Origin: Candidatus Pseudoscillospira falkowii
GTDB taxonomy: Bacteria; Bacillota; Clostridia; Oscillospirales; Oscillospiraceae
Length of the DNA: 64,000 nucleotides
Direction of reading: 5' to 3'
Assembly (NCBI GenBank): GCA_904374485.1
Contig: CAJFFX010000003.1
Span: 1-64,000, forward strand
Shown here: positions 1-64,000 of the stretch, piece by piece
How the letters are laid out: each line of letters begins with the position of its first letter
Position numbering within the stretch: the stretch's first letter is position 1
Translations under genes and position numbers: made by a program
Notes under the pieces: generated by a model
The model's input: the letters and a program-made list of their open reading frames with translations, nothing else
Told to the model about the DNA's origin: nothing
Database searches by the model: none

Positions 1-1398
1 CTCGCCGGCCGCGGCGTCCGCTTCCAAACGGAGCTCGACCTGGCAGGCGACATCTGGGAAGACCGCCCGTCCCTGTCCGCCGCGCCGGTCTGGGCGCTGG
101 AGGAAACCTACAGCGGCCGCGCCCGCGCCGAAAAGCTGGCCGCTGTCCGCGCGCGCATGGCGGCGGAGCATACGGACCTGCTCCTGCTCTCCTCCCTGGA
201 CGACATCGCCTGGCTCCTCAATTTCCGCGGCGGCGACGTGGCCTGCTGCCCGGTGGCCCTGAGCTATCTGGCCCTTTCGGCGGAGGAAGCACATCTGTTC
301 ATTAACGAGCGCATCGTGGACGACGCGCTCCGCGCCGATCTGGCATCCGACGGCGTGGACCTGCGGCCCTACGACGGCATATACGCCTTTGCCGCCGCCC
401 AGCACGAAAAGCGCATCTGGCTGGACGAGGACAAGACCAACTGCGCCCTCTATCTCGCCGCCGCGGCGCACAGCGAGATCCACGCCGCCGAAAACCCCAC
501 CGCGCTGCTCAAAGCCGTCAAAAATGCGGCGGAGGTGCGCAACGAACGCATCGCCCACCTGTACGACGGCGTCGCCCTGACGCGCTTCCGCTTCTGGCTC
601 AAGGACCATGTGGGCCGGGAGGAAGTCACCGAGCGCTCCGCCACCGCCGTGCTCGAGGAACTGCGCGCTCAGCAGCCCCATTACCGCGGCCCCAGCTTCG
701 CGCCCATCCTGGCCTACGGCCCCCACGGCGCCATCGTCCATTACTCCGCCACGGAGGAGAGCGACATTCCCCTGAAGCCGGAGGGCTTTCTGCTGTGCGA
801 CACCGGCGGGCACTATCTTGAAGGCACCACCGACGTCACCCGCACTTTCGCCCTGGGGCCCCTTACGGAGGAAATGCGCCGCCATTACACCCTGGTGCTG
901 CGCAGCCACCTGGCCCTGCTGAACGCCGTATTTCCCGCCGGCTGCCGGGGCAGCGCCCTGGATATGATCGCCCGCCAGCCCCTGTGGCAGGAGGGCCTCG
1001 ATTACAACCACGGCACCGGCCACGGCGTGGGCTATCTGCTCAGCGTCCACGAGGGCCCCAACTCCTTCCGCTTCCGCTCTGCCGGCCAGGACGCCGTGCT
1101 GGAGCCGGGCATGATCACCTCCGACGAGCCGGGCCTCTACTTTGCCGGGCAGTACGGCATCCGCCTGGAAAACCTCACGGTGTGCGAGGAGCGCTTTGAA
1201 AATGAATACGGCCGCTTCCTGGGCTTTGCGCCGCTGACGCTGGCGCCCTTTGAGCGCGCGGCCATCGAGCCCGCGCTGATGAGCGCCCGGGAGATCGCGT
1301 GGCTGAACGACTATCACCGCGCCGTATACGCGGCCCTGGCTCCCCAGCTGGAGCCCGCCGAGCGGCAGCGGCTGCAGGAGGCCACCGCGCCGCTGTGA
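1..1398 (+). CDS. Xaa-Pro aminopeptidase-like M24 family peptidase, 5' truncated by window edge
   Basis: Frame 1 is open from base 1; the protein carries M24 motifs (GTGHGVGYLLSVHEGP, CDTGGHYLEGTTDVTRTF, DEPGLYFAGQYGIRLENL). Confidence 0.9.
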   Translation, partial: LAGRGVRFQTELDLAGDIWEDRPSLSAAPVWALEETYSGRARAEKLAAVRARMAAEHTDLLLLSSLDDIAWLLNFRGGDVACCPVALSYLALSAEEAHLFINERIVDDALRADLASDGVDLRPYDGIYAFAAAQHEKRIWLDEDKTNCALYLAAAAHSEIHAAENPTALLKAVKNAAEVRNERIAHLYDGVALTRFRFWLKDHVGREEVTERSATAVLEELRAQQPHYRGPSFAPILAYGPHGAIVHYSATEESDIPLKPEGFLLCDTGGHYLEGTTDVTRTFALGPLTEEMRRHYTLVLRSHLALLNAVFPAGCRGSALDMIARQPLWQEGLDYNHGTGHGVGYLLSVHEGPNSFRFRSAGQDAVLEPGMITSDEPGLYFAGQYGIRLENLTVCEERFENEYGRFLGFAPLTLAPFERAAIEPALMSAREIAWLNDYHRAVYAALAPQLEPAERQRLQEATAPL

Positions 1399-1506
1399 GG
1401 ACCGTTTTTTAACTTTTTGTGAATTTCCGCGCCGGTGCATTGTCCTTTCCCCGGCGGTTCTGCTATACTGGCAGGGATCCTATTTTTTACTGGAAGTGTA
1501 TTTACC

Positions 1507-3087
1507 ATGCAGCATCGTTTCAAGCAATGCCTCTCTCTGCTCCTGGCCGCCGCCACCGCCGCGTCGCTGTGCCTGAGCGCCTTCGCCGCGGGGCTGGACT
1601 CCTTCGCGCCGTGCAATACCTACCGCGGCCAGTTCACCGACATCGGCGGCTGGTACGAGCCCTATGTCATCCGGGGCTACGAGCTAGGGCTGATCGACGG
1701 CACCGGCGCCGACACCTTCTCCCCCGACAGCAACATGACCATCGCCGAGGCGGTCAAGCTGGCAGCCTGCCTGCACAGCACCTATACCACCGGCAGCGCC
1801 GACTTCCCCGCCGTTCAGGGCCAGCCCTGGTGGCAGGTCTATGCCGATTACTGCCTGGAGGAAGGCATCCTCTCCGAGCCCTTCGCCGATTACGGCAATG
1901 CCATCACCCGCGCCCAGTTCGCCGTGCTCTTTGCCGCGGCCCTGCCGGAAGCGGCGCTGACGGAGATGAACGACATTCCCGACGGCACCATTCCCGACGT
2001 GCGCCTGTCCGACAGCTATGGCAGCGCCGTCTACCTGCTCTACCGCGCCGGCATCCTCACCGGCTCCGACAGCGCGGGCACCTTCCGCCCCAACACGAAC
2101 ATCCGCCGCAGCGAAGCCGCCGCGATCCTGGTGCGCATGGTGGACGTGACGGAGCGCAGATCCCTCTCCCTGTCCGGAAACGGCAGCCAGAGCGCTCTGA
2201 CCGCCGCCCAGATCTACGCCAAGTGCGCCCCCTCCGTGTTCTCCCTGACGACCTACGACGCCGAGGGCGAGCCCCTGTTCTCCGGCAGCGGCGTTTTCCT
2301 GCGCGAAAACGGCGAAGCCGTGACCAACTGGCACGTGCTGGAGGGCGCGGCCAGCGCCAAGGCCACCGCTTATGACGGCACGGAATACGAAGTCTCCGGC
2401 GTTTACGATTACGATGCCGAAAACGACCTGGCCCGCATCCAGGTCCGCGGCAGCGGCTTTACCCCCGCAGCCGTCAACGCCTCCGGCGTGCTCCAGACCG
2501 GCGCCACGGTCTATGCCATCGGCAATCCCCGGGGACTGGACGGCAGCCTGTCCTCCGGCCTGATCTCCAGCGCCCACCGGGTGCTCAACGGCGCGGAGTT
2601 CATCCAGGTCACCGTGCCCATTTCCAACGGCAGCAGCGGCGGCGCCCTGCTCAACGACCGGGGCGAACTGATCGGCGTCACCTCCGCCTCCGTCAGCGAC
2701 GGGCAGAACCTGAACCTGGCGGTGCCCATCGAAAAGCTCTCGGCCCTGGACCGCACCGACTGCCGCAGCGTCTCGGCGACGGTGCAGGCCTTTATGCGGG
2801 AGCTGGCCGACGGCTTTGCGCTGTCCAAAACCAGCGTGACCCTGGGCCCCGGCGACGACGCTGTCGTCACCTGCAGCGTGCCCAACGTGCCCACCGGCTA
2901 CTCCGTGTCCTACGAAACGTCCACCCGGAGCATCGTTCAATGCTCCTGGGGCAAATGGACCGCGGAGGACACCGTGGATCTGACCATCACCGGCCAGAAC
3001 CTGGGCGACGTGACCGTCACCATCAGTCTCCACGACCGGACCGACGCCGTCCTCGCCACCCGCACCATCCAGGTCCGGGTGCGCTGA
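1507..3087 (+). CDS. Secreted S-layer-homology (SLH) domain protein fused to trypsin-like serine protease domain
   Basis: Signal peptide MQHRFKQCLSLLLAAATAASLCLSAFAA; SLH repeats (YEPYVIRGYELGLIDGTGADTFSPDSNMT); protease motifs NWHVLEG and SNGSSGGALLNDRGELIGV. Confidence 0.85.
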   Translation: MQHRFKQCLSLLLAAATAASLCLSAFAAGLDSFAPCNTYRGQFTDIGGWYEPYVIRGYELGLIDGTGADTFSPDSNMTIAEAVKLAACLHSTYTTGSADFPAVQGQPWWQVYADYCLEEGILSEPFADYGNAITRAQFAVLFAAALPEAALTEMNDIPDGTIPDVRLSDSYGSAVYLLYRAGILTGSDSAGTFRPNTNIRRSEAAAILVRMVDVTERRSLSLSGNGSQSALTAAQIYAKCAPSVFSLTTYDAEGEPLFSGSGVFLRENGEAVTNWHVLEGAASAKATAYDGTEYEVSGVYDYDAENDLARIQVRGSGFTPAAVNASGVLQTGATVYAIGNPRGLDGSLSSGLISSAHRVLNGAEFIQVTVPISNGSSGGALLNDRGELIGVTSASVSDGQNLNLAVPIEKLSALDRTDCRSVSATVQAFMRELADGFALSKTSVTLGPGDDAVVTCSVPNVPTGYSVSYETSTRSIVQCSWGKWTAEDTVDLTITGQNLGDVTVTISLHDRTDAVLATRTIQVRVR

Positions 3088-3107
3088 GATTCCCCGCCAT
3101 AAAAAAT

Positions 3108-3137
3108 CGCCCGCCCTGCGAAAGTGCAGGGCGGGCG
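3108..3137. terminator. Bidirectional intrinsic terminator between convergent genes
   Basis: CGCCCGCCCTGC-GAAAGT-GCAGGGCGGGCG with A-rich left and T-rich right flanks. Confidence 0.8.
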
Positions 3138-3149
3138 TTCTTCTTTTCT

Positions 3150-3941
3150 TCAGTTGCCGCACTCGATGGAGATCTGGTTGAAGGTGGCGAGCAGATCGTC
3201 GATCTTGTAATTCGCCTTGCCGTCCGGGCCGGAGTCGATGACGCACCGGCCCTTGTCCATCATCAGAAGGCGGGTGCCGTATTCCACCGCGAAGCGGAGG
3301 TTGTGGGTCACCATGATGGCTGAGAGCTTCTTCTCCCGGATGATGCGGTCGGTCAGCTCCATGACGTTTTCGCTGCTCTTGGGGTCCAGGGCGGCGGTGT
3401 GCTCGTCGAGCACCAAAAGCTCGATGGGCGTCATGGTGGAGATCAGCAGGGCCAGGGCCTGGCGCTGGCCGCCGGACAGCACGCCCACGGGCAGCTCGAT
3501 CTTATCCTCCAGCCCCAGGTGCAGCAGTTCCAGCTGGGATTTATAGTAGTCCAGCCGCCGGCGGTTCACGCCGCTGGTGAAGCCAAAGGACTTGCCTTTG
3601 TTGTCGGCCAGGGACATGTTCTCCAGGATCGTCATGGACGGGCAGGTGCCCTTGGCCGGGTCCTGGAACACGCGACCAAGAAAGGCGGCGCGCTTATACT
3701 CCGCCATTTTCGTGATGTCCCTGCCGTGGAGCAGGATCTGCCCGCCGTCGGGCAGCAGAGAGCCGCACAGCAGGTTCAGCATGGTGGTCTTTCCGCTGCC
3801 GTTGGAGCCCACCACGGAGATGAACTCCCCTTCGTGGATCTGCAGGGAAAAATCGTGAAAAACCTCCATCTCGCTGACAGTGCCCGCGTTGAACACTTTG
3901 CGGATGTGACTCAGCTCCGCCAATACCGTCTGTTCAGCCAT
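3150..3941 (-). CDS. ABC transporter ATP-binding protein (TrpZ-like)
   Basis: Walker A GSNGSGKTT, signature LSGGQRQALALL, Walker B LLVLDEHTAALDP; adjacent to matching permease and binding protein. Confidence 0.9.
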   Translation of the reverse strand: MAEQTVLAELSHIRKVFNAGTVSEMEVFHDFSLQIHEGEFISVVGSNGSGKTTMLNLLCGSLLPDGGQILLHGRDITKMAEYKRAAFLGRVFQDPAKGTCPSMTILENMSLADNKGKSFGFTSGVNRRRLDYYKSQLELLHLGLEDKIELPVGVLSGGQRQALALLISTMTPIELLVLDEHTAALDPKSSENVMELTDRIIREKKLSAIMVTHNLRFAVEYGTRLLMMDKGRCVIDSGPDGKANYKIDDLLATFNQISIECGN

Positions 3942-4854
3942 GGACGGCGCCCCCCTTCTTCTTTCCGATGCGGTCTGTCAGCAGCGCCGCCACGAACAGG
4001 ATCGCCATGGTCAGCTTCAGGAACGTGGAGGGCAGCCACAGCATGGCCACCAGCAGTACCGCTTTATAAAGGATCGTGCCCAGCAGCACCGCCGTTGTGG
4101 ACTGCAGGCGCTTGATGCGGCCGAAGACGCTGGTGCCGATGATCACGGCGGCCAGGGCCTGGACCACCATGCCCGTGCCGATGGAGACAGAGGCGCTTTC
4201 GGCTTGCTGGGCCAGGATGGAGCCGGACAGGGCCGTGCAGCCGTTGCCGATGGCGAGGCCCAGGATCTTCATGCTGCCCTGGTCGCGGCCAAGGGAAGTG
4301 ACAAAGTGCTGGTTGTCGCCGGTGGCGCGCAGGAGCATGCCGCTCTTGGTGCGCAAAAACCAATCCATCAGCAGCTTCACGGCCACCGCCAGGATGGCCG
4401 CCAGGAGCACCACGCGGTAGCGGTACAGCCCTTCGGGCAGCAGGGACATGGGGAAGGACGTGAAGATGGTGGGCTGATTATAAAACTGCAGCAGGGAGTT
4501 GCCCGAGAGCGGGTTTGGCATATGGGCGCCCAAAATGATCAAATTGATGGACCAGCAGCCCGTCATCACAATGATGCCCGACAGCAGGTCCGTCACCCGC
4601 AGCTTCACATGGAGCAGCCCTGTGACGCAGCCTGCCAGCACGCCGGCGATGAACGAGGCGATGCACGCCAGCCACGGATTGATGCCGCCCACGATCAGCG
4701 CCGCCGTCACGGCGCAGCCCAGGGGAAACGTTCCGTCCACCGAAAGGTCCGGGAAATCCAGGATCTTATAGGTGATGTACACACCCATGGCGACGACGCC
4801 ATAGATAAATCCTTCCTCCAGCACGTTCTGGAGCAGTGACAAAATAACATCCAT
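3934..4854 (-). CDS. ABC transporter permease (TrpY-like)
   Basis: Multi-TM permease; 8-bp overlap with the ATPase gene. Confidence 0.85.
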   Translation of the reverse strand: MDVILSLLQNVLEEGFIYGVVAMGVYITYKILDFPDLSVDGTFPLGCAVTAALIVGGINPWLACIASFIAGVLAGCVTGLLHVKLRVTDLLSGIIVMTGCWSINLIILGAHMPNPLSGNSLLQFYNQPTIFTSFPMSLLPEGLYRYRVVLLAAILAVAVKLLMDWFLRTKSGMLLRATGDNQHFVTSLGRDQGSMKILGLAIGNGCTALSGSILAQQAESASVSIGTGMVVQALAAVIIGTSVFGRIKRLQSTTAVLLGTILYKAVLLVAMLWLPSTFLKLTMAILFVAALLTDRIGKKKGGAVHG

Positions 4855-4965
4855 TCGCTTGAAACCTCCTGCCGGCGTCTTCCTTCAGAAAAGGGGGGCG
4901 CCGGGAAACCGCAGTTCCCCGGCATGTGCCTGTTCCCGCGGGCCGCCGGCCCGTTTTTTCTTATG

Positions 4966-6009
4966 TTACGCTTCCGCGTCCAGATCCACCGCGCTGCTGT
5001 AGTCCGCCGGCAGGGTGATGCCGAACTTGGCCATGTTGGCCGTGGAGTACACCGGGGAGGACTCCGCCACCACGGACACGGGCAGGGACATGATATCCGC
5101 CTCGCCGGAGAGGACGGAAGCCGCCATGCGGCCCGTCTCCGCGCCCAGGGCCACATAGTCCAGGGATTCGGAGGCCACGCAGCCGTTGCGCACCTGCTCC
5201 TCCTCGGAGCCGAAGACCGGGATGTTCGCCGCGTCGGTGGCGTGCAGCAGGGTGGAGAGGTTGTTGACCACGTTGTTGTCGGTGAAATTGTTGACGCAGT
5301 CCACGCCCTTGGCCACCAGGGCCGCGGCGCCGGAGGCGACTTCGGATTCATTGGTGATACCCACGGCCTCGATGGTGAAGCCGTAGTCTGGCGCCAGCTC
5401 CTGGAAGGTCTGCAGGTGCGCCACGGAGTTGGGCTCGCTGGTGGTGTAGAGGATGCCGATGGTCTCGGCCTCCGGGAGCATGGCGCGGATCATCTGCATC
5501 TGGCCCTCCAGGTTCAGGGAGTCCTTGGTGCCGGACGCGCCGGTCTGGGGATCGTTCAGGTCCTTGGCAAGGCCCGCGCCGACGGGGTCGGACACGGCGG
5601 AGTAGATCACGGGCACGCCCTCGTCCTTGGCCGCGGCGTAAGCGCTCATGGCGGCGGGGGTGGCGATGGCGATGATCATGTCGCAGCCGGAGGAGACCAT
5701 GGTCTTGGCCATCATGTCGGCGTCGGACGTATTGCCGTTGGCGTTCTGGAATTCGATGGTGATGTTTTCGCCCTCCACATAGCCGGCTTCCGCCAGGCCC
5801 TGGATGACGCCTTCGTGGCAGTTGTCGAGAGAGGGATGCTGGGCGTACTGCAGGATGCCGATCTTCACGGTATCGCCGCCGGCTTCGCCGGAGGAACCGC
5901 CGTCGGTATTTCCGTTTCCGCAGGCAGCCAGGGAAACGCTCATCGCGCCGGCGCAGGCCAGGGCCAGCAATTTCTTCATCGTGTTCTTTTTCATGGTGTT
6001 TTTCTCCTT
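4966..6009 (-). CDS. ABC transporter substrate-binding lipoprotein (TrpX-like, COG2984 type); start approximate
   Basis: Lipoprotein signal MKKLLALACAGAMSVSLAACGNG; ORF track extends to 6159 but the signal peptide suggests an internal start; follows a Trp T-box. Confidence 0.85.
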   Translation of the reverse strand, partial: KEKNTMKKNTMKKLLALACAGAMSVSLAACGNGNTDGGSSGEAGGDTVKIGILQYAQHPSLDNCHEGVIQGLAEAGYVEGENITIEFQNANGNTSDADMMAKTMVSSGCDMIIAIATPAAMSAYAAAKDEGVPVIYSAVSDPVGAGLAKDLNDPQTGASGTKDSLNLEGQMQMIRAMLPEAETIGILYTTSEPNSVAHLQTFQELAPDYGFTIEAVGITNESEVASGAAALVAKGVDCVNNFTDNNVVNNLSTLLHATDAANIPVFGSEEEQVRNGCVASESLDYVALGAETGRMAASVLSGEADIMSLPVSVVAESSPVYSTANMAKFGITLPADYSSAVDLDAEA

Positions 6010-6069
6010 TTTCATAAATTTGGATGGCAGATGGAGAAAGGCTTGCTGCCGGCAAACTTTCGGAAAAGA

Positions 6070-6358
6070 AAAACAGCCCTCGTCCCTTCCCTGGGACAAA
6101 AGCTGCCTTGCTTCTGCGATACCACCCAAATTGGCGCCTGGGGCGCCCGCTCGCTGCACATACCATCATATGTGTCCCGGTGGGTAACGGGTGGGAATCC
6201 CGTCGGCATCTACTGGGGGCGCCGCCCCGTTCAAGCCGCCCTCGAAAGTCCATTCGGCAGATCCCGCCGGCCCCGCTTCCACCGCCCGGGGCTCGCTTTG
6301 CATTGGGTGCTTCTGCTTACTTCTCTTTCTCATCGGTTTGTGCTGTTCCTTTGTGTGC
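6070..6358 (-). ncRNA. T-box riboswitch, tryptophan specifier (UGG)
   Basis: Minus strand reads T-box TTTGGGTGGTATCGCAGAAG, terminator CAGCTTTTGTCCC-AGGGAA-GGGACGAGGGCTG-TTTTTC, stem-I GGTGGAAG and specifier context GAA-TGG-ACTTTCGAG (TGG at 6252..6250). Confidence 0.9.
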
Positions 6359-6361
6359 TTT

Positions 6362-6390
6362 AGTATACTAAACCACTTGGGGTTTGTCAA
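6362..6390 (-). promoter_or_regulatory. Sigma-A promoter for the T-box/trpXYZ-like transcript
   Basis: Minus strand TTGACA-N17-TATACT immediately upstream of the T-box leader. Confidence 0.8.
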
Positions 6391-6514
6391 GAGGGATTTT
6401 CAAAAAATTTTTGCAGCGGGACATCGCCCGCTGCTCCGGGGCCGCCGGCGGCCGTGCTCCCCTTGCAAGTTTTCGCAAATTGTGCTATAAAACATTCAAC
6501 TGGATGCGTTCATT

Positions 6515-7453
6515 TTGGGGGGATCGGCGGTGGACCTGAATTTACTGAAAGAGTTTACCCTGTTGGCCCGTTATCTGAATTACAGCCGGGCGGCCCGGGA
6601 ACTGAATCTGACCCAGCCCACCCTCAGCCGGCACATCGTGCAGCTGGAGGAGGAGCTGGGCGTGCAGCTGTTTCTCCGGGACCGCCAGTCGGTGGCGCTG
6701 ACGGAGGCGGGGCGGCTGTTTCTGCCGGAGGCGGAGGCCGTCACGGCCCGCTACGACGCCGCCCGCCGGCGGCTCCAGGAATATCAGGACGGCATGCCGG
6801 GCCACCTGACCCTGGGCTACCGCTGGGTCTACGGCGAAGGGCCCTGGCCCGGTCTGCTCCGGCGGTTTCAGGAGGCCTATCCCAGCGTTTCCATCCGCCT
6901 GGTGGCTTTCCAGAGCGGCGCGTCCCCCCTGGACGCCGTGACCGACGGGATGCTGGACGTGGCCGTGACCCTGTGTACCGGCGGCGCCCTCCCCTCGGAA
7001 CTGCAGGGCGTGACCCTCTGCCCGGTGCCCCTGCTGGCAGTCATGGGAAAGCGCCATCCCCTGGCCGGCCACAGCACCGTGACGCCGGCAGAGCTGGCCC
7101 GGGAGCGGCTGCTGGTGCCCCAGACCCGTTCCACCGGATTCCCGGCGCTGATGAACATGCTGTTCCGCTCCCAGCGGCTCAGCCCCGCCATCACCTACAC
7201 CCGCTCCCGGCTGGAGGAGGACCTGCTGCGCGTCCAGCTGGAGGACCTGGTGGTCCTGGTGCCCCGGTGCTACTATCCGGACACGCCCCAGCCCGATCTC
7301 CGGGCCGTTCAGGTGTCCGGCACCACGGGGCTGTTCCGCCTCACCGCCCTGGCCCGGGCGGATTCCACCAACACCGCCGCCCGCCTTTTCCTGCGCCTGT
7401 GCCGCGCGGAGATCAAGCGGCGGTATATGGACGATCTGTCCGCCCCTGAATAA
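6515..7453 (+). CDS. LysR family transcriptional regulator
   Basis: N-terminal HTH LKEFTLLARYLNYSRAARELNLTQPTLSRHIVQLEEELGVQLF; a GTG start about 5 codons downstream is also possible. Confidence 0.9.
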   Translation: MGGSAVDLNLLKEFTLLARYLNYSRAARELNLTQPTLSRHIVQLEEELGVQLFLRDRQSVALTEAGRLFLPEAEAVTARYDAARRRLQEYQDGMPGHLTLGYRWVYGEGPWPGLLRRFQEAYPSVSIRLVAFQSGASPLDAVTDGMLDVAVTLCTGGALPSELQGVTLCPVPLLAVMGKRHPLAGHSTVTPAELARERLLVPQTRSTGFPALMNMLFRSQRLSPAITYTRSRLEEDLLRVQLEDLVVLVPRCYYPDTPQPDLRAVQVSGTTGLFRLTALARADSTNTAARLFLRLCRAEIKRRYMDDLSAPE

Positions 7454-7460
7454 TGCCCAA

Positions 7461-7487
7461 ACCCGCCCGGGAAGCGCCCGGGCGGGT
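7461..7487 (+). terminator. Intrinsic terminator
   Basis: ACCCGCCCGGG-AAGCG-CCCGGGCGGGT followed by TATTTATTTT. Confidence 0.8.
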
Positions 7488-7500
7488 TATTTATTTTCTG

Positions 7501-7548
7501 TATCACAGCCGCAAAATGCGAATTTCCATTTTGCACCAACCTGTGATA
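7501..7548. promoter_or_regulatory. Nested inverted repeats upstream of the hydrogenase operon (candidate operator)
   Basis: TATCACAG-cc-GCAAAATG-cgaatttc-CATTTTGC-accaac-CTGTGATA; overlaps a possible TTGCAC-N17-TTATTA promoter. Confidence 0.55.
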
Positions 7549-7610
7549 GCCTTTTATTAAGCTCCCCGCTTGTTTGCCGGGGGCCGAAATCAGAAAAGAG
7601 GTGTTGCGGT

Positions 7611-8144
7611 ATGTCTCAAAAGGCAACGGAAAGCCAGTGCGCCTGCTGCTGCGGCGCAGAGAGCGAGGAAGCCCTGCAGGAACGCATCCGCCAGCTGGCC
7701 CGGGAATACCGGGGCCGGGAGGGATCCCTGATCCAGGTGCTGCATATGGCGCAGACCATTTACGGCTACCTCCCCCTGGCGGTGCAGAAGATCGTGGCCG
7801 ACGAACTGGAGGTCCCCCTTTCCCAGGTGTCCGGCGTGGTGACGTTCTACTCCTTCTTCTCCACCCAGCCCAGAGGAAAGCACACCATCCGGGTGTGCCT
7901 CGGCACTGCCTGCTATGTGCGGGGCGGCAAGAAGATCGTCGAGCGGCTGCAGGAGCTGCTAAAGGTGGGCGTGGGAGACACCACCGCCGACCGGCAGTTC
8001 ACTCTGGAGGTGGCCCGGTGCATCGGCGCCTGCGGCCTGGCCCCCGCCATGTCCATCGACGACACGGTGTATAAACAGGTCAAGCCCGAACGGCTGGAGG
8101 CCATTCTGGCCCAATATGAAGAGAATGGAGGGGAGAATCCGTGA
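7611..8144 (+). CDS. NuoE/HydC-like NADH dehydrogenase 24-kDa [2Fe-2S] subunit
   Basis: Thioredoxin-like ferredoxin motifs CLGTACYVRGG and CIGACGLAPAM; followed by HydB and HydA. Confidence 0.92.
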   Translation: MSQKATESQCACCCGAESEEALQERIRQLAREYRGREGSLIQVLHMAQTIYGYLPLAVQKIVADELEVPLSQVSGVVTFYSFFSTQPRGKHTIRVCLGTACYVRGGKKIVERLQELLKVGVGDTTADRQFTLEVARCIGACGLAPAMSIDDTVYKQVKPERLEAILAQYEENGGENP

Positions 8145-11100
8145 GTCAAGTGCGCACTGCGGCAGACCTGAGCCGCATCAAGGAGGCCTATCTGGCCCAG
8201 CAGAGCAAATACGCCTGGCAGATCCTGGTGTGCGGCGGAGCGGGCTGCGTCTCCTCCCATTGCCAAGAAGTGAAAGAGGCCCTGGACCAGGCTCTGGCAG
8301 ACTACGGCCTCACCGACTCCGTCAGCGTGCTGGTCACCGGGTGCATGGGCACCTGCGCCGCCGGCCCCGTGATGCTGGTGGAGCCCGACGGTATTTTCTA
8401 TACCTCTCTGGACCCGGAAAAGGTGCGCCAGATCGTGGAACGCCACCTGGTGGCGGGCCAGATCGCGGAGGAGTACACCTTCTGGGACAGCTACCAGAAA
8501 AAGCGGGTGCCCAAGCTGGACGACATCAGCTTTTTCAAGGAGCAGGTGCGCATCGCCCTGCGCAACTGCGGCCGGATGGAATACGCCTCTCTGGACGCTT
8601 ACATCGCCCGGGACGGCTATGGCGCCGCATCGAAGGCCCTGCTCACCATGACCCCCGAGCAGGTGGTGGCGGAAATGAAGGCCTCCGGCCTGCGGGGCCG
8701 CGGCGGCGCGGGCTTCCCCACCGGTGTGAAATGGGAAGCCGGCATGAAGGCCCCCAAGGGGCAGAAATACATCGTCTGCAACGCCGACGAGGGCGACCCC
8801 GGCGCGTTCATGGACCGCTCGGTGCTGGAGGGCGACCCCCACTCCATCATCGAGGGCATGCTCCTGGGCGGCTACGCCATCGGAGCGGATAAGGGCTACG
8901 TCTATGTCCGCGCGGAGTATCCCCTGGCGGTGGAGCGGCTGGGCGCCGCCATCGACCAGGCCCGGGAGGCGGGTCTTCTGGGCAAGAACATCCTGGGTTC
9001 CGGCGTGGACTTCGATCTGGAGATCCGCATCGGCGCAGGCGCTTTCGTCTGCGGCGAGGAGACCGCCCTGCTGGCCTCCATCGAGGGCATGCGCGGCGAG
9101 CCCCGGCAGAAGCCCCCCTTCCCCTTTGAGGCGGGTCTTTTCGAAAAGCCCACCATCATCAACAATGTGGAGACCCTGGCCAACGTCGCCCCCATCATCC
9201 TCAACGGCGCAGCCTGGTACGCCTCCTTCGGCACAGAGCAGAGCAAGGGCACCAAGGTCTTTGCCCTGGCGGGCGCCATCGTCAATGCCGGCATCATCGA
9301 AGTGCCCATGGGCACCATCCTCGGCGACATCATCTACAAGATCGGCGGCGGCATCGCGGACGGCAAGGGCTTCAAGGCCATCCAGTCCGGCGGCCCCTCC
9401 GGCGGCTGCCTCACCGGGGAGCACCTGAACACCCCCGTGAGCTACGAGTCCCTGTCCGCCCTGGGCGCCATCATGGGCTCCGGCGGCCTCATCGTCATGA
9501 ACGAGGACACCTGCATGGTGGATACCGCCCGCTATTTCATGGATTTCATCCGGGACGAAAGCTGCGGCAAATGCCTGCCCTGCCGGGTGGGCACCAAGCG
9601 GATGCTGGAAATCCTGGAGCGCATCACCCAGGGCAAGGGCGAGGAAGACGACATCGAAATGCTGGAGGAACTGGCCTCCACCCTGCAGCAGACCGCCATG
9701 TGCGGCCTGGGCCAGACCGCTTCCAACCCCGTGCTCTCCACCATCCGGTATTTCCGGGATGAATACGAGACCCACATCAAGGCAAAGCACTGCGACGCGG
9801 GCGTGTGCTCCGAGCTGTACACCTCCCCCTGCCGCAACGCCTGCCCCGCCGGGGTCAACGTGCCCGGCTACCTGTCCCTGGTGGCCGCCGGCCGGCTGGG
9901 CGACGCCTACCGCCTCATCCGCCAGGACAATCCCTTCCCGGCGGTGTGCGGCCGCGTGTGTACCCATCCCTGCGAGCGGCACTGCCGCCGCACCCAGGTG
10001 GACGAACCGGTGGCCATCTGCTCCATCAAGCGCTTTGTGGGCGACCATGTGCTCAGCGGCGAGTATGAAGTGCCCCCCGTCAAGCCCAATCCGCCCACGG
10101 GCAAGCACGTTTCCGTGGTGGGCGCCGGCCCCTCCGGCCTCACCTGCGCCTATTATCTGGCCAAACTGGGCCACAAAGTGGACGTGTACGAGGCCGAGTC
10201 GGTGGCCGGCGGCGTGCTCTACTGGGGCATCCCCGAATACCGCCTGCCCAACGACGTGCTGGCCCAGGAGATCGCCGCCATCGAGGACGCCGGCGTCACC
10301 ATCCACACCAATTCTCGCATCGGCTCCCGCGAGGGCTGCATCATGACCGTCGACGAGCTCATGGAGCGCAGCGACGCGGTGTACATGGCCATCGGCACCC
10401 AGAAGCCCATGCGCATGGATGTGCCCGGCGAAGATCTCCAGGGCGTGGAGAGCGGCCTGACCTTCCTGCGCCGGGTGGGCCTGCACATGGACTACACCGT
10501 GCCCCGCCATCTGGTGGTCATCGGCGGCGGCTCCACCGCTATGGACGTGGCCCGCACGGCCCTGCGCCTCGGCGCGGAAGACGTCACCGTGGCCTACCGC
10601 CGCACGATGGACGAAATGCCCGCCGGCGCCGAAGAAGTGGAAGAGGCCCTGGAAGAGGGCATCCGCATTCTGGAGCTGGCCGCCCCCGTGGAGATCCTGG
10701 GGGAGAACGGCGCCGTCACCGGTATCCGGCTCATCCGCCGGGAACTGGCCGGCTTCGGCAAGGACGGCCGCATGAACAGCCGCTCCATCCCCGGCTCTGA
10801 ATTCGACATCCCCTGCGACGGCGTGATCGCCGCCGTCAACCAGGGCCTGGACGACGACACCCTGCCCAACGCGGGCGGCAAGGGCTTCTCCGCCGACCGC
10901 TTCACCGGCGAGACCGAGCGGCCCGGCATGTTCGCCGGCGGCGACGCCGTGGCCCACGGCAGCCGCGTGGCCATCAACGCCATCGCCGACGGCAAGATCG
11001 CCGCCGCAGGCATCGACCGTTATCTGGGCGGCAGCGGCGTGCTCAACAAGGGCGAGGAGATCGACATCCCCGTCATCCCCGTGGGCGATGTGGAAGCCCA

Positions 11101-11230
11101 TGACCGCTTCCCCACCCGCGCCCTCAGCGTGGCCGACCGGGTGGACAATTTCCGGGAGGTGGCCCAGGGCTACCACAACCTGGACGCCATGGCCGAGTGC
11201 CTGCGCTGTCTGCACTGTGATAGGAGGTAA
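8141..11230 (+). CDS. NuoF/HydB-like subunit fused to C-terminal NfnB/GltD-like FAD/NAD(P) oxidoreductase
   Basis: N-terminal 2Fe-2S domain, NuoF motifs (GLRGRGGAGFPTGVKW, CNADEGDPGAFMDR, ESCGKCLPCRVGT), then Fer4_20-like CRNACPAGVNVPGYL and GxGxxG motifs (VVGAGPSGLTCAYYLAKLG, VIGGGSTAMDVARTALRLGA). Confidence 0.92.
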   Translation: MSQVRTAADLSRIKEAYLAQQSKYAWQILVCGGAGCVSSHCQEVKEALDQALADYGLTDSVSVLVTGCMGTCAAGPVMLVEPDGIFYTSLDPEKVRQIVERHLVAGQIAEEYTFWDSYQKKRVPKLDDISFFKEQVRIALRNCGRMEYASLDAYIARDGYGAASKALLTMTPEQVVAEMKASGLRGRGGAGFPTGVKWEAGMKAPKGQKYIVCNADEGDPGAFMDRSVLEGDPHSIIEGMLLGGYAIGADKGYVYVRAEYPLAVERLGAAIDQAREAGLLGKNILGSGVDFDLEIRIGAGAFVCGEETALLASIEGMRGEPRQKPPFPFEAGLFEKPTIINNVETLANVAPIILNGAAWYASFGTEQSKGTKVFALAGAIVNAGIIEVPMGTILGDIIYKIGGGIADGKGFKAIQSGGPSGGCLTGEHLNTPVSYESLSALGAIMGSGGLIVMNEDTCMVDTARYFMDFIRDESCGKCLPCRVGTKRMLEILERITQGKGEEDDIEMLEELASTLQQTAMCGLGQTASNPVLSTIRYFRDEYETHIKAKHCDAGVCSELYTSPCRNACPAGVNVPGYLSLVAAGRLGDAYRLIRQDNPFPAVCGRVCTHPCERHCRRTQVDEPVAICSIKRFVGDHVLSGEYEVPPVKPNPPTGKHVSVVGAGPSGLTCAYYLAKLGHKVDVYEAESVAGGVLYWGIPEYRLPNDVLAQEIAAIEDAGVTIHTNSRIGSREGCIMTVDELMERSDAVYMAIGTQKPMRMDVPGEDLQGVESGLTFLRRVGLHMDYTVPRHLVVIGGGSTAMDVARTALRLGAEDVTVAYRRTMDEMPAGAEEVEEALEEGIRILELAAPVEILGENGAVTGIRLIRRELAGFGKDGRMNSRSIPGSEFDIPCDGVIAAVNQGLDDDTLPNAGGKGFSADRFTGETERPGMFAGGDAVAHGSRVAINAIADGKIAAAGIDRYLGGSGVLNKGEEIDIPVIPVGDVEAHDRFPTRALSVADRVDNFREVAQGYHNLDAMAECLRCLHCDRR

Positions 11231-11235
11231 GGAAG

Positions 11236-13023
11236 ATGCTGAATCTGACCATCAACGGAAAACCCTGCCAGGCCCCGGAGGGCGTTACCATCCTGGAGGC
11301 CGCCCGGCAGAACGGCATCCACATCCCCTCCCTGTGCTATCTCAAAAACGTCCACCAGTACGGCACCTGCCGGGTGTGCGTGGTGGAAGTGGAGGGCATG
11401 AAGAACCTTCAGGCCTCCTGCATGGTGAAGGCCCGGGAGGGCATGGTGATCCACACCAACAGCCCCAAGGTCCGCGCCAAGCGGAAAATGCTCTACGAGC
11501 TGCTCATTTCCAACCATCCCAAGGACTGCCTGTCCTGCTCCCGCAACCGGAGCTGCGAGCTCCAGGCCCTGGGGGAGGAGCTGGGCGTCACCGAGTGCCG
11601 TCTGGAGGGCGAAATGGGTCCCGCCCATGTGGACGTGTCCCCCTCCATCACCCGGGACACCTCCAAGTGCATCCTCTGCCGCCGCTGCGTCACCATGTGC
11701 AACCAGGTCCAGGGCGTGGGCGCCATCAACGCCCAGAACCGGGGCTTTGACACCGTCATCTCCCCGGCCATGGGCCTGCCCCTGAACTCCACCGCCTGCG
11801 CCATGTGCGGCCAGTGCGTCTCCGTCTGCCCCACCGGGGCCCTCTGCGAGACCGACGGCATCAAGCCCGTCTGGAAAGCCCTGGAGGACGAGAAGAAGAT
11901 CACCGTCATCCAGGTGGCCCCGGCGGTGCGCGCCGCCCTGGGAGAGGAGTTCGGCATGCCCACCGGCACCCGCTGCACCGGCAAGATCGCCGCCGCCCTC
12001 CACACCCTGGGCTTTGACCATGTGTTCGACACCGACTTTGCCGCCGACCTGACCATTCTGGAAGAGGGCACCGAGCTGCTCCAGCGGCTCAAGTCCGCCC
12101 TCACCGGCGGCGATGCGGTGCTGCCCATGCTCACCTCCTGCTCCCCCGGCTGGATCAAGCACATCGAGCACGCCTTCCCCAAGGAGCTGGACCACCTGTC
12201 CACCTGCAAGTCCCCCCATACCATGATGGGCGCCCTGGTCAAATCCTTCTATGCGGAGAAGGAGGGCATCAATCCGGCGGATATGTTCATGATTTCCGTC
12301 ATGCCCTGCACCGCCAAGAAGTACGAGATCCAGCGGCCCGAGATGGAGGTGGACGGCCGGCGGGACGTGGACGCGGTGCTCACCACCCGGGAGCTGGCCC
12401 GGATGATCCGGGAAGCCGGCATTGATTTTGCCAGCCTGCCCGACGAGAAGTTCGACGATCCCCTGGGCCTGTGCTCCGGCGCCGGCGACATCTTCGGCGT
12501 CACCGGCGGCGTGATGGAAGCCGCCCTGCGCACGGTCTATGAATTGACCACCGGCCGGGAGCTGCCCTTCGAGGGGCTCCATGTGGCCCCCATCGTGGGC
12601 CTGGAACTGGTCAAGGAAGCCTCCGTCACCTTTGAAAACGTGCTGCCGGAGTATTCCTTCCTGGAGGGCGTCACCGCCCGCATCGCGGTCACCTCCAGCC
12701 TGAAGGGCGCGGACATCCTGATGCAGGACGTGGCGGCGGGCACCTCCCCCTACCACTTCATCGAGGTCATGGGCTGCCCCGGCGGCTGCATCAACGGCGG
12801 CGGCCAGCCCCGCAACCACGAGGACGGCTATCGGGAGAAGCGGATGCACGCCCTTTACGACGAGGACGAGGCCAAGACCCTCCGCAAGAGCCACGAGAAC
12901 CCCGACCTGATCCGCCTGTATCAGGACTATCTGGGCGAGCCCTGCGGCCACAAGTCCCACGAGCTGCTCCACACCACCTACACCGCAAGAGGCCTTTACA
13001 ACGAATTGGCCGAACAGCAGTAA
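11236..13023 (+). CDS. [FeFe] hydrogenase, group A, catalytic subunit (HydA-like)
   Basis: N-terminal 2Fe-2S and 4Fe-4S motifs; H-cluster motifs TSCSPGW, MPCTAKKYE and MGCPGGCINGGGQP. Confidence 0.95.
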   Translation: MLNLTINGKPCQAPEGVTILEAARQNGIHIPSLCYLKNVHQYGTCRVCVVEVEGMKNLQASCMVKAREGMVIHTNSPKVRAKRKMLYELLISNHPKDCLSCSRNRSCELQALGEELGVTECRLEGEMGPAHVDVSPSITRDTSKCILCRRCVTMCNQVQGVGAINAQNRGFDTVISPAMGLPLNSTACAMCGQCVSVCPTGALCETDGIKPVWKALEDEKKITVIQVAPAVRAALGEEFGMPTGTRCTGKIAAALHTLGFDHVFDTDFAADLTILEEGTELLQRLKSALTGGDAVLPMLTSCSPGWIKHIEHAFPKELDHLSTCKSPHTMMGALVKSFYAEKEGINPADMFMISVMPCTAKKYEIQRPEMEVDGRRDVDAVLTTRELARMIREAGIDFASLPDEKFDDPLGLCSGAGDIFGVTGGVMEAALRTVYELTTGRELPFEGLHVAPIVGLELVKEASVTFENVLPEYSFLEGVTARIAVTSSLKGADILMQDVAAGTSPYHFIEVMGCPGGCINGGGQPRNHEDGYREKRMHALYDEDEAKTLRKSHENPDLIRLYQDYLGEPCGHKSHELLHTTYTARGLYNELAEQQ

Positions 13024-13085
13024 GCGCTGAACCAAAAAACTGCCGCCCAAAGGCGGTACCCCCCATCAGAAATCAATCGCATCTT

Positions 13086-13120
13086 GCAGGGCAGCACGGC
13101 AATTCGCCGTGCTGCCCTGC
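13086..13120 (+). terminator. Intrinsic terminator of the hydrogenase operon
   Basis: GCAGGGCAGCACGGC-AATTC-GCCGTGCTGCCCTGC followed by TCTTTTTC. Confidence 0.85.
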
Positions 13121-13170
13121 TCTTTTTCTGCCGCAAAATAAAGCTAAAAAGAGACGTAAAAATACTTTCA

Positions 13171-13218
13171 GTATGTATCTTGACAAAAGGATGCGCAGTT
13201 ATTACAATAGATACATAC
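13171..13218 (+). promoter_or_regulatory. TetR-type promoter/operator
   Basis: TTGACA(13180)-N17-TACAAT(13203) bracketed by inverted repeat GTATGTATCT / AGATACATAC. Confidence 0.7.
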
Positions 13219-13250
13219 CAATAGAATGTATCAGGGCAAGGAGGCGCATT

Positions 13251-13895
13251 GTGGCACGAAATAAATATCCAGAGATCACCGTTGAAAAAATATTGGAAGC
13301 GGCACAGCGGCTTTTTTTAGAAAAGGGATATGAAAATACAACCATTCAAGATATTGTCGATGAACTGGGCGGATTAACAAAAGGAGCGATCTATCATCAT
13401 TTCAAATCCAAAGAGGACATCCTCTGCGCTTTAAGCGATCAGCTCTTTGCCCAAAATAATCCTTTTGCCATTGTGAAGCAGAGAAAAGATTTGAACGCAT
13501 TGCAGAAAATGCGGGAAGCGGTGAAACTGAACCAACAAAACACGCCGGAAAAGCAGCTTGCCATCGAGGCCCTTCCCCTGCTGGAAAATCCGCGCATTTT
13601 TGCGGAGATGATCAAATCCAACCATCAGCATCTCACGCCGTTATGGTTGGAGCTGATGGAAGAAGGGATTGCCGACGACTCGATTCAATCAGACTACCCA
13701 AAAGAGATTGCCGAGCTAATCCCTTTGCTGGGCGATGTATGGCTCTATCCGAACATCTTCCCTGCAACGGAAGAAGAAATCGTCCATAAATTTTTATTCT
13801 TCAAGGAAATGCTTGAAAAAATGGGCGTTCCGATTATTGATGACGAGTTAGTAGAAATTGTAAAGGCAAGGCTCCATCAAATTTCAAAACGATAA
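13251..13895 (+). CDS. TetR/AcrR family transcriptional regulator (GTG start proposed)
   Basis: HTH ITVEKILEAAQRLFLEKGYENTTIQDIVDELGGLTKGAIYHHFKSKEDI. Confidence 0.9.
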   Translation: MARNKYPEITVEKILEAAQRLFLEKGYENTTIQDIVDELGGLTKGAIYHHFKSKEDILCALSDQLFAQNNPFAIVKQRKDLNALQKMREAVKLNQQNTPEKQLAIEALPLLENPRIFAEMIKSNHQHLTPLWLELMEEGIADDSIQSDYPKEIAELIPLLGDVWLYPNIFPATEEEIVHKFLFFKEMLEKMGVPIIDDELVEIVKARLHQISKR

Positions 13896-13974
13896 GATAA
13901 GCTAAAGTGCCTTTTAATAGGCATTTTAGTTTAACAAAAAACATTCATTCAGTAGGTATTAAAAGGAGGATATC

Positions 13975-14541
13975 ATGCTGCAAATTAAGAAATGGGGACT
14001 CTATGTTCTATCTTTGATGTGCTTGATCGCAATCATGGTATGTGTGATCTGCGATTATGCCATGGCAAAAACCTTGACCTGGTCTTTGATTGTTGTGCTT
14101 TCTTTGATTGCCGGGTGGCTTGTATTTGTACCTTTTTTCAGCGCAGGAAGCAAAGGGATAAAACAATCATTGATCGTTATCAGTATCATCACGCTTCCTT
14201 TTTTAGCGGGACTCAGCGCTGTTTTGAAATCGCCCCTTATCTTATCAGCGGGAAGCAGTATTGCCGTTTTATCGATTGCAGCAGCATGGGGAATATACGG
14301 GGTTTTTGTAAAATGTCAAAAGAGGATATTTTTAGCCCTTGCCCTTTCGCTGCTGATTGTGATCCCTTTGGCGTGTGGGATCACGCATATTACGGCACAC
14401 TTTGTTGAGAGCATTTCTATAGATTTCGCTTCCGACCTGTTTCACATCATAACAACATTGACATTAAGCGGCATTTGCCTGACGATAGATTTCGTCAGGC
14501 TGCACCGCGAAAACATGAGAAAGGGGCAAACGGAATTGTGA
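13975..14541 (+). CDS. Multi-TM hypothetical membrane protein
   Basis: Hydrophobic 188-aa ORF with RBS AGGAGG; downstream of tetR and overlapping the hydrolase gene. Confidence 0.7.
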   Translation: MLQIKKWGLYVLSLMCLIAIMVCVICDYAMAKTLTWSLIVVLSLIAGWLVFVPFFSAGSKGIKQSLIVISIITLPFLAGLSAVLKSPLILSAGSSIAVLSIAAAWGIYGVFVKCQKRIFLALALSLLIVIPLACGITHITAHFVESISIDFASDLFHIITTLTLSGICLTIDFVRLHRENMRKGQTEL

Positions 14542-15200
14542 CCTATGTTTTTATACACGGGCTCCGGCAGACTTCATCCAGTTGGGACAAGGTGATCGCC
14601 CGTCTTCCCGCTGACATACAAATCTACCGGCCCTGCCTGTCTGCCCTCGTAAAAGGCACGCAGCCTGCATACCAAAATCTCTATAACGCCTTTGAAAACG
14701 AATGCAGCTGTATGGAAATGCCGCTGTGTTTATGCGGTATTTCACTGGGCGCGATCCTTGCGCTGCAGTACACACGAAACCATCCGCAAAAGGTAAAATC
14801 TCTCATGTTGATCGCACCGCAGTATAAAATGCCAAGATTACTGTTAGGTATTCAAAATATCATGTTTTATATTTTTCCCCAGGCAGCATTTAGCGCAATG
14901 GGCTTTTCTAAACGAGATATGATTGCACTGACAACTTCCATGAAGAAGATAGACTTTACGCCTTTTCTGAATGAGATCACCTGCCCGGTTTTCATTGTCT
15001 GCGGCCGAAAGGATCGAGCAAACCAAAAGGCCGCAAAAATGTTAGCAAATACGATTCCAAATGCAAGATTGTTTTTTGTTGAAAACGCAGGACATGAAGT
15101 GAATATCGATGCTCCCGAAACATTAGCAGACTTGATGAAAGAGGCATGGCTCTTGCCTATCTGCAAAAATGGCAAGACCGGAAAAAGCTGCCAAAGATAA
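14538..15200 (+). CDS. Alpha/beta hydrolase
   Basis: GTG start overlapping the upstream stop (GTGA); motifs FIHGLRQTSSSWDKV, CGISLGAILAL and CGRKDRANQKAAK...GHEVNIDAPETL. Confidence 0.85.
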   Translation: MTYVFIHGLRQTSSSWDKVIARLPADIQIYRPCLSALVKGTQPAYQNLYNAFENECSCMEMPLCLCGISLGAILALQYTRNHPQKVKSLMLIAPQYKMPRLLLGIQNIMFYIFPQAAFSAMGFSKRDMIALTTSMKKIDFTPFLNEITCPVFIVCGRKDRANQKAAKMLANTIPNARLFFVENAGHEVNIDAPETLADLMKEAWLLPICKNGKTGKSCQR

Positions 15201-15219
15201 ACTCCGCGCGGCATAAAAA

Positions 15220-15252
15220 AGCGGGCAAGAAGTCTTTGACCTCTTGCCCGCT
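15220..15252. terminator. Bidirectional terminator between hydrolase and htpG
   Basis: AGCGGGCAAGA...TCTTGCCCGCT with A- and T-rich flanks. Confidence 0.75.
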
Positions 15253-15371
15253 TTTCGCTGCAGCCGGTTTTCCGGCCGTTAAGTTCGTTTGTTTTCAAAC
15301 TTTCCTGATCGACGGCTGGCTTTTGGGCAGCAGTTTCTTTTTTTCTTGGACGCGCTTTTGCAGCGCGTGGT

Positions 15372-17261
15372 TTATTTCATCAATCCGCACACGAGGTCCG
15401 TGTAGTCCGAGGGGTTGTCCAGAGGCAGACCGGCGATGAGTTTTGCCTGGGCGTAGAGGATGCGGACATATTTGGCCGCCTTTTCCTTGTCGTTCTCCAC
15501 GGCTTCCTCCAGGGCCTTAAAGGCGCTGTGGGCGGCGTTGAGCTCCAGCACCCGCTCTGCCTTCATGCCCATGTCAGGCTGGACGGCGTTCATATATTTC
15601 TCCATTTCGAAGCTGAGACCGCCCTCGGCCGTCAGGCACACGGGATGGTTGACCAGCTTCTTGGAGATGCGGGCTTCCTTGATCTCGTCGCCCAGAGTCT
15701 CCTTGACGAAGGCCAGCACAGCGCTGTGGTCGCCCTCGTTCTCCTCGGCCTCCTTGTTTTCCAGGCCCAGGTCGTCGTCCAGCACGCTGCGGAACTCTTT
15801 TCCGCCGTAGGTGCGCAGGGCTTCCGTCAGGAATTCGTCGGCCTGCTCGGTGAAATAGAGGATCTCCATGCTGTTGTTCTTCACCAGCTCCGTCTGGGGC
15901 AGAGCGTCGATGGCGGTGACGTTGGCGCCGGCGGCATAGTAGATATACTTCTGGCTCTCGCTCATGCGGCCGGTGTACTCCGACAGGCTGCACAGCTTCT
16001 TCTCCGTGGAGGAATAGAACAGCAGCAGATCCTGCAGTTCCTCCTTGTTGGCGCCGTAATCCTGCAGAATGCCGTATTTCAGGTCCAGGCCGAAGTTCTT
16101 GAAGAAGGCCTCATAGCCCTCCCGGTCCTCACGCATCATCTTGGCCAGCTCCGCCAGGATCTTTTTCTTCAGGTTGTTTGCGATGGTCTTGAGCTGGCGG
16201 TCGTGCTGGAGCATCTCACGGGAGATGTTCAGGGATACGTCGGGCGTGTCCACCACGCCCTTGACAAAGCGCAGGTAGTCGGGCAGCAGATCGGCGCAGT
16301 TCTCCATGATCAGCACACCGCCGGAGTAGAGCTGCAGTCCCTTCTGATAATCCTTGGTGTAGAAATTATAGGGCGTCTTGCCGGGGATGAACAACAACGC
16401 CTTATAGGTGACCGTGCCCTCCACGGAGACGGGGAGCACTCGCTGGGGCGGCACATAGTCAAAGAACTTTTCCTGATAGAACTTGTTGTATTCCTCGTCG
16501 CTCACCTCGCCCTTGCGGCGCTGCCACAGGGGCACCATGCTGTTGATGGTCTGCACTTCCTTGACGTCCTCGTACTCGGGCTTGTCGTCGGGGCTGCCCT
16601 CCTTGCGGCGGTGGGTCGTCACCTCCATCTGGATGGGGTAGCGGATATAGTCGGAATACTTGCGGATCAGCTGCGAAAGCTTGTACTCCTGCAAAAATTC
16701 GGAGTAGTTCTCCCCCTCGGCGTCGGGCTTGATGTGCATGATGATGTCGGTGCCCACGCCGTCGCGCTCCGCCTCGGTGATGGTGTAGCCGTCCGCGCCG
16801 GAGGATTTCCACATCCACGCCTGGTCCTCGCCGTATTTCTTCGAGATCACAGTGATGGCGTCGGCCACCATGAAGGCGGAGTAAAAGCCCACGCCGAACT
16901 GGCCGATGATGTCCACCTCTTCGTTTTTCTCGTCCTTCTCCGCCATTTCCTGGCGGAAGCGGTAGGAGCCGGAGGAGGCGATAACGCCCAGGTTGTTTTC
17001 CAGATCTTCCTTGTTCATGCCGATGCCGTTATCCGTAACGGTGAGGGTCCGCGCCTCGGGGTCCGCCTGGAGGAAGATCCGGAAATCACCGCGGTTCATG
17101 CCCACGTTCTCATCCGTCAGCGCCAAATAGCACAGCTTGTCCTCGGCGTCGCTGGCGTTGGAGATCAGCTCGCGCAGGAAGATCTCCTTGTGCGTGTAGA
17201 TCGAGTTGATCATCAGGTCCAGCAGGCGCTTGGACTCTGCCTTAAATTGTTTTTTTGCCAT
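15372..17261 (-). CDS. htpG: Molecular chaperone HtpG (Hsp90)
   Basis: MAKKQFKAESKRLLDLMINSIYTHKEIFLRELISNASDA; DNGIGM; GQFGVGFYSAFMVAD. Confidence 0.95.
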   Translation of the reverse strand: MAKKQFKAESKRLLDLMINSIYTHKEIFLRELISNASDAEDKLCYLALTDENVGMNRGDFRIFLQADPEARTLTVTDNGIGMNKEDLENNLGVIASSGSYRFRQEMAEKDEKNEEVDIIGQFGVGFYSAFMVADAITVISKKYGEDQAWMWKSSGADGYTITEAERDGVGTDIIMHIKPDAEGENYSEFLQEYKLSQLIRKYSDYIRYPIQMEVTTHRRKEGSPDDKPEYEDVKEVQTINSMVPLWQRRKGEVSDEEYNKFYQEKFFDYVPPQRVLPVSVEGTVTYKALLFIPGKTPYNFYTKDYQKGLQLYSGGVLIMENCADLLPDYLRFVKGVVDTPDVSLNISREMLQHDRQLKTIANNLKKKILAELAKMMREDREGYEAFFKNFGLDLKYGILQDYGANKEELQDLLLFYSSTEKKLCSLSEYTGRMSESQKYIYYAAGANVTAIDALPQTELVKNNSMEILYFTEQADEFLTEALRTYGGKEFRSVLDDDLGLENKEAEENEGDHSAVLAFVKETLGDEIKEARISKKLVNHPVCLTAEGGLSFEMEKYMNAVQPDMGMKAERVLELNAAHSAFKALEEAVENDKEKAAKYVRILYAQAKLIAGLPLDNPSDYTDLVCGLMK

Positions 17262-17391
17262 ATCTCTCAACCTCCGTTATGAGCCGCTCCGCCTGTCGGC
17301 GGAGCAATAATGTAAACAAATTTTAAACAATGGCCGAAAAAATTGAAGTTTGCTTTGCCGTTGTTTATAATGTAGTGATAGATCGAGAGTT

Positions 17392-17418
17392 TTAGCACTC
17401 TCGTCTCTTGACTGCTAA
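17392..17418. promoter_or_regulatory. CIRCE element (HrcA operator) upstream of htpG
   Basis: TTAGCACTC-N9-GACTGCTAA; one mismatch to the canonical TTAGCACTC-N9-GAGTGCTAA. Confidence 0.85.
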
Positions 17419-17515
17419 CTATGATAGCACAACCGCTTTTTTCTTGCAATGGATAAGCGCGCCCAAAATGTAAACAATTTTTGAATTTTCCGGAATGGCA
17501 TTGTGGGGGATCTTG

Positions 17516-17908
17516 ATGAAACGATGGCTGCAAAATCTCATGTCCGGCCGCTACGGCAGCGACGAACTCAGCTTTGTGCTGCTGATGCTCTATCTCGGCG
17601 TGTGTATTTTCGCCATGTTCACGCACCTGCGGATCTTCCAGCTTCTGGGGCTGGCCATCATTCTGTGGGCCTTTTTCCGCATCCTCTCCCGCAATATCCC
17701 GGCCCGCCGGGCGGAAAACGCCGCGTTCCTCGGCTTTCTCTCCCGCACCGGCGCGAACCGCCGCGCCCGCCGGGCCCGCCGCCAGGACAAGGAGCACCGC
17801 TATTACCGCTGCAAACAGTGCGGCGCCATCATGCGCGTGCCCCGCGGCGTGGGAAAGATCGAGATCACCTGCCCCAAGTGCGGCGCAAAGCTGACGAAAA
17901 AAGTATGA
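17516..17908 (+). CDS. Small membrane protein with C-terminal zinc ribbon
   Basis: TM segments, then RCKQCGAIMRVPRGVGKIEITCPKCGAKLTKKV (two CxxC). Confidence 0.75.
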   Translation: MKRWLQNLMSGRYGSDELSFVLLMLYLGVCIFAMFTHLRIFQLLGLAIILWAFFRILSRNIPARRAENAAFLGFLSRTGANRRARRARRQDKEHRYYRCKQCGAIMRVPRGVGKIEITCPKCGAKLTKKV

Positions 17909-18912
17909 AACAGAAGACGCCGCCCCTGGGGAAGGACGTATTTGCCTTTGCCTTTGAAAACAAGCGCTACCATACCCTGGCCTACGAAAACCGGCTCCGG
18001 GGTTATAAACTGCACAAGGCTGTGATCGATGCCGGCTTCACCTGCCCCAATCTCGACGGGACCAGGGGAACCGGCGGCTGCATTTTCTGCAGCGGCGGCA
18101 GCGGCTATTTCACCGCACCCGCCGCTCTTTCCATCGAGGCGCAGCTGGCACGCGAGCTGGAACGGCTGCGCCGCAGGGACCCCCGCGCCCGGGCAGCGGC
18201 CTATTTCCAGGCCCACACCAATACCTACGCCCCCGCAGCCGTCCTGCGCGATCTCTACGAGCGGGCCCTGGCCTGCCCCGGCATCGAGAGTCTCGCCATC
18301 GCCACCCGGCCGGATACGCTGCCGCAGGACGTGCTGGATCTGCTGGAAAAACTCTCCCACCGCACGGCGCTCACCGTAGAGCTGGGGCTGCAGACTATGC
18401 ACGACGAGACCGCTGCGCGCGTCAACCGCTGTTATCCCCTCAGCACATTCGAGCATGCATTCCATGGGCTGAAAGAGCACGGAATCCGCGTCTGCGTACA
18501 TCTCATCAACGGCCTGCCCGGCGAAACGGCGGAGATGATGCTGCAGAGCGCGGCTTATTTGGGGCAGCTGCGGCCGGACGCCGTGAAGCTGCAAATGCTG
18601 CACATCATCCGCGGCACCGCGATGGAACCTCTCTTCATCAGCGGACAATACCGCCCCATGTCCTTGGAGGAATATGTGCGCCTTGTCTGCTGCCAGCTGG
18701 AGCTGCTGCCGCCGGAAACGGTGATCGAGCGCCTCACCGGCGACGGCGACAAGAAAACCCTCCTGGCCCCGGACTGGACCCGGGACAAGATCCGCGTGCT
18801 GGGCGGCATCGACCAGACCCTGGCCCGCTGGAACAGCTGGCAGGGCCACTTCTTTTCCGCCCCGGAAGCGCGCATCCGGGATTTTCTGCGCGCCCCCTCC
18901 TCCCCTCTTTGA
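17905..18912 (+). CDS. TIGR01212-type radical SAM protein
   Basis: ATGA overlap with upstream gene; CPNLDGTRGTGGCIFCSGGSGYF cluster motif, YFQAHTNTYAP, ELGLQTMHDETA. Confidence 0.85.
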   Translation: MKQKTPPLGKDVFAFAFENKRYHTLAYENRLRGYKLHKAVIDAGFTCPNLDGTRGTGGCIFCSGGSGYFTAPAALSIEAQLARELERLRRRDPRARAAAYFQAHTNTYAPAAVLRDLYERALACPGIESLAIATRPDTLPQDVLDLLEKLSHRTALTVELGLQTMHDETAARVNRCYPLSTFEHAFHGLKEHGIRVCVHLINGLPGETAEMMLQSAAYLGQLRPDAVKLQMLHIIRGTAMEPLFISGQYRPMSLEEYVRLVCCQLELLPPETVIERLTGDGDKKTLLAPDWTRDKIRVLGGIDQTLARWNSWQGHFFSAPEARIRDFLRAPSSPL

Positions 18913-19036
18913 ACCCAAGCGGATGCTCCGTGGGAGCACCCGCTTTTTCTTTTCGAAAACGGCCTCCCCCGCCCCTTTACAAGCGGATTTTCCCTATGCT
19001 ATACTGGCAGACAGCCAGGAAAGGAAGCGATTCTGC

Positions 19037-20005
19037 ATGCATAAAGGATCTCTGCTGACAAAGCCTTTCATTGTGGGACTCATCGCCTGCGGCTGCTGCG
19101 CCCTCTGGGGCAGCGCCTACCCCTGCATCAAGCTGGGCTACGCCATGTTTTCCGTGGATACCGCCAGCGTGCCCTCGGTGATCCTGTTTGCGGGCATGCG
19201 CTTTTTCCTCGCCGGGTGGCTGGCTCTGGCCATCGGCTCCATTGCAGCCCGGCAGCTGCTGGCGCCCCGGGCGAAGCGCACCTGGCGCCACATCGGCGTT
19301 TTGAGCCTGTTTCAAACGATCCTGCAGTATTTCCTCTTTTACATCGGCCTGGCCCACACCAGCGGCGTCAAAGGTTCCATCATCGGCTCAGCCGGCGTGT
19401 TCGCAGCGCTGCTGGTGGCGGTGTTTCTTTTCCGCCAGGAGCGCATGGAGGGCCGGAAGCTGCTGGGCTGCGTCGTCGGCTTTGCCGGCGTGATGCTGAT
19501 CAACCTGGGCCAGGGCGGCCTGGGCGGCGGCTTTGCCCCGATGGGCGAGGGCTTCCTGCTGCTCTCCACGGTGTCCTACGCCTTTTCCTCGGTCTTTCTC
19601 AAGCGCTTCAGCGCCGAGGACGACCCGGTCCTGCTCTCGGGCTGGCAGTTCGTGCTGGGCGGCGCAGTGATGATACTCGCCGGCACGGCCCTGGGCGGAC
19701 GCGTCGGAGCCTTGGCGCCCCTGGCGCCGCTGATGCTGCTGTACCTCGGCTGCATCAGCGCGGTGGCCTATTCCCTGTGGGGCATCCTTTTGAAATACAA
19801 CCCCGTTTCCCGGGTGACGGTATTCAGCTTCATGACGCCGGTGTTTGGCGTGCTGCTTTCGGCGGCGCTGCTCCGGGAGACCAACACGCCCCACGGCGCC
19901 GTCTGCGCCGCAGCCCTGGTGCTGGTGTGCATCGGCATCTGCCTTGTCAACCGTGCCGGCGCACCAAAGGATGCGCCGGCAGATACAATAACAAAAGAAA
20001 ACTGA
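19037..20005 (+). CDS. EamA/DMT family transporter
   Basis: About 10 TM helices in two repeats; CALWGSAYPCIKLGY and VTVFSFMTPVFGVLLSAALLRE. Confidence 0.85.
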   Translation: MHKGSLLTKPFIVGLIACGCCALWGSAYPCIKLGYAMFSVDTASVPSVILFAGMRFFLAGWLALAIGSIAARQLLAPRAKRTWRHIGVLSLFQTILQYFLFYIGLAHTSGVKGSIIGSAGVFAALLVAVFLFRQERMEGRKLLGCVVGFAGVMLINLGQGGLGGGFAPMGEGFLLLSTVSYAFSSVFLKRFSAEDDPVLLSGWQFVLGGAVMILAGTALGGRVGALAPLAPLMLLYLGCISAVAYSLWGILLKYNPVSRVTVFSFMTPVFGVLLSAALLRETNTPHGAVCAAALVLVCIGICLVNRAGAPKDAPADTITKEN

Positions 20006-20027
20006 TCTTTCCGGAGGGAACCGATCC

Positions 20028-20777
20028 ATGACCTGTGAAGAGATCCTACCCATCGCCGCGCGCATCGGCCGCGGCCTGCTGGAGTCCGGCGCGGAGGCCT
20101 ACCGGGTGGAGGACTCCGTCCACCATGTGGTGGAGGCCTACGACCTGGGCGCCTGCGAGGTGTTCTCCATCCCCAACTATCTGCATATCGACCTGATCGC
20201 TAAAGACGGCGTGCCCCATTCCAATATGTGCCGCGCCTCCAGCCTGAAAAGCGTGGACCTGGAAAAGCTCAACGCCCTGAACGACCTGTGCCGCTCCATC
20301 GCCAGAAACAAGCCCGGTGCCGAGGAGATCCGCGCCCGGCTGGACGAGATCGACCGCACCCGGCAGTACAGCCTGCCCCTGCAGATGCTGGCCTACGCCG
20401 TCGGCTCGGCGGGCTTCGCCCTGTTCTGGGGCGGCGTGGCCCTGGACGCCGCGGCGGCCGCCGTCATCGGCTGCGCCGTGGCCGCGGCCATGTTCCTCAT
20501 GGGCCGGCTGGAAGCGAACCTCTTTTACAAGAGCATCCTCGCCAGCGCCCTCAGCGCACTGCTGGCCGTGGCTTTCGTTTCCCTGGGCTTCGGCCTCCAT
20601 CGCAGCGAGATCATCATCGGCGTGTTCATGACGCTGCTGCCGGGCGTGATGATCACCAATTTCATGCGCGAGATCATCGTGGGCGACTGGCTCACCGGCA
20701 TCACAAAGCTGGTGGAAGCCCTGCTGATCGCCACCGGCATCGCCCTGGGCACCGGTATCGTGCTGGCGTTTCTGTGA
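20028..20777 (+). CDS. Threonine/serine exporter ThrE family, N-terminal-type subunit
   Basis: GRGLLESGAEAYRVEDSVHHV...IDLIAKDG then TM region LLPGVMITNFMREIIVGD. Confidence 0.88.
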   Translation: MTCEEILPIAARIGRGLLESGAEAYRVEDSVHHVVEAYDLGACEVFSIPNYLHIDLIAKDGVPHSNMCRASSLKSVDLEKLNALNDLCRSIARNKPGAEEIRARLDEIDRTRQYSLPLQMLAYAVGSAGFALFWGGVALDAAAAAVIGCAVAAAMFLMGRLEANLFYKSILASALSALLAVAFVSLGFGLHRSEIIIGVFMTLLPGVMITNFMREIIVGDWLTGITKLVEALLIATGIALGTGIVLAFL

Positions 20778-20786
20778 GGTGAAACC

Positions 20787-21245
20787 ATGGATGTGACGTA
20801 TTTTCTCCCTGTTCTCTATGCTTTCGTGGCCTGTCTCGGCTTCGGCGGCCTTTATAATCTCCATGGACGGCCCATTTTTTGGGCCGCCGTGGGCGGGGCC
20901 TTGGGCTGGCTGGCCTATCTGCTGACCCTTCTGTTCGCCCCGGACCTGTTCGCCGGCTTTGTCAGCGCGGCGGTTGTGGCCTTTTATGCCGAGGTCCTGG
21001 CCCGGCTGCAGAAGCGCACCGTCACCACCTACCTTCTCATCGGCATCATTCCCATGGTGCCCGGCGCGGGCATTTACCACACCATGGAATACTGCATCCA
21101 GGGCAACACCGCCCTGTTCATCGAAGAGGGCCTGCACACCCTGGGCATGGCTGGGGCCCTGGCCATCGGCATCCTGGTGGTGGAATCCACCTGGCGCATG
21201 ATCCGCCAGATGCAGCGCCGCCGGGAGCACGCATCCTCCCGCTGA
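20787..21245 (+). CDS. Threonine/serine exporter family, C-terminal-type subunit
   Basis: TM protein with LIGIIPMVPGAGIYHTMEYCIQGN; adjacent to the partner subunit. Confidence 0.88.
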   Translation: MDVTYFLPVLYAFVACLGFGGLYNLHGRPIFWAAVGGALGWLAYLLTLLFAPDLFAGFVSAAVVAFYAEVLARLQKRTVTTYLLIGIIPMVPGAGIYHTMEYCIQGNTALFIEEGLHTLGMAGALAIGILVVESTWRMIRQMQRRREHASSR

Positions 21246-21428
21246 AGCCGCCGGCGTCCCCGCAAAGTGCGGGGCGCCGGCATTTTTCGCGCCGCCCGGC
21301 GCCAAATATTTAAATAATTTCTTAAATTTTTTCACACTTTGGACATAAATTCCCCTTACAATAAGGGGCACAAACGGGGCGCGGACCGCGCCGCCCCTTT
21401 TTTGACTGTATCCCAGGAGGTAATCGCC

Positions 21429-22976
21429 ATGTATGATGAACAGAATCGTCCTTTGAATCATAACGGCTCCGCCGGTGAAAACGGCGCTGCCGACACGCCC
21501 AAAAACGAGCCCTACCGCTGGAGCACCCCCGCGCCGGAGAGCGGCGCCTATCACACCGCCGGCGGCCAGAAGGAAAGCATCCCCGCCAGTACGCCCCAGG
21601 CTGGGCAAAGCGCCCAGCCCCGGCAGGCCCCGCCCGCCAGCCAGCCCTACACCGCCCAGCCCCAGCAGAACGCCCCCTTCCACGGCGGCGGAAACGGCAA
21701 TGGCTTCCATGGCAATGGAAACGGCGGAAACGGCAGCGGCGGCCCCCGCCGCCGCAAAAAGGGCGGCGCCGGGAAATATATCGCCGTGGCCCTGGTCTGC
21801 GCCTTGTGCGGCGGCCTGGTGGGCGGCATTTTCGGCGGCGGCATCGGCCAGTACCTTTTCCGCGCTTCCACCACCGTACACGTCAGCGATCGCACCGTCA
21901 GCGATGTGAAGGAAGTGAAGGTGGACGGCCAGACGGAGATGAGCAACGCTGAAAACTACGCGGCCAACGTCAACTCCGTGGTCAGCATCAATGTGGGCAC
22001 GGAGACCAACTTCTTCGGCCGCATCGTGGAGCAGGCCTCCTCCGGCTCCGGCTTTATCCTGACATCCGACGGCTATATCCTGACCAACTACCATGTGGTC
22101 GACGGCGCTTCCACCATCGAGGTGACTACCTACGCCGGCGACACCTTTGAAGCCAAATACATCGGCGGCGACGAGGACTACGATATCGCCGTCATCAAGG
22201 TGGACGCCACCGGTCTCTCCCCCGTGACCATCGGCGACAGCGACGAGGTCCATGTGGGCGACAACGTCATCGCCATCGGCAACCCCCTGGGCGAGCTGAC
22301 CTTCTCCCTGACCTCCGGCTCCGTCTCGGCGGCCAACCGCGCCATCACCGTGGAGGACACGCCCTTCAACATGATCCAGGTGGACTGCTCCATCAACCCC
22401 GGCAACTCCGGCGGCCCCCTGCTGAACAGCTACGGCGAGGTCATCGGCATCGTGTCTGCCAAATACTCCACCTACGGCGACACCACCGTGGAGGGCCTGG
22501 GCTTCGCCATCCCCATCAACGACGTGTACGCCATGGTGCAGGACATCATGGAAAACGGCTATGTGACCGATAAGGCCTCCCTGGGCATCTACGGCACCAG
22601 CGTGACGCAGCAGCTGCAGATGCAGTACAACCTGCCCGTATCCGGCGGCGTGTACGTCTTCAGCGTCGAGCCCGACGGCACCGCCGCCGCCAGCGGCCTG
22701 CGCGCCGGCGACATCATCGTCAAGCTCGGCGACAAGGAGATCACCTCCATGTCCGACCTGGTCAGCGCCAAGAAGGGCTACCGCGCCGGCGACACGGAAA
22801 CCATGGTGGTCAACCGCAGCGGCGAGGAAGTCACCATCGATTTCACCTTCGACAGCGAACCCCAGGATACGAACGACGCATCCACTACTGCCACGCCGGA
22901 CGACAGCCGGAATGACGATTCCTACAGCTACGGCTATGGCTATGACCCCTACAGCTTCTTTGACTGGATCGCATAA
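21429..22976 (+). CDS. HtrA/DegP-like S1C serine protease with PDZ domain
   Basis: Gly/Pro-rich N-terminus, one TM, GSGFILTSDGYILTNYHVV, NPGNSGGPLLN, PDZ VEPDGTAAASGLRAGDIIVKLG. Confidence 0.92.
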   Translation: MYDEQNRPLNHNGSAGENGAADTPKNEPYRWSTPAPESGAYHTAGGQKESIPASTPQAGQSAQPRQAPPASQPYTAQPQQNAPFHGGGNGNGFHGNGNGGNGSGGPRRRKKGGAGKYIAVALVCALCGGLVGGIFGGGIGQYLFRASTTVHVSDRTVSDVKEVKVDGQTEMSNAENYAANVNSVVSINVGTETNFFGRIVEQASSGSGFILTSDGYILTNYHVVDGASTIEVTTYAGDTFEAKYIGGDEDYDIAVIKVDATGLSPVTIGDSDEVHVGDNVIAIGNPLGELTFSLTSGSVSAANRAITVEDTPFNMIQVDCSINPGNSGGPLLNSYGEVIGIVSAKYSTYGDTTVEGLGFAIPINDVYAMVQDIMENGYVTDKASLGIYGTSVTQQLQMQYNLPVSGGVYVFSVEPDGTAAASGLRAGDIIVKLGDKEITSMSDLVSAKKGYRAGDTETMVVNRSGEEVTIDFTFDSEPQDTNDASTTATPDDSRNDDSYSYGYGYDPYSFFDWIA

Positions 22977-22981
22977 CGCGC

Positions 22982-23023
22982 AGCCGGTTCGAAGCGGAAC
23001 CTGCGGTTTCGCTTCGGGCCGGC
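22982..23023 (+). terminator. Intrinsic terminator
   Basis: AGCCGG-ttc-GAAGCG...CGCTTC-ggg-CCGGCT followed by TTTTTC. Confidence 0.75.
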
Positions 23024-23073
23024 TTTTTCTTTCCCGCGGCGTCCTCCATTTTTGTTGACTGCTCCATAAATTT

Positions 23074-23103
23074 GTTGACAACTCAACCTTTCTGTGATAT
23101 AGT
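23074..23103 (+). promoter_or_regulatory. Promoter/operator of marR-adh-aldh operon
   Basis: TTGACA-N17-TATAGT with GTTGA-N4-TCAAC dyad over the -35; TTTGTTGAC also occurs 20 bp upstream. Confidence 0.7.
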
Positions 23104-23137
23104 GCTGCTGCTCGATCGGAGCAGAAAGGATGGCGTT

Positions 23138-23599
23138 ATGGATTTTTCCGACACCGCGACGCGATTCGACCGCTACATCGCCCTGACCTCCTCCTCGCTG
23201 AAGGACATCGCTCGGCTCAAGGCCGCGAAAATGGAAAAATACGGCCTGTCCGTCGTCCACACCGACTGCCTGTGGCATCTCTACACCGCCGGCAGCGGCG
23301 GCATGACCCAGCGGGAATTGTCCGAGCGGGAGCACGTGGACCGCGCCCAGATCTCCCGCGTGCTGCGGGAATTGTGCCGGGAGGGGTACGTGGCGCGCAA
23401 AGAGGGCGCCGGGACTTACAAGCATCCCTATGTCCTCACCGCTGCCGGCAGCGCCGTGGCCGGCGAGATCAACGGCATCGTTCTGGAGATCAACCACTTC
23501 GTCAGCGACGAGATCCCCCGGGAGGACCTGATCCTTTTTTACAAGACCCTGGAGACCATCGCCCGCAACCTGCAGCGGGCGGTGGAACATTACACATGA
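23138..23599 (+). CDS. MarR family transcriptional regulator
   Basis: HTH MTQRELSEREHVDRAQISRVLRELCREGYVARK. Confidence 0.88.
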   Translation: MDFSDTATRFDRYIALTSSSLKDIARLKAAKMEKYGLSVVHTDCLWHLYTAGSGGMTQRELSEREHVDRAQISRVLRELCREGYVARKEGAGTYKHPYVLTAAGSAVAGEINGIVLEINHFVSDEIPREDLILFYKTLETIARNLQRAVEHYT

Positions 23600-23603
23600 T
23601 AGG

Positions 23604-24824
23604 ATGGATCTGCTTATGAACGCATTTTTCAAGCTTTACTGCCGCGCGTATCAGACGGTGTTCCGCCTGGCGCTGCCGGTGCTCCCCTACCGCGAGCCCC
23701 GGATCCTGGGAGAACTGAAGGATCTGCCGCTGTTTCTGCAGCAGCAGAAGATCTCCGCCGTGCTCCTGATCACCGACAAGCCCCTGCGCGCCCTGGATAT
23801 GACCCGGGGCCTGGAAAACGACCTCTCCGCCCACGGCATCGCCTGCGCCGTGTTCGACGATGTGGTGCCCAACCCCACCGTGCAAAACGTGGAGGACTGC
23901 CGTGCCGCCTACCTGGAAAGCGGCGCCCAGGCCATGATCGCCTTCGGCGGCGGCTCCGTCATGGACTGTGCCAAGGCCGCCGGCGCCCGGGTGGCCCGGC
24001 CCGGCAAACCCGTTCAGAAAATGGGCGGTCTTTTGAAGGTGCTGCGCAAAACGCCCATGCTCATCGCCGTGCCCACCACCGCCGGCACCGGCAGCGAAAC
24101 CACCCTGGCCGCCGTCATTACCGATCCCGCCGCGCACCACAAATATCCCATCAACGACTTTGTGCTGATCCCGGACTACGCCGTGCTGGACTACCGGGTG
24201 ACCCTGGGCCTGCCGCCCATGATCACCGCCACCACCGGCATGGACGCCATGACCCACGCGGTGGAAGCCTATATCGGCCGCTCCACCAACGCCCTGACCC
24301 GTGCCATGGCCGAGGAGGCCGTGGTGCTGATCGTCCAGTATCTGCAGCGCGCCTGGCGCGACGGCAGCGACGCCGAGGCCCGCGCCAAAATGCTCCGGGC
24401 CGCCTACTGCGCCGGCATCGCCTTCACCCGCTCCTATGTGGGCTATGTCCACGGCGTGGCCCATTCCCTCGGCGGACGGTACGGCGTGCCCCACGGCCTG
24501 GCCAACGCTGTGATCCTGCCCTATTTCCTGGAGGAATACGGCCCGAGCTGCCGCAAAAAGCTGGCCCGCCTCGCCCGCAAGGCCGGTTTGGCCGGCGGCA
24601 ACGCCTCCGACAGCGCCGCCGCCCAGGCCATGATCGACTGGATCAAACAGGCCAACGCCGCCATGGGTATCCCCACCTCCATCCCAGAGATCCGCAAAGA
24701 GGACATCCCCGCCATGGCCGCCTACGCCGCCAAGGAATCCAATCCCCTCTACCCCGTGCCGAAGCTCATGGACCGACACGAACTGGAAGCCATGTATCTC
24801 AAACTGATGCCCAAGGAGGTCTGA
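23604..24824 (+). CDS. Iron-containing alcohol dehydrogenase
   Basis: MIAFGGGSVMDCAKAAG; TTAGTGSETTLAAVITD; GMDAMTHAVEAYIG; VHGVAHSLGGRYGVPHGLANAVILP. Confidence 0.93.
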   Translation: MDLLMNAFFKLYCRAYQTVFRLALPVLPYREPRILGELKDLPLFLQQQKISAVLLITDKPLRALDMTRGLENDLSAHGIACAVFDDVVPNPTVQNVEDCRAAYLESGAQAMIAFGGGSVMDCAKAAGARVARPGKPVQKMGGLLKVLRKTPMLIAVPTTAGTGSETTLAAVITDPAAHHKYPINDFVLIPDYAVLDYRVTLGLPPMITATTGMDAMTHAVEAYIGRSTNALTRAMAEEAVVLIVQYLQRAWRDGSDAEARAKMLRAAYCAGIAFTRSYVGYVHGVAHSLGGRYGVPHGLANAVILPYFLEEYGPSCRKKLARLARKAGLAGGNASDSAAAQAMIDWIKQANAAMGIPTSIPEIRKEDIPAMAAYAAKESNPLYPVPKLMDRHELEAMYLKLMPKEV

Positions 24825-24828
24825 AGCC

Positions 24829-26199
24829 ATGAAAATCGAAGAAACCATGATCGCCCAGCGCCGCTTCTTCCGCACCGGCAAAACGCTGCCCCTCTCCTTC
24901 CGCTATGAAGCCCTGGATAAACTGCGCCGCTCCATCCTCGCCCACGAGGACGACATCAACGCCGCCCTGAAGGCCGATCTGAACAAATCCCCCATGGAGA
25001 GCTATATGTGCGAGGTGGGCATGACCCTCTCCGAGCTTTCCTATGTCCGCAAGCATCTGGGCCGCTGGGCAAAGGACACCCATGTCCTGACGCCCCTGGC
25101 CCAGTTCCACGCCAAAAGCTACAAGGTTCACCAGCCCTACGGCGTGGTGCTGATCATGTCCCCTTGGAACTATCCCTTCATGCTGACGCTGGACCCGCTG
25201 ATCGGCGCCATCGCCGCGGGCAACTGCTGCGTGGTGAAACCCTCGGCCTATTCCCCCGCCACCTCCGCCATCATCCGCACCATCGTCGGCGAATGCTTCC
25301 CGCCGGAGTACATCACCGTCGTGGAGGGCGGCCGGGCCGAAAACCAGGCCCTGCTGGACCAGAAATTCGACTACATTTTCTTCACCGGCGGCGTGACCGT
25401 GGGCACCGAGGTGATGACGAAGGCCGCCAAGCACCTGACCCCCGTCACGCTGGAACTGGGCGGCAAGAGCCCCTGCATCGTCGACCGCACCGCCAAGCTG
25501 GATCTGGCGGCCAAGCGTCTGGTGTTCGGCAAGCTGCTCAACTGCGGCCAGACCTGCGTGGCCCCGGACTACCTGCTCATCGAGCGCAGCGTCAAAGACG
25601 AATTCCTGGGATATGTACGCAAATGGATCGCCGCCATGTACGGCGAAAACGCCCTCGAAAACGACGGCTATGTGAAAATGATCAACCAAAAGCACTTCGA
25701 CCGCGTCTGCGGCCTGATCGACCCGGCCAAGGTGGTCATCGGCGGCGGCGCCGACCCGGCCACGCTGAAGATCCAGCCCACGGTGATGGACAACGTCACG
25801 CCCGAGGACGCCGTGATGCAGGAGGAGATCTTCGGCCCGGTGCTGCCGGTGCTGACCTTCGACACCATCGAGGAGGCCGAAGACTTCGTCCGCGACCGAC
25901 CTCATCCCCTAGCCCTCTACCTCTTCACCGAGAGCAAGGCCGTGAAGGAGCGCTTTTTGCGCCGGGTGTCCTTCGGCGGCGGCTGCATCAACGACACCAT
26001 CATCCACCTGGCCACCAGCCGCATGGCCTTCGGCGGCGTGGGCAACAGCGGCATGGGCTCCTACCACGGGAAAAAGAGCTTCGACACCTTCAGCCATGAA
26101 AAGAGCATCGTGGACAAGTCCACCTGGATGGACCTGCCCATGCGCTACGCGCCCTATACCAAGACGGGCGCCAAGTTGATCCGCATGTTTATGAAATAA
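24829..26199 (+). CDS. Aldehyde dehydrogenase family protein
   Basis: ELGGKSPCIVD, NCGQTCVAPDYLL, PWNYPFMLTLDPLIGAIAAGN. Confidence 0.93.
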   Translation: MKIEETMIAQRRFFRTGKTLPLSFRYEALDKLRRSILAHEDDINAALKADLNKSPMESYMCEVGMTLSELSYVRKHLGRWAKDTHVLTPLAQFHAKSYKVHQPYGVVLIMSPWNYPFMLTLDPLIGAIAAGNCCVVKPSAYSPATSAIIRTIVGECFPPEYITVVEGGRAENQALLDQKFDYIFFTGGVTVGTEVMTKAAKHLTPVTLELGGKSPCIVDRTAKLDLAAKRLVFGKLLNCGQTCVAPDYLLIERSVKDEFLGYVRKWIAAMYGENALENDGYVKMINQKHFDRVCGLIDPAKVVIGGGADPATLKIQPTVMDNVTPEDAVMQEEIFGPVLPVLTFDTIEEAEDFVRDRPHPLALYLFTESKAVKERFLRRVSFGGGCINDTIIHLATSRMAFGGVGNSGMGSYHGKKSFDTFSHEKSIVDKSTWMDLPMRYAPYTKTGAKLIRMFMK

Positions 26200-26215
26200 A
26201 TTTTCAAAGGGGGGA

Positions 26216-26244
26216 CAGCCGCCCGGCGATTTGCCGGGCGGCTG
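26216..26244. terminator. Terminator between convergent aldh and V-ATPase operon
   Basis: CAGCCGCCCGGC-GATTT-GCCGGGCGGCTG followed by TTTTTTT. Confidence 0.8.
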
Positions 26245-26254
26245 TTTTTTTGCT

Positions 26255-26938
26255 TCACGGCGGGTCCGCGTCCAGAACCCGGGCGTCCTCCGCCCGCCGC
26301 GCTTCGATGGATTCTTTGAGCAGCAGATCCTTCACCTTCATCAAGCGGACGGTGGCCGAGCGCTCGTTTTCGTCCAGCTTCATGGCGATGGCGCGGAGCG
26401 CCTCCTCCATTTCCGGGATCTTCACATACTCCAGGGCGTTGACCCGGCGGCGGGTCCGCTCGATCTCCCCAGCCAAAAGCTGGACGGTCTTTTCCGCTGC
26501 GGCCAGGCGGAGCATGTCCTGAAACACCGCCGCCAGCGCGTCCGCAGCGTCGTCCAGCTCGCCGGAGGTGAAGGCGAAGCCATAGGGGCAGCCCTCCCCG
26601 TCCGCGCCGCGGCGAAGGCGATATTCCGGCGTTTTCACCGATAGGACGCTCCGGAATCGCACCTCCAGCGCCGCGCTTTGGGCGGGACAGAGCAGGGCCG
26701 TTTCCAGCCCCGCGGCGGACATGAGGCCCGCAGCTGCCGTGAAAGCCCCCCGGGCGCGCAGCAGCCCCTCCTCCACCTCCCGGCGGAGGGCGCGGCTCTC
26801 CCGCACGGTCTCCAGAAACCGGCGCATCATCTCGTCCCGCTTGTCCTTGAGCAGCTTGTGGCCGCGGCGGGCCGTCCGGAGTCGCTCCTTGAGCCGGGTC
26901 AGCTCCTGCCGGGTGGGATTGATGGCAGCGCTGGGCAA
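26255..26938 (-). CDS. V-type ATP synthase subunit D (TTG start proposed)
   Basis: PSAAINPTRQELTRLKERLRTARRGHKLLKDKRDEMMRRF; gene order B-D. Confidence 0.9.
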   Translation of the reverse strand: MPSAAINPTRQELTRLKERLRTARRGHKLLKDKRDEMMRRFLETVRESRALRREVEEGLLRARGAFTAAAGLMSAAGLETALLCPAQSAALEVRFRSVLSVKTPEYRLRRGADGEGCPYGFAFTSGELDDAADALAAVFQDMLRLAAAEKTVQLLAGEIERTRRRVNALEYVKIPEMEEALRAIAMKLDENERSATVRLMKVKDLLLKESIEARRAEDARVLDADPP

Positions 26939-26954
26939 TTCGCTCCGCCCCCTT

Positions 26955-28373
26955 TCATGCGGTTTCCTCCGCCGCCGCGGCTTTCGCTTTCGGCAGATAT
27001 TTGCCGATATGCTCCGGTTTGATGCGCTTGAGCTCGCTCTCGGGCAGGATGGAAAGCAGTTCCCACCCCAGATCCAGGGTCTCTTCGATGGAGCGGTCCT
27101 CCTCGCTGCCCTGGCTGACGTAGCGCTTTTCGAATTCGTCGGCAAAGCGTGCGTAAAGCAGGTCGGTGGGGCTCAGGGCCGCCGCCCCCAGGATGCTCAT
27201 GAGCTCCCGGTTTTCCTTGCCGGCGGCATAGGCGGCAAAAAGCTGGTTCATGGTGCCGGCGTGATCCTCCCGGGTGCGGCCCGGGCCGATGCCCTTGTCC
27301 TTCAGCCGGGAAAGGCTGGGCAGCACGTCCACCGGCGGATTGACGCCGGCGCGGTACAGCTGCCGGGAAAGGATGATCTGCCCCTCGGTGATATAGCCGG
27401 TCAGATCCGGGATGGGGTGGGTCTTGTCGTCCTCGGGCATGGTGAGGATGGGGATCAGGGTGATGGAGCCCCGCTTTCCCCGCTGCCGCCCGGCCCGCTC
27501 GTAAAGGCCGGCCAGGTCGGTGTAGAGATAACCGGGGTAGCCCCGGCGGCCGGGAACCTCCTTTTTTGCGGCGGACACCTCCCGCAGGGCCTCGGCGTAG
27601 TTGGTGATGTCAGTCATGATGACCAGCACGTGCATGTCTTTTTCAAAGGCCAGGTACTCCGCCGCCGTCAGGGCCATGCGGGGCGCGGCGATGCGCTCCA
27701 CCACCGCCTCGCCGGCCAGATTGGTGAAAAGCACCGTGCGCTCGAGGGCCCCGGTGCGCCGGAATTCCTGCACAAAAAAGTCGGCCTCTTCAAAGGTGAT
27801 GCCGATGGCGGCGAACACCACGGCAAAATTACCTTCTGTCGCTTTGCCGGCGGTATCGCCCAGCACCTTGGCCTGCCGGGCGATCTGGGCGGCCAGGGCG
27901 GCATGGGGCAGGCCGGAGCCGGAGAAAATGGGCAGCTTCTGGCCGCGCACCAGGGTGTTCAGCCCGTCGATGGCGGAGATGCCCGTCTGGATAAATTCGT
28001 TGGGATAGTCCCGGCCGGCGGGATTCATGGGCAGACCGTTGATATCCCGGTATGCTTCAGCCAGGATCTCGGGTCCGCCGTCGGCGGGCCGGCCCATGCC
28101 GCTGAACACTCGCCCCAGCATGTCGCCGGACACCCCCAGCTGCAGCGGATGGCCCAAAAAGCGGACGGCGGCGTCCGCCAGGCGGATACCGGCGGAGGAC
28201 TCAAACAACTGGACCACGGCCTTGTCGCCGTTGACCTCCAACACCTGGCAGCGGCGCACTGTGTCGTCACTGAGCCGGATCTCCCCCAGCTCGGCGTAGG
28301 TCACGTCCCGGACGCCGCTGACGACCATCAGTGGGCCGGAGATCTCCCGAATGGTGCGGTATTCCCGGATCAT
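26955..28373 (-). CDS. V-type ATP synthase subunit B
   Basis: [58 protein letters not shown]. Confidence 0.95.
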
Positions 28374-30148
28374 GGTTCCTGTCCTCCTTTCGCGGCAGCC
28401 TGTTCGATCTGCGCTTCCATATCGCGTTCCATGGCCGCATAGGCCTGCGCGTATTCGCCGGCGGGCACGCTTTTGGCCCGGCCGACGGCCGCCCGGACGG
28501 GGAGGGCGAACAGCGCGTCTGCCGCGGCGCCCTGGTCGGCGGCGGCGCGGCACAGCCGATCGTAATGCAGGATCATGGCCAACAGCTTTTCCTGTCGGTC
28601 ATAGGCGGAGTAGGCGTCGACGTCCATAAAGGAATTCTGCTGCAGAAAATCTTCCCGGAGCATCCTGGCGGTCTCCAGAGTGATCTGATCCTTTGGGGAC
28701 AGGGCGTCCCTGCCCACCAGCTGAACGACCTCGTTGAGGGCGGCTTCCTCCTGTAGAATGGCCAGGGCCCGCTCCCGGTTTTCCAGAAACGCCCCGCCCA
28801 AGTGCGCGTCGTACCAGGGCTGCAGGGCGTCCAGATAGAGGGAGTAGGACCGGAGCCAGTTGATTGCGGGAAAGTGGCGGCGATAGGCCAGGGCGGCGTC
28901 CAGGGCCCAGAACACCTTGACGATGCGCATGGTGGCCTGGCTCACGGGCTCGCTGAGGTCGCCGCCGGGCGGGGACACCGCCCCCACGGCAGTGAGGGAA
29001 CCCCGGCGCTCCTCGCCGTTGCCGCACAGGCACGCCACGCTGCCCGCCCGCTCGTAAAACTGGGCCAGGCGGGAGGCGAGATAGGCAGGGTAGCCCTCCT
29101 CGCCGGGCATCTCCTCCAGGCGGCCGGACATCTCCCGCAGGGCCTCGGCCCAGCGGGAGGTCGAGTCGGCGATGACCGCCACGTCGCAGCCCATGTCCCG
29201 GAAGTATTCGGCGATGGTGATGCCGGTGTAGATGGAGGCCTCCCGGGCGGCCACAGGCATGTCGGAGGTGTTGGCGATGAGCACCGTGCGCTTCATCAGG
29301 GACTGGCCCGTGCGGGGGTCCACCAGGGCGGGGAACTCCCGGAGCACATCGGTCATCTCGTTGCCCCGCTCGCCGCAGCCGATGTAGACCACCACGTCCA
29401 CGTCGGCCCACTTGGCGATCTGATGCTGCATGACGGTCTTACCAGAGCCGAAGGGGCCGGGGATGGCGGCGGTGCCGCCCTTGGCCACGGGAAACAGGGT
29501 GTCCACAATGCGCTGGCCGGTCAGCAGCGGCTGCGCCGGCGGATACTTCTGCCGGTAGGGCCGGCCCACGCGCACGGGCCACTTCTGCATCATGGTCAAC
29601 GCGCGCTCCTCCCCGCTGTCCAGGGTGAGGACGGCCACCGGCTCGGTCACAGTGAAGCCGCCGCCCCGGATGGACGCCACCGCGCCGCTGAGTCCCGGCG
29701 GCACCATGATTTTATGGAGAATGGAATCCGTTTCCTGCACAGTGCCCAGCACGTCGCCGCCGGTCACCCGGTCGCCGGGCCGGACCACCGGGACGAAGGT
29801 CCACTTCTTTTTCCGGTCCAGGGCGGGCACCTCCACGCCCCGGGGCAGGCTGTTGGTCCCGGTCTTTTCCAGGATGCCCTCCAGGGGACGCTGGATGCCG
29901 TCGTAAATGGTTTCGATCAGGCCGGGCCCCAGCTCCACGGACAGCGGCGCGCCGGTGGTCTCCACCGCCGCGCCGGGGCCCAGGCCGGAGGTCTCTTCAT
30001 AGACCTGGATCGAAGCCGTGCCGCCGCTCATATTCAGGATCTCGCCGATCAGCCGCTGCGCACCCACGCGCACCACGTCGGCCATGCCGGCCTCCTCCAT
30101 GCCCGTAGCCACCACCAGCGGCCCGGAGACCTTGACGATTTTACCCAT
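28370..30148 (-). CDS. V-type ATP synthase subunit A
   Basis: P-loop [43 protein letters not shown] overlap with subunit B. Confidence 0.96.
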
Positions 30149-30196
30149 AGGCTGTTACCTTCTTTCTGCCGCCCAGCGGCCCAAAAAAGAACGGGG

Positions 30197-30459
30197 ATTC
30201 CTAAGGGGCTCCACCCCTTAGGAATTCGCCCGCAGGGCGAATTGAACTGAAACCGTGCGGAGCAGGACACAAGGTGAATTGCCCCGCAGGGGCAAGAGAG
30301 GGCCCCCTGGGGGGTGCGCCTGCGCAGCACTCCTTAACCTGCGGCCGCGGCGGCCGCAGCCACCCGCGCCGTGCGCGGGTGATGGGGGTATCGGGAAGGC
30401 TGTGCCGCAGTATGCGGCGCGGTCTTCCCGTATCTAGGGGGAACGGAGTTCCCCCCTAG
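30197..30459. repeat. Array of about eight consecutive hairpins between V-ATPase subunit F and A genes
   Basis: Stems read directly: 30197-30225 (12 bp), 30223-30243 (9 bp), 30279-30295 (7 bp), 30311-30333, 30339-30359 (9 bp), 30361-30381 (9 bp), 30392-30430 (18 bp with 3 G.U), 30434-30459 (11 bp, 1-nt bulge). Mostly 3-nt loops. Confidence 0.9.
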
Positions 30460-30764
30460 AGGATGTCGGCGCCCACCGCCCGCTCCACGGCGCGCGTGAT
30501 CTGCGCCGCGCCGGCGCCCAGGGTCCCTTCCCTGCCGGGGATGAGCACGACGGCGGGCGCGGGCGTGTCCCGATAGCGGTCGATCTCCTCGGCCAGGGCG
30601 GCGGCATACCCTTCGGTAAGGCAGATCACCGCCCAGCCGCCGTGCGCCAGGTCCCGGAATATGCGCCGGGCTTCCTCCGCCGTTTCCGCCGGGAATACCG
30701 CCGCGCCCAGGAGCCGGAAGCCCAGGACGCTGTCCCGGTCGCCCAGCACTGCGATCTTATCCAT
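30456..30764 (-). CDS. V-type ATP synthase subunit F
   Basis: MDKIAVLGDRDSVLGFRLLGAAVFPAETAEEARRIF; stop codon lies inside the last hairpin of the array. Confidence 0.88.
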   Translation of the reverse strand: MDKIAVLGDRDSVLGFRLLGAAVFPAETAEEARRIFRDLAHGGWAVICLTEGYAAALAEEIDRYRDTPAPAVVLIPGREGTLGAGAAQITRAVERAVGADIL

Positions 30765-31752
30765 AGGGCGCACGCAGCCTTTCCCGGATGGCGTCCGCCC
30801 CCAGCCCCGCCATGCGCCCCCGCAGGAGGAGGCGCACCGCGGTCAGCTCATTTTCCGCGGCGGTCAGATATCCGATCACCGGCGCTTCGCCGAAGGCCGT
30901 ATACCGCCCTCCGGCCGCATAGCGGAGCACCGCGTCGTCACAGAGTTTTTCAAAGCGGGCGAGCCGCCCGCCGCGCAGAGCCGCCCCAGCGGCGGCCGCC
31001 GCCTCCTTCAGCGGCGAAGCGGCGCAGGCTTCCTCCAGTCCGCCCCCCGCGGCGGCCTGCAGCAGGCGGCCGGCGGCGATGGCGCCGCCCGGCAGCAGCG
31101 CGTCCTTGAGACGCTCCACGCCCATTCCCCGGCGCAGGGCGCGCACGGCGGCGCGCAGATTGGCGCTGTCGATCCGAAGGCGGATCAGGCCCGCAAGGAA
31201 GGCGCTGCCGCTCTCCCGGGCCAGGCTGCCGAGCTCTGCAAAGCAGGACCGGTCCAGCGCGAAGTCCGCCCCTTGGGGTCCTCCGGCGCGCAGCGCGTCC
31301 CGCCCCGCCGCAGCGGCGCGCTGCAGCGGGGGCGGCAGACCCCGCAGGTCGGCGCTGCGCATCGCTTCCCGCAGTTCCGCGGGGCGCACCCGGCCCGCAT
31401 CCGTCAGCAACGGCGCCGGATCGGCTCCGGCGGCCTCCGCCTTCAAAAGGGCTTTGATATTTTGATAATCATACGGCGCGCGGAACACGTCGATGATGCG
31501 CCTCTCCGGCGAGGCGCGGTACAGCGCGCGGAAGATCTCCCTCCGCCGGGCGGCCAGGGCGTCCTCCAGGCTCTGCTCGCTCAGGCGCGGCAGTTCTTCA
31601 TAGCCGCACTCCTGCAGCACCCCGGCGGCCGCTTCGGCCGTGGGCGCTTCCAGCATCCGCTCCGCCTGGGCGCGGGAAAGGAGCCGGCGCTCCATGGCCC
31701 TGACCCGGGCGGAGAGGTACAGATAATCGGTGTCTACAGCGGCATGCGTCAC
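30757..31752 (-). CDS. V-type ATP synthase subunit C (GTG start proposed)
   Basis: VTHAAVDTDYLYLSARVRAMERRLLSRAQAERML; RBS-like GAGAGGGGTG upstream; position in operon. Confidence 0.85.
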   Translation of the reverse strand: MTHAAVDTDYLYLSARVRAMERRLLSRAQAERMLEAPTAEAAAGVLQECGYEELPRLSEQSLEDALAARRREIFRALYRASPERRIIDVFRAPYDYQNIKALLKAEAAGADPAPLLTDAGRVRPAELREAMRSADLRGLPPPLQRAAAAGRDALRAGGPQGADFALDRSCFAELGSLARESGSAFLAGLIRLRIDSANLRAAVRALRRGMGVERLKDALLPGGAIAAGRLLQAAAGGGLEEACAASPLKEAAAAAGAALRGGRLARFEKLCDDAVLRYAAGGRYTAFGEAPVIGYLTAAENELTAVRLLLRGRMAGLGADAIRERLRAPYG

Positions 31753-31756
31753 GGTT

Positions 31757-32371
31757 TCACCCCTCTCTTCCGTTGCGCGGCGCTTCGGCAAAGAGGATCT
31801 TCGCCGCTTCGGCGGCCGCTTCTTCGCGGACCTGGCGCGCCAGCGCTTCAAAGGCACAGTTGATCTCCACCGCGCCGCCCCGCAGGATGCACCCTCCCCG
31901 CAGAGGGCGCGTTTCCCCGCTGAGGGTGAGCCCGCCCCGCCCCAGCTTTTTGTTGGCGGCGGCCACGGCCTGCGCACCCACCCGGGTGCGGTCGCCCGGG
32001 GAGAAGATCACCGCTTCCCGGCCGGTGACGGCGGCCCGGGCGGCCAAATCGGCCAGCAGCGCCGCATACGCCCCGTCGGGCAGGGCCGTCAACCGGGCCA
32101 GCGCCTCTTCAAAGGCCCGGTCCAGCAGTTCCTGCTTCGCGCCCAGCGCCCGCTTTCCCGCTTCCGCCCGGGCCGCCGTGGCCAGGCGCGCTTCCCGGGC
32201 CGCGGCCTCTTTTTCGCCCCGGTCCAGGATCTCCCGGGCTTCCCGCCGCGCCCGGGCTTCATACGACGCGCAGAGCGCCTCTGCCCGGCGGCGGGCGTCG
32301 GCGAGGATCCCGCCGGCCTCGGCCCGGGCATCCGCTTCGATGCGCTGCGTGATTTTTTCAATGCCGTTCAT
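31757..32371 (-). CDS. V-type ATP synthase subunit E
   Basis: MNGIEKITQRIEADARAEAGGILADARRRAEAL coiled coil; operon position. Confidence 0.85.
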   Translation of the reverse strand: MNGIEKITQRIEADARAEAGGILADARRRAEALCASYEARARREAREILDRGEKEAAAREARLATAARAEAGKRALGAKQELLDRAFEEALARLTALPDGAYAALLADLAARAAVTGREAVIFSPGDRTRVGAQAVAAANKKLGRGGLTLSGETRPLRGGCILRGGAVEINCAFEALARQVREEAAAEAAKILFAEAPRNGREG

Positions 32372-32421
32372 GGCTCGTGCTCCGTCCTTTCCGATGGAAA
32401 ATTCCCCCCGCGCCGGCGCGC

Positions 32422-32901
32422 TCACAGAAAGACCAGCATTAAAAACGACGCCAGTAGGCAGAGGATCGCATAAAACTCCACCATGATGGCCATGATGATG
32501 CCCTTGGACAGCTCCTCCGGCCGCCGGGCCACCAGCGAGATGCCCGCCGCGGCGCAGCGGCCCTGGGCCACGGCGGTAAAGTACCCGCCGATGCCCATGG
32601 GCAGGCAGGCAAAGCAGTAGCCCAGGCCCTGGGCGATGGTCATGTCCGCTGCCGTTCCGCCGATGACGCCCATCTGAAACAGGGCGAAAAACCAGATGAC
32701 CAGGCCGTACAGGCCCTGGGTGCCGGGGATGATCTCCAGGATCAGGCACTGGGCAAACCGGCCGGGGTCCTCGGACAGCACGCCGGCGGCGGCTTCGCCC
32801 ACGAAGCCCACGCCGCGGCCGGAGCCGGCGCAGGCCAGCCCCACCGCCAAGGCGGAGCCGATCACGGCGACCTGCAGGCCGCAATCTGCCAGAAATTCCA
32901 T
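32422..32901 (-). CDS. V-type ATP synthase subunit K (proteolipid)
   Basis: Two-hairpin proteolipid; LEIIPGTQGLYG, AVAQGRCAAAG, GIIMAIMVEFYAIL. Confidence 0.92.
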   Translation of the reverse strand: MEFLADCGLQVAVIGSALAVGLACAGSGRGVGFVGEAAAGVLSEDPGRFAQCLILEIIPGTQGLYGLVIWFFALFQMGVIGGTAADMTIAQGLGYCFACLPMGIGGYFTAVAQGRCAAAGISLVARRPEELSKGIIMAIMVEFYAILCLLASFLMLVFL

Positions 32902-32902
32902 A

Positions 32903-34867
32903 TCACTGTTCCTCCTCTGTGATATCCACATATTGGGTGTCGTATTCCAAAGGGCGGAAGGGGACGCCGCCCTCCTTGTAGAACTTGCTGAAAAATTCCA
33001 GATACTGCAGGCGGGCCGCATGGACATAGGTGCCGATCAGATTGACGCCGATGTTGAAGCCGTGGCCGACCAGAAACACCGCCGCAAACAGCAGCACGCC
33101 CCACACCGTCCGCCCGCCCAGCGCCCCCAGGGTGTTGAACACCTGGGCGATGACGGCGGTGGCCAGCATCAGCGCCATCAGGCGGGAATAGGACAAAATG
33201 TCGGAAAGCCAGCCGGTGATGCCGTACAGGCTGCCCACGCCGCCGAGAAGTTTGCCGGGCAGCGTTTTCGCATGGCGGCCCTGGGTCAGGATCAGCGCCA
33301 GCACGCCGGCGGCGAGCACCGCCGGTCCGCCGCCCAGCGCCAGGCCGGCGATGCCCGCGAACACGATCCACCAGGGCGCCGTGTCCAAAAGGCCGTCGAG
33401 GCCCGCCCCGTCGCGAAAGCCCATATAGATATGGATGAGCTGGCCGGTGAACAGATGCACCGCGCCGATGCCCAGCGCCGCGAGCAGCGCCGTCATGGGC
33501 GCGCCCACGGGACTGAAGGCGACGCCGGCGCAGAAGGCCGCCATCCAGCCGGGCATCGCCGTCCCCGGCAGGAAGGTCTCGTAGAACACCTCCAGAAAAT
33601 TGCCGAAAAAGCCGCCGGTGAACAGGCCGCACACAAGCGTGGAAAGCCCCAGATACTGCCCCAGCTGGAACATCTGCCCCAGGGTCTTTTTCGGGCGGTA
33701 CAGCCTGGATGCCGCCAGGGACGCGGCAAAGATCAGCGCGCCGTAGGCCACATCCGCAAACATGAAGCCGAAAAAGAAAATATAAAAGAAAAAGATCAGC
33801 GGATTGGGGTCGATGCCGTTGTAGGCCGGCAGGGAGTACATTTCCGTCACCATGTTCATGCACTGCATCCACCGGGGATTCCGCAGCAAAGTGGGCGGCG
33901 TTTCTCCCTCCGCCGGTTCCGCCAGTTCCCAGGCGCAGGGGAGTTCCGCCAGCGCCCCCTCCAGCCGATCCAGCCGGTCCGCCGCGGTCCATCCCTCCAG
34001 GAAGACCACCGCACCGCCGGCGAGCATCTTTTCCCCGGCGGCAGCCCGGGCGGCCGCCTGCCGCGCCCGGTCCGCCGCGATCTCCAACTCCCGGCGCCGG
34101 GGCGCAAAGGACGCGATCTCCGCTTCCAGCGCCCCGCGCGCCCGTGCGAGATCCGCCCCCTCGGCTCTGGCGGCGGCAAGGGCCTCGCCGGGGGTGCCGG
34201 CGGTGTCCCGGAAATGCACCGCGGCGGCGGAGAAGGGACGCAGGGCCTCCATGGCCCGCCCCTGCTCTTCCCTGCGGCAGATCAGGAGAAGATACCGCGC
34301 CTGGCGGTCCTGCCCCGCCGGAAACAGCGCCGCCGCGGCCGCCGTCTGGGAGAGCGCCGCTTCCAGGGCCTCCGGCGGCGCCGAAAGCGGCGCCGTGAGA
34401 TAAGTCAGCTGCGCCGTCCGGGTCTGCGTCAGCTCCAGGGGCAGATCCAGGGCCGTCCAGGGCGCCAGCGCTTCTTCCCGGGCGGCAAGGCCCGCCGCCC
34501 GGGCGCGGAGTCCCTCGATGTCCCGGGCGCAGCGGCCGATCTGCCGGGCTGCGTCCAGCGCCCGGGCCTGGGCCTGTGGGCTGAGGAAAGCTTCCTCGGA
34601 GATCGCGCTGCGCCGGATGAGCAGCCCGGAGCGCGCCGGCGCATAGCGCTTCAGCGCGGCCAGGGCGGCGGCGATGGTCTTTTCCTGCGCCTTCGCCTCC
34701 CCGGTGCCGGCGGCGCGGCGCAGCAGCGCAGCCCAGGCCGGATCGGCCAGGCAGCGCTCGCCGGCGGTGATCTCCACGCAGCCGGCGCTCTGCAGGCGGA
34801 GCAGCAGCGTCTCCTGCGCTTCCCGCAGGGCGACGAGCCGCAGGCGTTTCATTTTCACAATGGCCAT
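32903..34867 (-). CDS. V-type ATP synthase subunit I
   Basis: MAIVKMKRLRLVALREAQETLLLRLQSAGCVEI; C-terminal TMs with SRLMALMLATAVIAQVFN and VGHGFNIGVNLIGTYVHAARLQYLEFFSKFYKEGG. Confidence 0.93.
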   Translation of the reverse strand: MAIVKMKRLRLVALREAQETLLLRLQSAGCVEITAGERCLADPAWAALLRRAAGTGEAKAQEKTIAAALAALKRYAPARSGLLIRRSAISEEAFLSPQAQARALDAARQIGRCARDIEGLRARAAGLAAREEALAPWTALDLPLELTQTRTAQLTYLTAPLSAPPEALEAALSQTAAAAALFPAGQDRQARYLLLICRREEQGRAMEALRPFSAAAVHFRDTAGTPGEALAAARAEGADLARARGALEAEIASFAPRRRELEIAADRARQAAARAAAGEKMLAGGAVVFLEGWTAADRLDRLEGALAELPCAWELAEPAEGETPPTLLRNPRWMQCMNMVTEMYSLPAYNGIDPNPLIFFFYIFFFGFMFADVAYGALIFAASLAASRLYRPKKTLGQMFQLGQYLGLSTLVCGLFTGGFFGNFLEVFYETFLPGTAMPGWMAAFCAGVAFSPVGAPMTALLAALGIGAVHLFTGQLIHIYMGFRDGAGLDGLLDTAPWWIVFAGIAGLALGGGPAVLAAGVLALILTQGRHAKTLPGKLLGGVGSLYGITGWLSDILSYSRLMALMLATAVIAQVFNTLGALGGRTVWGVLLFAAVFLVGHGFNIGVNLIGTYVHAARLQYLEFFSKFYKEGGVPFRPLEYDTQYVDITEEEQ

Positions 34868-35190
34868 GGCATATCCACGATCCTTCCGGCAATGTATTCC
34901 GCCGCCGCGTCCAGCCGCCCTTCGGCCGCCCGGCACAGGGCCCGGCATTCCTCCGCCCGCTCCTGCAGCAGCGCCTCTGCCCGCCGGGCACCCCGCTCCT
35001 CCGCCGCCTGCACCGCAAGGGCTGCCTGCCGCTCCGCTTCGACCCGGGCCCGGGCGACCTGTTCCCGCCCGGCCCGCTCGGCGTCGGAGACGATCCGCCC
35101 GGCCTCCGCTTCGGCGTCCTGCACCTGTTTTCGGGCGCGCTCTTCCCACGCCATGATCTCTCTGACCGCTTCCAGCGCCGTTTCCACCAT
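34855..35190 (-). CDS. V-type ATP synthase subunit G/H-like peripheral stalk protein
   Basis: Ala/Glu-rich coiled coil; first gene of the operon. Confidence 0.75.
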   Translation of the reverse strand: MVETALEAVREIMAWEERARKQVQDAEAEAGRIVSDAERAGREQVARARVEAERQAALAVQAAEERGARRAEALLQERAEECRALCRAAEGRLDAAAEYIAGRIVDMPWPL

Positions 35191-35321
35191 CGCCGTCGCC
35201 CCTTTCTACGCCGCAAGGCTCTGCGGCGACTTTGGTTTCCCGTTTCTCTGCATACGCATCGTCTTTGTAGATTTTTCCTCAGTTTCTCCCGTTTTATGCC
35301 CCGCGGCACGGAAAAAGAAAA

Positions 35322-35360
35322 AAAACGTCCGGCGCGGCAGATCGCCGCGCCGGACGTTTT
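35322..35360 (-). terminator. Intrinsic terminator-like hairpin between panK and the V-ATPase operon
   Basis: AAAACGTCCGGCGCGG...CCGCGCCGGACGTTTT. Confidence 0.75.
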
Positions 35361-35379
35361 TTCATTTTTCGGACGCCGC

Positions 35380-36219
35380 TCAATCCTGTTCCATGGCGCA
35401 CAGCAGCGCGCCGGCGGCGGTGACAAAGCTCGGCATGCCGGCTTTGACAAAGCGGATGCCGCTCAGATCCTCAAAGAGATCGAAGACCTCCCGGGAGCCG
35501 GGCAGGTCTGCCAGGGTGCCCGCCAGGATGGCCGTATCGCAGTTCACGCTGCGGCAGGCCAGCATGGCCTCGGTGCCCACCACCTCCAAAATCAGGTTCA
35601 CCAGCGCCGCCGCCGCGTCCTTTTCGCTGACGCCGTCCTCGGGCCGGAGCTTTCCGAAATTGGACAGCGTCAGCCGCTGGTCCAGGCTTTCAAGATCCTT
35701 CAGTTCCAGGTCGGCCACGGCAATGTCGGCGTTGCGGCGGTCGCCCTTGCTGGCGAGATGGGTGATCTCCGTGTAGTTGGCCGAGCCCACCAGGCGGGAG
35801 CCAAGGCCCATCAGCGTGCCGCCGCCCACGGCGGAGCCGAAGATGTGGCGGGGCGCTTTGCCCTGCTCGGCGTAGACCAGGGCCGTGCCCGTGCCCATAT
35901 TGACCACCACGCCCTTTTCCCGGGCGCTGAAGCGCAGGGCGCCGGCGGCCATGGCCTCGATCTCATTGATCCGGCGCACAGGGACGTCCAGGATCCTGTC
36001 CCCCGCTTCGGCGGCGCGGCCGCCGGTGACGGCCACATAGGCAAAATCCTCCTCCGTCAGGGCGTTGTCCGCGGCAAAGCGGCTCAGGGCCGCGCCGAAG
36101 GTCTTGTGGTCTCCCATGGGACCCATGCGCATGGGGACGATGAACTTCTTTCCGTCCTCCGTCATGGCCATCAGCTTTGTGGAGGAACTGCCCGCGTCCA
36201 GTCCGAGGATCAGCTTCAT
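35380..36219 (-). CDS. coaW: Type II pantothenate kinase
   Basis: MKLILGLDAGSSSTKLM; VVNMGTGTALVYAE; FGSAVGGGTLMGLGSRLVG. Confidence 0.85.
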   Translation of the reverse strand: MKLILGLDAGSSSTKLMAMTEDGKKFIVPMRMGPMGDHKTFGAALSRFAADNALTEEDFAYVAVTGGRAAEAGDRILDVPVRRINEIEAMAAGALRFSAREKGVVVNMGTGTALVYAEQGKAPRHIFGSAVGGGTLMGLGSRLVGSANYTEITHLASKGDRRNADIAVADLELKDLESLDQRLTLSNFGKLRPEDGVSEKDAAAALVNLILEVVGTEAMLACRSVNCDTAILAGTLADLPGSREVFDLFEDLSGIRFVKAGMPSFVTAAGALLCAMEQD

Positions 36220-36953
36220 GCCTCCTGCACCTCCTTGAGATAGGTTTCCACCTGCTGCAGCTGCTGCGGCGTGTTCACACCCAGCATCTCCTCGGCCGTG
36301 CAGGCCGCGCAGACGCCCACGCGGCCGCCCTCCGCCTGCAGAATGGCGGGCACGTCCGTCAGGTAATATTCCCCCTGGGCGTTGTCGTTTTTCAGCTGCC
36401 CCAGGGCAGCGAAGAGCTTTTTCGCGTCGAATACATAAACGCCCGCGTTCAGCTCGCGGATCTTTTTCTGCTCCGCCGTGCAGTCCTTATCCTCCACCAC
36501 CCGGTCAAAGGTGCCGTCGGCCCGGCGCAGGATGCGGCCGTAGGGCAGATCCTCCCGGCACACCGCCGCCAGGATCGTGCAGACGTTGCCCTCCCTTTCG
36601 TGGGTTTCAAACATGGTGCGGTAGGTCTCCTCCTGCATCAGGGGCATGTCGCCGCAGCAGACCAGCACGGGGCCGTCGTATCCCGCCAGGGCCTCCCGCG
36701 CGCAGGACACGGCGTGGCCCGTGCCCAGCTGCTCTTCCTGCACGGCGAAGGGATAGCCCGCAAAGGCCTTCTCCACCATCTCCCGCTTATAGCCGGCCAC
36801 GATCACGATGTCCTCCCGCTCCAAAAACCGCAGGCCCTCCAGCACATAGCCCAGCAGGGGCTTTCCCAGGGCTGTGCGCAGCACCTTGGGCAGGTCGCAG
36901 TTTTCCGTCTGCAGGCGTGTTCCCTTGCCCGCGGCCAAAACAATGGCTTTCAT
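36216..36953 (-). CDS. Nucleotidyltransferase (GlmU N-terminal-like sugar-nucleotide pyrophosphorylase)
   Basis: MKAIVLAAGKGTRLQTENCDLPKVLRTALGKPLLGYVLEGL; no left-handed beta-helix acyltransferase domain follows. Confidence 0.85.
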   Translation of the reverse strand: MKAIVLAAGKGTRLQTENCDLPKVLRTALGKPLLGYVLEGLRFLEREDIVIVAGYKREMVEKAFAGYPFAVQEEQLGTGHAVSCAREALAGYDGPVLVCCGDMPLMQEETYRTMFETHEREGNVCTILAAVCREDLPYGRILRRADGTFDRVVEDKDCTAEQKKIRELNAGVYVFDAKKLFAALGQLKNDNAQGEYYLTDVPAILQAEGGRVGVCAACTAEEMLGVNTPQQLQQVETYLKEVQEA

Positions 36954-37124
36954 TCGATCCCATCCCATCTATTGCAAAAATTTTTTGTTTCGCGTTGGCA
37001 GGGCCTATTGTATCATAGAAAAACCTTCCTGTCTAAATTTTTTATGATTTCCATCCTTTCGACAGATACTGATAGCGCATCGTTTCCAAAAGCGAATCAA
37101 CGCATCGAAAGGTGGAATGTTTCT

Positions 37125-38063
37125 ATGTCACGCATCGTCATCGCCCTGGGCGGCAACGCCCTGGGAAACACCGCCCAGGAACAGCAGCAGAAGATCCGCC
37201 GCGCCGCGCCGGCGCTGATCGGCCTGATCCAGCAGGGCAACGAGATCCTCGTCAGCCACGGCAACGGCCCCCAGGTAGGCATGATCAACCTGGCCTTTGA
37301 CGAAGCCGCCAAGGCAGACAAGCGCATCGAGCGCATGGATCTGCCGGAATGCACCGCCATGAGCCAGGGCTATATCGGCTATCACCTGCAGAAGGGCATC
37401 ACCCGGGAGGTGCGCCGGGCGGGCAAGCCCTGGAAAACCGCCACCGTGGTCACCCAGGTCGTCGTGGACGGCCAGGACCCGGCCTTCCGCAACCCCACCA
37501 AGCCCATCGGCGGTTTTTACGACGGCAAAACCGCCGCCAAATTGATGAAGGAAAACCCCGGCGTCACCTTTGTGGAGGACGCCGGCCGGGGCTGGCGGCA
37601 GGTGGTGGCCTCCCCCAAGCCCCTGGATATCGTGGAAAAGGATTCCATCCGCTCGCTGCTGGACGACGACTTCATCGTCATCGCCTGCGGCGGGGGCGGC
37701 GTGCCGGTGATCCGGGACAAGGACGGCGACCTGCACGGCGTGAGCGCCGTCATCGACAAGGATTTCTCCGCCGCAAAGCTGGCGGAGCTGGTAGACGCGG
37801 AGTACCTCTTCATCCTCACCGCCGTGGACCATGTGGCCATCAACTACGGCACGCCGGAGCAGAAGGAGCTGTGGGAAATGAGCCTTTCCGACGCGGAGCG
37901 CTACTGCGCCGAGGGGCAGTTCGCCCCAGGGAGCATGCTCCCCAAGGTCCAGGCGGCCATGAGCTTCGTAAAAAGCGGCAAGGGCCGCAAGGCCATCATC
38001 GCCTCCCTGGAAAAAGCCCCCGATGCCATCCGCGGCGAAAGCGGGACGGTGATCCACCAGTAA
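37125..38063 (+). CDS. arcC: Carbamate kinase
   Basis: MSRIVIALGGNALGNTAQEQQ; SHGNGPQVGMINLAF; ECTAMSQGYIGYHLQ; VIACGGGGVPVI. Confidence 0.93.
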   Translation: MSRIVIALGGNALGNTAQEQQQKIRRAAPALIGLIQQGNEILVSHGNGPQVGMINLAFDEAAKADKRIERMDLPECTAMSQGYIGYHLQKGITREVRRAGKPWKTATVVTQVVVDGQDPAFRNPTKPIGGFYDGKTAAKLMKENPGVTFVEDAGRGWRQVVASPKPLDIVEKDSIRSLLDDDFIVIACGGGGVPVIRDKDGDLHGVSAVIDKDFSAAKLAELVDAEYLFILTAVDHVAINYGTPEQKELWEMSLSDAERYCAEGQFAPGSMLPKVQAAMSFVKSGKGRKAIIASLEKAPDAIRGESGTVIHQ

Positions 38064-38084
38064 TGCGGCAAAAAGCGCAGGATC

Positions 38085-38122
38085 AAAATTGCGCTTGGCG
38101 AAGATTCGCCAAGCGCAATTTT
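38085..38122. terminator. Bidirectional terminator between convergent genes
   Basis: AAAATTGCGCTTGGCGAA...TTCGCCAAGCGCAATTTT. Confidence 0.8.
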
Positions 38123-38166
38123 TTATGTTCCCGGCGGCGGCAAAGCCGCCGCCGGAAGGATATGCT

Positions 38167-41109
38167 TCAGGGCGTCAGGGCGGTCCAGACCTCCGCGCCG
38201 CCGCGCTTGTCCCAGGTATGGCCGTTGGCCGCTTCCATGATCGTTTCCCAGGCCCAGTGGCGGCTGGTCAAATCGGTGAACGCCGTCAGGTCCTCCGCAT
38301 GGGCAGCCAGGAATGCCGTGTCGGCGCGGCGGCCCAGCATCCGGTTGACGATAGCGGTCACCTCGGCCCGGGTGATGCTGCTGCCGGGCCGGAAGGTCCC
38401 GTCGCCGTAGCCCTCGATCCAGCCGTACTGCACGGCCCCCGCCACGTCGGCATAGAACCAGTCGCTTTCATGTACGTCGGTGAAGCACGTTTCTCCGCCT
38501 GCGGGCGCTTTGGCAAACCGCATGGCGATGGCGGTGAACTCCGCCCGGGTGATGGCCCGCTCCGGCTCATAGCGGCCGTCGCCCACGCCGTTGAGGATGC
38601 CCAGGGAGGCCAGTGTATGCACAGCCTCGGCATACCACGCACCATCGTCCACATCCGCAAAGGTGACGGTGGTCGTCACATCCTTGTCCAGCAGCAGATT
38701 GTAGAACATCTGCGCCGCCTCGGCGCGGGTCATGTTCCGGTCGGGGCCGAATGCGCCATCGGGATAACCTGCCAGATAGGCCATATGATCGATGGTATTC
38801 AGCCAACCGGATACGCCGGTATCATCCGGGTCGGCAACCGTTTCGGTCTCCGCAAAGACCGCCTCGATGGTGTGGCGGGTGCGGACATTCTCAAAGGTGT
38901 AGGAACTGACGGCCCCCACGCTCTCCCCGTCCACCAGCACGTCGGCGATCTCATAGCCCTCGCCGGGGGTGATGGTGAAGGTCTTGTCGCCGCCGCGCAC
39001 CACTTGTACGCTGCCGCTGGGACTGATGGCGCCGCCCTCGCCGGCGCTGGCGGTAATGGTGTAGCGGGTGACGCCGCCGCTGCCGCCGGACTGGACGGTG
39101 AAGGTCAGGGGCACGGTGGCCGTGACAGTGTTGGTACCACCGATTCCGGTGACTGTCAGCGTCGCGTCATAGTTTCCCGCCGCAAGGCCGGCGTTGGGCT
39201 GAACGGTGAAGGTGGCGGTGGCATTGGGGGCCAGAGTGATAGAACCTTCAGTCCAGCCGTCGCCCGTCGCCACGATGTCGTAATTCGTCAGGGTGGGCAG
39301 CGTGATGGTGACGCTCTGGTTGCCCGTGTTGGTGATGGTCACAGTCTGGGCCGCAGGCTGGGTGTAACCGGTCTGGACGGAACCGAAGTCCAGTTCTGCC
39401 GGATCGGCTTTGATGGTGTATACCGGGGCTTCTTTCACAGTAACATGGAATACATAGCTGTTTAAAACTGTCGCCTCTGGATCATTGTCAGAACCAATGT
39501 CAATAAAATTATAAGGAGATTTATAAAAAAGTTCTGGATCCGCTCCATTTTTGACAATGTAACCATAGATTTCCACCATATACTGATTGGAGCCGTTCCG
39601 CTCATCTTCTTTTCCCTCTATGGGGATTTCCGACACGCTTGTCTGAACCCGGTTGAGCATGCCGCTTCCCTCGCTGGAGGAAAACAACTCCGGTTCTTCC
39701 TCACTGCGCGGGCCATTCGTACTCTGTTCATATTCATCCCACCAGCAGTATCGGAAATAAACATATTCACCTTCCTCGCTGCCCTGTTCCTCCAGTAACA
39801 GCGGATGGGACACTTTGACTCCTGCGCTGTGGGCTTGGTCATCTAATTGCACGGTCAGGCTGCTGTTTTCCTGTGCTTTACCGTCTACCGAATAGTCCAC
39901 CGTGGGATTTTGCAGCGCGTAAGATACAGTAGCTTTTGGCGTGGTCAGTTTGGTCTCAATTTTCCCCGTATCGGTCAACGGTATGCTGCCAAGCATCCAG
40001 CTCACATCATAACCGGGTCTTTCCGCCGGTGTATTCTCCAGGGTGGGAAGAATATAGGCAGCGTCTTTTTCCCAAAACTCTGTCCCTTCGATTCGGGTAT
40101 ATTGAATCGACTGGTAATTCAGTTTCTCCTGCTCGATGTCCGTATCTCCAAATTGGATAGTCAACGGGTATGTCATGGCGTTGCGGATGGCGCTGGTGCC
40201 CGGCTGCACGTTTAGCCTATAATCCCAATAACTGGTGTTGTCGCGAAAAATAATCAACAGATTGCTGTTCCCTGTCTTGAATGCACTATCGCCGTACCCC
40301 GTAAAATTGGAATCCCAGCCATCTCCCTGTCGCTTTACGACGATCTGGGAGATACGGCTGCTATAAAAAGCCTCGCTGCCAATGGTCTCTACCGAGGCGG
40401 GAATCACGACCCGCGCGTCTACACCATCGGCAAAACAATTTCGAAATGTCTGTCTGCCGATACAGGTTAAGGATGCAGGAAGTTCAAAAACAGTGCCGTC
40501 ATCACTGCTGCTCAGGCGGATATATTGTAGGCCGCTGCAACCGTTGAACGCTGAACCGGAATCTTGATTTCCAAGGCTTTTCAGCGTGTCCGGCAGGATA
40601 ACGCCGGTCAGACCGCTGCAGCCGCTGAAGGCACTTTTTTCTATTGTCTCTACTTTGGTTTTGGACAAATCCAGTATGCCGGAGAGATAAGTGCAGCTCA
40701 TTGCCGCCTGACTTTGGATGGTAGTTAGGCTGGCAGCTTTGGAAAAATCAATCTTGACCATCTTGTATTTTTCTGTGTATTTTTTGTCGCCGCTATAATT
40801 GTAATTGGTAATTACCTGATTCTTTTGTTTGTCGTTGCTCCAGGCATCTCTAAAACCATCCTTGGCAATGATGGTGACGCTCTCAGGAACAGTAATGGAA
40901 AAATACATAAGTTTTTTCTCGGGGTTTATGCGCTCATACCATTCCTTTGAAATTCCGTAGTAAGTTCCATTTGTGATGACCAGTCCCTCCACCGGCACTT
41001 CCATAGGATTATCTGCTGTAAGGCCATCACCCGCTGCCGCTGCTGCCGTCGGCAGTAATCCAAGCGCCAAGACCAGCGACAGAAAGAGCGCGATAAGCCG
41101 TTTTTTCAT
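38167..41109 (-). CDS. Large surface protein: BspA-like leucine-rich repeats, Ig-like and InlB-type beta repeats, three C-terminal SLH domains
   Basis: Signal [30 protein letters not shown] segments ([21 protein letters not shown]); [46 protein letters not shown] repeats [29 protein letters not shown]. Confidence 0.85.
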
Positions 41110-41152
41110 AATCTGTTTCCCTCCTGTTGTACTGAATTTCTGTGCCGGAACC

Positions 41153-42412
41153 TCAAATACGGCTGGCGCCGCTGTCCGCCGGGCTCCCCGCCGCGGCAAG
41201 GGCCCGCGCATCGCGCGCCCGCCGTTTTCTGCCGGTCCGCCCGGCGCACACCGGGCAGCCGCTCTTCTGGCTGCCGGTGCGGGAATAGACGGCAGCTTTC
41301 CACACATGCCCCTCGGCGCACTGCCACCAAACCTTCTTGCGGCTCCCGGCGGTGACCATCTCCGGCGTCAGGTTTCCGTTGAGGGTCGGGTGCCATTGGG
41401 CGGCAACAGCGGGTTCCACCGCGGCCAGATCGTTGAACCCCGGCAGGGCCCGCCGCCCAGCGCAGTAGGGACAGCCGCTGCTATGCTCCGTCCGCGCCGC
41501 CACCACCGCCTGATAGAGGTGGCCTTTCTCACAGGTCCACCATACTTTCCGGTTACTGTAGGGCGACACGGTTTCCGGCGTCAAGCTGCCGTTCTTTTCA
41601 GCGTGCCACTCCCTGGCGATGTCCGGATAGAGCGTTTTCAAATCGTTCTCGCCGGGCAGCACGGTTTTTCCCGCGCACACCGGACAGCCCGCGCCGTTGG
41701 CCGTCCGGGAAAAGACCGCCGCCTGCCATTCATGCCCTTTTTCACAGCGCCACCAGACTTTCCGGTGGCTTCCCGCCGTCACATCCCGGGGCGTCAGGGA
41801 GCCGTTTCGGACGGGATGCCACTGCTTTGCCAAATCGGGGCAGGTGGTCGCCAAATCGTTTTCTTCCCGCACGACGGCGCGGTTGGCGCACACCGGACAG
41901 CCGCAGCCGGCCGTTCTGGCGTTTACCCGGGCCATCCACTCGTGCCCTTTTTCGCACTGCCACCAAACCACCCTGTGACTGCCGGGCACAACATCTCCCG
42001 GCGTAAGGGGCAGATTTTTTGTGGGGTGCCATTCCTTTGCCAGGTCCGGAAACAGCGTCCCCAAATCGGTTTCCCCAGGGGCTGCCTTCTTCCCGACACA
42101 GTAAGGGCAGCGACTCCGCGACGAGGCGCGGGTATGGATATCGCACTGCCACTCGTGCCCCTTTTCACACCGCCACCACACCCGCCGGCTGCTGCCCCGG
42201 CTCACCGTGTCCGGCGTCAGGGGCAGGTTTTTCGTGGGATGCCACTGGCGGAGCAGCTCCTCGCAGTTTGTGCGCAGGCAATACGCACGCAATGACTCTC
42301 TGATATCCTCACCCCCCCGGTTTAAGACAGAATCAACCTTCTGTCCCGGTTTACAGCGAAACGCCGGGTGCGCTCCTGCATCGAATCGCGAAAAGGCGGC
42401 GATAGATCCCAT
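41153..42412 (-). CDS. Protein of five tandem zinc-ribbon repeats (PF14311-like); annotated 5' end lies inside an invertible segment, so the true start is uncertain
   Basis: About 70-aa repeats of WHPTKN..LTP..V..GS.R.VWW.CEKGHEW......R....CP.C.G....PGENDL..L.PD.A.; start could be downstream of the IR (for example TTG before [16 protein letters not shown]). Confidence 0.8.
42326..42348 (+). repeat. Left 23-bp inverted repeat of putative invertible element
   Basis: GACAGAATCAACCTTCTGTCCCG; exact reverse complement at 42604-42626; internal dyad GACAGAA-TCAACC-TTCTGTC. Confidence 0.95.
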
Positions 42413-42441
42413 AAAATATAAAAAGCCGCTCAGAGAGCGGC
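42411..42441 (-). terminator. Intrinsic terminator inside invertible segment, facing the zinc-ribbon gene
   Basis: Minus strand GCCGCTC-TCT-GAGCGGC followed by TTTTTATATTTTAT. Confidence 0.75.
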
Positions 42442-42531
42442 ATAAGGTTCAGCGATTTAAGCGTGACAAGACAGGCCGGCAAACAGTAAATTTGACGGCC
42501 CGGATTTTTGCACCCCGCTGGGCGAAAATAC

Positions 42532-42560
42532 TTGCTTTTCCGCAAAGGCGCTGGTAAAAT
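42532..42560 (+). promoter_or_regulatory. Sigma-A-like promoter inside invertible segment
   Basis: TTGCTT(42532)-N17-TAAAAT(42555), pointing right, away from the zinc-ribbon gene in this orientation. Confidence 0.65.
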
Positions 42561-42603
42561 ATTAAATTACAAATCATTATGTAGCAAAATGGCAGACGCC
42601 ATG

Positions 42604-42626
42604 CGGGACAGAAGGTTGATTCTGTC
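42604..42626 (-). repeat. Right 23-bp inverted repeat of putative invertible element
   Basis: CGGGACAGAAGGTTGATTCTGTC, exact reverse complement of 42326-42348; 13 bp from the recombinase stop. Confidence 0.95.
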
Positions 42627-42639
42627 CTGTTTTTCTTTC

Positions 42640-43485
42640 CTATGACACCAGCCGGAGCATGTCCAGCGTTTTGGCGTGCTCCGCCCCGGTGGAGATGAGG
42701 TAGATGCGCGTGGTCTCAATACTGGAGTGCCCCAGCACGTCGGCCAGCTTCGCCACATCCCGGCAGACCCGATAGAAGGTTCTCGCGAACAGATGCCGCA
42801 GGTTGTGGGGGAAGACCTTGGAGGGCGCGACGCCCGTCTTTTTGCAGAGGGCCTTCATCTCCGCCCAGATTTGTTTCCGTGACAGGCTCATGCCGCCTCG
42901 GGTGAGAAAAATCTCGCCCGAGGCGATTTTCTGCTTTTTGGCGTACTTCAGCAGCTTCTTACAGAGCTTGCCGGGAATGAGAATCGTCCGCACCTTGCCC
43001 TTTAATCGGATCTCCGCCTTACCCATTTCCGCTGCCTCTACGGTGAGATACTGCACCTCGCTGACACGGATACCCGTGCCGCAGATGCTCTCCATGAGCA
43101 GGGCCAGGCGTTCCCTGCCGCTCTCTTTCGCTGCGGCAATCAGACGCTCGTATTCCTCCCGGGTCAGCTCCCGGCTGTCGTCCCGAAAGAGTTTCCTTTG
43201 GAGTTTCAGGTGCTTTACTTTGCAATCAGACCAGCCCATGAAGTCGAAGAACCTATCCAGTGCCGTCAGCTTGCCGTTGACCGTGGAGGGCGAAATCCCG
43301 CCGGCCAGCAGCTGCGCTTTCCAGGCCGCGGCGGCGGCCCTTGTGACCTCGCCTCCATGCACATAGGCGAAGAACTGCCGCACCTGGCACAGATATTTTT
43401 CCCGGGTCGCCGCGCTGCGCTCCTCCGCCTGCAAATAATTCCCGAAGGAAGCCAGCTGTTCCGTTGTTATGATCCTGCGTTCCAT
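42640..43485 (-). CDS. Tyrosine recombinase / site-specific integrase
   Basis: Catalytic signature: TGIRVSEVQYL (R), KGKVRTI (K), HNLRHLFA (HxxR), LGHSSIETTRIYL (H...Y). Confidence 0.95.
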   Translation of the reverse strand: MERRIITTEQLASFGNYLQAEERSAATREKYLCQVRQFFAYVHGGEVTRAAAAAWKAQLLAGGISPSTVNGKLTALDRFFDFMGWSDCKVKHLKLQRKLFRDDSRELTREEYERLIAAAKESGRERLALLMESICGTGIRVSEVQYLTVEAAEMGKAEIRLKGKVRTILIPGKLCKKLLKYAKKQKIASGEIFLTRGGMSLSRKQIWAEMKALCKKTGVAPSKVFPHNLRHLFARTFYRVCRDVAKLADVLGHSSIETTRIYLISTGAEHAKTLDMLRLVS

Positions 43486-43665
43486 TGTGTTCTCCTTTCC
43501 TTTTTTCTTTGGGTATCCTCGCCGGACATAGGATTATACGCGCATTTTCGCCTGCCCTTCCACTATTTTCCCGAGATTTTCCGAACATACCTTGCACATT
43601 CCGCCGCAAAATGCTATATTTTAATATCAGCAAACGGAATTTCACCGACAAAGGAGAATGTATAG

Positions 43666-44796
43666 ATGAAACTCGGAATCGTGGGTCTGCCCAACGTGGG
43701 CAAGAGCACGCTGTTCAACGCCATCACCAACACCAAACACGCCCAGGCCGCCAACTATCCCTTCTGCACCATCGAGCCCAACACGGGCATCGTCCCCGTG
43801 CCGGACAAGCGGCTGGACAAGCTGTGTGAGATCTGGGAGCCGGACAAGAAAACCAACGCCGTCATCGAATTCGTGGACATTGCCGGCCTGGTGCGCGGCG
43901 CGTCCAAGGGCGCGGGCCTGGGCAACAAGTTCCTGGGCCACATCCGCGAGTGCGACGCCATCGTCCATGTGGTGCGCTGCTTTGACGACGACAACATTGT
44001 CCACGTGGTGGACGACGTCAATGTCCCCGTGGGCGTGGACCCTGAGGGCGACATCGACGCCATCGATATGGAACTGATCCTCTCCGACCTGGAGATGGTG
44101 CAGAACCGCATCGCCCGCCAGACCAAGGCCGCTAAGACCGGCAACAAGGACGCCAAGGCGGAGCTCGCCTGGCTGGAGCCCCTGGCCGCCTGGCTGGGCG
44201 AGGGCAAGAGCGCCCGCACCTTCGCCTTCGACGAGGAGGACGAAGCCCAGACCCTGGCCCGCCGGGAAATGGGCCTGCTCTCCGCCAAGCCCATCATCTA
44301 CGCCTGCAATATGGGCGAGGACGATTTGATGAACGGCATCGAAAACAACAAATACTTCCCCTTGGTCAAGGCCCGGGCCGAAGCCGAGGGTGCCGGCGCC
44401 ATCCCCATCTGCGCCAAGACCGAGGAGGACATCGCCGAGTATTCCCCCGAGGAAAAGGCCGCGTTCCTGGCGGAAATGGGCATCGAGGCCAGCGGCCTGG
44501 ACAACCTGATCGCCGCCAGCTATTCCCTGCTGGGCCTGATCTCCTTCCTGACCGACGGCAAGAAGGAATGCCGCGCCTGGACCATCAAGCGCGGCACCAA
44601 GGCCCCCCAGGCCGCCGGCAAGATCCACTCCGATTTCGAGCGCGGCTTCATCCGCGCCGAGGTGTGCAATTTCGACACACTGATGGAGTGCGGCGGCAAG
44701 ATGAGCGAAGTCAAGGCCCGGGGCCTGTACCGCTCGGAAGGCAAGGAGTATGTGGTGCAGGACGGCGACATCATCGAGTTTTTGTTCAATGTATAA
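43666..44796 (+). CDS. ychF: Redox-regulated ATPase YchF
   Basis: MKLGIVGLPNVGKSTLFNAITN; NYPFCTIEPNTGIVPVPD; C-terminal TGS-like region ending VQDGDIIEFLFNV. Confidence 0.96.
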   Translation: MKLGIVGLPNVGKSTLFNAITNTKHAQAANYPFCTIEPNTGIVPVPDKRLDKLCEIWEPDKKTNAVIEFVDIAGLVRGASKGAGLGNKFLGHIRECDAIVHVVRCFDDDNIVHVVDDVNVPVGVDPEGDIDAIDMELILSDLEMVQNRIARQTKAAKTGNKDAKAELAWLEPLAAWLGEGKSARTFAFDEEDEAQTLARREMGLLSAKPIIYACNMGEDDLMNGIENNKYFPLVKARAEAEGAGAIPICAKTEEDIAEYSPEEKAAFLAEMGIEASGLDNLIAASYSLLGLISFLTDGKKECRAWTIKRGTKAPQAAGKIHSDFERGFIRAEVCNFDTLMECGGKMSEVKARGLYRSEGKEYVVQDGDIIEFLFNV

Positions 44797-44803
44797 CGCA
44801 TTT

Positions 44804-44831
44804 TTCCCGGAGCACGCTGGTGCTCCGGGAA
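44804..44831 (+). terminator. Intrinsic terminator of ychF
   Basis: TTCCCGGAGCAC-GCTG-GTGCTCCGGGAA then TTTTTTT. Confidence 0.85.
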
Positions 44832-44858
44832 TTTTTTTGCGTTTTATGGAAAGTTTGC

Positions 44859-44910
44859 TTGACATGACGCTTCGGATATGGTATGTTGATGATGGAAAGC
44901 GTACTTTCCA
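44859..44910 (+). promoter_or_regulatory. Promoter plus operator for the XRE module
   Basis: TTGACA-N17-TATGTT followed by TGGAAAG-CGTA-CTTTCCA; an extra TGGAAAG half-site lies just before the -35. Confidence 0.7.
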
Positions 44911-44933
44911 TTTTTCGATGGAGGTGATTGCCC

Positions 44934-45137
44934 GTGAAAAACCGGCTGGAAGCGCTGCGCAAAAACCGCGGCATCAAACAGGAAGAACTGGCGGACGCGC
45001 TGGAAGTCTCCCGGCAGACCATCGGCTCCCTGGAAAACGGGCGGTACAACCCCTCCATTCTGCTGGCTTTCAAAATCGCCCGTTATTTCGGCCTGTCCAT
45101 TGAAGATATTTTTCTGTATGAGGAGGATGCACCATGA
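44934..45137 (+). CDS. Small XRE/Cro-type helix-turn-helix regulator (GTG start)
   Basis: VKNRLEALRKNRGIKQEELADALEVSRQTIGSLENGRYNPSILLAFKIARYFGLSIEDIF. Confidence 0.9.
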   Translation: MKNRLEALRKNRGIKQEELADALEVSRQTIGSLENGRYNPSILLAFKIARYFGLSIEDIFLYEEDAP

Positions 45138-45580
45138 AACGATCCATGCTTTATACCGGCATCGGCTATTTGGCCGCCGGCATTGGCTTTTTGCTGCTGG
45201 CACTGATGACAGAATATGCACTGGAGCCCCTCTTCTGGGGACTGGCCGGCGGCGGCATCGGCCCGGGGATTATGATGCTGTGGAAATACTGGCACTGGAC
45301 CCGGCCGGAGCACCGCATGGAATACAAGCAGCGCATGAAAAACGAGCGTATCAACCTGCGCGACGAGCGCAAAGCCATGCTGCGGGACAAAAGCGGCGCA
45401 GCAGTATTCCGCATTTCCCTGCTGGTTTATCCCGTGCTGATGCTGATCTGCGCCGTTCTTGCAATACTGGATATCGCCATGCCCCTGGCACGTCAGCTGC
45501 TGTGGATTTTGCTGCTTCTGGAAGTTCTGCAATACGCCATGGGCTGGGGAATCTACCGCTACCTGAGCAAAAAGCTTTGA
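45134..45580 (+). CDS. Multi-TM hypothetical membrane protein
   Basis: ATGA-type overlap with the XRE gene; four TM segments. Confidence 0.75.
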   Translation: MKRSMLYTGIGYLAAGIGFLLLALMTEYALEPLFWGLAGGGIGPGIMMLWKYWHWTRPEHRMEYKQRMKNERINLRDERKAMLRDKSGAAVFRISLLVYPVLMLICAVLAILDIAMPLARQLLWILLLLEVLQYAMGWGIYRYLSKKL

Positions 45581-45594
45581 AGGAGGACAATACC

Positions 45595-46014
45595 ATGCGG
45601 AAAAACATATACTGTGCGCTCACAGCGCTGGGCGCCATACTGTTTGCAGCCGGCCTGGTTCTTGCTTTTCTGCCTCAAGCTTACTGGGAAGCTTTTTTTA
45701 TCCGGCCGGATCTGGCGCCTTTCGGCATTGGCTTTCTGGGCGTAATGCTGCTGCTCAACGGATATACCGAGCTGTGCTATAAAAAAACGCGCCAGGAAAT
45801 GATCGAAGAAAATGACGAGCGCAATACTGCCATTCGCCACAGCGCCATGGCCGCTGCCTTTGAAGCCATGAATCTGCTGCTGGGGCTGGCCCTTGTGACG
45901 CTGGCATTACTGGGCTATCTGCATCACGTGGCCTTTTTCACGCTGATTGCGTGTTATCTTCTGGCAAATCTGGTCTATCTGATTCGGCGCCAACAGCTGC
46001 GTCGGCAACAATAA
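45595..46014 (+). CDS. Multi-TM hypothetical membrane protein (DUF2178-like)
   Basis: MRKNIYCALTALGAILFAAGLVLAF...MIEENDERNTAIRHSAMAAAFEAM; RBS AGGAGG. Confidence 0.7.
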   Translation: MRKNIYCALTALGAILFAAGLVLAFLPQAYWEAFFIRPDLAPFGIGFLGVMLLLNGYTELCYKKTRQEMIEENDERNTAIRHSAMAAAFEAMNLLLGLALVTLALLGYLHHVAFFTLIACYLLANLVYLIRRQQLRRQQ

Positions 46015-46034
46015 ATAAAAGGAGGCATACCCCC

Positions 46035-47666
46035 ATGAGGACTATTCGCCGCCTCTGCCGGCGCTTTCTCTCATTCATTCTGAGCCTGCTGCTGTCATGC
46101 TCCCTCATCGTGCCCGCCTCCGCCGACATCAGCTTCCGCGACGTGCCCGCGTCCCACTGGGCCTACAGCGCCATCCGGGAAATGCAGAACGCCGGCCTGG
46201 TCAACGGCATGGGCGGCGGCCGGTTCGAACCGAACGGGACCGTGTCCCGAGCCCAGTTCCTGACCATGGCCGTGCGCCTGACGGAGCAGATGCTCGGCCA
46301 CTCCGTCACGCCGGAGAGCAGCGGCGGCTACTGGGCCGCCCCCTATTACGACGCCGCGGTGAACCTGGGGCTTCTGGGCGGCGGCAGCGGCGCTGTCGCG
46401 CTGCCGGGCGCTTCCGGTGAGCAGGCCTGGCTGGACGCGCCCATCACCCGCTATGAAATGGCCGTCATCTCCAACAACGTCCTCGCCGGCGCGAGCAATT
46501 ACGAATACGACGCCTCCGGCGTCACCAGCGCCGTCATGCCCGACTACGGCTCCCTGCCCGCCCAGTACAAAGACGCTGTGTGCCGGATGTACAGCCTCGG
46601 CATCCTCACCGGCCAGACCGGCGGCTATTTCAACGGCGACGGCACCCTCACCCGGGCGGAAAGCTGCGTGGTGCTGTCCCGTCTGAAAAAGCAGTACGGC
46701 GTCCAGCTCCGCCCCGGCATGGACGGCACGCTGGAGATCCACTTCATCGACGTGGGCCAGGCCGACGCGGCCCTGGTGCTCTGCGGCGGCGAAGCCATGC
46801 TCATCGACGGCGGCAATGTGGCGGATTCCGACCTGATCTACGCCTATCTCAAGCAGGAGGGCGTGACGGAGCTGAAATACATGGTGGGCACCCACGCCCA
46901 CGAGGACCACATGGGCGGCCTGCCCGGCGCGCTGCACTATGCCCAGGTAGACACCGCCTTCTGCTCCGTTACCGAGAACGACTCCAAGTTCTTCCAGAAC
47001 GTCGTTTCGGGCCTCGCCGCCCAGGGCAAGACCCTGACCGTGCCGGAGACCGGCAGCACCTACCGCCTGGGCTCCGCCACGTTCCAGTTCGTCGGCCCCG
47101 TCACCCTCAGCGACGACGCCAACAACTGCTCTCTGGTGCTGCGCCTCACCTACGGCGACACCGCCTTCCTCTTCACCGGCGACGCTGAGCGGGAGGAAGA
47201 GCAGGAGATCCTGGAGGCCGGATACGACCTTTCCTGCACTGTGCTGAAAGTGGGCCACCACGGCAGCGACACCTCTACCTCCTACCCCTTCCTGCGCGCC
47301 GCCGCGCCGGAATACGCCGTGATCTCCGTGGGCGCGGAAAATTCCTACGGCCACCCCGGCGACGCGGCCCTCTCCCGCCTGCGCGACGCCGACGTGACGC
47401 TGTACCGCACGGACCTGCAGGGCACGATCGTCTGCCAAAGCGACGGCAAACACGTGACCTTCGCCCCGGCCCGGAATCCCGACGTCCAGACAAATCCCAC
47501 CGAGGACCGGGACACCGTGGGGGCCTATATCGGAAACGTCAACTCCATGGTTTTCCACCGCACCTCTTGCTCCGGCCTGCCGCTGGAAAAGAACCGGATC
47601 TATTTCGAAGACCGGGCCAAAGCTGTGGAAGCGGGGTACACCCCCTGCGGCCGGTGCAGCCCGTAA
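46035..47666 (+). CDS. Secreted SLH-domain protein fused to ComEC-type metallo-beta-lactamase fold and small C-terminal Cys motif
   Basis: Signal plus SLH repeats; LEIHFIDVGQADAALVLCGGEAMLIDGGN, GTHAHEDHMGGLPGAL, LFTGDAEREEEQEIL, LKVGHHGSDTSTS; C-terminus VNSMVFHRTSCSGLPLEKNRIYFEDRAKAVEAGYTPCGRC. Confidence 0.88.
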   Translation: MRTIRRLCRRFLSFILSLLLSCSLIVPASADISFRDVPASHWAYSAIREMQNAGLVNGMGGGRFEPNGTVSRAQFLTMAVRLTEQMLGHSVTPESSGGYWAAPYYDAAVNLGLLGGGSGAVALPGASGEQAWLDAPITRYEMAVISNNVLAGASNYEYDASGVTSAVMPDYGSLPAQYKDAVCRMYSLGILTGQTGGYFNGDGTLTRAESCVVLSRLKKQYGVQLRPGMDGTLEIHFIDVGQADAALVLCGGEAMLIDGGNVADSDLIYAYLKQEGVTELKYMVGTHAHEDHMGGLPGALHYAQVDTAFCSVTENDSKFFQNVVSGLAAQGKTLTVPETGSTYRLGSATFQFVGPVTLSDDANNCSLVLRLTYGDTAFLFTGDAEREEEQEILEAGYDLSCTVLKVGHHGSDTSTSYPFLRAAAPEYAVISVGAENSYGHPGDAALSRLRDADVTLYRTDLQGTIVCQSDGKHVTFAPARNPDVQTNPTEDRDTVGAYIGNVNSMVFHRTSCSGLPLEKNRIYFEDRAKAVEAGYTPCGRCSP

Positions 47667-47683
47667 ACGTCTTTCCGTCCGGC

Positions 47684-47716
47684 AAATTGCCGCCCCTTGT
47701 TTCAGGGGCGGCAATT
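47684..47716 (+). terminator. Intrinsic terminator
   Basis: AAATTGCCGCCCCT...AGGGGCGGCAATTT. Confidence 0.8.
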
Positions 47717-47732
47717 TTTTTGCGCGGGGGCA

Positions 47733-47787
47733 TTGACAAACGGGGTACCTTGCATTACAATATAGTCAATCTACATTGCAATGCAAG
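47733..47787 (+). promoter_or_regulatory. PadR promoter/operator
   Basis: TTGACA-N17-TACAAT overlapped by inverted repeat CTTGCATT ... AATGCAAG. Confidence 0.65.
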
Positions 47788-47810
47788 ATAGCTTAAGGAA
47801 GTGAGCGCCC

Positions 47811-48185
47811 ATGATCCCGTCCCAGATGCTCAAAGGTACCCTGGAAGGCTGCATCCTGGCCATTCTCCGCCAAAAAGAGACCTATGGCTATGAGATCTCC
47901 CAGCAGCTGGAGGCCTGCGGCTTCGGCAAAGTGGCCGAGGGCACGATCTACCCCTTGCTGCTGCGGCTGGAAAAAAACGGCCTGGTGCGCGCCACCTACC
48001 GCCAGTCGGAGGTGGGGCCGAAACGAAAATATTACACGCTGACGGACCGCGGTGAAGAGGAGCTGCTGCTCTTTGTGCAGAATTACGCCGAGCTGACGCG
48101 CGCGGTCTCCCGCCTGCTGCAAAGCCTGGATAAAGGAGGAACATTCCATGAAACCGAAAACCCGCCGTCTTTTGAAAGAGAATAA
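47811..48185 (+). CDS. PadR family transcriptional regulator
   Basis: MLKGTLEGCILAILRQKETYGYEISQQLEACGFGKVAEGTIYPLLLRLEKNGLV. Confidence 0.93.
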   Translation: MIPSQMLKGTLEGCILAILRQKETYGYEISQQLEACGFGKVAEGTIYPLLLRLEKNGLVRATYRQSEVGPKRKYYTLTDRGEEELLLFVQNYAELTRAVSRLLQSLDKGGTFHETENPPSFERE

Positions 48186-48789
48186 CGCCCTGGACGCGCG
48201 CCTGAGCCCGGAGAGCCAGGCTGTGATGACGGACATCGTCTGCTATCTGCGGGCGGCAAACATCGGTGTCTGCCAGCAGGAACTGCTGCGGCGCGACATC
48301 ACCGAAATGCTGCTGGACGGAGAGGCCCGGGGCGAAAGCGCCCAAAGCGTCATCGGCGGCGATTACCGCGCCTTCTGCGACGAGGTGCTCTCGGAGGTGC
48401 CCCGGCAGAGCGCGGCGGCGCGGGCCCTGTCCCTGCTCTCCACCGCCGGCGCCTGCCTCGGCATCCTGGTCCTGATCTGGCTGGCAGGGGAGCTGATCGC
48501 GGCGGCGGCGACCGGGGAAAGTCTCCTGCGCCTGACCGTCACCGCCGGTGACCTCATCAGCGCCGCCGGCATCACCGCCCTGGCTTCCGCCCTGGTGGAG
48601 CTCATCTGCCGCCACAGCTTCGACAAGGATTTTCCCCGCGGCAAGCTTTGGTTTGCGCTGCTGTTCGTTCTCGTTTTTCTGCTCATCGCCGCAGGCGTAT
48701 TTTTGCGCACGCCCCTCTTTGCCGTCCACCCGGCCTTCGCCGCCGTGGTGGCCGCCGCGCTGCTGCTCTTTTCCCATTTCAGCGAATGA
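48148..48789 (+). CDS. PadR-associated membrane protein (DUF1048/DUF1129-like)
   Basis: Overlaps padR; N-terminal soluble helical region then TM segments. Confidence 0.7.
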   Translation: MKPKTRRLLKENNALDARLSPESQAVMTDIVCYLRAANIGVCQQELLRRDITEMLLDGEARGESAQSVIGGDYRAFCDEVLSEVPRQSAAARALSLLSTAGACLGILVLIWLAGELIAAAATGESLLRLTVTAGDLISAAGITALASALVELICRHSFDKDFPRGKLWFALLFVLVFLLIAAGVFLRTPLFAVHPAFAAVVAAALLLFSHFSE

Positions 48790-48844
48790 GGGCGCGCACC
48801 CTGGATTTGGCAGGCGGCCCGGGCGGAAAATTGCCCGCGCCCCC

Positions 48845-48872
48845 TTGACAGGCCCGTTTCCCGTGTTATAAT
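48845..48872 (+). promoter_or_regulatory. thrS promoter
   Basis: TTGACA-N16-TATAAT just upstream of the T-box leader. Confidence 0.8.
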
Positions 48873-48879
48873 GGGGGCG

Positions 48880-49132
48880 TTATCAGGCAATGAAGGGAAT
48901 TGCCCTGTCAAAGCGCCCCCAGAGAGGAAAACGTCCGGTGCAAGTTTTCCGCCGCCGCGCAGGTGTCTGACCATCCCCGAGCCGCCCGCCGAACGCCCCG
49001 CCGGGGCCAGTAGACCGGGCCGGGCCCGCCCGTTACAGCGGTCACGAGCGACGGCGCCCTTCGCGCCGTAAGCAGGGTGGAACCGTGGAGCGCCGCAATG
49101 CTTCACCCCTGAACAAGGGGTGAAGCATTTTT
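48880..49132 (+). ncRNA. T-box riboswitch, threonine specifier (ACC)
   Basis: AGAGAGG...GGTGCAAG stem I, specifier context TG-ACC-ATCCCCGAG (48970-48972), T-box AGGGTGGAACCGTGG, terminator ATGCTTCACCCC-TGAACA-AGGGGTGAAGCATTTTTT. Confidence 0.93.
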
Positions 49133-49163
49133 TGTTTCCCCCAGATGATAAGGAGGAATTTTT

Positions 49164-50924
<1,761 letters not shown>

Positions 50925-50951
50925 GCCCTGCACACAATTTGATCCAAGACA

Positions 50952-50985
50952 AAAACTGCCCTGCGGCGCGCCGCAGGGCAGTTTT
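50952..50985. terminator. Bidirectional terminator
   Basis: AAAACTGCCCTGCGGC-GC-GCCGCAGGGCAGTTTT. Confidence 0.85.
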
Positions 50986-51009
50986 TCCGTTCGGTTTCTT
51001 TTTTGGCGG

Positions 51010-52338
51010 TCAGGCCGCGTCGAGCACCACGGCGATCTCCAGCTCCTCGCCGCCGCGCAGAATGGTCAACACCATGGTGTCGCCGGGGATGTGGGCCCAG
51101 CGGGCGGCCAGCAGATCATCCGTTTCATACAGGGGCGCGCCGTCCGCCGCCAGGATGATGTCCCCCGTGCAGACGCCCGCCTCGTCGGAGCAGCTGCCCG
51201 GCGTCACGCTGTAGACCAGGATGCCTCCTTCGTCTTTCGCGGCGTCCGGGCGGGGTGTCACGGTGATGCCCAGGGCGGTGGGCATGGTCTTGCCGTACTG
51301 CAGGATCTGATTCGTCAGGTACTCCACCGTGCGGGAGGGGATGGCAAAGCCCAGGCCCTCGACGACCACCTCGCCGCTGCGGGCGCTCATTTTGATGGTG
51401 TTGAGGCCCACCACCTGGCCGTATTGATTGATGAGGGGGCCGCCGGAATTCCCTTCGTTCAGGGCCGCATTGGTCTGGATCAGCGTCATGGTGCGACCGT
51501 CCACCTCCACGTCCCGGTCGACGGCAGAAATGATGCCGTCGGTCAGGGTATTGCGCAGCTCGATGCCCAGGGGATTGCCGATGGCGTAAGCCGGGTCGCC
51601 GGGGGAAAGACTGTCGGAATCGCCGATTTCGGCCACCGGAAGGTCCTCCGCGCCCACGATCTTCAAAACGGCCACGTCCTCCGCCTGGTCATAGCCCACC
51701 AGCAGTGCGTCATAACGCCGGCCGTCGGCCATCAGTACCGTGCAGGAAAGGCCGTCTTCGATCACATGGGCGTTGGTTAGAAAATAGCCCTCTTCCGAAA
51801 AAATGACGCCGGTGCCCACGGCGGTGCCCAGTTCCTGGTCCGCCAGGACCGTCACCACCGCGGGGTTGACCCGTTCAAACACCTCACTGGCCGTGAGGGT
51901 CTCCCCGTGGTCCGTCTGCACGGCGAGGCGGGTCTCCCCGCCGCCGGTGCGCGGGATGCTGGTGAAGGGCGCGCGGCTGTTCAGGGCGCTGTAGTGCCCC
52001 TCCGGCGCGCCGGGAAGATCCCCCGCAGGCCGCGCCGGCCGGCCGCAGACAGCCCAGTAGACGCCCGTCACCGTCAGCATGCCCGCCAGGCACAGGGAAA
52101 ATACCGCCACACCGCCCTTCCGGCTGCGCGCCCGGCGGCGGGGCAGATTCTCAATCCAGGGATTGCGGACCGCGCCGCGCGGTGGCTCTGTCTGCGGCGG
52201 AACGCCCTCCGGCGGGGCGAGATCCTGCGGGCGGTCGAACCAGGCCTGGCCCGCCGTCTGCTGGCGCCACAGCTCCGCCTGGCGCAGATTCACGGGGCGC
52301 TCGCCGCCCCCGTTCCATTGCTGCTTGTGCTGCTTCAT
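51010..52338 (-). CDS. HtrA-like S1C serine protease with TM anchor and PDZ
   Basis: GTGVIFSEEGYFLTNAHVI, ALNEGNSGGPLINQYGQVVG, PDZ DEAGVCTGDIILAADGAPL. Confidence 0.92.
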   Translation of the reverse strand: MKQHKQQWNGGGERPVNLRQAELWRQQTAGQAWFDRPQDLAPPEGVPPQTEPPRGAVRNPWIENLPRRRARSRKGGVAVFSLCLAGMLTVTGVYWAVCGRPARPAGDLPGAPEGHYSALNSRAPFTSIPRTGGGETRLAVQTDHGETLTASEVFERVNPAVVTVLADQELGTAVGTGVIFSEEGYFLTNAHVIEDGLSCTVLMADGRRYDALLVGYDQAEDVAVLKIVGAEDLPVAEIGDSDSLSPGDPAYAIGNPLGIELRNTLTDGIISAVDRDVEVDGRTMTLIQTNAALNEGNSGGPLINQYGQVVGLNTIKMSARSGEVVVEGLGFAIPSRTVEYLTNQILQYGKTMPTALGITVTPRPDAAKDEGGILVYSVTPGSCSDEAGVCTGDIILAADGAPLYETDDLLAARWAHIPGDTMVLTILRGGEELEIAVVLDAA

Positions 52339-52348
52339 GCAACGCTCC

Positions 52349-53779
52349 TTACTTTGTCATGGTCACGGTGAAGGTGAAAGTCGTCACACCGTTTTCGGAC
52401 GTCACCTGGATCTCCTCCCGGTGCTGGCTCAAAATGGTCTTGACGATATAGAGGCCCAGGCCCACGCCGTCCTTGTCCGCACTGCGGGACTTGTCGCTCT
52501 TGTGGAAGCGTTCGAACAGCAGCGGCAGCTCCTCGGGCGGGATCGTTTCGCCCCGGTTCTGAACGGCCACCAAAGCCTTGCCGTTCCGCTTTCCCAGGGC
52601 CAGCTTCAGCGTGGAGCCCGGCGGGGCGAATTTCGCCGCGTTTTCCAGCAGATTGTAGACGACCTGGGTGATGAGATCCGGGTCGCCCAGCACCCAGACC
52701 GGTTCGTCCGGGATCTCCGCCTCCACGTCCAGCCCGCGGTCGGTGATCTTCTTTTCCATGGAGATGATGGCCCGGCGCATGCTTTCGCAGATATCGAAGC
52801 GCTTTTTGTCGCGGATGATGTCGTTGGCCTGCAGGCGGGAGATCTCCAGCATCCGGCGCACCAGGCGCGACAGGCGCTTCGTCTCGTCGGAAATGGTCTG
52901 CAGGTACTGGTTGGCCCGTTCCGGAGGGATCGTGCCGTCCAGGATGCCGTCGGTATAGCCGCCGATGGTGGTCATGGGCGTTTTCAGCTCATGGGAGATA
53001 TTGGCGATGAATTCCCGGCGCTGCAGCTCCGTGCGCTGGAGGGAATCGGCCATGGCGTTAAAAGAGTCCGCCAGCTCGTCGATCTCATCGATATTGCCGG
53101 AGCGGGCCACCCGCTGGTCGAAATTGCCGCCGGCAAAGCGGCGGGCCGCCTTGGCCATGTCCTGCAGGGGCTTCGTCTGCCGCGCCGTCATGATCGAGCA
53201 GGCCACCACCGCCGTCAAAAGCACCGTCAGCGCGGTGAAGAAAAAAATGCCCACAAAGGCCCGCCACATCTCCGAAAGGTCCGTGGAGTCGGAGAGCATG
53301 GCCACAATGCCGATCATCTCGCCGCTGTACTGGGCCACCACCGGCACGCAGACGATGAATTCCTTGCGCGTATAGGCCCCGTCCAGATCCGTCATGCCGG
53401 AATAGACCTCCCCTCTGCGCACCGCGCTGACGATCCCGTCCGACAGCCGCAGGCTCTTGCCCACCAGCTGCTCGTCGGAAGTCAGCAGCACCGTGCCGTC
53501 GGTCTGGCAGATCAGCACGTCGTCGCCGGAGAAGCCCGCCACATAGGAGGCCAGCTGCCGGAAGCTCAGATCCCCGTAGCCGTAGATATCGCTGCCGGCA
53601 AAATAGTCCCGGGACAGTTCCGAAATCAGCATCACGTCTTTTTTCATCGTATCGCGCCGCTCGCTGAGGGTATAATTATAGCTCAGCGCAAAGAAAGAGA
53701 CCGCCAGCACCGACATGGCCAGCGCCACCATGCCCGCGGTCAGCAGGAACTGATGCCAGTACAGACTTTTCGGCCGCAA
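52349..53779 (-). CDS. Sensor histidine kinase
   Basis: HAMP, FIANISHELKTPMTTIGGYTDGIL, VYNLLENAAKFAPPGS, DKDGVGLGLYIVKTIL. Confidence 0.95.
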   Translation of the reverse strand: MRPKSLYWHQFLLTAGMVALAMSVLAVSFFALSYNYTLSERRDTMKKDVMLISELSRDYFAGSDIYGYGDLSFRQLASYVAGFSGDDVLICQTDGTVLLTSDEQLVGKSLRLSDGIVSAVRRGEVYSGMTDLDGAYTRKEFIVCVPVVAQYSGEMIGIVAMLSDSTDLSEMWRAFVGIFFFTALTVLLTAVVACSIMTARQTKPLQDMAKAARRFAGGNFDQRVARSGNIDEIDELADSFNAMADSLQRTELQRREFIANISHELKTPMTTIGGYTDGILDGTIPPERANQYLQTISDETKRLSRLVRRMLEISRLQANDIIRDKKRFDICESMRRAIISMEKKITDRGLDVEAEIPDEPVWVLGDPDLITQVVYNLLENAAKFAPPGSTLKLALGKRNGKALVAVQNRGETIPPEELPLLFERFHKSDKSRSADKDGVGLGLYIVKTILSQHREEIQVTSENGVTTFTFTVTMTK

Positions 53780-53832
53780 AGGATCACGCCTTTCTGTCTT
53801 ATGTCTTGCTCCGGAGGGCCGGACATCCTCCG

Positions 53833-54537
53833 TTATCTGCCGGTTTCTTCCGCGCCCTCGGCCAGTTCAAATTTATAGCCCACGCCCCAGACGGTCTTCA
53901 GCGCCCACTGGTCGCTGACGCCCTCGAGCTTTTCACGCAGGCGCTTGATGTGTACGTCCACCGTGCGGGAATCGCCGAAATAGTCGAACCCCCACACCTC
54001 GTCGAGCAGCTGGTTGCGGGTGTAGACCCGGTTGGGCGACTCGGCCATGTGGTAGAGCAGCTCCAGCTCCTTGGGGGGCGTGTCAATCTTCTGGCCGTTC
54101 ACCAGCAGTTCATAGGAATCCAGGTCGATGACCAGCTTGTCGAAGGTCAGCTTCTTGCGGGTGTCCGTGGGCAGTTCCGTGCGGCGCAGCACCGCGTTGA
54201 TGCGCGCCAGCAGTTCCTTCATTTCAAAGGGTTTGACCACATAATCGTCGGCGCCCATGTTGAGACCGTTGACTTTGTCAAAGGTCTCGCCCTTGGCCGT
54301 GAGCATGATGACCGGAACCTTGGACGTTTCCCGCACGCGGCGCAGAACGCCCCAGCCGTCCAGCACCGGAAGCATCACATCCAGCAGGATCAGGTCCGGC
54401 GCCCCCTTGGCAAATTCCTGCAGAGCCGCGCCGCCGTCGGCGGCGATGCGCACGCCGAACCCCTCTTTTTCCAGATACATCCGCAGGAGGTCCGCGATGT
54501 TGTTGTCATCTTCTACGATCAGAACGCTGCGCGCCAT
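53833..54537 (-). CDS. OmpR-family response regulator
   Basis: MARSVLIVEDDNNIADLL, LILLDVMLPVLDGWGVL, C-terminal winged helix VWGFDYFGDSRTVDVHIKRLREKL. Confidence 0.96.
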   Translation of the reverse strand: MARSVLIVEDDNNIADLLRMYLEKEGFGVRIAADGGAALQEFAKGAPDLILLDVMLPVLDGWGVLRRVRETSKVPVIMLTAKGETFDKVNGLNMGADDYVVKPFEMKELLARINAVLRRTELPTDTRKKLTFDKLVIDLDSYELLVNGQKIDTPPKELELLYHMAESPNRVYTRNQLLDEVWGFDYFGDSRTVDVHIKRLREKLEGVSDQWALKTVWGVGYKFELAEGAEETGR

Positions 54538-54656
54538 GGAACACACTTCCTTCTTTTCCGCCCCGCCGCGGCGGGGCCGTTTTATGACAGTTTGCTGAGT
54601 TTATTATACGGCTTTTCCGCCCGTTTTCTTGAACATTCTGTAAATTCCCGCCGTCT

Positions 54657-55787
54657 TCAGGCGCAGTCCGTTTCGCTGACGGAGCGGACGCTGCACTCCC
54701 CCTGCCGCAGCCGCTCGCACAGCGACGGCAAGGCATCCGCCGTAGTCTCGTTCCCGCCCAGCAGCAGGTACACGACGCCGCGGCTGCTTTCAATGGTGGA
54801 ATAGACCCGGCTGACCCGCCCGGCAGACGCGCCGCCCAGGGCCGACACGGAAAGGGTTGGGGTATAGACTGCGTATCCCGCCTCCCGGGCAGAGGCGACG
54901 CGGTCGGAGAGCACCAGGCGCGTTGTGGTCCCGGTGCAGCGGCGCAGCACCGCGTTGCCCTCGTCCAGGGCCGCGGTGCCGCCGGACTGGACCAGGCCGA
55001 TGCGGTGGCCCGAGGAAACGATCCGCCGCAGCAGATCGTCCCGCCCTTCCAGCGCCGCGGGATCGAAAAAGATCGCCGCGCGGTAGCCGTAGCGGTCCAG
55101 GGTGTCGAGAATGTCCGTCAGCACCGCGTCGTCCCCGGCGCGGACGGCCAGCCGGACCCGGGCCGCATCCCGGTCCTCCTCTGGCGCGGTGGGCTCCTCC
55201 GGGTCGGTCTCGCCGCCCGGCTGGGGATCCGGCGTTTCCGCGCTGCCGGGGTCCTGGCTCTGGCGGTAGGCATAGTAGCGGGAGGCCATCAGCGTGGACG
55301 CCGCGTCGATAAACTGGCTGTCGGAAAGGATCGCGCTGCCGCACACGCGCACCAGCGGGACCCAGGACGTGTCTCGCAGGGAATAGCTCAGGCCGAAATA
55401 GCTGCACACGAAGGCCAGCGGGAAAAAGACGGTGCCATCACGGGAGATGGCCCGGGCGCTGTAGTAGGTGCCCAGTTTGTTGTTGGCGCCGCCGCCGGCC
55501 AGGTCGAACTCCAGCACCTTGTTGCGGTTATAGAGCACCGCCGTCTGGGCGGAGGTGTCCCGGGCATAGGACAAGCCCAGATCGTAAGAAGAAAACATGG
55601 TGCTGGCCACATACAGGCTGCCGCCGGACCAGAAGGGCATGGTGGCGTCGTTGAGGGGACAGAGGTTGTCGTTCACCGCGGTGAAATAGATCGTGTCCGC
55701 CGCCAGAGGCCGCGCCGTCATCATCGGCCCGCCTACGGTCAGCAGCATCGCCAGGGCCGCCAGGAATCCAAGCACCCGCCGCTTCAT
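54657..55787 (-). CDS. Secreted protein with copper-amine-oxidase-N-like and degenerate polysaccharide-deacetylase-like domains
   Basis: Signal peptide; RDGTVFFPLAFVCSYFGLSYS; ILDTLDRYGYRAAIFFDPAALEGRDDLLRRIVSSGHRIGL. Confidence 0.6.
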   Translation of the reverse strand: MKRRVLGFLAALAMLLTVGGPMMTARPLAADTIYFTAVNDNLCPLNDATMPFWSGGSLYVASTMFSSYDLGLSYARDTSAQTAVLYNRNKVLEFDLAGGGANNKLGTYYSARAISRDGTVFFPLAFVCSYFGLSYSLRDTSWVPLVRVCGSAILSDSQFIDAASTLMASRYYAYRQSQDPGSAETPDPQPGGETDPEEPTAPEEDRDAARVRLAVRAGDDAVLTDILDTLDRYGYRAAIFFDPAALEGRDDLLRRIVSSGHRIGLVQSGGTAALDEGNAVLRRCTGTTTRLVLSDRVASAREAGYAVYTPTLSVSALGGASAGRVSRVYSTIESSRGVVYLLLGGNETTADALPSLCERLRQGECSVRSVSETDCA

Positions 55788-55850
55788 ATCCGCCGCCTCC
55801 TTTCAAATCTCTCTGCTGCGCTGTTTTAAGAATATAATTATAGCACAAAA

Positions 55851-56852
55851 TCACGTTTCTGCCAAGTTTTTCGGCGTATAGGGTCCGATGGTGACGCCGG
55901 TGTAGTACCACTTCAGGATCTCCCGCCAGGTGCTGCCCTCTGCGGCCATCACATTGGCGCCGTACTGACTCATACCCACACCGTGGCCGTATCCCGTCAC
56001 CCGGAACACGATCTCCCCCTCCTCCGCCGCTACGGTGAAGGCGGCGCTGCGCAGGGAGAAAAGGGCGCGCACCTCGGTTCCCTTCACCTTGACGCCGCCG
56101 ATGACGATGGACAGGACCATGTCGGAATCGCTGCGCTCCGCCGCGCCGATCCAGTCCTCCGGCGCGCCGTCAAGGTCCGCCTCCGGATGGGCCGCCAAAA
56201 AGATCTCCCGGAATTCCTCCGGCGAGAAGGACGCCACGCTGTAATAATTCGGCACCTCGTTCTCCCCCTCGGGGCTTTGCACGCTCCGGAGGTAAGGCAG
56301 ATCGTTGACCCACACGTCGCCCGACGGGTTCGTCCGGCCGCTGGCCGAGGAGAAAAAGGCCGCCAGGATCGGCTCGTCCTCATACAGGATAACCATACCG
56401 TCGGTCTCCCGCACCGCCGCGGCGATCTTGGCGGCATATTTCTTCGCCTGCTTTCCCCAGTTTTTCTCCGCCGTTTCCGCCGGCAGGAACGCCTGGCAGC
56501 AATTCACGTCGTCGCAGATGTCCGCCTCCGGGTGGTTGGCCACGGGGCCGTTTTCCACTTTATAAAGGGTCTCCGTCCGGGCGGCTACCGCCTGGGCTTT
56601 CAGCGCTTCCTCTTCAAAGGAGGCCGGCATTTCCGCCCGCAGCACGCCCTGCAGATAGGTGTCCAGATCCATCTCCTGCACCGCGTCCCCAAGCTTGACC
56701 CGGATGGTCACCGCGCTGTCCGCCGCGCCGGGGTCGGGCACGTCGATCTTCTCCTCCCCCAGCAGCGTTCCCCCGCGGCCCGCCAGGCCGAAAAGGCCCA
56801 GAGCAAACACCGCCAGGATCAGCCCCCAGGCCAGTATGATGCTTCGCTTCAT
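55851..56852 (-). CDS. spoIID: SpoIID/LytB domain protein (stage II sporulation protein D)
   Basis: YLQGVLRAEMPASFEEEALKAQAVAARTETLYKVENG; AAFFSSASGRTNPSGDVWVNDLPYLRSV; GYGHGVGMSQYGANVMA. Confidence 0.9.
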   Translation of the reverse strand: MKRSIILAWGLILAVFALGLFGLAGRGGTLLGEEKIDVPDPGAADSAVTIRVKLGDAVQEMDLDTYLQGVLRAEMPASFEEEALKAQAVAARTETLYKVENGPVANHPEADICDDVNCCQAFLPAETAEKNWGKQAKKYAAKIAAAVRETDGMVILYEDEPILAAFFSSASGRTNPSGDVWVNDLPYLRSVQSPEGENEVPNYYSVASFSPEEFREIFLAAHPEADLDGAPEDWIGAAERSDSDMVLSIVIGGVKVKGTEVRALFSLRSAAFTVAAEEGEIVFRVTGYGHGVGMSQYGANVMAAEGSTWREILKWYYTGVTIGPYTPKNLAET

Positions 56853-57007
56853 ATACTTCGCTCCCTGTTTTTATCGGTTCATTGCATGGTATGATACCAT
56901 ATTCTCCGGCGAATGAAAAGATGCGCCGCGCCGGCGCGCATTGCAAAACCGCGCGCCCCGTGCTATACTTTGTTCGCCCGGTTCCGGGCGATTCTTTGCA
57001 AAGGGGA

Positions 57008-57766
57008 ATGACGATGGATCCTGCCCGCTTTTCCCGGCCGCTCTGCGTTCTGTGCCCCATTCTGGGGGCGGCCGGCTTTTTCTTCCGCACGCTTCAGCTG
57101 CGCACCGGCTTTGAAGCCGATACCGGCCTGGCGATCCCCGGAAATCTTCCCGGCCAACTGGCGCTGCTGGCAGCTGCCCTGACCGCCCTCTGCGCTGCCC
57201 TGGCCGCTCTGGCCCTTCCCGCACCGAAGGGGCCGGCTGACCTGGAGCGCTTTCGCTTTCCCTTTCGGCCGACACAGATCGTTTACGCCGCGCTGACTGC
57301 GGCGGCCGGTCTCGTGCTGTTTTCCGCCGGGCCGCTGGGGCCGCGTCTCTCCCCCCTTCTGGCCGCGGTATGCCTGATGACCGCCCTGTACGCCCTGCTG
57401 CTGCCCCTGTCGGGCAGGCGGCTGCGCATCGTGTTTCTCATGGAGCACACGCTTTTCTATGTCGTGCTGCTCATTCTTCTCTTCAGCCGCCGCAGCACCG
57501 ATCCGGTGTGGATGGATTTCTGGCCCCAGCTGCTGGCCCTGTGCGCCGTTGCGCTGGCGCTGTGCGCTCTGTCTGCCGCGGCCTGCGGCGTCGGGAAAAT
57601 ACGCAGGGGGCTCTTCTTCCTGCTGTGCGGCGGCGCGTGGAGCATAATTGCAGCGGCGGACTGCTGCACGCCCTCCGCCCTGCCGGCGCTCCTGCTCTTT
57701 GCGGCGGCGGCCGTGCTCCTGCTCTCCTGCGCCCTGCGCGCGGCAAAGGGCGGCGACACACCATAA
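57008..57766 (+). CDS. Multi-TM hypothetical membrane protein
   Basis: Seven or so hydrophobic segments; RBS AAGGGG upstream. Confidence 0.6.
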   Translation: MTMDPARFSRPLCVLCPILGAAGFFFRTLQLRTGFEADTGLAIPGNLPGQLALLAAALTALCAALAALALPAPKGPADLERFRFPFRPTQIVYAALTAAAGLVLFSAGPLGPRLSPLLAAVCLMTALYALLLPLSGRRLRIVFLMEHTLFYVVLLILLFSRRSTDPVWMDFWPQLLALCAVALALCALSAAACGVGKIRRGLFFLLCGGAWSIIAAADCCTPSALPALLLFAAAAVLLLSCALRAAKGGDTP

Positions 57767-57788
57767 AGGAAAACAATCGGAAGTAATA

Positions 57789-57819
57789 AAAAGCGGGGAC
57801 GGCAACCGTCCCCGCTTTT
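57789..57819. terminator. Bidirectional terminator
   Basis: AAAAGCGGGGACGG-CAA-CCGTCCCCGCTTTT. Confidence 0.8.
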
Positions 57820-57964
57820 TATTTGGATGGAAGATTTTGATGAAAAGAAGACTTTAACTGTGTTCAGTTATCAGGATACCGGCGGAATATTACAAAACAA
57901 AGCAGGAATTGTTACAAAAGTATTAAATCTCAAAAAACTTTTTCTGACCGCAGCGGCGGCGCGC

Positions 57965-58237
57965 TCACTGCCCGGCTTTTCCCGCCTGCTTTCCGCCGCA
58001 GGCGGCGCCGTCGCACAGGCCGGGGGTGGTGGGGTCGGCAAACACCGCCAGGACCGCCAGCGCCGCCGTGGCCAGCTGCACGGGGTTGCGCAGCACATCC
58101 AGCGCACAGGACGCCAGCGCCGGCCAGCTGACAAGGCTCCGAGGATCCACGCCCAGCGCCGTCAACGCGACGGAGACCAGTCCGATCCAAAACCAGGGGT
58201 TTTTCATCCGCGCTGCAAGATCCAGTTTTCTGCCCAT
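57965..58237 (-). CDS. Phi LC3-type phage holin-like protein
   Basis: MKNPWFWIGLVSVALTALGVDPRSLVSWPAL...NPVQLATAALAVLAVFADPTTPGLCDG. Confidence 0.8.
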   Translation of the reverse strand: MGRKLDLAARMKNPWFWIGLVSVALTALGVDPRSLVSWPALASCALDVLRNPVQLATAALAVLAVFADPTTPGLCDGAACGGKQAGKAGQ

Positions 58238-58333
58238 GAAGATCCCTCCTTTTCCGGGGGCGGCGCCCCAGATCCATTTTATGCACCGCCTTTCCGCCGC
58301 GTTCCCCGCCCCGGCCCGCAAAAAGGGAGCCGT

Positions 58334-58798
58334 TCAAGGGCACTCCCGCTCCCGGCGCAGGGCGCCGAAAAATTCCTTCAGCACGGCGGCGCATTCCTCC
58401 TCCAACACGCCGCCCACCACGGCCGGACGGTTGGGGAAATCCTCCATAAAAAGATTCATCACGCCGCCCACGGCGCCCATGACGCTGTCCCGGGCACCGA
58501 AATACACCCGGCCGATGCGGGCGTTGAGGATCGCGCCGGCGCACATGGGGCAGGGCTCCAGCGTCACATACAGGGAAGCATCCGCCAGCCGCCAGCTGCC
58601 CGCCGCCGCGTTGGCCTGGGCGATGGCCTCCATTTCCGCATGGGACGCCGTGGCTTTCTTTTCCTCCCGACAGTTGCGGCCTTCGCCGATGATGCGGCCG
58701 TTCTGCACGATCACGCAGCCCACCGGCACCTCACCCTGCTCCGCCGCCTCCCGGGCCAGCTCCAGCGCCCGGCGCATATACGCTTCATGCTCCTCCAT
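58334..58798 (-). CDS. tadA: tRNA-specific adenosine deaminase
   Basis: MRRALELAREAAEQGEVPVGCVIV; SHAEMEAIAQA; TLEPCPMCAGAILNARIGRVYFGA. Confidence 0.93.
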   Translation of the reverse strand: MEEHEAYMRRALELAREAAEQGEVPVGCVIVQNGRIIGEGRNCREEKKATASHAEMEAIAQANAAAGSWRLADASLYVTLEPCPMCAGAILNARIGRVYFGARDSVMGAVGGVMNLFMEDFPNRPAVVGGVLEEECAAVLKEFFGALRRERECP

Positions 58799-58917
58799 GA
58801 TCTCCCCTCCTTTTTCAACAGCGTACCATATTTTAGAAAATTTGGGAAGAGCTGTATAACCCCCGGCATATTCGTCCAAACTGAGCATAGCATAAAAGTA
58901 CAAGGAGTGGATGCCAC

Positions 58918-59175
58918 GTGGGCCATAAAGCGGTGCTTTTCAAAAAGCGGCGCGCGCCGGACAGCGAGCTGGACGATCTGCTGCAGTCCCTTTCCTGTAC
59001 CCAGCGCGAGATCGATCAGGCCTATAACCGGTTCAATTTCACCAGCGACCCGGACTTGATCGAATCCTGCGTCTATGAGATCTCCGCGCTGCAGTGCCGC
59101 TACAATTATCTGCTGCGGCGGGTCAAGGAACACCGCGGCGCAGCCCTGCGGCCGCTGCCGCCGCGCGAGGTCTGA
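58918..59175 (+). CDS. DUF2508 (YaaL-like) protein, GTG start
   Basis: DDLLQSLSCTQREIDQAYNRFNFTSDPDLIESCVYEISALQCRYNYLLRRVKE. Confidence 0.8.
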   Translation: MGHKAVLFKKRRAPDSELDDLLQSLSCTQREIDQAYNRFNFTSDPDLIESCVYEISALQCRYNYLLRRVKEHRGAALRPLPPREV

Positions 59176-59202
59176 CGGAGCCGAAAGGACGGAAGCTGAT
59201 CT

Positions 59203-59472
59203 ATGTCGATCCCGGAACAAATCTTTCTCATCATCGCCCTGCTGTTTTTTCTGCTGGCGGGCATTAAGCTGTTTTCCGCGCCGCTGCGCCTGGCAGCGAA
59301 GGTGGCGCTGAACACTGCTCTGGGCTTTCTCGCCCTGGTAGCTCTGGACCTGTTCAGCCCGATTTTGGGCATCCATGTGGCCGTGACGGGGCTCAATGCA
59401 CTGATCGTGGGCGTCCTGGGGCTGCCCGGGCTGGGACTGCTGATCCTGATGCAGTGGGTCTTCCTCTCATAG
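59203..59472 (+). CDS. bofA: Pro-sigma-K processing inhibitor BofA family protein
   Basis: LGFLALVALDLFSPILGIHVAVTGLNALIVGVLGLPGLGLLILMQWVF; follows yaaL-like gene. Confidence 0.85.
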   Translation: MSIPEQIFLIIALLFFLLAGIKLFSAPLRLAAKVALNTALGFLALVALDLFSPILGIHVAVTGLNALIVGVLGLPGLGLLILMQWVFLS

Positions 59473-59695
59473 CCGCTACATACCTCCCCGCCCGCAAAGC
59501 GCGCAGGCGGGGTCCGCTTTTTTGCACCGCAGGCCGCCCGAAAGGGCGGCTTTTTTTCGCAGCGCGGCCAAAGTTTCAAAAATTCCCCTCTTCCTTTTTT
59601 CTCTGAAAATGGTATAATGATTTTAATTTTATCCGTTCCTTTGTTTCCGCCTGCGGCGGCATGTGAACATACAAGTACTTATGAGGAGGTTCCCC

Positions 59696-60562
59696 ATGGC
59701 AAGCATCAAATTTCTGATCGATTCTTCCGCCGATATTCCCGCGGACCTGCTGGAAGGCACCGGCATCGAAGTGCTGCATTTCCCCATCGTGGTGGACGGC
59801 CGCGAATATTTCGACGGCCAGGACTTCACGCCCCAAGAATTCTACCAGATCCTGGCCCAGGCCAAGGCCATTCCCACCCATTCCCAGCTGACGCCCTTCT
59901 TCTTTGTGGAGCAGTACGAAAAAGCCTTTTCCGAAGGTTGCGGCGAGCTGATCTACACCACGATCAATTCCAAAGGCTCCGCCACCAACCAGAATGCCAA
60001 CCAGGCCATCGACATGTTCTTTGAGGAGCACCCCGAGGCCAGGGACAAGCTGCACATCACCGTCATCGACTCCAAGACTTATACCATGGCCTATGGCTAC
60101 ATCGTGCTGGAAGCCGCCAAGGCGGTGAAAAACGGCGCCACGGCGGACGAAGCCGTCGCCATGATCCGCGACTGGCTCGACCATGTGCGCATTTTGTTTA
60201 CCCCCTATGATCTGAAATACGCCAAGAAATCCGGCCGGATCAGCGCAGCGGCCGCCGTGCTGGGCGACGCGCTGGGCATCCACCCCATCATGTCCTTCCC
60301 CAACGGCGATTCCAAGGTCCTCGCCAAGGTCCGCGGCGACAAGGCCCTGGTGCCCGCCATGCTGAAGATCGCCAAAAAGGAGCGCAAAGAAGGCACCCCC
60401 TACATCCAGATCATGGGCTCCTACGACGTCTGGAACGAAGAACTGACCGCGGCCTGCCCGGAAGCTCTGGGCGAAGCGCCTGTCCTGTCCTACTACATCG
60501 GCGGCACTATTTCCATCAACGCCGGCCCCAACGTCGTCGGCCTGATCTATTATATGCCGTAA
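59696..60562 (+). CDS. DegV family protein
   Basis: MASIKFLIDSSADIPADLLEGTGIEVLHFPIVVDGREYFDG; C-terminal NAGPNVVGLIYYMP. Confidence 0.93.
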   Translation: MASIKFLIDSSADIPADLLEGTGIEVLHFPIVVDGREYFDGQDFTPQEFYQILAQAKAIPTHSQLTPFFFVEQYEKAFSEGCGELIYTTINSKGSATNQNANQAIDMFFEEHPEARDKLHITVIDSKTYTMAYGYIVLEAAKAVKNGATADEAVAMIRDWLDHVRILFTPYDLKYAKKSGRISAAAAVLGDALGIHPIMSFPNGDSKVLAKVRGDKALVPAMLKIAKKERKEGTPYIQIMGSYDVWNEELTAACPEALGEAPVLSYYIGGTISINAGPNVVGLIYYMP

Positions 60563-60583
60563 TCTCTTTTCGTCGTTTCCCCT

Positions 60584-60608
60584 GTGCGGCAGGCATGCCT
60601 GCCGCACA
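60584..60608 (+). terminator. Intrinsic terminator
   Basis: TGTGCGGCAGGC-A-T-GCCTGCCGCACA then TTTTTTC. Confidence 0.75.
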
Positions 60609-60813
60609 TTTTTTCACGCCGAAATCAAATATTAAAAATGAGTATTAAAGAGTATAATTAAGAAAATCAAAGAAAACACGAGATATGCTTTCAAAAGTAA
60701 AAAATTTTGTTGACATGCGGGGAACAACGTGCTATAAATAATCTTGCTTTCCGTACAAACGGGAAGCTTTTATCCTGTTTTTTCAAAATTGATAATAAAC
60801 GGAGGAAAACTTT

Positions 60814-61245
60814 ATGTCCACTTATATGGCAAAGAAGGGCGATATCGTCCGCAAGTGGTATATCCTGGACGCAGCCGGCAAGCCCCTGGGCAAGACCGCC
60901 GTGGTCGCCGCCGACCTGCTGCGCGGCAAGCGCAAGCCCGAATATACCCCCAACGCCGACTGCGGCGACAACGTGGTGATCATCAACGCCGCCAAGGCCG
61001 TGCTCACCGGCAAGAAGGGTACTCAGAAGTTCTACCGCACCCACTCCGGCTGGGTGGGCGGCCTGAAGGAAACGCCTTACTACATTATGATGCAGGAAAA
61101 GCCCGCGCTGGCCATGCGCGTGGCTGTCCGCGGTATGCTGCCCAAGAACTCCCTGGGCAGAACTTCCCTGACCCGCCTGCACATCTATGCAGACGCAAAC
61201 TTCGAGCAGCAGGCCCAGAAGCCTGAGGCTTACGCAGTCGACTAA
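60814..61245 (+). CDS. rplM: Ribosomal protein L13
   Basis: MAKKGDIVRKWYILDAAGKPLGKTAVVAADLLRGK; VRGMLPKNSLGR. Confidence 0.97.
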   Translation: MSTYMAKKGDIVRKWYILDAAGKPLGKTAVVAADLLRGKRKPEYTPNADCGDNVVIINAAKAVLTGKKGTQKFYRTHSGWVGGLKETPYYIMMQEKPALAMRVAVRGMLPKNSLGRTSLTRLHIYADANFEQQAQKPEAYAVD

Positions 61246-61261
61246 TAGGAGGTAGACGAGA

Positions 61262-61666
61262 ATGTATACGAGCAAGAAGCCTTATCAGTACGGCACCGGC
61301 AGAAGAAAGTCCTCCGTTGCCCGCGTCCACCTGTTTGAGGGCGGCAGCGGTTCCATCACCATCAACGGCCGCGATATCGACGATTATTTCGGCCTGGAGA
61401 CCCTGAAGATGGTCGTCCGCCAGCCCCTGGAGGCCACCGGCACCATCGGCAAGGTCGACATTTCGGCCACCGTCACCGGCGGCGGCGTTTCCGGCCAGGC
61501 CGGCGCTCTGCGCCACGGCATCGCCCGCGCCCTGCTGAGCGTCGATCCCGCATACCGCACCATTCTGAAGCAGGCCGGTTTCCTGACCCGCGACCCCAGA
61601 ATGAAGGAAAGAAAGAAGTACGGCTTGAAAGCTGCAAGACGTGCTCCCCAGTTCTCCAAGAGATAA
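61262..61666 (+). CDS. rpsI: Ribosomal protein S9
   Basis: [49 protein letters not shown]; ends RRAPQFSKR. Confidence 0.97.
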
Positions 61667-61679
61667 TTACTCTCAAGCA

Positions 61680-61712
61680 AAAACCCTGGAACCGCAATGG
61701 TTCCAGGGTTTT
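61680..61712 (+). terminator. Intrinsic terminator of rplM-rpsI
   Basis: AAAACCCTGGAACC-GCAAT-GGTTCCAGGGTTTT. Confidence 0.85.
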
Positions 61713-61870
61713 CTTTTTTTGTTTCTGCCGCAAATCTGACGCAAACAGGGCGTTTTTCATTGAAATCTGCGTTCCCTCCTGCATCTGTCTGTAATGGTTC
61801 AACTATCCAGACAGACCGCAATGGAATGGAGAAGGTCAGTGCATAAATGCACTGGCCTTCTTTTTTTGCG

Positions 61871-62713
61871 TTACATATAGATCTTGGGTTGGTCTACTTG
61901 TCTTATATCAATGCGATATATCCCAGAATTATATCCCGTATTGACTACTTTCATATAAAAGTAATTCCCGATTCGGTATAAAAATTCATCATCTGACCCT
62001 GCTCCTCCGCCGCGAGCAATCCGGATGAATTTGTCATCGGATGCATTGTACCTGTAAATGGTATATCCGTCTTCACGATTTGATATAAAACCCATGAAAT
62101 CTTTGTCGATCAGATAAGAACTTTTTTCTACCTTGAACTCACTATCTACAAGTTGACGCAATTTATAAGTAGGAGGGGCGTCGGGGGAACTAAAAGTCAC
62201 AACTCCAAGTTCAACTATCGAATTATTTAAAGCCTCAATGGTATAGCAAATAGTTCCTTCACTTACTGAATAAATCCCTCCAGAACGCCACTTGTCGGAA
62301 AAGCCACTAAAGATGGTAATACCTAAAGATTCAAGGCGTGAATCCGAGTCTGTTCGTGTTGGGTCTGATAGGATAATCGTAGTCTTTTGGTTTGTATCAT
62401 AACAGAAAATATAGTGACGACTGTCTTCAGGATTTCTTGCAATGAACACGACATATTTACCATAACTCGTTGCAGAAAAGGCATCTGTTATGGTGATATT
62501 CTGATAACGAATAGGGGACTTTTCCTTAGATTTAAGGTTGACAGCATATAGTTTTCCTTCTTGGATAACAGGTAAGAAATAACTGTCCAAAAAGCCACCT
62601 CGTATACCACGGTCAGAAGATGAAGAACATTTTAGTTTAGGCAGTTCTCCATTGCAGATGTGATCAACTTGATCTGTGTCTATAAGCGAGTACATATCAG
62701 CATTGCCGAACAC
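61871..62713 (-). pseudogene. Beta-propeller/DUF5050-like protein, apparently 5' truncated
   Basis: Begins abruptly (GTG) without a signal peptide; frame stays open upstream (AVYFTRDVFGNADMYSLID) into sequence that codes for a hydrolase remnant on the other strand. Confidence 0.55.
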
Positions 62714-62730
62714 ATCGCGGGTGAAGTAGA

Positions 62731-62923
62731 CTGCGGAAGAGAGGATACTCTGATTCTTTGTGGGGAGAAGGACAGAGCAAACAGGAAATCAGCCCAATTT
62801 TTCGCTCAGCACATTCAGGGGGCGGAGTCGCGGATCCTAAAACACACTGGTCATATCGTGAATGAGGAAGCGCCCCAAACTCTGGCAGAACAGTTGAATG
62901 CCTTTTACGAGCGGCATCCGTGA
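62731..62923 (+). pseudogene. C-terminal remnant of an alpha/beta hydrolase
   Basis: EDTLILCGEKDRANRKSAQFFAQHIQGAESRILKHTGHIVNEEAPQTLAEQLNAF resembles the C-terminus of the 14538-15200 hydrolase (VFIVCGRKDRANQKAAKMLANTIPNARLFFVENAGHEVNIDAPETLADLM). Confidence 0.8.
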
Positions 62924-63120
62924 CACATAGATTCATTTGCAACGCCGTGGGGAGCAGGGGCTTGATATCTATGTGACGAGTGGAGGTTTGCAGCGAGCAT
63001 CTCAGCAATTTCAGGACAGTTTCTTGTTATGTATCCGCAATCCCGGCGATCAATTCCACGCGCGTTTCCAATCTCGGTTTGTCATCGGTGGCCGATTCTA
63101 CCTGTGCATGGACAAAAGAA

Positions 63121-63156
63121 AAAAGCAGCCGTTTCTCTCTTGAAACGGCTGCTTTT
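63121..63156. terminator. Terminator downstream of the DUF gene at 63177
   Basis: AAAAGCAGCCGTTTC-TCTCTT-GAAACGGCTGCTTTT. Confidence 0.75.
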
Positions 63157-63176
63157 TGGCAATAGAAAAGATGTCT

Positions 63177-63974
63177 TTACTTGAAAGTATCAATCAGTTC
63201 TTTCAGATAATTTGCTGGGTCAACATTATCTTCGTCAACAAATCCGCCAACGGAAATGTTATACAGTATGCCATCATTTACGAAATAGGCGCTTGCTCTG
63301 CCAATGGTATCGTAAACAGCAAACTTAGCAGCTATGCCATTTGTTTCGCTCACATATTCGGAGAGAATTGCGTCCTTTTCCATCAACTCCGGGTTTAGTA
63401 TCTGAGCAATCTGTTGGTATGTGTCAGATGTACCGATAGACACATACACGGACATATCAATATAGCCGGACATCGTTGCTCCAGTATCATGCCTGCTATA
63501 AAGAGTAACAGAGGTAATCGGGTTTTCCCCTTTCAAATAAGAGCCTTGAATATCGACGCCTTGGCCAAATATTGTGTTCTCAAGCTGCTCACTAATCAGC
63601 AAATCTACATCAAGATACTTTTCCGCTTCACCGTATGTTGCTTTATAGGTCTGATATGGTTTGACTTTGAGTTCTTCCAAAGCGTATGCGGAGATTGTTT
63701 TAGGCTCCACCTTTGCGCCTACTTCATAAGACGGCAATTCGGTATGTCGGTTAGCGATAAAAACATGGTAAAGATATGCCGCTGCCGCAACGGCGGAAAA
63801 TGCAAGCGCCATAATTACGGCAGCAATCAGCACGGTTTTCAATTTCCGCCTCAGAGCAAAAGCGCGAGAATAAGTGTCTACTTCATTGTCAACACGATAA
63901 TCATAGGTGGCAGCTTCCTCATAATACTTGTTATCGACTTCGGTTATTGCTTCGGAAAACAGCTTGGCGTTCAT
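63177..63974 (-). CDS. Single-TM protein, anti-sigma-factor/DUF4367-like
   Basis: N-terminal cytosolic region, TM (LKTVLIAAVIMALAFSAVAAAAYLYHVF), extracytoplasmic C-terminal domain. Confidence 0.55.
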   Translation of the reverse strand: MNAKLFSEAITEVDNKYYEEAATYDYRVDNEVDTYSRAFALRRKLKTVLIAAVIMALAFSAVAAAAYLYHVFIANRHTELPSYEVGAKVEPKTISAYALEELKVKPYQTYKATYGEAEKYLDVDLLISEQLENTIFGQGVDIQGSYLKGENPITSVTLYSRHDTGATMSGYIDMSVYVSIGTSDTYQQIAQILNPELMEKDAILSEYVSETNGIAAKFAVYDTIGRASAYFVNDGILYNISVGGFVDEDNVDPANYLKELIDTFK

Positions 63975-64000
63975 GTAAGCCCCCCTTTTTCTATCAAGTG

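Follow-up and report, generated by a model that had tools for sequence, protein, structure and literature searches.

Organization of the locus

The window analysed here, i.e. the whole stretch of 64,000 nucleotides, comes from a metagenome-assembled genome of Candidatus Pseudoscillospira falkowii (1.89 Mb in 99 contigs), a member of the Oscillospiraceae that probably lives in the gut. It contains a gene for a tyrosine recombinase, followed to its left by a 301-bp element bounded by inverted repeats and by genes for a zinc-ribbon protein and a secreted surface protein (Table 1). Promoters and terminators were called by consensus matching and folding, and are to be read as predicted elements.

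Table 1. Features of the putative switch and of its neighbouring genes in the window.
Feature	Position	Strand	Basis or remark
Secreted surface protein, BspA-type leucine-rich repeats and three SLH domains	38167..41109	-	Domain search
Zinc-ribbon protein, five DUF4379 repeats (PF14311)	41153..42292	-	Predicted first gene controlled in the ON state; start codon uncertain
Gene-proximal recombination site	42326..42348	+	Core GACAGAA-TCAACC-TTCTGTC at 42326-42345; family site alignment
Interior, predicted to invert	42349..42603	.	255 bp; total span of 301 bp, within one helical-turn length class
Extra left-facing hairpin, intrinsic-terminator-like	42411..42441	-	Terminator prediction and folding
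Hairpin upstream of the -35 box	42461..42515	.	Found across the family; folding
Predicted promoter TTGCTT-N17-TAAAAT	42532..42560	+	Consensus; with the segment measured between the 20-bp cores, its -35 box starts 75 bp from the exit end
TATGTA motif 3' of the -10 box	42578..42583	+	Family enrichment
Recombinase-proximal recombination site, inverted copy	42604..42626	-	Repeat search and family site alignment
Tyrosine recombinase, 281 aa	42640..43485	-	PF00589 and PF02899
Candidate recombinase promoter, outside the segment	43618..43645	-	Consensus match only

The perfect 23-bp inverted repeat of the original prediction was found again at the same coordinates, and both arms contain the core sequence, which forms an internal 7-6-7 dyad. 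Exact inverted repeats of at least 16 bp, at a spacing of 60–600 bp, were absent from five block-shuffled windows, and all the inverted-repeat words of at least 18 bp found at this spacing in the real window are parts of this same repeat. A search of the 1.89-Mb genome allowing three mismatches did not yield the core site anywhere else. Together with a run of T residues that reaches position 42638, the right repeat folds as a right-facing, terminator-like hairpin (-17.2 kcal/mol, z -5.3); this run is absent at the left repeat and seems to be particular to the window locus.

As originally noted, the recombinase gene ends 13 bp from the right repeat, and we identified in its product the two domains shown in Table 1. 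Residues R140, K164, H227, R230, H253 and Y262 are all present, and are invariant across 12 aligned relatives; we take these to be the catalytic residues typical of tyrosine recombinases, and the window enzyme is predicted to be catalytically complete. The nearest solved structures are those of Xer recombinases (4a8e, 1a0p and 5hxy). Nevertheless, all the Xer models from NCBIfam scored below their curated cut-offs (the best one reached 139.5 of the 220 bits required), and the designation of the window enzyme as an equivalog of XerC, XerD or XerA was rejected for this reason.

Consensus matching likewise supports a right-facing promoter inside the segment, at a position that is conserved in the family (see below). 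Its score is moderate (10.8, with the top match on the opposite strand reaching 9.0, a difference of about 1.9), and orientation calls in segments with weak promoters, including the window copy, lean partly on the conserved 75-bp geometry. The extra left-facing hairpin comprises a stem at 42441-42425 followed by TTTTTATATT, folds at -12.9 kcal/mol and sits, in the present orientation, between the recombinase and the operon.

The recombinase belongs to a large family with paired sites

Relatives of the recombinase were searched in GTDB species genomes, comparing one genome per species, and 80 of them were drawn from a single scan. At E <= 1e-60, we found relatives in 81 of the 301 genomes from the family of the window genome, several of which contain four to eight copies, as well as in 9 of the 399 genomes of a phylum sample. 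More than 110 relatives, mostly from gut Oscillospirales, show a common layout. The search of viral contigs retrieved no relative and gave no sign of phage carriage there. In the window, a gene for a YchF-type GTPase (43666-44796) diverges from the recombinase gene; none of the eight relative loci that we checked had a ychF match, which suggests that the module occupies different chromosomal places.

In 138 of 160 loci, the recombinase gene is followed directly by an inverted pair of 20-bp dyad sites, which have the consensus GACARAA-N6-TTYTGTC and often overlap the recombinase stop codon. Conservation of the repeat and its dyad in relatives with the same recombinase was a test set beforehand for the original prediction, and both are kept in well over 100 loci. 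In an initial set of 80 distinct loci, the two sites of a locus agreed at 99–100% per position over their six central bases, and the sites of different loci at 29–73%, a pattern that was reproduced in the enlarged set of loci; the outer bases match less within a locus, down to 65% at the first position. Identity within each locus and variation between loci are what would be expected if the central hexamer is the strand-exchange region, where both partners must match. Five loci (L079, L051, L038, L020 and L068) contain a third site, which is a direct repeat of one of the other two at a distance of 33–82 bp; this may be a route to alternative inversions or deletions, or an effect of the assembly.

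Segment lengths follow the helical repeat of DNA

Segment spans are not distributed continuously, but cluster at 249–252, 259–265, 269–274, 281–285, 291–296 and 300–309 bp, with empty gaps in between, and the 301 bp of the window copy fit these classes. Of the periods between 6 and 20 bp that were scanned, 10.4 bp described the spans best, with a resultant of 0.64 (n = 118). Similar values were obtained with representatives showing less than 70% recombinase identity (10.5 bp, resultant 0.63, n = 72) and after removing the two main clusters (10.3 bp, resultant 0.51, n = 51), and none of 2000 jittered span sets attained the observed resultants. Spans of nearest relatives differ by 0–3, 8–13, 19–23 bp or more, and never by 4–7 or 14–18 bp, so that shared ancestry is mostly set aside as a concern. 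The quantization of the spans at 10.4–10.5 bp thus suggests that the sites need helical phasing; the simplest reading would be that a short, stiff DNA loop requires the two sites to be turned in the same direction. We found no report on the helical spacing of invertible segments in the open-licence literature.

The strong folding of the right repeat with its T-run could also indicate that the repeat is mainly a pair of terminators, and that the promoter is fortuitous. We give this idea hardly any credence, because the left repeat lacks the T-run, because a terminator needs neither hexamer identity within a locus nor variation between loci, and because the helical phasing of the two copies would be left unexplained.

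A predicted promoter occupies a fixed position inside the segment

The segments were scanned with a sigma-70-type promoter model (TTGnnn-17-TGnTAnnAT). Of 26 gene-facing segments, 18 had the start of the -35 box 72–77 bp from the exit end, as did 36 of 54 recombinase-facing segments, compared with 3% in shuffled sequences. In the enlarged set, confident calls included 32 promoters oriented forward, toward the downstream gene, and 65 in reverse, away from it; when aligned, promoters of both orientation classes share the -35 box, an extended -10 box and an upstream hairpin. The 90 nt located 5' of the -35 box fold better than their shuffles in single-sequence folding (mean z -2.9, versus -0.4 for a control stretch). 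RNAalifold did not produce a consensus structure from a MAFFT alignment of this hairpin region, in which the stems are apparently misaligned. The hairpin could possibly act as a terminator or insulator. The motif TATGTA appears 60 times in the family segments, versus 5.8 in shuffles, and is often located 10–20 nt 3' of the -10 box. Distances from the promoter to the site peak near 65, 75 and 86 bp.

Since the promoter and the hairpin upstream of its -35 box are the parts conserved in the family, we regard the left-facing hairpin at 42411-42441 as a local refinement. It is terminator-like both by prediction and by folding, as originally proposed.

These results also bear on a different arrangement, in which control would be exerted by a promoter outside the segment, namely that of the recombinase itself, and inversion would insert or remove a terminator in a read-through transcript. 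In its favour, recombinase and operon are on the same strand and are at present separated by a left-facing terminator, and the promoter of cwpV in Clostridioides difficile is outside the inversion region (PMC2784873). The feature conserved among relatives is, however, a promoter at a fixed place inside the segment, and the hairpin upstream of the -35 box is present in either orientation; consequently, we consider this arrangement unlikely.

Both orientations occur among relatives

Orientation hardly follows phylogeny: the recombinase tree contains 25 changes of orientation, versus 27.0 +/- 1.8 with shuffled labels, indicating that orientation has almost no phylogenetic memory over the divergence sampled. 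Inverted blastn pairs between segments were discarded as evidence of inversion, because some of them stem from the palindromic central hairpin, and orientation was judged instead from promoter position and alignment of the full interior. By these means, inversion was recognized within a single genome (G270), where two near-identical modules, L195 and L197, share both the recombinase end and the downstream flank, but one of the 150-bp interiors has to be inverted for the two to align at 96% identity. Likewise, the promoter of a close relative, L011, is opposite to that of the window copy, and both segments match only if one is inverted (z 7.8 versus 0.1, over a short match). The locus of a genus relative (L006, in genome G001) aligns in the same orientation as the window copy and shares an identical interior with L031.

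The distribution of contig ends is also uneven. Contigs end within 350 bp downstream of the recombinase in 11 of 75 cases and upstream of it in 1 of 62 (Fisher P = 0.012), and five contigs stop 21–26 bp beyond the recombinase, where the first site has its inner edge. In an isolate assembly (G239), contigs C28, C57 and C34 meet exactly at both sites: C28 and C34 end within 1–3 bp of the two sites, and the segment forms a 669-bp contig of its own, which overlaps both. The same contigs and places are found in G307, the genome of Evtepia gabavorous KLE1738 that contains L089. The breaks in G239 are most naturally explained by a mixture of orientations in the culture that was sequenced, although contig breaks can have other causes.

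The finding of inverted segments in related genomes was the second test set in advance, and the L195/L197 pair, the promoters in both orientations and the contigs broken at the sites in G239 show that both orientations exist in the family. The locus could still be a relic, or a pair of integration or resolution sites, whose segment no longer inverts in this lineage; the single orientation in the contig of the window genome and the identical orientation in the genus relative agree with this. Nonetheless, the sites are inverted and not direct, the window copy keeps the perfect 23-bp repeat together with all the catalytic residues, and L011 has the opposite orientation, making this alternative very improbable.

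Genes behind the probable switch

The original prediction proposed the zinc-ribbon gene as the target of the switch. It is indeed the first gene, but probably not the only one: the surface-protein gene begins 43 bp past its stop codon, with no terminator-like site reported in between, and the likely payload is a two-gene unit for the zinc-ribbon protein and the SLH/leucine-rich-repeat surface protein, which would be co-transcribed. The zinc-ribbon reading frame can be extended to an ATG at 42412, a start that would fall within the segment and exists in the present orientation only; its first in-frame start outside of the segment is a TTG at 42292. At the position of the ATG start of its relatives, the window copy shows an ATC (42302-42304), four codons before this TTG. 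Judging from these codons, the gene may use a rare start, may start at the TTG, or may be weakened.

Among relatives, the first gene behind the switch encodes a DUF4379 protein in 23 of 116 loci and a recombinase-like protein in another 23, and in many loci the switch is followed directly by a large secreted protein. The recombinase-like proteins (for example, L013:7118-7927, L030:7128-7979, L041:1755-2627 and those from about 20 further loci) are 25–34% identical to the active enzyme. They lack the first Arg, the His of the HxxR motif, the second His and the Tyr, and contain NPRCL in place of PHNLRH, with other positions strongly conserved. This conserved, catalytically dead paralogue is possibly a regulator of switching; in the window, its position behind the switch is filled by the DUF4379 zinc-ribbon protein.

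A model for the window locus

The conserved sites, the promoter geometry of the family and the inversions seen in relatives support the original reading of the locus as an invertible promoter switch. We consider it highly probable, from sequence comparison, that the 301-bp element is a phase-variation switch in which the recombinase flips a promoter for the operon of zinc-ribbon and surface-protein genes. In this organism, the recombinase would bind the two inverted sites and synapse them in a short DNA loop, and exchange of strands within the 6-bp centre TCAACC would invert the 255-bp interior. The present orientation is predicted to be OFF, in agreement with the original call, as the promoter faces the recombinase, away from the operon, which is preceded by the left-facing terminator. 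In this state, the terminator would block read-through from the recombinase gene toward the operon, and the transcript of the invertible promoter would end at the recombinase-proximal site, whose strong terminator-like hairpin, formed with the T-run, probably keeps antisense transcription out of the recombinase gene. In the ON state, the inverted promoter would face left, its transcript would cross the other site, devoid of a T-run, and the zinc-ribbon and surface-protein genes would be expressed.

For the family as a whole, we lean towards a large group of self-contained inversion cassettes whose length is selected for whole helical turns, such that rotational alignment in a loop of about 270 bp would be part of the mechanism, and in which the dead recombinase, encoded first behind the switch in a fifth of the family, could feed back on switching in the ON state.

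Such loci would provide a mechanistic anatomy for the phase-variable switches of surface proteins, a widespread class in gut Clostridia that has received less study than its counterpart in Bacteroidota. Helical quantization amounts to a simple prediction on DNA looping in natural site-specific inversion, and both the dead paralogue and the DUF4379 protein are candidate regulators encoded by genes under the control of the switch. Additionally, the central-hexamer rule and the fixed promoter geometry allow calling switches, and their ON or OFF state, from assemblies.

Comparison with known systems

Invertible promoters with an adjacent recombinase are already known as a kind, exemplified by fimS from Escherichia coli, and the window locus is an added member. 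fimS, an invertible promoter comparable in size to the window element (314 bp; PMC9993118), is also inverted by adjacent tyrosine recombinases, FimB and FimE, and also controls a surface structure. It differs in its use of two active recombinases plus host factors, where the window locus has a single active recombinase, and in that some relatives of the window locus carry a catalytically dead recombinase behind the switch.

The cwpV/RecV system of C. difficile resembles our locus in its 21-bp inverted repeats, 195-bp interior, recombinase-catalysed inversion and cell-wall protein payload (PMC2784873). However, recV is encoded elsewhere and the cwpV promoter lies outside the segment; the window locus was not assigned to this class because of its adjacent recombinase, only 13 bp away, and its promoter-like site inside the segment at a conserved position, although a further promoter outside the segment may exist. 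As for XerC/XerD and the archaeal XerA, the window recombinase is of the Xer type and its site also has a 6-bp centre, but the sites are inverted pairs and not dif.

Among published sets, the nearest is inverton group 139 with invertase group 35 (PMC11892184, Microbiome 2025). It comprises 33 invertons, 32 of them from Clostridia, and sequencing reads were used to track shifts of orientation in Clostridium sp. D5 and Intestinimonas butyriciproducens; the likeness is one of description, apart from any comparison of repeat motifs. Its members are mostly from Clostridia and have short segments (255–257 bp for the two quoted) and an adjacent tyrosine-type recombinase, and the name I. butyriciproducens is also borne by L011 from the present family. 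The window locus shares two features with the group, namely its occurrence in Clostridia and a tyrosine-type recombinase within 5 kb. The difference is that the passages of that report dealing with the group mention neither helical phasing nor a dead recombinase paralogue. These two traits, of which we found no description in the open-licence literature, look new.

Follow-up and report, generated by a model that had tools for sequence, protein, structure and literature searches.

A gene for a repeat protein beside an apparent DNA switch raises the question of what is being switched, and whether the repeat protein is itself the product that the switch controls. The initial annotation of the window (the whole stretch of 64,000 nucleotides of Candidatus Pseudoscillospira falkowii DNA that was analysed) took five tandem zinc-ribbon repeats as the apparent output and suggested a nucleic-acid-binding protein that might act in defence, phage interaction or DNA handling. 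We consider it very likely that the locus has the architecture of a phase-variable surface operon, with the gene for the repeat protein in first position (Table 1).

Table 1. Features of the window locus and of one serine-recombinase locus (L044)
Feature	Position	Strand	Remarks
Hairpin just past the surface gene stop	38085..38122	.	18 bp, perfect
Large secreted surface protein, 980 aa	38167..41109	-	signal peptide, BspA-type LRR_5, Ig-like, three SLH
DUF4379 (PF14311) five-repeat protein, 383 aa	41153..42304	-	first gene of the putative operon
Five PF14311 domains	42089-42256, 41879-42043, 41666-41833, 41453-41620, 41237-41404	-	Pfam profile
Shine-Dalgarno-like GGGGGGGTGAGG and probable non-ATG start ATC (42304-42302)	42302..42320	-	homologue alignment
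Inverted repeat arm adjoining the DUF4379 gene	42326..42348	.	23 nt
Putative invertible segment, 255 bp	42349..42603	.	between the arms; from layout and orientations in relatives
Intrinsic terminator-like hairpin and T run; as assembled, directed at the DUF4379 gene	42425..42441	-	
Promoter-like TTGCTT-17-TAAAAT, directed away from the DUF4379 gene	42532..42560	+	consensus promoter
Hairpin from inverted repeat arm, and T run	42603..42630	+	
Inverted repeat arm adjoining the recombinase	42604..42626	.	23 nt, 100% match to the other arm
Tyrosine recombinase, 281 aa, likely switch enzyme	42640..43485	-	PF00589 E 1.4e-24, PF02899
Serine-recombinase switch with DUF4379 and surface gene	L044:3063-4043		

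The repeat protein and the putative operon that it heads

That the protein is built of five tandem repeats was confirmed with the PF14311 (DUF4379) profile, a search that the initial annotation itself had proposed: the whole protein was matched with E 8e-106 and 346.6 bits, against a curated cut-off of 24.5, in five stretches, with single-domain matches (E 2.5e-19 to 4.7e-24) far above chance. The suggested family was confirmed, although Pfam classes the PF14311 domain as a treble clef and not as a zinc ribbon. The motifs had been described a little loosely: the CPxC pair described for each repeat is present in all five, whereas WHPTKN is exact in two of the five (variants WHPVRN, WHAEKN and WHPTLN) and CEKGHEW in three (variants CEKGHLY and CAEGHVW). 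When homologues were aligned, the metal ligands C/H/C/C (C-x3-H ... C-P-x-C) were found in every repeat, and structure prediction with AlphaFold2, likewise proposed at the outset and carried out with an alignment of 16 homologues, returned five units of a beta hairpin and a helix with a mean pLDDT of 93. We infer that the protein carries five treble-clef zinc fingers, which are predicted to bind zinc. The claim that there is no other obvious domain agrees with the Pfam search, in which only the PF14311 repeats and weak or overlapping matches to other families were found; nuclease domains (EDxHD/Vsr, HNH, GIY-YIG) and a NusG-like domain were absent from the Pfam matches. The protein is basic (pI 9.4), and the available genome, which is 86% complete, contains no other PF14311 gene.

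The most likely start of the DUF4379 coding sequence is an ATC codon, judging from the alignment, in which homologues have ATG (21), GTG (5) or TTG (4) at this position. The ATG at 42412 falls within the invertible segment, directly after the terminator. A group of loci with serine recombinases, described below, also has ATC at the conserved start position with a good Shine-Dalgarno sequence before it, and in one of them, L044, an in-frame TGA lies a short way upstream, so that translation there must begin at ATC or at a rarer start downstream. Apparent ATC (or ATT) starts behind a Shine-Dalgarno sequence were seen in the window, in L044, L189, L190 and L195, and in L185, and such starts may hold the DUF4379 protein at a low level.

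Between the DUF4379 stop (41153) and the ATG of the surface gene (41109) there are 43 bp, which include a good ribosome site, and the two genes are presumably co-transcribed as a two-gene operon, closed by the hairpin past the surface gene as a probable bidirectional terminator. The view of the zinc-finger protein as the sole output was rejected, because it heads an operon in which a large surface protein gene comes second. Elsewhere in the window, the translation of an ORF at 45951-47666 resembles, by eye, a fusion of an SLH-type region with a metallo-beta-lactamase-like domain.

Orientation of the putative invertible segment

The presence of a switch next to the repeat gene, as initially proposed, is supported by an intact recombinase, in which the catalytic set R-K-H-R-H-Y is complete, by perfect 23-bp repeats, and by a promoter and a terminator between them. 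At up to 3 mismatches, the repeat has just these two copies genome-wide. Each arm is an imperfect palindrome, GACAGAA-TCAACC-TTCTGTC, with a 6-nt asymmetric centre; an imperfect palindrome with an asymmetric centre is expected of the core site of a tyrosine recombinase. The DNA segment beside the DUF4379 gene therefore probably flips to turn the operon on and off. Since the promoter points away from the DUF4379 gene and the terminator faces it, the operon appears to be OFF as assembled, ON and OFF states being called throughout from consensus promoters. The hairpin formed by the arm next to the recombinase gene could block antisense transcription into that gene in the OFF state. The fold of the OFF leader RNA as a whole was no more stable than that of shuffled sequences (z -1.2); the terminator hairpin itself is still predicted.

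Near-identical relatives hold both orientations of the segment. For instance, the 255-bp segment of L074 is inverted relative to those of L073 and L075, with approximately 95% identity over the whole segment and the same flanking order. Cassettes without DUF4379 behave likewise, as L141 is inverted relative to L159, L162 and L173 (76-81% identity). The window segment is also inverted relative to that of L007, but with only 76% identity over 109 bp. In the window's own strain, the segment is predicted to invert. State calls gave 17 ON, 45 OFF and 5 unclear segments. The best promoter lies at the same relative place in 92% of the segments, compared with 26% in shuffles, and its score exceeds the cut-off in 65% of segments as opposed to 6% of shuffles. 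Furthermore, a repeat pair starts between -10 and +65 bp of the stop codon for 51 of the 59 related recombinases with enough flanking sequence, but for only 6 of 350 other ORFs.

Recurrence of the cassette in Oscillospiraceae

The search for homologues covered 301 genomes of the family, together with genome contigs; many of these genomes are metagenome bins, whose contigs often stop near switch loci. The order recombinase, inverted repeats, DUF4379 was found in more than 25 distinct Oscillospiraceae loci, and the next gene, where the contig permits, usually encodes a large secreted protein, of the SLH, BspA-type LRR, fibronectin III, beta-helix, VWA/tip-pilin, InlB B-repeat or type IV pilin-like type. 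Exceptions are L037/L206, where a 156-aa gene and a dead recombinase come first, L022, with a 283-aa membrane protein, and L051, where the same strand continues without such a surface gene. When 81 DUF4379 proteins were placed in a tree, they fell on two sides of a supported split (99/88), with 34 proteins on one side and, on the other, the 47 that include the window protein. A recombinase switch is present at 32 of the 43 loci of the latter clade with enough flank, two of which (L073 and L184) were counted for their inverted repeat only, as the stretch covered contains no recombinase; eleven members show no recombinase. Among the other 34 proteins, a recombinase is adjacent in 0 of 28 with enough flank. 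Consistent occurrence of homologues without a recombinase or inverted repeats, which the initial annotation had named as evidence against its proposal, is thus not what was found within the window's clade. Pseudogenised copies also occur: at L177, DUF4379 is reduced to a remnant next to an intact recombinase and surface gene, and at L023 its reading frame is interrupted by a stop codon. A viral origin of the window's version of DUF4379 was rejected, as just two viral matches to it were found, both distant.

Several cassettes have unusual layouts. At L184:1-1983 (the same locus as L007), two divergent DUF4379 genes, the left of which runs off the contig, surround one invertible segment with arms at 558-576 and 800-818; its single promoter could serve either gene, as an either/or switch. 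L203 and L025 (G148:C26) have a third copy of the repeat, giving nested inverted pairs 218 and 282 nt apart, which allows more than one inversion product. Genome G148 has at least five DUF4379 cassettes, four of which read OFF and one unclear, with none clearly ON in the assembly.

Across 23 cassettes, the DUF4379 proteins were alike in 253 of 253 pairs (mean identity 53%) and the recombinases in all pairs (mean 55%), while the following proteins, available for 15, were alike in only 2 of 105 pairs. DUF4379 and recombinase distances were correlated (Mantel r 0.69, 0 of 2000 permutations as high), a value that still includes the shared ancestry of the hosts. The conservation of DUF4379 beside changing surface proteins indicates that it is part of the switch module and not cargo, and its job would then be tied to the switched state rather than to a particular surface protein.

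The recombinase class itself appears to be exchangeable. A small serine recombinase is found at L044/L188, L189, L190 and L195, where 10-bp repeats, AAAAAAGTAC, enclose approximately 100 bp, and the segments of L044 and L190 are inverted relative to each other at 97% identity. The L044 enzyme has an NCBIfam Mpi-like match (E 4.6e-14) that is below the family cut-off. L191 also has a serine recombinase upstream, the 10-bp repeats being established for the other serine loci only. Because the serine-switched DUF4379 proteins sit among tyrosine-switched relatives in the tree, the recombinase class was exchanged while DUF4379 and the surface gene stayed.

The wider family of the tyrosine recombinase was found in 113 of 401 genomes. 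In the 44 sister cassettes in which the first gene could be seen, sampled by similarity to the window's recombinase, this gene encodes a secreted protein (19), a recombinase-like protein (11), DUF4379 (6) or another protein (8). The 19 cassettes that go directly to a secreted protein have neither DUF4379 nor a dead recombinase, and therefore the switch in itself does not require a factor of this kind. The recombinase-like proteins in the slot had lost catalytic residues in 14 of 14 examined, most of them retaining motifs such as NPRCLRKLY, and they are followed by surface protein, pilin or exopolysaccharide genes. Cassettes with a dead recombinase first include L125, L128, L129, L132, L137, L139, L140, L151, L161 and L182, among others. 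Two unrelated proteins, DUF4379 and the dead recombinase, both of which probably bind nucleic acid, thus fill the same slot.

Role of the DUF4379 protein and relation to known systems

In a PHROG search, the PF14311 relatives were endonuclease-linked phage families, and structures of relatives have been solved only for mitoribosome proteins and assembly factors of trypanosomatids. These relatives, together with the basic charge, favour nucleic-acid binding, so that the initial suggestion to this effect stands as probable. Taken as a whole, the best explanation, to which we incline a little, is an ON/OFF cassette with DUF4379 as its ON-state regulator. The tyrosine recombinase would flip the 255 bp that the 23-bp repeats enclose; with this segment in one orientation, its promoter would drive the DUF4379 gene and then the SLH/LRR surface protein gene, and in the other, assembled orientation, the promoter would aim away and the terminator would face the genes. 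The DUF4379 protein would thus be made only in the ON state, and would regulate its own operon or competing surface operons by binding nucleic acid. For the narrower claim that the first gene encodes a nucleic-acid-binding regulator present only in the ON state, we regard the chances as even.

Alternatively, DUF4379 might feed back on the switch by binding the repeats or the segment and biasing or locking inversion, much as FimE or a recombination directionality factor would. A dead recombinase paralogue, which would be well placed for the same sites, occupies the same slot in sister cassettes (14 of 14), and DUF4379 and the recombinase co-diverge; however, DUF4379 is retained under serine recombinases with unrelated sites, and is thus not tied to one recombinase or site, and many cassettes have no DUF4379-type gene, which makes this reading unlikely. 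A factor specific to the tyrosine recombinase is weakened by the same serine loci. It seems still more doubtful that DUF4379 works in cis on the long surface gene, as an anti-terminator or elongation helper that binds RNA. The mitoribosomal relatives, the length of the cargo genes, often more than 3 kb, and the precedent of UpxY at the same place (PMC7315117) would fit such a role, but the gaps between DUF4379 and cargo are mostly short, which would leave little space for a leader with a terminator, and secreted-protein genes without DUF4379 are found in 19 of the 44 sister cassettes.

Two further roles are, in our judgment, highly improbable. Phase-variable defence genes are known elsewhere, and PF14311 repeats occur in phage endonuclease families, so that DUF4379 could itself be an effector of defence or phage interaction, as had been suggested initially, with switching as a way to limit its cost. 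However, the PADLOC, Pfam and PHROG searches yielded no effector: Pfam gave no nuclease or other effector domain, the only PADLOC match had 19 bits over 30 residues and was not convincing, and the switched partners are almost throughout surface structures, namely adhesin, S-layer, pilin and exopolysaccharide genes, and a defence role was rejected. Very little also speaks for a passenger with no present function, i.e. a formerly mobile DNA-binding gene caught in the cassette. The pseudogenised copies in L177 and L023 and the relatives in mobile-element endonucleases (PMC12350094) are what such a history would leave, but mean identity above 50% across many genera and persistence through a recombinase swap suggest purifying selection, and all metal ligands are kept. 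A TALE-like modular recognition code was rejected as the main idea, because each repeat is conserved according to its place in the array, with the last two nearly the same in most homologues.

The ON-state regulator that we prefer can be compared with several known systems. The fim switch of E. coli, with FimB and FimE, has an adjacent tyrosine recombinase, an invertible promoter and a surface structure as output, and in these respects the window locus is similar; it differs in having no second active recombinase, the slot being taken by DUF4379, or in sister cassettes by the dead paralogue. Similarly, in the CwpV/RecV system of C. difficile, a segment of approximately 200 bp is inverted ahead of a large cell-wall protein, with a terminator in the OFF state (PMC2784873). 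Recombinase-driven inversion before a large surface gene and an OFF-state terminator are thus shared with the window, but the CwpV promoter is outside the segment, whereas the promoter-like site of the window locus is inside, and this locus has its recombinase close by and a zinc-finger gene at the head of the operon. DUF4379 holds the position of UpxY/UpxZ, the conserved regulators whose genes start Bacteroides capsule operons, which carry differing cargo, number several per genome and in some cases have invertible promoters (PMC7315117). In contrast, UpxY is NusG-like and DUF4379 is an unrelated treble-clef array with a putative regulatory function. Tandem modules of approximately 60 aa in phage homing endonucleases, distantly related to DUF4379 and thought to bind DNA (PMC12350094), precede an EDxHD/Vsr-like nuclease domain, which the window protein lacks.

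For Clostridia, read-level flipping has been reported for inverton group 139, with invertase group 35, a neighbouring tyrosine recombinase (PMC11892184). In the two group-139 examples whose coordinates are printed, the arms measure 14 and 26 bp and the intervals 227 and 205 bp, one member of the group depends on surface attachment, and cell-surface genes are enriched near invertons generally. The window locus resembles this group in having a tyrosine recombinase by short inverted repeats of similar dimensions, a likeness of layout. Zinc is not mentioned in the main text of that paper, and our literature search found DUF4379 papers, none of which concerned phase variation, and none on inactive recombinase regulators or on Oscillospiraceae invertons with DUF4379.

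Tentatively, a large family of Oscillospiraceae switch cassettes may exist in which a dedicated DNA- or RNA-binding factor encoded by the first gene, DUF4379 or a dead recombinase, responds to the ON state, either by controlling inversion or by silencing competing surface operons, and which works with tyrosine or serine recombinases independently of the surface protein. A domain of unknown function would thereby gain a testable role, and the invertible surface operons of a major gut family would have a conserved, exchangeable third component besides the recombinase and the cargo. The use of one slot by either a zinc-finger array or a dead recombinase, and the presence of DUF4379 under recombinases of two unrelated classes, suggest a common regulatory need, which may be, for example, the expression of one surface protein at a time.
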